From positions 1-28,701 of IMG/VR virus record IMGVR_UViG_3300032214_000346: a stretch of DNA of 28,701 nucleotides. The stretch is one strand, 5' to 3'. Position 1 is the first letter of the stretch. Every line of letters begins with the position of its first letter. The notes below the pieces were generated by a model, which saw only the letters and a program-made list of their open reading frames with translations, was not told the DNA's origin and searched no databases. The DNA comes from a virus. Positions 1 to 28,701 of this stretch are shown in pieces. Both the position numbers and the translations under genes were made by a program.

Positions 1-2
1 AC

Positions 3-320
3 GACCGGCCGCCGACTGTGCGAGCAGGCTGGGCTCGTGGCTGCGCGACGCTGCCTGACGCAGCGGACTACGACGACGACGCCCGCATCTACGACCTGCT
101 CGGGCTGGCCTGCGACCGTGGCTGGACCGTCGAGGTCGACGTGGCCCGCTACGGCTGGGTCGAGGTGGCAGTCGAGTGCGAAGGCCGGTGGGCCGTGGCC
201 TACGGGGCGAGCAGCATCGGGCGAGCACTGGCGCATGCTGTCGACGACGCGCTCGGGCTGGCCGAGCAGGCGACCGACGGCGAGGACGACGAGGACGACG
301 ACGAGGACGACGATGGCTGA
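3..320 (+). CDS. Hypothetical protein with Asp/Glu tail, 5' truncated
   Basis: The reading frame is already open at the left edge of the window, so the gene probably begins upstream. A GTG at 18 could serve as a start (100 residues), but no Shine-Dalgarno sequence precedes it. The body has a compact region with a GWTVEVDV...GWVEVAVECEGRWAVAYG pattern that looks like two or three beta strands, followed by a helix (GRALAHAVDDALGLAEQ). The last 14 residues are almost all Asp and Glu. I do not recognise the family. The stop codon overlaps the next gene's start region by 8 bases, so the two are probably translationally coupled. A role as a virion or packaging accessory protein is inferred only from position. 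Confidence 0.55.
   Translation, partial: DRPPTVRAGWARGCATLPDAADYDDDARIYDLLGLACDRGWTVEVDVARYGWVEVAVECEGRWAVAYGASSIGRALAHAVDDALGLAEQATDGEDDEDDDEDDDG
303..306 (+). promoter_or_regulatory. Shine-Dalgarno-like GAGG inside the acidic-tail codons
   Basis: The GAGGAC codon repeats that encode the Asp/Glu tail of the upstream gene place a GAGG six bases before the ATG at 313. This is the only plausible ribosome binding site for the next gene and helps fix its start at 313 instead of the distant ATG at 37 in the same frame. Confidence 0.4.
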
Positions 321-927
321 CAACGTGGAACTGAACCCAGGCGCAGGTGGCAGCGTCATCGCGGCCGACGACATCGGCGGCGTGAGCTACCAGCGCGTCA
401 AGGTCGTGCATGGGGCGGACGGCGTGAACGACGGCGACGTCAGCGGCACGAACCCGCTGCCCGTGCTCGCCATGGATCGCGACCGCACCGTGCTTGCCTA
501 CTGGGCGGTGGCAGCGGCGGCAGGCGCGACCGGCGTGGAGACCGCCATCACGCTGTCCCGCTCGAACGCTCCGGGCGCGACGGTGACGACGGGCACGTCC
601 TTCGCCCCGGCCACGGGCAAGCGGTTCAGGCTGACGAGCATCACGGTGGCGACGCGCGGCAACAACACGGCCACGGCGCAGGCGACGACGTTCTCGCTGC
701 GCGTGAACACGGGCGGCGCGGCGACGACGAGCAGCGCGGTGATGCTGGCAGCACGCTCGGCGACACCGGCCACGGCCAACGCATGGGACCGCGTCATCCT
801 GACGTGGAGCGGCGACGGGCCGGAGATCGTCGGCGACGGCACGCTCCAGTTCGGCGTGACCGCAGCGGCAACGTTCACGACCAACGCCCCGACGTGGGAC
901 GTCACCATCACCGGCTACGAATACTGA
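313..927 (+). CDS. Beta-rich phage structural-type protein (unknown)
   Basis: This 204-residue protein starts at ATG 313, not at the earlier in-frame ATG at 37, because the region from 37 to 312 is already coded in another frame by the preceding gene. The N-terminal part (ADDIGGVSYQRVKVVHGADG, residues about 16-35, then a GDVSGTNPLPV stretch) is a pattern common in phage proteins of unknown function. From about residue 60 the protein is rich in Ala, Thr, Gly and Val with alternating hydrophobic residues, and it ends in TWDVTITGYEY, consistent with a beta-sandwich. No signal peptide or transmembrane segment is seen. Its stop overlaps the next start (TGATG). It could be a capsid decoration or tail accessory protein, which is inferred from composition and context only. 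Confidence 0.7.
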   Translation: MADNVELNPGAGGSVIAADDIGGVSYQRVKVVHGADGVNDGDVSGTNPLPVLAMDRDRTVLAYWAVAAAAGATGVETAITLSRSNAPGATVTTGTSFAPATGKRFRLTSITVATRGNNTATAQATTFSLRVNTGGAATTSSAVMLAARSATPATANAWDRVILTWSGDGPEIVGDGTLQFGVTAAATFTTNAPTWDVTITGYEY

Positions 928-1124
928 TGCGCACCACGATCCTCTGCCTGCTTCTCGCTTCCTGTGCAACCCAACCTGCACCAAAGCACTGCCCGATCCT
1001 GCACAAGCCCGCCGATGCCACGGTCCCGACTCGCACGCTGGACGGCGAGGTCGTTGGCTTCTGCTGCACTGGCTGCCTTGGCAAGTGGGATCGGATGACG
1101 CCAGCGCAGAGGCGCGCGCTGTAG
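927..1124 (+). CDS. Small lipoprotein with YHS/TRASH-like cysteine motif
   Basis: This 65-residue protein starts at ATG 927, overlapping the previous stop. Residues 2-12 form a short signal sequence (RTTILCLLLAS) followed by the lipobox L-A-S-C with the lipidated Cys at position 13, so the mature protein should be anchored in a membrane. The remaining 50 residues carry C22-P-I-L and then GEVVGFCCTGC (Cys46, Cys47 and Cys50). That spacing is typical of YHS/TRASH-type metal-binding modules, which bind transition metals such as copper. Small lipoproteins next to terminase genes can be outer-membrane spanins (T7 gene 18.7 lies just before terL), but the sequence is not proline-rich like most Rz1 proteins and no partner i-spanin is visible. 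Function is unknown; lipoprotein status is fairly secure. Confidence 0.7.
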   Translation: MRTTILCLLLASCATQPAPKHCPILHKPADATVPTRTLDGEVVGFCCTGCLGKWDRMTPAQRRAL

Positions 1125-1125
1125 C

Positions 1126-1449
1126 ATGCTCCTGACCACGCTCGCAGGCTGGCCCGCCAAGCCCGCTCCAGGCTCGCTGGATCTCGCGGTCCTCAAGGGC
1201 TACCTATCGTCGACCACGCGCGAGAAGCTCGAAGCAGTGGACGGCTGGCCCTCCCTGGACACGGCGTGGCAGGAAGCGGTGGTCGCGGCAGCGAACTATG
1301 TCTGGCTGCTGATCGACGAGATCGAGAGTGCGACACCGGCAACGCCCGAGCCAGCACCGAAGCGAACGCAACCGCTGAAGGACGTGAGGCGAGGCGAGGC
1401 ACCGAAGAGCACGCGCGACACGAGGCGGCAGGCGAAGGGCTACCGATGA
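1126..1449 (+). CDS. Hypothetical protein, candidate small terminase subunit
   Basis: This 107-residue protein begins one base after the lipoprotein stop and overlaps the large-terminase start by four bases (ATGA at 1446-1449), a classic coupling arrangement. The N-terminal two thirds is predicted to be helical (a run around LKGYLSSTTREKLEAVD, and another around AWQEAVVAAANYVWLLIDEIE). The C-terminal third is Arg/Lys/Pro-rich and probably disordered. Position directly before terL and the size fit a small terminase subunit, but I see no recognisable helix-turn-helix, so the assignment rests on context alone. Confidence 0.6.
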   Translation: MLLTTLAGWPAKPAPGSLDLAVLKGYLSSTTREKLEAVDGWPSLDTAWQEAVVAAANYVWLLIDEIESATPATPEPAPKRTQPLKDVRRGEAPKSTRDTRRQAKGYR

Positions 1450-2993
1450 GGATCGAGCCCGAGGTGCTGGCTGCGATGACGCCGGAGGAGCGCGCCGAGT
1501 TGGACCGGCTGCTCGCTGAGACGCCGCCATGGTCCCCGCTGCCTGGACCGCAGACGCAGGCACTGGAGTCGACCGCGACGGTCGTGGGCTACGGTGGCGC
1601 AGCAGGTGGTGGCAAGACCGACCTCGCCGTTGGGCTGGCCGTGACGAGGCACCGACGGGTGGGCATCTTCCGCCAGAACGGCACCGAGTTGATCGGCATC
1701 GTCGACCGACTGGCTGACGTGATCGGCAACCGCGATGGCTGGAACGGAGCCGACCGCATCTGGCGCATGAAGCGGTGGGATCGGGTGCCGGTTCAGATCG
1801 AGTTGGGGTCGTTCCCTTCGCCCGACGAGGAGCGCAAGTATCAGGGCCGACCGCACGACCTGCTCGTGTTCGACGAGGCGTCCAACATGCGCGAGTCAGC
1901 TGTGCGCTTCCTTATGGGCTGGCTGCGAACGACCGAGCAAGGGCAGCGGTGCCGCGTCGTGATGACGTTCAACCCGCCGACGACGGTCGAAGGCAGGTGG
2001 GTGGTGCGCTACTTCGCACCGTGGCTGGACAAGAAGCACCCGCGACCGGCCAAGCCGGGGGAAGTGCGATGGTTCGCGACGCTGGACGGCGAGGACGTCG
2101 AGGTCGACAGCGGCGAGCCGTTCACGGTGGGGGCGGACCAGATCATCCCGCAGAGCCGAACGTTCATCCCCAGCAGGGTGACCGACAACCCCTACCTGCT
2201 CAACACGGGCTACATGGCGCAGCTGCAATCGCTGCCCGAGCCGCTGCGGTCGCAGATGCTGCATGGCGACTTCCATGCTGGCGTGCAGGACGACCCGTGG
2301 CAGGTGATCCCGACGGCGTGGGTCGAGGCAGCGCAGGCGCGGTGGAAGCCGATGGACAAGAAGCCGCCGATGGACAGCATGGGCGTCGACGTCGCGCGCG
2401 GTGGCAAGGACGAGACCATCATCGCGCGCAGGCACGGCATGTGGTTCGACGAGCCGCTGGCCTACCCTGGCAAGGAGACGCCGGACGGGCCAACGGTGGC
2501 TGGGCTGGTCATCGCAGCATCACGCGACCGAGCACCGATCCACATCGACGTCATCGGCGTGGGCGCGAGCCCCTACGACTTCCTGAACGAGGCGCAGCAG
2601 CAGGTGCTGGGCGTGAACGTCGCCGAGGCGGCGCGTGGTGTCGACAAGTCGGGCAGGCTTAAGTTCAAGAACCTGCGGTCGGAACTGTGGTGGCGCATGC
2701 GCGAGGCTCTCGACCCAACCGCCAACAACGCCATCGCACTGCCGCCGAGCCCTCGCTTGCTGGCTGACCTGACGAGCCCGACGTGGCGACTGTCCGGCGC
2801 GACGATCCAGGTCGACAGCCGCGAGGACATCTACGCACGACTGGGCAGGTCGCCGGACTACGCGTCGGCCTTCTGCCTTGCACTGATCGACACGCCGAAG
2901 GAGAGCGTCGTGAACAGGCTCTACGGAAGGCGAACCCGAAACGAATACGACCCCTACGACCCGAAGACGCTGCGCAGCAGCTGGAGCAACTAA
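1446..2993 (+). CDS. terL: Terminase large subunit (DNA packaging ATPase-nuclease)
   Basis: This 515-residue protein pumps phage DNA into the procapsid and cuts it at the end of packaging. The start at ATG 1446 is chosen because it overlaps the preceding stop; an open stretch back to 1266 is coded in another frame. The ATPase domain has a Walker A motif GAAGGGKT at residues 51-58, Walker B LLVFDEAS at 139-146, and a coupling motif TFN at 174-176. The C-terminal RNase H-like nuclease shows GVDVARGGKDE with the first catalytic Asp at 315, IHIDVIGVG with Asp369, and SPDYASAF with Asp471. All key residues are present and the length is normal for the family. It should dock on the portal encoded at 4121. 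Confidence 0.97.
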   Translation: MRIEPEVLAAMTPEERAELDRLLAETPPWSPLPGPQTQALESTATVVGYGGAAGGGKTDLAVGLAVTRHRRVGIFRQNGTELIGIVDRLADVIGNRDGWNGADRIWRMKRWDRVPVQIELGSFPSPDEERKYQGRPHDLLVFDEASNMRESAVRFLMGWLRTTEQGQRCRVVMTFNPPTTVEGRWVVRYFAPWLDKKHPRPAKPGEVRWFATLDGEDVEVDSGEPFTVGADQIIPQSRTFIPSRVTDNPYLLNTGYMAQLQSLPEPLRSQMLHGDFHAGVQDDPWQVIPTAWVEAAQARWKPMDKKPPMDSMGVDVARGGKDETIIARRHGMWFDEPLAYPGKETPDGPTVAGLVIAASRDRAPIHIDVIGVGASPYDFLNEAQQQVLGVNVAEAARGVDKSGRLKFKNLRSELWWRMREALDPTANNAIALPPSPRLLADLTSPTWRLSGATIQVDSREDIYARLGRSPDYASAFCLALIDTPKESVVNRLYGRRTRNEYDPYDPKTLRSSWSN

Positions 2994-2994
2994 C

Positions 2995-3327
2995 ATGGGA
3001 GACGGCGGCGGATCTTGGTATGACCCAAGCTCGTGGTTCAACGAAGCAACCACGCAGGCAGGAGAGCAGTTTCAGCAACGCTACGAAGCTCAAAAGGAGC
3101 AAAGCAAAGCCGAGAAAGCGCGCGCCGACATGCAGCGAGCGGCGTTGCAGCAGCAGGCTCGCTTCGAGTCCGAAGCTATGGCCCGCGCGGCATCGAAGCG
3201 ACGAGCCGAGAACAAGCAGACCTTGCTGGCCGCCGAGATGCGAGAACGTCGCGAGATCGGCAAGAGTGGCGAGGGCGTTGGATCGTCGATGCTGACCGGC
3301 GGCAAGCCGCTTGGACCGAAGGTCTGA
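2995..3327 (+). CDS. Short helical phage protein with C-terminal SSMLTGG motif
   Basis: This 110-residue protein has a Gly/Trp-containing N-terminus (GDGGGSWYDPSSWF), a central charged, Gln/Ala-rich helix that is likely a coiled coil (residues about 20-85), and the ending GVGSSMLTGGKPLGPKV. A GGAG lies eight bases before the ATG. Proteins of this type, with an S-S/T-M-L-T-G ending, are common near the portal gene in podoviruses, but their role is not known to me. A related protein is encoded at 3832, on the other side of the acetyltransferase gene. Confidence 0.75.
   Translation: MGDGGGSWYDPSSWFNEATTQAGEQFQQRYEAQKEQSKAEKARADMQRAALQQQARFESEAMARAASKRRAENKQTLLAAEMRERREIGKSGEGVGSSMLTGGKPLGPKV
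3318..3322 (+). promoter_or_regulatory. Ribosome binding site deciding the acetyltransferase start
   Basis: GAAGG lies nine bases upstream of ATG 3332. This supports 3332 over the in-frame TTG at 3311, which has no such site and would overlap the preceding gene more deeply, and over ATG 3344. Confidence 0.45.
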
Positions 3328-3331
3328 CGGT

Positions 3332-3829
3332 ATGCTAGACGGCATGCAAGACTCCTACCTTTCCGATGTGCGGTTCATCATCCAAGATGTCGAGGTGCGA
3401 CAGGCGACGACGCGCGAACTGAGCGTCGATCCGAACCTGTGGTATCGGCACTTGGATGAGATCGGCAACATCGCAGGCGTTGACATCGACGAGGACATGC
3501 AGCACTTCGAGGCGATGGAGGCAGCTGGCTGCTTCATCGGCATCGGCGCATGGTGCGAAGGCAAGCTCGTTGGCTACTCGCTCAACTCCGTCATCCAACG
3601 GCATCCGATCTACAACGAGAAGTGGATGACCCACCTCGCGCTGTTCGTCGACAAGCCGTATCGACGCGGGAAGATCGGCCGCATGCTGATCGACGAGACC
3701 GAGCGTCTCGCGCGCGCGAACGCATGCAAGCGCATGACCATGCATGCGAAGCCATACACGCAGCTAGAGCAGTGGCTGCCGCGACTCGGCTACCAGCCAC
3801 TCGAAACCGTGTTCATCAAGGACTTCTGA
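3332..3829 (+). CDS. GNAT-family N-acetyltransferase
   Basis: This 165-residue protein has the layout of a GNAT acetyltransferase that transfers acetyl from acetyl-CoA to an amine. Beta strand 4 and the acetyl-CoA loop are seen as MTHLALFVDKPYRRGKIG (residues 99-116), a variant of the R/Q-x-x-G-x-G/A pyrophosphate loop, followed by the helix RMLIDETERLARANACKRM. The C-terminal WLPRLGYQPLETVFIKDF is the usual strand 6-7 ending. The substrate is unknown. Such enzymes appear next to portal genes in other podoviruses, so it may acetylate a virion component or a host protein. ATG 3332 is preferred for its ribosome binding site. It sits between two short helical genes that share a motif. Confidence 0.85.
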   Translation: MLDGMQDSYLSDVRFIIQDVEVRQATTRELSVDPNLWYRHLDEIGNIAGVDIDEDMQHFEAMEAAGCFIGIGAWCEGKLVGYSLNSVIQRHPIYNEKWMTHLALFVDKPYRRGKIGRMLIDETERLARANACKRMTMHAKPYTQLEQWLPRLGYQPLETVFIKDF

Positions 3830-3831
3830 CT

Positions 3832-4119
3832 ATGGGCGACAACGTGATGTCCTACGTGCCAGTTGTCGGCGCAATCCGACAAGGACGCAAAGCAGAGAAG
3901 GCGCAGGAAGCTGCTCTGCAAGAACAGGAAGCTGCGCAGAAGCGCGCGGAAAGCATCGCTATCCGCCAGGAGCGCATCTCTAGCATGGAGAAGCAACGCG
4001 CCAACAAGAAGTCTCCAGACCCGATGAGCCTTCTCAATGCAGCGCGCCGACCTGCGAACCAGGGCGCGGCCAGCACCATGCTGACGCAGACCTACGGTTC
4101 CAACACCACACTGGGCTAA
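3832..4119 (+). CDS. Short helical phage protein with C-terminal STMLT motif
   Basis: This 95-residue protein starts two bases after the acetyltransferase stop. After a hydrophobic N-terminus (MGDNVMSYVPVVGAIRQG) it forms a long Gln/Ala/Glu/Arg helix, probably a coiled coil (residues about 18-60), and ends in a flexible tail with NQGAASTMLTQTYG. The length, charge pattern and the S-S/T-M-L-T ending match the protein at 2995, so the two may be diverged duplicates. Function is unknown. Position directly before the portal suggests a minor virion or connector-associated role, which is inference. Confidence 0.7.
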   Translation: MGDNVMSYVPVVGAIRQGRKAEKAQEAALQEQEAAQKRAESIAIRQERISSMEKQRANKKSPDPMSLLNAARRPANQGAASTMLTQTYGSNTTLG

Positions 4120-4120
4120 C

Positions 4121-5815
4121 GTGGACTACACCGGCACCCCCAAGAAGCGCAGCGACCTGCTGACCCGATGGGGGCAGCTGAAGAGTGAACGTGCGTCGTG
4201 GTGGATGCACTGGAAGGAGATCAGCGACTACCTGCTCCCACGCAGCGGACGCTTCTTCGTGCAGGACCGCAATCGCGGCACGAAGAGACACAACCTGATC
4301 TACGACAACACTGGCACGCGCGCGCTTCGCGTGTGCGAGTCCGGCTTGATGGCTGGAGCGACGAGTCCTGCGCGCCCGTGGTTCCGACTCGCGACAGCAG
4401 ACCCTGACCTCAACAAGTTCTATCCGGTCAAGCTCTGGCTCGATGACGTCACGCGGCGCATGCAGTCGGTGTTCGCGCGAAGCAACACCTACCGCGCGTT
4501 GCACCAGATCTACGGCGAGTTGGCTGCGTTCGGCACGTCGGTCTCGCTGGTGATGCCCGACTTCCAGAACGTCATCCACCACCACCCGCTGACGGTCGGC
4601 GAGTATTGCATCGCTGCGGACTACAAGGGCCACGTCGACTGCATCTACCGCGAGTTCGAGATGACCGTGGCACAGATGGTCAAGGAGTTCGGCATCGAGA
4701 ACTGCTCGACGCAGGTGCAGGAACAGTGGCGTCGCGGCAACCTCGACATCTGGATCACCGTCATCCACGCCATCGAGCCGCGCGAGGATCGAGACCAGAG
4801 CAAGCTGGACGACATGAACATGCCGTTCCGGTCGTGCTACTTCGAGATCGGCGCAGACCACAACAAGTATCTCCGCGAGTCCGGCTTCCGCCGGTTCCCT
4901 GCGCTGGTGCCTAGGTGGTCGACTGCCGGAGGCGACATCTACGGCATGAGCCCAGGCATGGAGTGCCTTGGCGACGTGAAGCAGTTGCAGCACGAACAGC
5001 TGCGCAAGGCTCAAGCCATCGACCTTCAGACGAAGCCGCCGCTGCAAGCACCAACGAGCGCGAAGAACCGCGACCTGGAGATGCTTCCTGGCGGCGTGTC
5101 CTTCGTCGATTCGTCGGGTCCGAACAGCGGCATTCGCACAGCGTTCGAGGTCAACCTCAACCTGTCCTACCTGTTGCAGGACATCGGCGACTGCCGGCAG
5201 CGCATCAACTCCGCGTTCTACGCGGACCTGTTCTTGATGCTTGCGAACAACGCGAACAACCCGCGCATGACTGCTACCGAAGTTGCCGAGAGGCACGAGG
5301 AGAAGCTGCTCATGCTGGGTCCAGTTCTGGAACGTTTGCACAACGAGCTCCTCGATCCGCTGATCGACATCACGTTCGAGCACATGATGCAGTCGGGCCA
5401 AGTCCCTCCGCCTCCGCCGGAGTTGTCGGGTCAGGATCTGTCGGTCGAGTTCGTGAGCATGCTTGCGCAAGCGCAGCGTGCAATCGGCACCAACTCCTTC
5501 GACCGCTTCGTGGGAAGCCTTGGCGTCGTTGCGCAGATGAAGCCCGAGGTGCTCGACAAGTTCGACCCTGACGTGTGGGCCGACGCTTACGGCGACATGC
5601 TCGGCATCGACCCGAAGCTCATCCTCGCAACCGAGGACGTCGTGCAGATCCGTCAAGCTCGCGAAGCCGCGATGGCTGCGAAGGAGCAGACTGCTGCCAT
5701 GGAGCAGGGGACCAAGGCAATGGGCAACCTGCGTGGCACTCCGATGAACGCCGCAGCATCTGACGTGATGGGGATGTTCAGCGGTTACAACTCACCTTCA
5801 CCACAGATGCTGTAG
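4121..5815 (+). CDS. Portal (head-tail connector) protein, T7 type
   Basis: This 564-residue protein forms the dodecameric channel at the unique capsid vertex, used for DNA packaging and ejection and for tail attachment. It begins with GTG at 4121, two bases after the previous stop. The N-terminal region has the family hallmarks: the helix WWMHWKEISDYLLPRSGRF (about residues 27-45), the segment LIYDNTGTRALRVCESGLMAG, and TSPARPWFRL at 81-90. The sequence ends in a charged and Gln/Met-rich helical barrel region typical of podovirus connectors. Length matches the T7 gp8-like family. It lies downstream of terL as expected. A long open frame on the opposite strand here is a codon-bias shadow. Confidence 0.95.
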   Translation: MDYTGTPKKRSDLLTRWGQLKSERASWWMHWKEISDYLLPRSGRFFVQDRNRGTKRHNLIYDNTGTRALRVCESGLMAGATSPARPWFRLATADPDLNKFYPVKLWLDDVTRRMQSVFARSNTYRALHQIYGELAAFGTSVSLVMPDFQNVIHHHPLTVGEYCIAADYKGHVDCIYREFEMTVAQMVKEFGIENCSTQVQEQWRRGNLDIWITVIHAIEPREDRDQSKLDDMNMPFRSCYFEIGADHNKYLRESGFRRFPALVPRWSTAGGDIYGMSPGMECLGDVKQLQHEQLRKAQAIDLQTKPPLQAPTSAKNRDLEMLPGGVSFVDSSGPNSGIRTAFEVNLNLSYLLQDIGDCRQRINSAFYADLFLMLANNANNPRMTATEVAERHEEKLLMLGPVLERLHNELLDPLIDITFEHMMQSGQVPPPPPELSGQDLSVEFVSMLAQAQRAIGTNSFDRFVGSLGVVAQMKPEVLDKFDPDVWADAYGDMLGIDPKLILATEDVVQIRQAREAAMAAKEQTAAMEQGTKAMGNLRGTPMNAAASDVMGMFSGYNSPSPQML

Positions 5816-5818
5816 GAG
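5814..5818 (+). promoter_or_regulatory. Strong ribosome binding site of the 138-residue protein
   Basis: AGGAG overlaps the portal stop codon and lies five bases before ATG 5824, which fixes that start and implies efficient translation of this small protein relative to its neighbours. Confidence 0.55.
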
Positions 5819-5823
5819 ATGAC

Positions 5824-6240
5824 ATGGTCGTAGCAACTTGGGCTGAACTTGCTGGTCGCACCGATATCTACGAGACGGCTTACGAGACAGCTAACGGAGC
5901 GACGCTGGGGTTCCTTACCAACGGCGACACCACGCTGTGGCTTGAACTAAAGCGTCCGTGCGCGATTCGATGGTCTATTCTCGCAAACAACACCTGGACG
6001 GCTGGCAACATCTTGATGTTTGCAAGCAACCAGAACGTGACCACCTTTGACAACGAAGGTGTGATCGTTGCATCGCCAGCTCCTGTGGTAAACGGGCTTG
6101 CCACACCAGGAGCTTTTCAGTTCAGCCATACCGCGACGGGTGAGTTGATCGTCCCACATCGCTACTTAGCTGTGTATTGGGGTGCCGCTACTCCGATTGG
6201 GAAGGTCAGCGTCAGCATCCACCACAAGGTTTCTGGTTGA
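5824..6240 (+). CDS. Hypothetical 138-residue beta-rich protein
   Basis: The protein has no family I recognise. It is rich in Thr, Ala, Val and aromatic residues, with many alternating hydrophobic stretches and no signal peptide, membrane segment or coiled coil, so it is probably an all-beta fold. The ending RYLAVYWGAATPIGKVSVSIHHKVSG looks like the closing strands of a small sandwich. A strong ribosome binding site suggests high expression, which would suit a decoration or fibre-attachment protein. Its stop overlaps the ATG of the next gene by one base (TGATG), so the two form a coupled pair inserted between portal and Bbp19-like genes. By eye its codons are less GC-ending than those of the terminase gene. 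Confidence 0.7.
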   Translation: MVVATWAELAGRTDIYETAYETANGATLGFLTNGDTTLWLELKRPCAIRWSILANNTWTAGNILMFASNQNVTTFDNEGVIVASPAPVVNGLATPGAFQFSHTATGELIVPHRYLAVYWGAATPIGKVSVSIHHKVSG

Positions 6241-8132
6241 TGCACGTCACCATCGATAACGTCTCCGCGCACCCAGCTACGTCCTGGGTGTTCTGCGGCA
6301 TCCCGAAGCAGCGCATGCCGCAGCCCTACGGCTGGATGACGGATGGCGTCTATCGATACCCCTACGCTGTGGATTCTTCCGAGCGTGGGATCCGCGTGCT
6401 AGCGACTGTTCCTGCACGCAAGTCGATCAAGCTGGAGTTCTTGCCCGACGAGCGAAAGCGCGAGGAGTTTCAGTGGCATGCTGCGCTGACTCGCGACATC
6501 GACTCCGTCGTGCCCAAGTTCTACATGGGCGGCATCGCCGGACAGATGGCTTTGGTCAGCATGGTTGGTGGCGATGCATCTGCCACCTTCCACATGCGCC
6601 ACTGGTTCGCGGACAAGCTGGTCACGGTCGACGTGTGGTGCACCGTCTACAGCGGCCTTGCATCAGTCGACTTCGTTGCGCACGCGACCTACGGGACCAC
6701 GGAGAACAATGGGCAGGCGCAGTCGGTGTTGTTGCCGGCCTTGACGATGGCGTGCGGGTTGCCCGTATCGGTCGACTTTGCCGTGCGGAACGGGCATTCT
6801 GTTGGTGCAATCGGCGGGCAATCGGTTGTCAATGTTACAACCGACAACCAGCGGTGGCATCGCGCCTCGACGTTCGAGATCCGAGGGGCGATCCACGCTG
6901 CGCCTAACCTCGCGCGCGCGAGCGGCTACCAGATGTTCGGCCTGTTCTCGCACTGGGATGGTGCGTGGATGGCTCTCGGCCGAGTCCCTGCGGCTACGCA
7001 GCAGGCGCAGGCACTTCGTGTGCAGCAGCACACCTCTTACACGCAGCAGCAGTTCGTCGGCTACGCAGCCACGCGCCCGCGCTGCCAGCCGCGCGAGAGC
7101 GGCACGACCGGAGAGCAACCGGACTTCGGAGCAGCATCAGATCTCGCGGTCACGATGCAGATGCCGTGGGAGATCCACGATGCCCTGTGGCAATGCCAAG
7201 GCTACGTCCAGCGTCCGGTAAACAACCGCGAACGCGACGCTTCGCCGATGAAGGCTGTCAACCACCCGCAGGCCGAAACGCTCAACCAGCGTCCCGACCT
7301 GTCGTTTGGTTTGCAGGACCGTCTTGGTTGGCCTGGGCAGAACGCCATTGCGTGGATTCCGTCGATCAACACCGTCCTGTGGACGACGGCGGACGACCAG
7401 CACAGGTCGGACAACTTCATGCATGCGACGATTGCACTGACCGCCGACCCTGCGTTGGAGGAGTTGGTGCGTTCTCACGTCGAGCTCGACAAGACCGACG
7501 TGCACATCAAGCGCAGCCTGAACCAGTCGCCGCGAGCGGTGGGTCGTCTGGCCTTGGCGCGAGCCAACCAGATGTGGCTCGGGCTCGCTGACGACTCGGT
7601 GCTGGTCATCGGGATCGAAACCGCGCTTCGGTTCGCATCCATGGCAGCCCTTCCTCAAGGGAAGCCGGTGCGGATCTTCGGTGGCTACGAGCAGGCCAAA
7701 TACGGATGGATCAGTTCGCAGGGCCAACCAGTAATCGGCTGGCAGCCGTGGCAGGAGACCATCGCAGCGATTGGCGTCATGGCTGCTTCGAGGCAGTTGT
7801 TTGCCGCCAACAGCGATGGGCTGGCAGCCAAATACCACGACATCGCGACTTCGCTGGCGCAGGTCATCGACACCAACGCATGGCAGCGGATTGCGCAGCC
7901 GGCAGGCACGTCGAGCGAGTCCTGGTTTCATGCTTACGCGATCCGGTGGAACAGCGGCGACGCGTTCTCCCTGGCCGATTGGCCGCCGCTGCAAAGCTAC
8001 AACGAGGTGTGGAACGACAACGTCTACGTCTCGACGGCTTGCCTCCCGTGGACGCGAGCCGCAAGCGTGATGCTCGACATGTTCTCGCCGCTACCGAGAA
8101 CGCCGGCAGAAGCCCGCTGGTGGGCGATCTGA
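6240..8132 (+). CDS. Large unknown protein, possibly polysaccharide-interacting
   Basis: This 630-residue protein starts at the ATG overlapping the preceding stop; the earlier in-frame ATG at 6177 lies inside the upstream gene. I cannot name its family with confidence. The first 220 residues look beta-rich with many Trp and Tyr (for example RHWFADKLVTVDVWCTVYSG at 120-139). Residues 390-450 (DNFMHATIALTADPALEELV, then LALARANQMWLGLA) and 485-545 (YGWISSQGQPVIGWQPWQET and the helices after it) look helical, like an alpha/alpha toroid. A beta-rich front half with an alpha/alpha back half is seen in exo-rhamnogalacturonan-lyase-like and other carbohydrate-active proteins, but no catalytic motif is recognised, so this is a weak fold guess. 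No signal peptide is present. It may be a virion surface or tail enzyme. Confidence 0.75.
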   Translation: MHVTIDNVSAHPATSWVFCGIPKQRMPQPYGWMTDGVYRYPYAVDSSERGIRVLATVPARKSIKLEFLPDERKREEFQWHAALTRDIDSVVPKFYMGGIAGQMALVSMVGGDASATFHMRHWFADKLVTVDVWCTVYSGLASVDFVAHATYGTTENNGQAQSVLLPALTMACGLPVSVDFAVRNGHSVGAIGGQSVVNVTTDNQRWHRASTFEIRGAIHAAPNLARASGYQMFGLFSHWDGAWMALGRVPAATQQAQALRVQQHTSYTQQQFVGYAATRPRCQPRESGTTGEQPDFGAASDLAVTMQMPWEIHDALWQCQGYVQRPVNNRERDASPMKAVNHPQAETLNQRPDLSFGLQDRLGWPGQNAIAWIPSINTVLWTTADDQHRSDNFMHATIALTADPALEELVRSHVELDKTDVHIKRSLNQSPRAVGRLALARANQMWLGLADDSVLVIGIETALRFASMAALPQGKPVRIFGGYEQAKYGWISSQGQPVIGWQPWQETIAAIGVMAASRQLFAANSDGLAAKYHDIATSLAQVIDTNAWQRIAQPAGTSSESWFHAYAIRWNSGDAFSLADWPPLQSYNEVWNDNVYVSTACLPWTRAASVMLDMFSPLPRTPAEARWWAI

Positions 8133-8172
8133 AGGTATGCAGCACCACAACCCGCATTTCTAACATCACAAC

Positions 8173-8508
8173 GTGACCATCGACAGACCTTCCTCAGACG
8201 ACGCGGAGCGCGTAGCCGACGAGGAGCGCAAGCTCCAGCGGAAGCTCGCCCGCGAAGTTGAGGATGCAGACATCCGGTGGCTGATGAGCAGCAAGAAGGG
8301 ACGCCGCATTGTGTGGCGTCTGTTGGAGCAGTCCGAGTTGTTCGCGCAGGAGTTTCGTCCAGACGGCTTGTGGCTCGCATTCGCAGCTGGCCGTCGACAC
8401 TTCGGCGGGAACCTCTTGGAACAGATCCACACACTCTGCCCAGAGCTATGGCCGGTGATGGTCAAGGAGAGAAAGAATGACAGACACGACGACGCCGCAG
8501 GCGAATAA
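8173..8508 (+). CDS. Bbp19-like phage protein
   Basis: This 111-residue protein starts with GTG at 8173 after a 40-base gap. It carries the family pattern RWLMSSKKGRRIVWRLLEQS (residues about 35-54), then a hydrophobic/charged helix with GLWLAFAAGRRHFGGNLL, then CPELWPVMVKE. This matches a small helical protein conserved in BPP-1-like podoviruses between the portal and scaffold genes; its biochemical role is not established to my knowledge. The gene overlaps the scaffold gene by 32 bases, and the ribosome binding site of the scaffold lies inside it. Confidence 0.85.
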   Translation: MTIDRPSSDDAERVADEERKLQRKLAREVEDADIRWLMSSKKGRRIVWRLLEQSELFAQEFRPDGLWLAFAAGRRHFGGNLLEQIHTLCPELWPVMVKERKNDRHDDAAGE

Positions 8509-9076
8509 CGCGCCTTCGGCACAACAAACCGCAGGGCAACCCTCGACGAGTGGACAGACCGCTCCCGAGGTTCAGCAGAAGAACAGCAACACCGAAGCTG
8601 CTCCGGCAGCGACGGATCGTCCGTCGTTCACGCTCCCAGAGGGCGTGGACTACGACGAGCATGTGCTTGGTGCATACGCCGAAGCTGTTGCGGATCTGAA
8701 ACTGCCAACGGATGCAGCGCAGCAACTGCTGGAACGCATCACTCCGGTGATGAACCAGCGGGCGCAAGAGCAGCGGCAGCAGCAGATGACTCAGTGGGAG
8801 CAGGAAGTTCGAGCGGACAAGGAACTCGGAGGCGACAAGCTGGAAGAGAACCTGACCGTTGCGCGCAAGTTCCTCGATTCCATCGGGTCTCCTGAACTGG
8901 TGCAGCTGCTCGACCGGACGGGCTTCGGTAACAACGTCCACGTCATTCGGGCGTTCTACCGAGCCGGCAAGGCAATCTCAGAAGACAAGTTCGTGGGCAG
9001 CGGCAACTCGGCTGGCAAGGGCCAGCCGCAGGGATTCGCCGAACTCGCCCGCGCGCTTTACCCCAACCAAAGCTAG
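8477..9076 (+). CDS. Capsid scaffolding protein
   Basis: This 199-residue protein is called a scaffold from position directly before the major capsid gene and from composition. The first 45 residues are low-complexity (Thr, Gln, Pro, Ala, Ser), the middle (about 75-140) is a Gln/Glu-rich coiled coil (MNQRAQEQRQQQMTQWEQEV and following), and the C-terminus GFAELARALYPNQS is the short basic/hydrophobic clamp-like ending usual in podovirus scaffolds (LYP near the end). It would direct procapsid assembly and leave before DNA packaging. AAGGAGA at 8464-8470 precedes ATG 8477 and fixes the start even though this creates a 32-base overlap with the upstream gene. Confidence 0.85.
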   Translation: MTDTTTPQANNAPSAQQTAGQPSTSGQTAPEVQQKNSNTEAAPAATDRPSFTLPEGVDYDEHVLGAYAEAVADLKLPTDAAQQLLERITPVMNQRAQEQRQQQMTQWEQEVRADKELGGDKLEENLTVARKFLDSIGSPELVQLLDRTGFGNNVHVIRAFYRAGKAISEDKFVGSGNSAGKGQPQGFAELARALYPNQS

Positions 9077-9085
9077 GTGTGACTC

Positions 9086-10111
9086 ATGGCAACTCTTGCA
9101 GCGAACAATCTGACGCTGACTGACTGGACGAAGCGCATTGATCCAGACGGCAACGTCCCGGTCATCGGCGAGCTCCTCTCGCAGACCAACGAGATCCTGA
9201 CCGACTGTGTCTGGCGTGAGGGTAACCTCCCGACGGGCGAGCGCGTCGTGGTCCGCACGGGTCTTCCCGACGTCTACTTCCGTTCCCTGAACCAGGGCAT
9301 CCCGAACAGCAAGTCGCAGACTGCCCAGGTCGACGAAGGCTGTGCGATTCTCGAAGCGCGTTCTGAGGTCGACAAGGATCTCGCGATGCTCAACGGCAAC
9401 ACGGCCCAGTTCCGTTTGTCGGAGGACACCGCGTTCCTTGAGTCGATGAACCAGACGATGGCGCAGACGCTGTTCAACGGCGATCCGTCGACGGACCCCA
9501 AGCGGTTCCTCGGCCTGCGTTATCGCTACAACAGCCCGAGTGCTGGCAACGGCGAGAACATCTTCCGCGTGGAAGCGTCGCCGACCAACAGCAACGCGAC
9601 CACGTCGGTCTACCTCGTTTGCTGGGGCGACAACACTGTCTACGGGATTTTCCCGAAGGGCAGCAAGGCCGGCCTTGTGCACGAAGATCTCGGCGAGCAG
9701 ACGGTCTACAACGGCGACCTGCGCATGCAGGCCCTGAGCACGCGCTACCAGTGGAAGTGCGGTCTCGTCGTCAAGGACTGGAGGTATGTGGTCCGCATTT
9801 GCAACATCGACACGGTCGACTTGACCGGTCTTGCCGACATTGCTGGTGGCGTGACGACCTACAAGAACATCATCCACCAGATGATCCAGGCCATCTACAA
9901 GCTGCCGACGATGACGGCTGGCAGTTGCGCGTTCTACATGAACCGCACCGTGCACGCCGCGATGTCGCGCATCGCGATGGAGAAGTCGCTCGGCGTGATG
10001 AACATCGAGCAGGGCGTGACGCAGTTCGGCAAGCCGCACTCGTTCCTTTCGTTCATGGGCGTTCCGCTGCGTAAGTGCGACGCCATCCTCAACACCGAAG
10101 TCGCCATCTGA
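9086..10111 (+). CDS. Major capsid protein, BPP-1/podovirus HK97-fold type
   Basis: This 341-residue protein forms the capsid shell. It is recognised by length, position after the scaffold and before a cement protein, and by family segments such as the N-terminal LTLTDWTKRIDPDGNVPVIG, DNTVYGIFPKGSKAGL (residues 182-197) followed by VHEDLGEQ, and the late YMNRTVHAAMSRIAMEK. No N-terminal cleaved delta domain is apparent; the scaffold is a separate gene. AGGTG six bases before the ATG is the ribosome binding site. The stop is followed at once by a very strong ribosome binding site for the cement protein gene. Confidence 0.93.
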   Translation: MATLAANNLTLTDWTKRIDPDGNVPVIGELLSQTNEILTDCVWREGNLPTGERVVVRTGLPDVYFRSLNQGIPNSKSQTAQVDEGCAILEARSEVDKDLAMLNGNTAQFRLSEDTAFLESMNQTMAQTLFNGDPSTDPKRFLGLRYRYNSPSAGNGENIFRVEASPTNSNATTSVYLVCWGDNTVYGIFPKGSKAGLVHEDLGEQTVYNGDLRMQALSTRYQWKCGLVVKDWRYVVRICNIDTVDLTGLADIAGGVTTYKNIIHQMIQAIYKLPTMTAGSCAFYMNRTVHAAMSRIAMEKSLGVMNIEQGVTQFGKPHSFLSFMGVPLRKCDAILNTEVAI

Positions 10112-10112
10112 T

Positions 10113-10119
10113 TAGGAGG
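10113..10119 (+). promoter_or_regulatory. Near-perfect Shine-Dalgarno of the cement protein gene
   Basis: TAGGAGG is complementary to the 16S rRNA 3' end over seven bases and lies seven bases before ATG 10127. It is one of the strongest sites in the window, as expected for a protein needed in hundreds of copies per capsid. Confidence 0.7.
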
Positions 10120-10126
10120 CACGCAC

Positions 10127-10654
10127 ATGATCGTCGATACCCTCAACACTCTTACGTCGCCTTCCGTTGCGTCGGCGGCTACTTACTACAGCACGGATCA
10201 CATTGATCTGATGCCCGTCAGCGCAACCTCTGCCAACTCGACGCGCACCACCAACGCGCAAGTCGATCTTGGCGAAGGCCAGCAGCTGTATGCCATCGTG
10301 ACGGTCACGACGGCGTTTACGGGCGGAACGAACTACACGTTTCAGGTCATCAGCGGAACGACCGGTGTCAACGGCGGCACGACTGCTCCTAGCAATGCCG
10401 TTGTGCATGGGACGACCGCAGCGATTGCCCAGGCCACCCTTACCGTTGGTCGTCAGCTTGTGATCCCGATCTCTCCGTTGCAGCTGATCGATGGAGCTTT
10501 CGGCAACACGACTGGCTTCCATCGCTACTTGGCGTTTGCCGTTGTCGCTACCGGTGGAACCCCGTCTGCTGGCGTGGCGCAAGCCACCATCACGTTGCAG
10601 GCAGCTGACGGTAAGACGTTCTACAAGAGCGGCTTCACGGTGGCGTCGCTGTGA
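10127..10654 (+). CDS. Bbp16-like capsid cement protein
   Basis: This 175-residue protein lies directly after the major capsid gene, where BPP-1 encodes its cement protein Bbp16. Family features are the N-terminal MIVDTLNTLTSPSVASAATY, then STDHIDLMP (residues about 22-30), the GEGQQLYAIVTVTTAF strand pair and the TNYTFQVIS strand, all consistent with a jellyroll-type fold that clamps neighbouring capsid proteins from outside. Thr, Ala and Val are abundant, and there is no signal peptide or membrane segment. Its stop overlaps the GTG start of the next small gene. Confidence 0.85.
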   Translation: MIVDTLNTLTSPSVASAATYYSTDHIDLMPVSATSANSTRTTNAQVDLGEGQQLYAIVTVTTAFTGGTNYTFQVISGTTGVNGGTTAPSNAVVHGTTAAIAQATLTVGRQLVIPISPLQLIDGAFGNTTGFHRYLAFAVVATGGTPSAGVAQATITLQAADGKTFYKSGFTVASL

Positions 10655-10842
10655 CCAAGGTCAAGGCTCGCATGCTTTGCTGGGCAGCCGGTGGACTCCG
10701 GCTGCCCGGAGACGTGTTCGATATGGATGGGCAACTGCCGATTCAGGTCGAACTCGTCGCAGAGCAGAAGCCGGCGCAGCCGGTTGATGTCGAGTCCAAG
10801 AAGCAGCCGAAGCCGCGCCTTGCGGCTCCGGCTCCCCAGTAG
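10651..10842 (+). CDS. Small hypothetical protein after the capsid genes
   Basis: This 63-residue protein starts with GTG at 10651, sharing bases with the preceding stop (GTGA). Residues 1-37 (KVKARMLCWAAGGLRLPGDV, then FDMDGQLPIQVELV) look like a short beta hairpin domain. The C-terminal 26 residues are Pro, Ala, Gln and Lys-rich and likely flexible. Similar small proteins sit between cement and tail genes in related podoviruses, but no function is known to me. Coupled translation with the cement gene is likely. Confidence 0.6.
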   Translation: MTKVKARMLCWAAGGLRLPGDVFDMDGQLPIQVELVAEQKPAQPVDVESKKQPKPRLAAPAPQ

Positions 10843-10846
10843 CCGC

Positions 10847-10865
10847 CGCCGCGTCGCTCGCGGCG
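10847..10865 (+). terminator. GC-rich hairpin between capsid module and oxidase gene
   Basis: CGCCGCG, a five-base loop, and CGCGGCG form a perfect seven-pair stem in the 60-base gap between the small gene at 10651 and the oxidase gene. No run of T follows, so it does not meet the usual intrinsic-terminator pattern. It could slow polymerase, protect an mRNA end or be a partial attenuator, or be a chance product of high GC content. The rest of this gap shows no clear promoter or ribosome binding site. Confidence 0.3.
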
Positions 10866-10902
10866 CGCGGCAGCATCACCAACAGCTGCGCGGTCACGAC
10901 CT

Positions 10903-12990
10903 ATGTCGAACATCGACATCATCCAGCCGGACCGGAACGGCAACTTCTTCACGAACTACGACAGCCTGGACATGTCGGCCAACCCGTCGCGGGTTGGTTA
11001 CTTTGCGGAAGGCTGGAACAACGATCCGCAGGAAACCGATCCGACTGTTGCTTGGCCTGGGATCGAGTTTTGGACTGGGACTATTGGGTCTGGTCCGTTT
11101 GCCATCACGGCGACATGGGGGTTCCCTACACGATTCAAGGCGACGCATTGTTCGCTGATCCCAAAGGGACGGAACAAGGGAAGGCTGTTGCTGTGGAACA
11201 CGTTGCCCGTCATCGCACGCACGCCAGACGTTGATGGGAAAGCATGGTGGTCGTGGCAAGCGTTGGTCATTCTCGACACTGATCCAAACGCAGCCATCCG
11301 CAGCCGAAACTACCTGTTGCCAATCGGCCCTGTGCGAATCGATGGTGCCACTGAGTGGTATCCGTCCTTGTTTTGCGCCGGCCACTGCTGGACCGACAAC
11401 GGTGATCTTCTCATCGCAGGTGGCAACGAATACGAACGGGACAACTTCTTGTTCGGTGCTTACCAAGGGCTGTGGATGTGGAATCCAGACCTTGATGGTT
11501 CGATCTACTACCGGAACAACACCGGAACGAACTACACACATGCCTGGAACACGACGTCGCACAAGCACTACTTCGACGTAGGTGCCTGGGTCCGCGCGGA
11601 GGACATGCACTTCAAGCGGTGGTATCCGACTCCGAAGCTAACGCAGAAGTTCGCTACGGCCGCAAGCTCGCCATGGAATGGAGCGCGATGCGGGGTGCTG
11701 ATTTTTGGCGGTCAGAACAACATGCAAAGCGACCAACCGTCGCAGAACCCTGCATGGAACAACTACGAAGCTGTAGCCGTTACCGCTTCGCCAACGATCA
11801 ACACTAGCGGTCTTACGTTTGACCTTCGCGGGCCAACGATCCCCAAGGTGTTTGCAGGTCCAGGCACACCAGGAGCAGGAGTGCCTGCCTATCTAGACGA
11901 CTGGCTATTCTTCTACCCACACATGCACCTGCTGTCGAACGGTGGCATGTTCATGTCGGGGATGGCGTGGAAGTCGGCAACGCTGGCCAACCACGGGACC
12001 AACCCTGGAGTGTGGACGAACACAATCGGAGCCACGTCGCAGGTCGGACTGCTCAACCTTGAGCGAGTCTACTCGATGGCGGTTCTCGGTCCGAACCATG
12101 ACGGGATCGCCGACCGAGTTATTCGTGCCGGAGGTTACCACTTCCGGGGCGTTCCAGCGACACCACTGGTGTCATCGACTACTGGGACTGTCGAGGTCAT
12201 CGACGCAACCACGGCAGCTGCGCAGTGGGTAGCGATGCCAGCGATGAATCTTGCGCGCACAGAAGCCAACCTTGTCATCACCCCAGACGCGGACCTTTAC
12301 CTGTTTGGTGGGGCCGAGAAGGAAGCCGACAACGGTGCTGTCCCACCGACGTTTGGCGGGCAATACCACACCAAGACCGAACTGCTTCGGCATGACGGAT
12401 CAGGATGGGGAAACGCGTGGGAGTTGTTGTCGTGGTCCCCGGCTGAAGCGTTTCACGACTACCACAGCACAGCCGTTTTGATGCCGAACGGGCGGATCTT
12501 CGTTGGAGGTGGTGATGCCTCAACGCAGACAGTTACGGAAAATCATCCTTCGCACGTTCACAACCCGAGCGCATCAGACCACCCTGGATACGACTACGAA
12601 ATGTGGTCGCCGCGCTACCTGCGTCCGAACCCCGATCCGCACGTCGTGTTTCGGCGTCCTCAAAACGTGGTTCTGTCTGGTGGAGGAGCGACGCAGGATG
12701 CAGACGACACCTACGTCGTCTCGCGCGCAACGACCTACACGCTGACGTGTGACGCGTTGACCCAATACCGCAGCATCGCGCACTGCGTGCTGATGGCTCC
12801 GAGCTCGGTCACGCACCATGTCGACTTCTGCCAACGCTACTACAAGCCGGTGACGCAGACGTTGGTCAGCACTGTGTCGATGACGTTCGAGTTGCCGGCA
12901 AGCGATAGCGCACTACCCGACGGCTACTACATGCTGTTCGTCATCGACGATCTTGGCGTCCCCTCCGAAGCGATCTGGGTGAGGATCTAA
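10903..12990 (+). CDS. Copper radical oxidase (galactose/glyoxal oxidase type, AA5-like)
   Basis: This 695-residue protein resembles galactose oxidase and glyoxal oxidase, which oxidise primary alcohols or aldehydes to aldehydes or acids and reduce O2 to H2O2, using one copper and a Tyr-Cys cross-linked radical. A kelch-type propeller shows repeated strands ending in GG (GDLLIAGGN 167-175, GVLIFGGQN 264-272, DLYLFGGAE 464-472, GRIFVGGGD 530-538). The expected active site is complete: Cys158 (SLFCAGHCWTD), Tyr241 in RWYPTPKL, Tyr520-His521 in HDYHSTAVLMPNGR, and His638 in VTHHVDFCQR. The C-terminal DUF1929-type domain runs from about 580 and ends GYYMLFVIDDLGVPSEAIWV. No signal peptide is present, so delivery by the virion or by lysis is likely. 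It sits between capsid and tail genes; the ribosome binding site is weak. Substrate is unknown. Confidence 0.88.
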   Translation: MSNIDIIQPDRNGNFFTNYDSLDMSANPSRVGYFAEGWNNDPQETDPTVAWPGIEFWTGTIGSGPFAITATWGFPTRFKATHCSLIPKGRNKGRLLLWNTLPVIARTPDVDGKAWWSWQALVILDTDPNAAIRSRNYLLPIGPVRIDGATEWYPSLFCAGHCWTDNGDLLIAGGNEYERDNFLFGAYQGLWMWNPDLDGSIYYRNNTGTNYTHAWNTTSHKHYFDVGAWVRAEDMHFKRWYPTPKLTQKFATAASSPWNGARCGVLIFGGQNNMQSDQPSQNPAWNNYEAVAVTASPTINTSGLTFDLRGPTIPKVFAGPGTPGAGVPAYLDDWLFFYPHMHLLSNGGMFMSGMAWKSATLANHGTNPGVWTNTIGATSQVGLLNLERVYSMAVLGPNHDGIADRVIRAGGYHFRGVPATPLVSSTTGTVEVIDATTAAAQWVAMPAMNLARTEANLVITPDADLYLFGGAEKEADNGAVPPTFGGQYHTKTELLRHDGSGWGNAWELLSWSPAEAFHDYHSTAVLMPNGRIFVGGGDASTQTVTENHPSHVHNPSASDHPGYDYEMWSPRYLRPNPDPHVVFRRPQNVVLSGGGATQDADDTYVVSRATTYTLTCDALTQYRSIAHCVLMAPSSVTHHVDFCQRYYKPVTQTLVSTVSMTFELPASDSALPDGYYMLFVIDDLGVPSEAIWVRI

Positions 12991-12992
12991 CC

Positions 12993-14012
12993 ATGCCAGT
13001 CCTGAGCATCTGTCCGGCCAGCTTCGATATCTTCATCCACCAGGGTGACGAGAACCCGTGGACGATCACGGTTCGTGGCGACGACAAGGAGCCGCTAGAT
13101 GTGACCGGCTACACGTTTTCTCTAGATGTCGATCAGCTGGAGAACCCGCCGGATCTGACCAGCCAGGAGTTCCAACTAACCGGAACGGTTACAAACGGGC
13201 CTGCCGGCATCGTGGAGTTCGAGCTCGACAGCGTTCAGTCGGCTACTGTCCTTGGTCGCTACTACTACACGTTGCACGCAATCGACACGATTGGGCGCAA
13301 CCTAGTCCTGGCGAAGGGCCGGTGGCTGTTCGTCGACAGCTGCGAGACGAACAAGGTGTCGGACATCGACATCTGCAACATGGCCCTGAGCTTCATCGGC
13401 GACCAAGCCAGGATCACTAGCATCAACCCTCCCGACGCGAGCGTGCAGGCCGAACTGTGCAGCAAGTTCTACCCGATGGCGTTGCGGTCGACGCTTGAGA
13501 TGCACAACTGGGCGTTCTCGACGCGTCGGGCAGAACTGACGCTGGTCGATCTCGAACACATCGAAGAGCACGCAACGCACACCCACGCGTGGGGGACGCA
13601 CTGCGACTGCGCGGAGTGGGAGTATTTCTACGAGCTTCCGCGCCACTTCCTCAAGGCTGTTGCGGTATTGCCGGCGGACAGCGTAGACGACTATCTGCAA
13701 TCGCAGGACTTCTCGGTGCAGCTGGACTCGCTTGGCGTGCCGCGCCTCTACACCGACTGCGAGGAAGCTGTGCTGGTCTACACGGAATACTCGGTCGAGA
13801 CGCACCTGTTCCCTCCGCTGTTCCAGATGGCGGTGGCATGGCACCTAGCCAGCATGCTCGCGGGCGCGATCCTGAAGGGCGATGCCGGCGCGAACGAGAG
13901 CAAGCGGTGCATTCAGATGTCCTCGATGTATGCCGCGAAGGCGACGTCGTCGGATTCGTCGGTGCGACGTGTGCACCCTGAACATCAGGCTTCTTGGATC
14001 ACGGCACGCTGA
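12993..14012 (+). CDS. BppU-like domain fused to tail tubular protein A
   Basis: This 339-residue protein joins two parts. Residues 12-115 look like the Ig-like N-terminal domain of BppU-type tail proteins (FDIFIHQGDENPWTITVRG, then DVTGYTFSLDV), which bind other tail or baseplate parts. Residues 122-339 are a T7 gp11-type tail tubular protein A (DIDICNMALSFIGDQARI at 124-141, then YPMALRSTLEMHNWAFSTRR), which forms the adaptor ring under the portal. Between ELT (181-183) and EYFYELP lies an unusual His/Cys cluster (His193, His196, His198, His203, Cys204, Cys206). GAGG at 12981 serves as ribosome binding site. The fusion implies that the adaptor ring also holds an outer component. Confidence 0.9.
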   Translation: MPVLSICPASFDIFIHQGDENPWTITVRGDDKEPLDVTGYTFSLDVDQLENPPDLTSQEFQLTGTVTNGPAGIVEFELDSVQSATVLGRYYYTLHAIDTIGRNLVLAKGRWLFVDSCETNKVSDIDICNMALSFIGDQARITSINPPDASVQAELCSKFYPMALRSTLEMHNWAFSTRRAELTLVDLEHIEEHATHTHAWGTHCDCAEWEYFYELPRHFLKAVAVLPADSVDDYLQSQDFSVQLDSLGVPRLYTDCEEAVLVYTEYSVETHLFPPLFQMAVAWHLASMLAGAILKGDAGANESKRCIQMSSMYAAKATSSDSSVRRVHPEHQASWITAR

Positions 14013-14014
14013 AC

Positions 14015-17000
14015 ATGCCCAACACGCGCATCTACAACCGAGCGTTCAACGGTGGTGAGATCGCTCCCGACATGTTCGGGCGCATCGACGACGCTCGCTA
14101 CCAAGCCGGCGCGGCTGAACTGCGCAACATGATCGCGCTGCCGCACGGCCCTGCGGCTCGCCGTCCTGGGATGCAATACGTTGCCAACACGAAGAACAAC
14201 GGCGTGGCGCGGCTGATCCCGTTCTCGGCATCGGTGGACGATAGCCTGATTCTCGAAATGGGTGCAGGCTACATTCGTCTGCACGACAACGGGGCACCTG
14301 TAGCGTCTGGGCAGCTTCCGTGGCAACTCTATCGTGCCTTCCCAACCGACTCTGGCGTGTCGGCGTCTGGCCCTACGGGATACGAAGTGTTTATCTCGTG
14401 GCCGAGCAACGTCCTGACAAACGGTGAGCCGGTCACCATTCCCTACAAGGCTTTTGGTGTAACCTGGGGCGGTGGAGGTCTGACGCAACCGACGATCACG
14501 CAGTTGCCGGATGCGCGTTACGATGCCACTGGCGGTGGCGTTGGTGGGTATACCGAGCCTCTCAAGGTCGACGTCGTCTACTACGTTCGGAACAGGTCGG
14601 CGAGCGGGTTCAACATCTCGCTAACTCCAGACGGTCCGCTTGTGCAACTAGTCAATCCAGTTGCTGGCGTCACTTGGTCGAATGCCTACATGGCGCGCGT
14701 CTACCGGCCAGGAGACATCGCGACATACTTGGGCTTTGTCTACTACTGCAAGGTCGAACACGCTGCTCTAGTTAGCCCGTTTGGCGACACTGTTCGGTGG
14801 TCTGTGATACCAGGGACTGTCTACGAGATCCCAACTCCATACGGTGTTGGGGACGTGTTCGACATCCACTACACGCAAAGCAACGACGTCCTGACGCTCG
14901 TGCACCCTTTGCACCCTGTGCAGGAGCTGCGGCGATACGCGTCTACCCGTTGGGAACTGAAAGCCGTTTCCTTTTCTGCCGTGGTAAGCGCACCTAGCGT
15001 GGTCGTGGCGACGCCTACTTATGGCGAAGCTGTAGAGATCAATGCGACGTTCACTGGAACAAAGGCAGCAACCACGACAGTTGCGCACAACTTCCTTGCT
15101 GGAGATCCCGTCTACATCTCAGGGATCTCGACTCAGCTAGCTGACGGGTTCTATACCGTCTACAAGGTCGACTCAGCACAGCCAACTTACCTGCACCTCA
15201 CCGCATACGCTGGCGGCCCAGAGGTGTTTGCTACGGTTGCCGCATCTTCGCTAACCGGAAAGGTCCAATACTCAGACCAGCTTACGGATTTGGACACGGT
15301 CTACGCCGTGACGTCTACGTCCGCTGATGGGGTGGAGTCCGAGATCGGGAGCAAGATCACGGTCAAAAACATTCTTGCCATTGCTGGAGCATCAAACAAG
15401 CTCATCTGGAAAGGAGTTAGCGGTGCTCTTCGATACACGGTCTACAAGCAACAGAACGGTCTGCTTGGATATCTTGCGTTGGTGGAGGCGTCTTCTGCAC
15501 AGCAGAACGTAGTAGCACAGTTCAACTCTCCAACGCCAGGGAACGGCATCACCATCATCAAGACCGATCATGGTCTAGAGACGGGCACGGCAATCACGGT
15601 GTCGCCTTTGGCTGGGCAGGACAACCCATCTGTGTTCCCGACTACCGTGAACACTAGTGCCATTTACTACGTCAAGGTTCTGGCTACGAACACGTTCACG
15701 TTTAGCGCAACACCTGGAGGGGCTGACATCCTTGACACCGTCAACCCAGCGAGCCCTTTGCCGATTACCTATTCGGTGGCGTATTCGGTGGTCGACGACA
15801 ACATCGCTCCAGACTTAGGTCAGACCCCTCCTCTTCGCGATGCTACCGACCTGAATGCTGCCGATGGGTATCCAGCATCCGTTGCATACTTCGAGCAGCG
15901 TCGCTGCTTCTCTGGGAGCAACTCGGAGCCGCAGACGATCTACATGACGCGCAGCGGAACGGAGTCGGACTTGTCCTACACGTTTCCGAGCCAGGACACG
16001 GATCGAATCAAGTTCCGCGTTGCCGCACGAGAGCGAAACCGTGTGCGACATCTGTTGCCGCTTGGCAACCTTGTGATGTTGACGAACACCAGCGAATGGC
16101 GCGTCACTTCGGTAAACACGGACGTGATGACTCCGACGTCGATCAGCGTCCGGCCCCAGAGCTACATCGGGGCGAACAACGTCCAGCCGGCGATCATCAA
16201 CGCGACGGTGCTGTTCTGCGCAGAGCGAGGCGGGCACGTTCGCGAGCTCGGATACGACGGCAACATACAAGGCTTTCGCACTGGCGACATGAGCCTAAGA
16301 GCTACGCACTTGTTCGATCAATACGAGTTGGTCGACCTGTCCTACAGCAAGGCTCCCTACCCAGTTGCATGGTTCGTCAGCACGTCTGGCAAGTTGCTTG
16401 GGATGACTTACGTCCCCGAGGAGCAAGTAGGGTCGTGGCATCAGCACGACACAAGCGGAACGTTTGAGTCTGTGTGCGCCATCCCAGAAGGCGAAGAAGA
16501 CCGCGTCTACGTCGTAGTCAAGCGCACGGTCAACGGGAGCACGCGCAGGTTTGTCGAGCGCATGGCAAAAATGGAGTTCACGGCTCTAGAAGACTGCCAG
16601 TTCCTTGATGCGTTCTGGGCCTTCGACGGGCGCAACACCACCGCGACGACCATGACCGTCACGCCGACTGGAAGCTGGGCAAGTGGCGCGTCCAAGACGG
16701 TGACGGCTAGCACCTCGACGTTCGTTGCCGGTGATGTTGGCAGCGAGATCCGATGGACGATCAACGGCGTAAACTACGGAGTGCTCATCACAGCCTTCGC
16801 GAGCGGGACATCGGTGACTGGGACGCTCCTAGCGGCATGGCCGGCAGCGTTGCAGAACACGCCTCGTGCCGACTGGTCGTGGGCCAGGAGCTCGTTCACG
16901 GTCGCGCATCTTCCCAGCACAGCTGTCCAGGTCTTCGGTGACGGGCGAGTGCAGGCTGGAGCAACCGCTTCTGCCGGCGGCGTCGTCACCATAGCCGAGC

Positions 17001-17332
17001 GACTGGTGCGTGGATGCATCGGCCTTGGCTACACGAGCAAGCTGGTCACGCTGCCCGTGATGATGCAGATCGACGGCTTCGGCCAGGGACGGACGAAGAA
17101 CGTCTGCAACACCTGGGTCAAGCTCTACCGAAGTGCCGGCGTGCGCATCGGCCCGAGCGATACGGAGTCGCACGTCCTCGACCAACACAACAAGACTGAC
17201 CTGCGCACCGAAGAGGTGCAGATGCTTGTGTCACCAACGTGGCAACGCACTGGTCAGATCTACGTCACGCAGCAGACAGCCCTACCGCTCACGGTTCTGG
17301 GCATGACCATCGAAACCAGCATCGGAGGCTAA
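14015..17332 (+). CDS. Tail tubular protein B with extra adhesin-like modules
   Basis: This 1,105-residue protein is the tail nozzle (T7 gp12 type). ATG 14015 is chosen over GTG 13994 because it opens with the family start MPNTRIYNRAFNGGEIAP; GPAARRPGMQYV at 45-56 is also typical. It is longer than ordinary family members because of inserts. Residues 225-275 (RPGDIATYLGFVYYCKVEHA, then W and YEIP) resemble a carbohydrate-binding CBM5/12-like pattern. Residues 350-410 and 510-575 are HGL/HNF-x-x-G-D-type modules followed by YYV or FYTV strands, as in E1-FCCH-like phage domains. Residues 423-495 form a fibronectin-like module (GVESEIGS, then RYTVYKQQNGLLGYLALVE). Residues 876-945 are the usual TTPB beta insert (SWASGASKTVTASTSTFVAG). 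No strong ribosome binding site is present. Confidence 0.93.
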   Translation: MPNTRIYNRAFNGGEIAPDMFGRIDDARYQAGAAELRNMIALPHGPAARRPGMQYVANTKNNGVARLIPFSASVDDSLILEMGAGYIRLHDNGAPVASGQLPWQLYRAFPTDSGVSASGPTGYEVFISWPSNVLTNGEPVTIPYKAFGVTWGGGGLTQPTITQLPDARYDATGGGVGGYTEPLKVDVVYYVRNRSASGFNISLTPDGPLVQLVNPVAGVTWSNAYMARVYRPGDIATYLGFVYYCKVEHAALVSPFGDTVRWSVIPGTVYEIPTPYGVGDVFDIHYTQSNDVLTLVHPLHPVQELRRYASTRWELKAVSFSAVVSAPSVVVATPTYGEAVEINATFTGTKAATTTVAHNFLAGDPVYISGISTQLADGFYTVYKVDSAQPTYLHLTAYAGGPEVFATVAASSLTGKVQYSDQLTDLDTVYAVTSTSADGVESEIGSKITVKNILAIAGASNKLIWKGVSGALRYTVYKQQNGLLGYLALVEASSAQQNVVAQFNSPTPGNGITIIKTDHGLETGTAITVSPLAGQDNPSVFPTTVNTSAIYYVKVLATNTFTFSATPGGADILDTVNPASPLPITYSVAYSVVDDNIAPDLGQTPPLRDATDLNAADGYPASVAYFEQRRCFSGSNSEPQTIYMTRSGTESDLSYTFPSQDTDRIKFRVAARERNRVRHLLPLGNLVMLTNTSEWRVTSVNTDVMTPTSISVRPQSYIGANNVQPAIINATVLFCAERGGHVRELGYDGNIQGFRTGDMSLRATHLFDQYELVDLSYSKAPYPVAWFVSTSGKLLGMTYVPEEQVGSWHQHDTSGTFESVCAIPEGEEDRVYVVVKRTVNGSTRRFVERMAKMEFTALEDCQFLDAFWAFDGRNTTATTMTVTPTGSWASGASKTVTASTSTFVAGDVGSEIRWTINGVNYGVLITAFASGTSVTGTLLAAWPAALQNTPRADWSWARSSFTVAHLPSTAVQVFGDGRVQAGATASAGGVVTIAERLVRGCIGLGYTSKLVTLPVMMQIDGFGQGRTKNVCNTWVKLYRSAGVRIGPSDTESHVLDQHNKTDLRTEEVQMLVSPTWQRTGQIYVTQQTALPLTVLGMTIETSIGG

Positions 17333-17333
17333 G

Positions 17334-17969
17334 ATGAGCAGTGCCGACAACGCATCAATGGCAGTCCAAGGTCTTGGTGCAGTGCATCAAGCCGTAGGTG
17401 CATACTACCAAGCCAAGTCGCAACGACTGTCCTTGCGCGGGCAAGCATCGGCTTTGCAATACCAGCAGCGCATGTCGCAGCTGAATCAGCGCATCGTAGC
17501 TAGGGAAGCAATCGCTACTTTTCAAGAAGCGCAGAAGATGATCGGGCGCGCAGCCATGCAGCATGGCGCAGCGCAATCGCAAGCTCGCGCTGCGTTTGCT
17601 GCGCGTGGTGGACAAGCCGGAGTTGGCAGTTCTGCCGAAGTGCTTGCCAGCATGCGATACGCACAAGAAGCCGACGCAATGGCGATGAATGCTCAAGCCG
17701 TCCGGCAGCGTGAAGCGATGATGACTCAGCGAGTCGATATCGCAAATCAAGGCATGATGGCAGGAGTGCAAGCCAGTGCAGTGCTTTCTGGAGCGCGATC
17801 AATCCTTCCTGGAAGCGCGATGATCGGATCGTTGTTGGGATCAACCGGGAACATGCTGGCGCAGTGGGCCTATTCGCAAAGGTTTGAAAACCAACAGCAG
17901 CAAGGCATGGCCCCGCTTGGGAACACACGTCGTGGCGGGCCGATCATCTCCACCGGAGGGCAAGCCTGA
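17334..17969 (+). CDS. Internal virion protein, gp14-like
   Basis: This 211-residue protein is called from context and pattern: after the nozzle gene, rich in Ala, Gln, Met and Arg, almost wholly helical, with the characteristic RAAFAARGGQAGVGSSAEVL segment (about residues 84-103) and NAQAVRQREAMMTQR after it. Near the C-terminus, residues about 150-178 (AVLSGARSILPGSAMIGSLLG and following) are hydrophobic and glycine-rich and could enter a membrane. In T7, gp14 is ejected and forms a channel in the outer membrane for DNA entry. GGAGG at 17324 precedes the ATG by five bases. The stop overlaps the next start (TGATG). Confidence 0.85.
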   Translation: MSSADNASMAVQGLGAVHQAVGAYYQAKSQRLSLRGQASALQYQQRMSQLNQRIVAREAIATFQEAQKMIGRAAMQHGAAQSQARAAFAARGGQAGVGSSAEVLASMRYAQEADAMAMNAQAVRQREAMMTQRVDIANQGMMAGVQASAVLSGARSILPGSAMIGSLLGSTGNMLAQWAYSQRFENQQQQGMAPLGNTRRGGPIISTGGQA

Positions 17970-20900
17970 TGCCTCGCGTTCCTAACTTCACGTCGCAGGA
18001 CATGGGCGGTGCCAACCTGTTCCAGGCACCGACGGTTTCGCAAGTTCCAAACTACGCTCCAGAACAGATCATGCAATACGGCCAGGGCCTTGAAACCCTT
18101 GGTGCCGGCATGCAGCGCATGAACCAGGAGCTTCAGCGGCAGCAGATGCAGCTGCAAGACTTCAACGACGAGGCTGCGTCGAAGTCGCTCGAAGACGAGG
18201 CGTGGCAGTTTGCTCGGCAACTAAGCCAGAACAAGGACTCTGGCTACTTGTGGACGGCAGGGTCGGCAGCCGTCGACCGCTACCAACCGACGCTCGACTC
18301 GTTCGACAAGAAGCTGCAAGAGATCGCGCAGAAGGCCAAGAACCCGATGCAGCAGAAGCTGCTCGCGCCTGCGTTGCAGAAGATGCGCGACCACTTCTCC
18401 GGCGAATGGGAAAAGCACGCCGGCAGGGAGATGCGTCAGAACGCGAAGCTGCAAGCGACGGCGCGTCTGGAACGCTATTCCGACATGGCAGCACAGAACT
18501 GGGATGGATGGGAAAACGAAGGCAACCCGACATACGGACCGAACAACTACCGGGACTTCCGTAACGCCATGCGTTCTGAAGTCCGCTCTTTGGCTAGCCT
18601 AGACGGGATCACGGAAGACTCACCTGCGTTCGCGCAAATGCTGACCGAGCGCATGCAGTCCATGCACAAAAGCACCATTGCCAATATGGTGCAAGGTGGC
18701 GACCCAGCGCAGGCGCAACGCTACGCAAGCAAGTTCCTCGATGTTGGCGAGATCGACAGCAAGGCATACCACGCAGCGCGCCCGCAGATCCGAGCAGCCG
18801 ACGATAAGGCAGAAGCCACGGCCTACGGCATGTCCCTGTGGGAGAATCGGCAGGGGCGTTCTGGCAACCAGCTGATGCAGATGCTTCCTGGTTTGGTTGC
18901 CAACAACCAGCTGCGCATCGACCTCGTCGACGAAGTCCGCAAGACCATCAAGGAGCAGCAGGACACCGACGATGCGGTCAAGAAGGAGCAGCTAGCTGCC
19001 GACATTGACTCTGCTCGGATGTGGTTTCGGGAACAGCGGAATGCTGGGACGAACCCAGATATCTCTGCTCTTCGCCAGCAGAACCCCGATCTAGCCCTGC
19101 GGCTTGAAGCCAACGGCGGCTTTGCAGAGATGGAAAAGCTGGAGGCCGACGCCAAGCGTCCTGGCGGGTCGCACAGCCCGCAGGCTGTTGCAGCCCTGGA
19201 ACGCATGCGTGACGATGGAAAGCTCGCCGACCTAGATCCAGCTGAGTTCTATGTGTCCTACTACAGACTGTTGACGGAAGACCAGCTGAACCGCTGGATG
19301 AAGGACATCCGCGACGCGAAAGAAGCGCGCGGCAAGAGCGACTACAAGCCTGCGCTGTCCGAGCAGGAAGACGCATGGATGCGTTTCCTCAAGAAGCGGC
19401 CGGACGACAGGGCTAAGTGGGAAGCTGGCAAGGCGGCAGGAGACAGCTCTCGCGACAAACAGGCGAAGCAAGACTTTGCAAAGCTGACGTTCAACCGCGA
19501 CCAGTTCTTTCAGATTGTCGACAAGCGTGTCCGCGAACGCGATAGCGCGCGTGCTCAGTCGGGCAATCCTGCCATGGATCGCGAAGAGCGCGACGCGATG
19601 GTCGACAACATCATCGAAGACTTCGAGATGAAGACAGTCGATGCGAAGACGCTTGCTTCGATGGAAGAGCTCGACACGTTCTTCCAGCTGCCGGAAAACG
19701 AGAGGCTTGAGCAACTCCAGAACTTCTCGGTCACGGTTGAAGAGAACGGCGCAGAGATCGACGTCAAGCTAGTCGAGCTTCCTCCCGTCGAGGTGCAGGC
19801 AGAGCTGTCCAAGATGCTCGGCTATCAGGACTACACGTCGGCCAAGGACATCGCTCAACAGTGGATCAAGATGGGGCGTCCGAAGTCGCTTGCCGACATG
19901 GAGCGTATCGCGCAAGAGCGCAAGCGCAGCATGGAACGCACCGAGCAAGAAAGCATTCGCAGCGCAACGTCCACCGTCGCACTTCCTCCGATGGGTGTCC
20001 CGATGACGGATGCGATTCAAGTGATGGAGCGCATCAACGAACTAACTCCGTTTACGGAGTCCGTCGAAAAGCAAGGCACGCAACTGACAGCGCAGGGCTA
20101 TTGGAACAAGAAGCAAGAGCTTGAGACCATTCGAGGGAAATACAAGCAGATGCTGGATGATGCGCTGCCTGGGTTGCAGCCGGCGGATAAAGAGCTCTAC
20201 CAAGCTCACGTCGCCATGACTGAGAGGCAAGAGGTCGCAACAAACTCCGTGATGGAGCAAGCCCGCCGTCTGCAAGAACAAGCACTGCAAGCAGTGTTAG
20301 CAGCGAACAACATGTTCGCGCAGTCGCCGGACGACCAATATCTTGCTGACCACCAGCGCAAAGTGGTCGAACGGCAACGGCAAGACAAAGCCATGGAGTT
20401 GCTGGCGTTTGCCACCAAAGCATCGAACCAGCGCAAGGACATGCTGTCCATGCTCGAAGCTAACGCTGGAGAGCACTACGAAGAAGTGATGCTGGCTACG
20501 CGCAGTGCGTTCCAGCAAAAGCCGCCGAGCATGGAGCAGCCAGCACTCGACCCAAATCAAAACGCCAACGATCCAGAATGGCGGAAGATGCGTGGTCAGC
20601 AGATGCGCTCTGGCCGCTTGCACGCGTTGCGCACCAGCAACAAGCGAGAAGCAGCAGTCGACGCTCGCATTCAATACGACAGGTTGCTGCAAGCCTCGAA
20701 GGCTACGAACAACATCGCTTACGAATATTACGGACGAGACCGCTACGAGAAGGACGACTTCACTGACGCAGAGCGGTTCCACAACCTGTCGTTGCTCAAG
20801 CAAGCCGACGCCATGCTGGCGAAAGCCAAGCAGCTGGACAAGCAATACGGCAGCTACTGGACCGCTTCGGATACGGCTGCCGGAGCATCTGAAGCTCTGC

Positions 20901-21100
20901 GCGAATACGAGCGTCAGGTCAAGGCGGCCGACTTCAACCGCAAGCTGATGGGCGAGCTTTACCCGCACGAGAAGCAGGGCAACCTCACGCCTGGAGAGAC
21001 CGTGCACCAACTGATGGGCCTGCGTCAGTCGGACATCCACAAGAAGAAAGCCGAAGAGCTCAAGGCGAAATACGGCCCCTTCTGGAACACTAAGGACTGA
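17969..21100 (+). CDS. Internal virion protein, gp15-like ejection protein
   Basis: This 1,043-residue protein has the size, position and composition of the T7 gp15 group, which lines the inner core of the capsid and is ejected to help build the DNA-translocation tube across the periplasm. It opens with the usual MPRVPNFTSQDMGGANLFQA and is strongly helical, dominated by Gln, Glu, Lys, Arg and Ala, with several coiled-coil stretches (for example residues about 40-80 and 340-460). No membrane segment, signal peptide or enzymatic motif is visible. GGAGGG at 17955 lies eight bases before the start. The annotation rests on context more than on sequence-specific motifs. Confidence 0.85.
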   Translation: MPRVPNFTSQDMGGANLFQAPTVSQVPNYAPEQIMQYGQGLETLGAGMQRMNQELQRQQMQLQDFNDEAASKSLEDEAWQFARQLSQNKDSGYLWTAGSAAVDRYQPTLDSFDKKLQEIAQKAKNPMQQKLLAPALQKMRDHFSGEWEKHAGREMRQNAKLQATARLERYSDMAAQNWDGWENEGNPTYGPNNYRDFRNAMRSEVRSLASLDGITEDSPAFAQMLTERMQSMHKSTIANMVQGGDPAQAQRYASKFLDVGEIDSKAYHAARPQIRAADDKAEATAYGMSLWENRQGRSGNQLMQMLPGLVANNQLRIDLVDEVRKTIKEQQDTDDAVKKEQLAADIDSARMWFREQRNAGTNPDISALRQQNPDLALRLEANGGFAEMEKLEADAKRPGGSHSPQAVAALERMRDDGKLADLDPAEFYVSYYRLLTEDQLNRWMKDIRDAKEARGKSDYKPALSEQEDAWMRFLKKRPDDRAKWEAGKAAGDSSRDKQAKQDFAKLTFNRDQFFQIVDKRVRERDSARAQSGNPAMDREERDAMVDNIIEDFEMKTVDAKTLASMEELDTFFQLPENERLEQLQNFSVTVEENGAEIDVKLVELPPVEVQAELSKMLGYQDYTSAKDIAQQWIKMGRPKSLADMERIAQERKRSMERTEQESIRSATSTVALPPMGVPMTDAIQVMERINELTPFTESVEKQGTQLTAQGYWNKKQELETIRGKYKQMLDDALPGLQPADKELYQAHVAMTERQEVATNSVMEQARRLQEQALQAVLAANNMFAQSPDDQYLADHQRKVVERQRQDKAMELLAFATKASNQRKDMLSMLEANAGEHYEEVMLATRSAFQQKPPSMEQPALDPNQNANDPEWRKMRGQQMRSGRLHALRTSNKREAAVDARIQYDRLLQASKATNNIAYEYYGRDRYEKDDFTDAERFHNLSLLKQADAMLAKAKQLDKQYGSYWTASDTAAGASEALREYERQVKAADFNRKLMGELYPHEKQGNLTPGETVHQLMGLRQSDIHKKKAEELKAKYGPFWNTKD

Positions 21101-21105
21101 GCAAC

Positions 21106-24100
21106 ATGGACGAACTGAACCCGCAGGATCCTCCCGTTCCGCAGACGCCCGTGATCGGTCCGCAGCCGTCCGCGCTGCCGGCCGTCACGTTGCCGATGGA
21201 TACGCCAGAGCCGATCCGCCGCATGACGGCAGACGAGGCTCGCGCGAGCGCGATGCAGCGGTTGCAGGAGCAAGGGTTCGACGTCCCCATGTTCGACGAC
21301 CACAGGCTCAACGCTCTGTGGAACGCGACGTCGAAGATGGAGAAGCAATACCAAGACGCCGAGTTCCGGCGACGTCCAAAGCTGGACGCGCAGTCGCAGA
21401 TGGCACTCGACGTGATGCAGCAATACGAGGATGCCAAGACTGCGGAGCAGGCTCGGCAGTCCTGGTTGCAAAGCCTTGATACCGACCCAGACGAAGCCGC
21501 GCGTTCAGAGCAGATCGCCAAGGAGCTCGGAGTTTCTGCCGACCAAGTGCGGACGGATCCGCAGGTCTACCAGAGGCGTGCGCAGGAAAAGGTCGCCAGC
21601 ATGCAGCGGCTCTACGAGCAGGCCCCGGTGCTTGCTCGTTTCTTGTCCGACCTACCCAAGGCCAAGCTGATGTCGGACGTCACCGACAAGCTGTGGTGGT
21701 ATGAGCGGTGGTCTGCCGGCTGGTCTCGCATGGCGGTCCAAGACGAGATCGCAGAGATCCGCTCGGAGCAGTTGGCGCAAAGCTGGAGCGGCGTGACGCT
21801 CGACGACGAGCGCGAATCCAAGGTCCGAGAGCTCCAGGCCAAGCTCGAAAAGATGCCGCAGGTCGCCGGCATGTGGTCAGGTGGCGCGGAGATCACGCGC
21901 CAGTTCTACGACCAGATGTTCTGGCCTGCGCTCACAGCGGTCGGCACCGGTCTCGCTGCCTCCGTTGTGACGACTCCGGCAGGCGGCGTTGCCACAGCAG
22001 CTGCCGTGTTCTTCGGCGGCAACTCTTTGCAGGGTTACCGGCAGATCCAAGGCAACAGCTTTCAGAACCTGCTCGACGTCGGCTACGACCCTCAGGCGGC
22101 AGCCGATGCGGCTCGCGGCGTCGCTCTCGTGGCAGCGATTCCTGAAGCCCTTGGGTTGGGCAAGTTCATTTCCCCTGTTGTCGGCCGCGCTGCGCTCAAG
22201 ACCTTTGGCCCGAAGTGGCTGACGCGTCTGGGCGGAAGCTCTTACACGAAGAAGCTCACGTCGCTCACGGCAGGAGAGATCGCCAAGCGTGCGGCCAGCT
22301 ACGGCGTGAAGACGGCCCTGTTCGAGACGGGCCAGGAAGAAGTCGAAGAGAACATCCAGATGCTGGCCGAAATCGTCTCAAAGGCGATGAGCAAGCCGGA
22401 ATACCAGGAAGCCATCGCCAAGGGCGAGGAAGCCTTGGGCTCGTATTGGGAGCGCACGTTCCAGGTGGCTGCCTACACGTTGCAAGGCATGGTCATCCCG
22501 ACCGCCGGCATGGCAGCGTTCGGTTCCATGGGCGATATCCATCGCGCCAGGAAAGCCGTCAAGAACGGTCGCAAGATCGAGACGCTGAACCACGTCAGCA
22601 AGCAGATCGATCCGCTAGCGGCTCGCGATCCGCAGCTTGCGCAAGAGGTGGCACAGGCTGTTGCGGATAGCACCGAGCAAGGCGAGATCCTGATCGAAGC
22701 TGGATCGCTGCGTCAGCACATCGCGTCGATGGAGAAGAAGGCGCACGAGGAAGGCAAGGGTGTGCAGCCGTTGTCTGCCTACGAGGCTTTCCGCCAGAAG
22801 TTCCCCAAGCTGGCCGAGCAACTGGACAACGCGCAGGACGACCGCGCCGACATCGTCATCCCGATTGGCGAATACGTCGCCGGCCTTGGCAAGACCGAGT
22901 TCGCGGAGGTTCTGAAGCAGGATCTTCGCATCGCCACCAAGGACAACCCGAACCCTCTGTCGCTCAAGGAAGCCCTCGACGCGTTCAACACAGCCGAGAA
23001 GATGCGACTCAGGGCCGAGGAAGCGGAGGCCGAGGAAGAAGCGGAAGATGGCGGCGCGGGCGGCGGCGAAAAGAAGATCGATTCCGTGGTTCGCGTGCGT
23101 CAGGCCGTGACCAACATGCTGCGCAAGACCGGCCGCTACACGTCGGCACAGGTCAACATGCAGGCGGAACTGTGGGTGCGCGCGGTCGTGTTCCGCGCCG
23201 CCCGCCGCAAGATGGACGCATGGGAGTTCTTCTCGAAGGAGAACCCGATGGTCCTTACCGAGGAGCAGCTGGCCCGTCAGGCAGGAACGCCACCGGTCCG
23301 CCCGCAGGTTCCTGGAATGTCCCCGAAGGCGACTGCGCCTCGGTCCTCAGTGACTCCTCCTGGCCCTGCCCCTCTCGCGCCTGGAGCCGCAGCCAAGGGG
23401 ACTCCGTTGGTCACCATGCCAACGGCTGCTCCAGCGGCACCGGTCGCGCCAGTTACTCCCGCGCCCACACAGGCACCGCAGGTCGACCCGTCGATCCTTA
23501 CGGGGGCGACGCCAGAGCAGCAGCAGGAGTCGACGGACAGGGTGGAAGAAGAGGTTTCCATTCTGGAAACAGCTGCCGGCCAGACCCCTGCCGAAGAGAT
23601 CCCTGCCGGGACTCCGGTTCCTAGCGCGACCTTGCCGTCCGAGCAGATGCAGCAGGCGAAGGCCGAGATGGCGCAGGTCAAGGCAGACCTTGCCATCAGC
23701 CGCACCAAGCTGACGACCATGCACGCTGACGGGAAGTCGCAGACCGCTGAGTTCAAGGCAGAGGCCGAGAACTATCGCCGGCTCGTGTCGCGCATGGAGA
23801 AGGCCGAGCGCGCGGAGATCGACGTGGTGACGCAGCTGGCATCAATGCCCGACGCGGACATGACCGAGGCTGTGTTCAACGAGATGGCGCAGGCCGAGAT
23901 CGACGCCAACGCGCTGGAACAGCAAGCGCAAGACGAGACGTTGTCCGAGCAAGAGCGTGCCGCCGCTGCGCAAGGGGCAGCGCAGCTTCGTGCCTACCTG
24001 AATGACGCAGCCAAGTGGCTCGACGTCAAGGAAGTCGAGGTCATCGCCAACAGCGAAAGCCAGTTGGAAGGCTTGCTAGAGAAGCGAGCCAACCTGCGCG

Positions 24101-27100
24101 AGCAGCTGAACAACCTGTTGGCCGACAAGCCGACGACTACCGTCAAGGCCACCGGCAAGTATGCGGAAGAGGCGTGGACGCGCATCCTTGGGTTGCTTGA
24201 CGCCTGGGCCGACAACCCCGACATGGTCCATCAGACCAACGGGATCTCCGTTGTTGGTGCGGAACTGGCAGCGCAACGCATTCGCGAATCGCTAAAGAAA
24301 GGGACCGCCCAAGTTGCCGCGCAGGATCTCGAAGTCATCGGCCATGTAGCAGTAGACGGCACGGTCCAAGACGACGAAGGCACTGCTCGCGACAACGCTG
24401 AATGGGAAGGTGGATCTCCTGCGGAGGTCCGTGCAGCCGTTGCTGCTGCTCGCGCTTTGAACAAGCAGCTGGATTACATCGCCGAAAAGGTTCGCCAATC
24501 GTTGGCCGAGCAAGGCGGGGCCAAAGCCAAGCAGCTGCTGGAACAGATCGAGAAGGTGTCTGACGACATCGACAAGGTCGAAGAGCCGCTGCGCTCGCTG
24601 AAGTCGCTGCGTTCGCGCGCTCCGCTCACCGCAGAGCAAGCGGCCGAAATGTCGGTTCGCCGGCCGACGAGCAAGAAGTCAACCGAAGACTCGTTGATGG
24701 ATGTGCTGAACATCAACTTCCAGGTGGCGATGGCGCACACCGACACGAAGCAAAAGCACGCCGACCTCATCCTGAGTTACCCGTTCGTCGCTGGTGCGTT
24801 GTCCGAAGCAGAGCGTGCTGACCCTGACACGGTCATCGAAAAGTTCGTCAACTGGATGGCGGACAACCTGAAGACGCTTTACCACGCGATGCCGCAGGAA
24901 CTGCGCGAAAGGTCTAAGCAATGGTATGACGGAGCGCGCAAGTATGCTGTAGCGTGGGCGGATCGCTACGGACTTAGCGAGATGCAGACGGCAGCGATCA
25001 TCGCTGCGTTGTCTCCGCAGAAGGACTGGTTCGTGAACGTGTCCATGGCAGAGCGCATGCTGGACATGTGGACGACACTGCGCGACCAGCGGGTCACGCC
25101 GGAGATGCAGAAGCAAGCCGAGTTCCGCAACGGCGAGGCCGACACCGACGAAAACGCGGAGGACATTTCTCCGGCGGAACGCATGTCGCCTACGGAGAAG
25201 AAGCGGATCTGGGCACAGATCGGGAATAGCACGCTTGGCGAGCTCATGGCCGACCCGATGAAGGCCCGTGCTGCCGCCATGTTCATGCGTATGTGGGACG
25301 AGACCTACAACTCGAACAAGGTCTTCCGCCTTACTCCAGAAGGAGGGAGCACCGGTGTTGATTGGCAGGTCAAGATGCAATGGCAGAGCTACGGCGCGCT
25401 TTCCAAGGTGATCTCGTTGTTGCGCGACGGCAGCCGCACGAACGTGTGGCAGCAAATCGGAAACGAGCACAAGGTCCGGTCCTTCTACAACAACATTGTG
25501 TCGCCGAACTCAGTGCTCGGGCACACGACGATTGACACGCACGCGGTTGCAGCAGCGTTCTTTCTGCCGCTGTCGAGCAGCAGCGGTTACGTCGAACACG
25601 CGTGGGGCGGTGGCGGTGCCAGCAAGAGCGCAGACACCGGCATGAACGGTCTGTATGCCATCTTCGTTGAGGCCTACCGTCGAGCCGGCGCAGATCCCGC
25701 GATCAACGTCCTGCCTCGCGAGATGCAGTCGATCACATGGGAAAGCGTGCGGTCGCTGTTCACTCCAGACTTCAAGGACAAGGTAGGCAAGGTTGCTTCT
25801 GCCGAAAAGGTCATCCGCAAATCGCGCAAGACTCTTGCCGATAGGCCGCTGGCTGTTCGGTTGATTCCGTTTGCGAACAAGATCGCCGAGCTTCAAGCCG
25901 AACTCGCTGACCTGCCTAAGCAGATCACCAAGCGTCAAGTCAAGCAGAAGGAGCGGGTCGAGAAACTGAACGAGAGCAAGAGCAAGTTAGCGCAACTGAA
26001 GAAAGATCTTGCTACAGCAAAGAAGCAGAACGCAAAGCCGAAGAAGATCGAGTCGCTCGAAAAGGCGATTGCCAAGAAGCAGGAAGTCGTCGCCGACAAC
26101 AAGGCGGATGTCGACGTGCTGACGAAGTTGGAAGCGCAGCTAGCAAAGCAGCCGGAGCTCATCAAGAAGGCGCAAGATGTGTTGGCTGCGAAGCAACGCG
26201 ATGTTGCCGAGAAGAACCAGCTGACCGACGAACAGTTCCAAGAGCTCGTGCAAGAGGATCTCCCGGCGGCATTGGAAGCCGAGAAGAACCTCGCGCAAGC
26301 GCAGAAGAAATACGACAAGAACATCAACACCGATCTGCTGGTGGCGATGGAAGGCATGTGGCGGGACTCGGCTGCCGGCCTGCTAACGCCGGATCAGGTC
26401 CGCGCGCGCATCATCAACCTCGCCGGAGGCCAAACGACGGACAAGACTACCGGCTTCCGCCCGTTGTTCTGGGAAGGGTCGCCCTACAACTCAGACCAAG
26501 GCCCGACATACGTCGGTCGTTCGCGAGATCTCGCAGCAGATGTCGAGAAAGCTCGAAAGAATCAAGGCGTCGTTCCTTCTCCGCAGCTGTCGGTAGAAGT
26601 CGCGCCGAATCCGGCAGACGCTCAAGCCACGGCGCGGTGGAGCAAGTTGCCGTCCGGCCTTCGTTCGGAGGTGTCGCATCGCGTGATGATGCAGGTGCTG
26701 CCGCTCGTGTTGACGGAAGTCGGCACGTTGGGGCAGAGCGTGCAGACTGTTGGAGGGTTCAACGACAAGGTCAACGCGAGCTTCCGCGTCACGCTGTCGT
26801 CGCCGCAGCAGACGATTCTTGCCGGCCGCATCTTGGGCGAACTGCTGAACCAGCAGTCGGTGCAGGTGGTTTCGCGCGATCCCATGGCTGGAACGCAGCA
26901 GGCCGATCTGGTGCAGATCGAGCTTCCTCCTGGGTTTACCCCTGGTGACGCCAACAGCATCTACGCGTTGCTTCGCGACGTAATCCGCAGCGAGTCGCGC
27001 GAAAGCCTCATCCAGGGATTCACCGCAGACGGCGAGTTCATGGACATCGTCTGGTCTGCCGATGATGTAGCAAGGACTGGTGTAACTGCCGAACAGCTTG

Positions 27101-28701
27101 CTACGCTTGTCGGTGCTACACTTCCGAACCTAACCGTCGGCAAGTCGACGGTCTACAGCAAGCGTCTTGAGACAGGAACCGACTATGGTTTACGTGGGAC
27201 ATCGTCCGTTGCCGCCCAATCACTACCTCAACAGAGGGCCGAGTATCTCGTTCGCGAGGCAGGAGCCATCTACGAGCGAGAACTCGCCGCAGCTGAGTCC
27301 GCCCTTGAGGGAAACCGAGGAGGATGGGATCCACGGGGAGACCTTGCGCCGCTTGCAGATTCACCACAACGCCCAGGCGTCGAGGGACCGGATCCGGGCA
27401 TCGTCGCAGCAGCCGAGCTCTACGCCGCCCGCACCGGCCTCGTCATCCGACGGCAGTCCAACTATGTAGCGATGTCCGAGGAGTTGTCGCGTCGTCTGGC
27501 TGATGCCTACGAAGCGATGACCGACGACTCCACGGTTCCCGATGTTGCCGAAGCCTACGCAGACCTCAAGCGGCAGACGCTCGCGCAATACCAAGCACTG
27601 ATCGACAGCGGCTACCGGTTCTGGTTCTTCGACGCGGCTTCTGATCCCTACGCGTCCAACGGGTTCAACGCGCTGCGCGACCTTCGCGCGACGAGGACGA
27701 TGGCCGTCTACTCGACGCAAGCCGGTTACGGCAACGAACCGATCACGGACCAGCAGCGTGCCAACAACCCGATGCTGGAGGACACCGGACTTCGGTGGCC
27801 AAGTGGTTCGCTGAAAGGCGAAGAGCAGCCCGTCTTGTTGAACGACGTGTTCCGTGCGGTGCACGACGCGTTCGGTCACGCGATGGAAGGCAGCGGCTTC
27901 CGCATGCATGGCGAGGAGAATGCATGGCAGTCGCACGTCCGGTTCTACACTGGCCCTGCTCGGCGCGCGATCACTACGGAGACGCGAGGGCAGAACAGCT
28001 TGCTGAACTCTGGACCGAGCGGGCAGGCCAATCGAGTTGCCAGCGTAGACGAGACGAAGTTCAGCGTTCAGAAAACTGGCCTGCTTCCAGAGTGGGCTCA
28101 CACGGTCGGCCTTGCTCCCGACATGCAGAGCCGAGCGCGAAACCGTGCTGCCGATGCTCTGTTCAAGATGGACGAAGCAAGCAACGCCAACCAGCGCATG
28201 GTGCAGATGCGTATTGAGGACTTCCTCGGCGTGTCCAAGCCGATGGATGGCGCGAGCGGAAACGAGACTCGCATCGAAGAACTGAAGAAGTTGCTGGCCG
28301 CAGCAGGCTCGGCCGTTGCCGTTCCGACTCTGGATCTGGAGACGAGCGGAACGGAAAGCACGGTTGTTGGACACACCGGCAAGGAAGAGGCTGTTGCCCT
28401 ACTTGGCATGGGCTACACGCACATGCCGGTAGTGCTGAACGCCGACTTCGAGTGGGCGAAACAGCAAGACCAGAACGCGGAAGGATCCATCGAGCAGTGG
28501 CCTTTGGTTGTGGTTGGCGAAGGCGCGAATGCTTCAACGCGTATTGCCTTCCCAGTGCAACGGGCAAATGCGGCGCAAGACTACAAGGCTGCCGTCGAGC
28601 CTGAGCCTGCTCCGGCCGCTGCACCTGCTGCGGCACCGCAACAGGAGATGGCACCGCCGACGATGACGAGGGGCGAGTCCCTGCGTCAGCTGCGTTCTGT
28701 G
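21106..28701 (+). CDS. Giant polyvalent internal virion protein, 3' end outside window
   Basis: The frame opened by ATG 21106 (AAGGA nine bases upstream) has no stop before the window end, giving at least 2,532 residues. It holds the gp16 position after gp14- and gp15-like genes, so ejection with DNA is likely. In order: a Gln/Glu-rich helical start; a hydrophobic glycine-rich region (residues about 273-350) that may insert in membrane; a Pro/Ala linker (about 726-800); long coiled coils (about 850-1100); a DUF7178-like domain (about 1206-1560) with ALSPQKDW (1301-1308), HKVRSFYNNI (1455-1464) and TTIDTHA (1474-1480); a Lys/Glu/Ala coiled coil (1586-1745); a mixed domain (about 1850-2045); and a C-terminal domain (about 2105-2300) with HDAFGH (2253-2258), GEENAW (2269-2274), His2277 and ETRGQNS (2292-2298). 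No transglycosylase motif was seen. Confidence 0.9.
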   Translation, partial: MDELNPQDPPVPQTPVIGPQPSALPAVTLPMDTPEPIRRMTADEARASAMQRLQEQGFDVPMFDDHRLNALWNATSKMEKQYQDAEFRRRPKLDAQSQMALDVMQQYEDAKTAEQARQSWLQSLDTDPDEAARSEQIAKELGVSADQVRTDPQVYQRRAQEKVASMQRLYEQAPVLARFLSDLPKAKLMSDVTDKLWWYERWSAGWSRMAVQDEIAEIRSEQLAQSWSGVTLDDERESKVRELQAKLEKMPQVAGMWSGGAEITRQFYDQMFWPALTAVGTGLAASVVTTPAGGVATAAAVFFGGNSLQGYRQIQGNSFQNLLDVGYDPQAAADAARGVALVAAIPEALGLGKFISPVVGRAALKTFGPKWLTRLGGSSYTKKLTSLTAGEIAKRAASYGVKTALFETGQEEVEENIQMLAEIVSKAMSKPEYQEAIAKGEEALGSYWERTFQVAAYTLQGMVIPTAGMAAFGSMGDIHRARKAVKNGRKIETLNHVSKQIDPLAARDPQLAQEVAQAVADSTEQGEILIEAGSLRQHIASMEKKAHEEGKGVQPLSAYEAFRQKFPKLAEQLDNAQDDRADIVIPIGEYVAGLGKTEFAEVLKQDLRIATKDNPNPLSLKEALDAFNTAEKMRLRAEEAEAEEEAEDGGAGGGEKKIDSVVRVRQAVTNMLRKTGRYTSAQVNMQAELWVRAVVFRAARRKMDAWEFFSKENPMVLTEEQLARQAGTPPVRPQVPGMSPKATAPRSSVTPPGPAPLAPGAAAKGTPLVTMPTAAPAAPVAPVTPAPTQAPQVDPSILTGATPEQQQESTDRVEEEVSILETAAGQTPAEEIPAGTPVPSATLPSEQMQQAKAEMAQVKADLAISRTKLTTMHADGKSQTAEFKAEAENYRRLVSRMEKAERAEIDVVTQLASMPDADMTEAVFNEMAQAEIDANALEQQAQDETLSEQERAAAAQGAAQLRAYLNDAAKWLDVKEVEVIANSESQLEGLLEKRANLREQLNNLLADKPTTTVKATGKYAEEAWTRILGLLDAWADNPDMVHQTNGISVVGAELAAQRIRESLKKGTAQVAAQDLEVIGHVAVDGTVQDDEGTARDNAEWEGGSPAEVRAAVAAARALNKQLDYIAEKVRQSLAEQGGAKAKQLLEQIEKVSDDIDKVEEPLRSLKSLRSRAPLTAEQAAEMSVRRPTSKKSTEDSLMDVLNINFQVAMAHTDTKQKHADLILSYPFVAGALSEAERADPDTVIEKFVNWMADNLKTLYHAMPQELRERSKQWYDGARKYAVAWADRYGLSEMQTAAIIAALSPQKDWFVNVSMAERMLDMWTTLRDQRVTPEMQKQAEFRNGEADTDENAEDISPAERMSPTEKKRIWAQIGNSTLGELMADPMKARAAAMFMRMWDETYNSNKVFRLTPEGGSTGVDWQVKMQWQSYGALSKVISLLRDGSRTNVWQQIGNEHKVRSFYNNIVSPNSVLGHTTIDTHAVAAAFFLPLSSSSGYVEHAWGGGGASKSADTGMNGLYAIFVEAYRRAGADPAINVLPREMQSITWESVRSLFTPDFKDKVGKVASAEKVIRKSRKTLADRPLAVRLIPFANKIAELQAELADLPKQITKRQVKQKERVEKLNESKSKLAQLKKDLATAKKQNAKPKKIESLEKAIAKKQEVVADNKADVDVLTKLEAQLAKQPELIKKAQDVLAAKQRDVAEKNQLTDEQFQELVQEDLPAALEAEKNLAQAQKKYDKNINTDLLVAMEGMWRDSAAGLLTPDQVRARIINLAGGQTTDKTTGFRPLFWEGSPYNSDQGPTYVGRSRDLAADVEKARKNQGVVPSPQLSVEVAPNPADAQATARWSKLPSGLRSEVSHRVMMQVLPLVLTEVGTLGQSVQTVGGFNDKVNASFRVTLSSPQQTILAGRILGELLNQQSVQVVSRDPMAGTQQADLVQIELPPGFTPGDANSIYALLRDVIRSESRESLIQGFTADGEFMDIVWSADDVARTGVTAEQLATLVGATLPNLTVGKSTVYSKRLETGTDYGLRGTSSVAAQSLPQQRAEYLVREAGAIYERELAAAESALEGNRGGWDPRGDLAPLADSPQRPGVEGPDPGIVAAAELYAARTGLVIRRQSNYVAMSEELSRRLADAYEAMTDDSTVPDVAEAYADLKRQTLAQYQALIDSGYRFWFFDAASDPYASNGFNALRDLRATRTMAVYSTQAGYGNEPITDQQRANNPMLEDTGLRWPSGSLKGEEQPVLLNDVFRAVHDAFGHAMEGSGFRMHGEENAWQSHVRFYTGPARRAITTETRGQNSLLNSGPSGQANRVASVDETKFSVQKTGLLPEWAHTVGLAPDMQSRARNRAADALFKMDEASNANQRMVQMRIEDFLGVSKPMDGASGNETRIEELKKLLAAAGSAVAVPTLDLETSGTESTVVGHTGKEEAVALLGMGYTHMPVVLNADFEWAKQQDQNAEGSIEQWPLVVVGEGANASTRIAFPVQRANAAQDYKAAVEPEPAPAAAPAAAPQQEMAPPTMTRGESLRQLRSV
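25861..26340 (+). other. Coiled-coil-coding segment inside the giant gene
   Basis: Residues 1586-1745 of the giant protein are almost all Lys, Glu, Ala, Gln, Leu and Asp, with hydrophobic residues at heptad-like spacing, and no Trp or Cys. It separates the DUF7178-like domain from the C-terminal enzymatic-looking part and probably acts as a rod or spacer. The opposite strand reads as a Ser/Phe/Cys-rich open frame only because of this codon composition. Confidence 0.6.

Follow-up and report, generated by a model that had tools for sequence, protein, structure and literature searches.

An AA5-type copper radical oxidase gene in the structural gene cluster of BPP-1-like podoviruses

The stretch of DNA analysed here (the window) comprises 28,701 nucleotides (28.7 kb) and comes from IMG/VR, where it is virus record IMGVR_UViG_3300032214_000346. 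Its gene order matches that of Bordetella phage BPP-1 and runs from terminase, portal, protease/scaffold and major capsid protein (MCP) through a Bbp16-like cement protein and a gene in the bbp15 position to bbp14- and bbp13-like tail proteins and internal virion proteins (Table 1). The window phage is a short-tailed podovirus of the BPP-1/Epsilon15 type. Indeed, the order terminase-portal-protease-MCP-cement-bbp15-bbp14-bbp13 is common to the window, BPP-1 (Rauchvirus) and Limnohabitans phage DC33, with portals that are 65-70% identical, although neither BPP-1 nor DC33 has the oxidase gene or the tail-protein extension described below. Since DC33 is among the nearest isolates by capsid protein (67.5%), a freshwater Burkholderiales host is a reasonable guess, offered as such and not as a result. 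The database record of DC33 (PQ492659.1) gives its taxonomy as Inoviridae, yet its gene content is that of a BPP-1-like podovirus.

Inside this structural cluster, with the bbp15-like gene on one side and the bbp14-like gene on the other, lies a gene for an AA5-type copper radical oxidase (CRO). The placement of such a gene between capsid and tail genes, put forward in a preliminary description of the DNA, is borne out by Pfam and PHROG matches and by synteny.

Table 1. Features of the window, and of related contigs where named, with the basis of each assignment
Feature	Position	Strand	Basis
Cys-rich YHS/TRASH-like lipoprotein, 65 aa, lipobox LASC	927..1124	+	alignment; Pfam below cut-off
Terminase large subunit	1446..2993	+	phrog_979 8.9e-38 on ORF 1266-2993; ATG at 1446
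Portal (head-to-tail connector)	4121..5815	+	Pfam PF12236 1.6e-186
Orphan protein, 630 aa, between portal and protease genes	6240..8132	+	comparison of loci
Major capsid protein (MCP), Epsilon15 gp7 / Bbp17 type	9086..10111	+	Pfam PF20911 4.5e-115
Cement/decoration protein, Bbp16-like	10127..10654	+	Pfam PF21190 2.3e-7
Small bbp15-position gene, directly upstream of CRO	10651..10842	+	synteny
AA5-type copper radical oxidase (CRO), 695 aa	10903..12990	+	Pfam, PDB phmmer, GlxA profile, AlphaFold model + Foldseek
CRO: phage-specific N-terminal segment, residues 1-65, motif NND....DP...WPG.E.WTG.IG	10903..11097	+	alignment
CRO: Cys158, predicted thioether cross-link (GlxA C121 / galactose oxidase C228)	11374..11376	+	PDB match, alignment
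CRO: Trp240-Tyr241, predicted stacking Trp and radical Tyr (galactose oxidase Y272)	11620..11625	+	PDB match, alignment
CRO: Tyr520-His521, predicted axial Tyr and Cu ligand (Y495/H496)	12460..12465	+	PDB match, alignment
CRO: C-terminal GO-like E-set domain, residues 606-695	12718..12987	+	Pfam PF09118 3.4e-17
CRO: His638, predicted Cu ligand (H581)	12814..12816	+	PDB match, alignment
bbp14-like tail/neck protein with extra N-terminal domain of ~115 aa	12993..14012	+	profile match, comparison of relatives
Tail protein, bbp13-like	13994..17332	+	phrog_376 4.1e-174
Additional genes of clade-2 phages	L107:8674-9896, L180:6875-7989, L104:7054-8297, L105:8273-9411, L196:4743-5986		

The same description held that the protein is more than a kelch-repeat relative and ends in an oxidase-type domain, and both views stand: by fold match and conserved cofactor residues it is an AA5 copper radical oxidase. 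Pfam recognises the C-terminal galactose-oxidase E-set domain alone (GO-like_E_set, 3.4e-17), PHROG profiles give no direct match for the protein, and phmmer against the PDB places both galactose oxidase and GlxA at about 1e-11. The NCBIfam GlxA profile (NF052501) scores 8e-26 and 90.4 bits, short of its curated cut-off of 800, and the protein is therefore not a GlxA orthologue. Its AlphaFold2 model is of moderate confidence (pLDDT 74.4, pTM 0.84; low at residues 1-51), an earlier run without the clade 2 sequences having been weaker (pLDDT 64.7). When this model is compared with the PDB by Foldseek, the first 27 matches are all AA5 enzymes (1.4e-25 to 1e-19), with GlxA at 1.4e-25 and galactose oxidase at 1e-24 as the best; below them come one dynein chain at 6e-10 and then ordinary kelch propellers at 2e-8. 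No viral predicted structure comes near the model, the best lying at 1.3e-8. At the level of the whole fold, as judged by Foldseek and Pfam, the protein is predicted to combine a seven-bladed kelch-type propeller with a C-terminal E-set domain.

Within this fold the Cys-Tyr pair, the axial Tyr and the two His ligands of AA5 enzymes occur in order. All five residues named at the outset are in place, in the settings C158 (SLFCAGH), W240-Y241 (KRWYPTP), Y520-H521 (HDYHSTAVLMPNG) and H638 (VTHHVDF); across a 46-sequence alignment C158, Y241, Y520, H521 and H638 are invariant and W240 is nearly so. Absence of the copper ligands from close phage homologues would have told against the assignment, and all of them are retained in homologues at 95, 81, 51 and 49% identity. 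The absence of a signal peptide is likewise confirmed, in that the highest 12-residue Kyte-Doolittle average in the N-terminal region is 0.87 (residue 59). The conclusion that the gene encodes an AA5-type copper radical oxidase with a complete conserved site holds, and from sequence and model the enzyme is predicted to be catalytically intact.

With GlxA of Streptomyces lividans (4unm, NF052501) the window CRO shares the fold, the Cys-Tyr pair in its FC.GH and RWYP motifs, the axial YH, the final His and the C-terminal E-set domain, at about 17-18% identity when the structure alignment is taken as a whole. It differs from GlxA-type enzymes in having no signal peptide, in its phage-specific N terminus and in its place in a phage structural operon. 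The N-terminal segment of residues 1-65 is kept among phage CROs and missing from cellular CROs. The propeller, E-set domain and cofactor residues are also common to Fusarium galactose oxidase (1gof, AA5_2), at about 17% identity, a comparison in which the substrate residues cannot be matched from sequence. No N-terminal CBM-like domain of the galactose oxidase type was found in the window CRO, and W240 adjoins the radical Tyr as it does in GlxA, unlike the arrangement in the Fusarium enzyme.

Relatives of the phage mostly lack the gene. Among 63 contigs with a related capsid protein and a downstream tail gene (the L105 row of this set being a mis-pairing), 58 have a capsid-tail gap of about 700-1250 bp and no oxidase. 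In other words, the CRO is encoded by an accessory gene that has been inserted at one constant position. It is borne by the window and a near-identical record, by the group G002-G004 (95%), by G005 (81%), by L107 and L180/G007 (46-51%), and by L104, L105, L125 and L196, the contigs of which stop inside the start of the CRO. The tested CRO-bearing phages form a single clade in the MCP tree (support 100/99), on which ground the idea that they acquired the CRO module several times was rejected. In a CRO tree of bacterial and phage sequences only, the enzymes of the BPP-1-like phages again form a single clade (100/100), on a stem of 1.88 substitutions per site; the clade thereby supplies copper radical oxidases far removed from the characterised ones. 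The closest cellular proteins to the window CRO are about 31% identical at most, and a search of 399 Burkholderiales genomes, to which no weight is given for want of a positive control, gave no close CRO relative at E <= 1e-30.

Within the clade, CRO divergence reaches 46% identity. The ratios dN/dS are nevertheless about 0.05, 0.11 and 0.13 (0.0265/0.567, 0.135/1.187 and 0.305/2.28), the last two near silent-site saturation, and such values, at 0.05-0.13 despite this divergence, indicate purifying selection. The simplest history is one acquisition by the ancestor of the clade, followed by retention under selection. A 150-aa ORF lies between the bbp15-like and bbp14-like genes of two CRO-minus relatives (L123:2078-2530 and L162:2065-2517); the bbp15-bbp14 interval may be a general site for accessory genes.

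The enzyme class is itself well known. To describe it as mainly fungal and actinobacterial, as had been done at first, is too narrow, there being at least 500 bacterial loci across many phyla. It is the phage setting which appears to be new. Neither an AA5 enzyme (tblastn with the CROs of clades 1 and 2) nor the CRO N-terminal segment (tblastn) finds a match in 50,697 phage records, and a myxobacterial CRO query meets in them just a partial kelch match in Myxococcus phage Mx1. In the open-licence papers searched no description of an AA5 enzyme in a phage particle was found, nor was a glycan-oxidising ability of this kind found reported for any cultured phage. A galactose-oxidase KO is listed among the auxiliary metabolic gene (AMG) hits of Lake Baikal viral metatranscriptomes (PMC9611531), and a paper on Pseudomonas phage D6 names one ORF galactose oxidase without detail; the active site is given in neither.

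A second phage oxidase came to light in L018 (7699-10458) and L019 (7702-10461). The AA5-type protein encoded there has 919 aa, appears to carry a signal peptide, includes fn3 domains and retains the full set of five cofactor residues. The phage is T4-like by its UvsX/RecA-like and topoisomerase genes. Its CRO branches apart from the window CRO in the CRO tree, which suggests two or more separate entries of such enzymes into phages. A GH16 reading of the gene adjoining the T4-like CRO was dropped, as there is no Pfam match.

Other features of the locus accompany the oxidase. The bbp14-like protein has 335-345 aa in CRO-bearing phages vs 222-241 aa in their CRO-minus relatives, the extension being present in every CRO-bearing locus that covers the gene and in 0/60 CRO-minus loci. 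A likeness of the extension to BppU_N was seen by eye only, Pfam giving nothing, and was set aside. Because it is the adjoining tail protein that is modified in the same clade, an association of the CRO with the virion becomes likelier. The orphan protein is restricted to the CRO-bearing clade among the loci examined, is about 50% identical across it and has no Pfam, PHROG or PDB match; its many invariant W, H, R and D residues lend it an enzyme-like look. Clade-2 phages have two additional genes behind the cement gene, one of which matches Bbp16 while the other is similar by eye, so that the CRO is preceded by what look, in part by eye, like decoration proteins in tandem. G005 (L188:1-11497) has a large internal virion protein which, as read, is 3832 aa long and exceeds most phage proteins in size.

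In the Cys-rich lipoprotein the invariant cysteines, C22, C46, C47 and C50, lie in the motifs CPIL and GFCC.GC, such that the conserved cluster C-P-I-L ... F-C-C-x-G-C is present; Pfam YHS/TRASH matches stay below the gathering threshold, at best 20.8 bits vs 30.3 (L107), and the window copy matches TRASH only, at 0.0082. A scan of 2.9 million IMG/VR viral contigs found the protein in six, all of them CRO-bearing, with its gene directly upstream of the CRO in L104, L105, L107 and L196 and upstream of the terminase in the window and G005. It is present in most, not all, members of the clade, being cleanly missing from CRO-bearing G004 and not found in CRO-bearing G007 (L180), and it occurs in 0/21 relatives without a known CRO, searched as whole records. 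A Fisher test of lipoprotein against CRO (p = 2e-4) ignores relatedness and is not relied on. Necessarily, since the tail extension, the orphan protein and the lipoprotein all trace to one clade, they amount to a single association and not to independent ones.

GlxA of Streptomyces requires copper and the chaperone Sco for maturation of its Tyr-Cys cofactor, and in some Burkholderia galactose-oxidase-like genes adjoin sco genes (PMC4736821); in CopR, a TRASH domain senses copper (PMC7830388). By analogy, the phage lipoprotein may deliver copper to the CRO. The likeness to the Sco/ECuC system of GlxA is that a copper-related extracytoplasmic protein is genetically linked to a CRO (PMC4736821); the small YHS/TRASH-like lipoprotein of the window is, however, unrelated to Sco/ECuC and phage-encoded, and its copper role is putative.

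The substrates of AA5 enzymes are primary alcohols or aldehydes, and their oxidation yields H2O2 (PMC11267884). The reading preferred here, to which we give a probability of roughly 0.58, is of an active AA5 oxidase, acquired once, borne on the particle, loaded with copper outside the cytoplasm and oxidising host surface glycans. The CRO would be made late and not exported, and its phage-specific N-terminal segment would attach it to the particle. The neck or tail is the likeliest site, and the N-terminal extension of the bbp14-like protein is a possible mount. Copper loading would occur upon release or at the cell surface, outside the cytoplasm, helped in most members by the Cys-rich lipoprotein. 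Primary alcohols or aldehydes of the host capsule, O-antigen or exopolysaccharide would then be converted into aldehydes or acids with formation of H2O2, and the benefit may lie in adsorption, in penetration of the glycan layer or in the exclusion of competitors. Counting against this reading are the moderate model, the lipoprotein gaps in G004 and G007, the sub-threshold Pfam scores of the lipoprotein, the descent of all associated traits from one clade and the RWYA of clade 2. Moreover, the lipoprotein is predicted to be exported and the CRO is not, which means that any transfer would have to await lysis or the encounter with a new cell; this mismatch is a real difficulty for the proposed copper delivery. 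The fuller picture, in which the virion carries a neck- or tail-borne AA5 oxidase together with its own copper-delivery lipoprotein and oxidises surface glycans rather than cleaving them, is more tentative. As for the interpretation in the preliminary description, its CRO fold, full conserved site, phage origin, structural cluster and lack of a signal peptide stand, and virion carriage and attack on surface sugars are kept as conditional.

The alternative that survives best, though we consider it unlikely, is an active oxidase that works outside the virion, building up in the cytoplasm, being released by lysis, taking up external copper and modifying glycans or generating H2O2 in the surroundings of the lysed cell. 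Cytoplasmic copper is scarce, the CRO has no signal peptide, and an exported lipoprotein would meet it at lysis, all of which suit this alternative; the position of the gene between cement and tail genes and its association with the extended tail protein do not. Improbable by comparison is a kelch/E-set protein that has lost its catalytic activity and now serves the virion as a structural or glycan-binding component. Beta-propellers often act as binding modules, and RWYA replaces RWYP in clade 2, but none of the five cofactor residues varies, either at 46-51% identity or in the 46-sequence alignment, and the T4-like phage enzyme has RWYA too. Less probable again is an auxiliary metabolic enzyme that works inside the infected cell on metabolites of the host, since the gene lies in the structural cluster, copper and O2 would be needed and H2O2 is toxic; the characterised CRO relatives, moreover, are exported. 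In its favour are the lack of a signal peptide and the galactose-oxidase KO among the Lake Baikal viral AMG hits (PMC9611531). An assembly artefact joining a bacterial gene to a phage contig can be set aside, for although every CRO-bearing member is a metagenomic contig, gene, site and flanks are the same in many contigs from several samples, the MCP and CRO phylogenies are coherent, the N terminus is phage-specific and the nearest cellular proteins are about 31% identical at most.

Phage depolymerases, lyases and deacetylases attack surface glycans hydrolytically or by elimination, and we know of no virion with radical copper chemistry that modifies a receptor or barrier. If linked to the virion, the oxidase would breach or mark glycans by another kind of chemistry, one that yields H2O2 as a by-product and requires a viral protein to be loaded with copper. 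Together with relatives in which the site is empty, the tail-protein extension and the lipoprotein, the CRO clade makes a clean comparative system.

Three further loci, L015-L017, were set aside as CRO phages; their DNA seems to come from bacteria or mobile elements and to encode exported enzymes, and L016 has VirB4-like conjugation genes. On a Gloeothece plasmid (L012:2602-7542) a cellular gene of galactose-oxidase-like type has a Dyp-type peroxidase gene in its vicinity, a pair that recalls GlxA and DtpA, which are functionally linked in Streptomyces.
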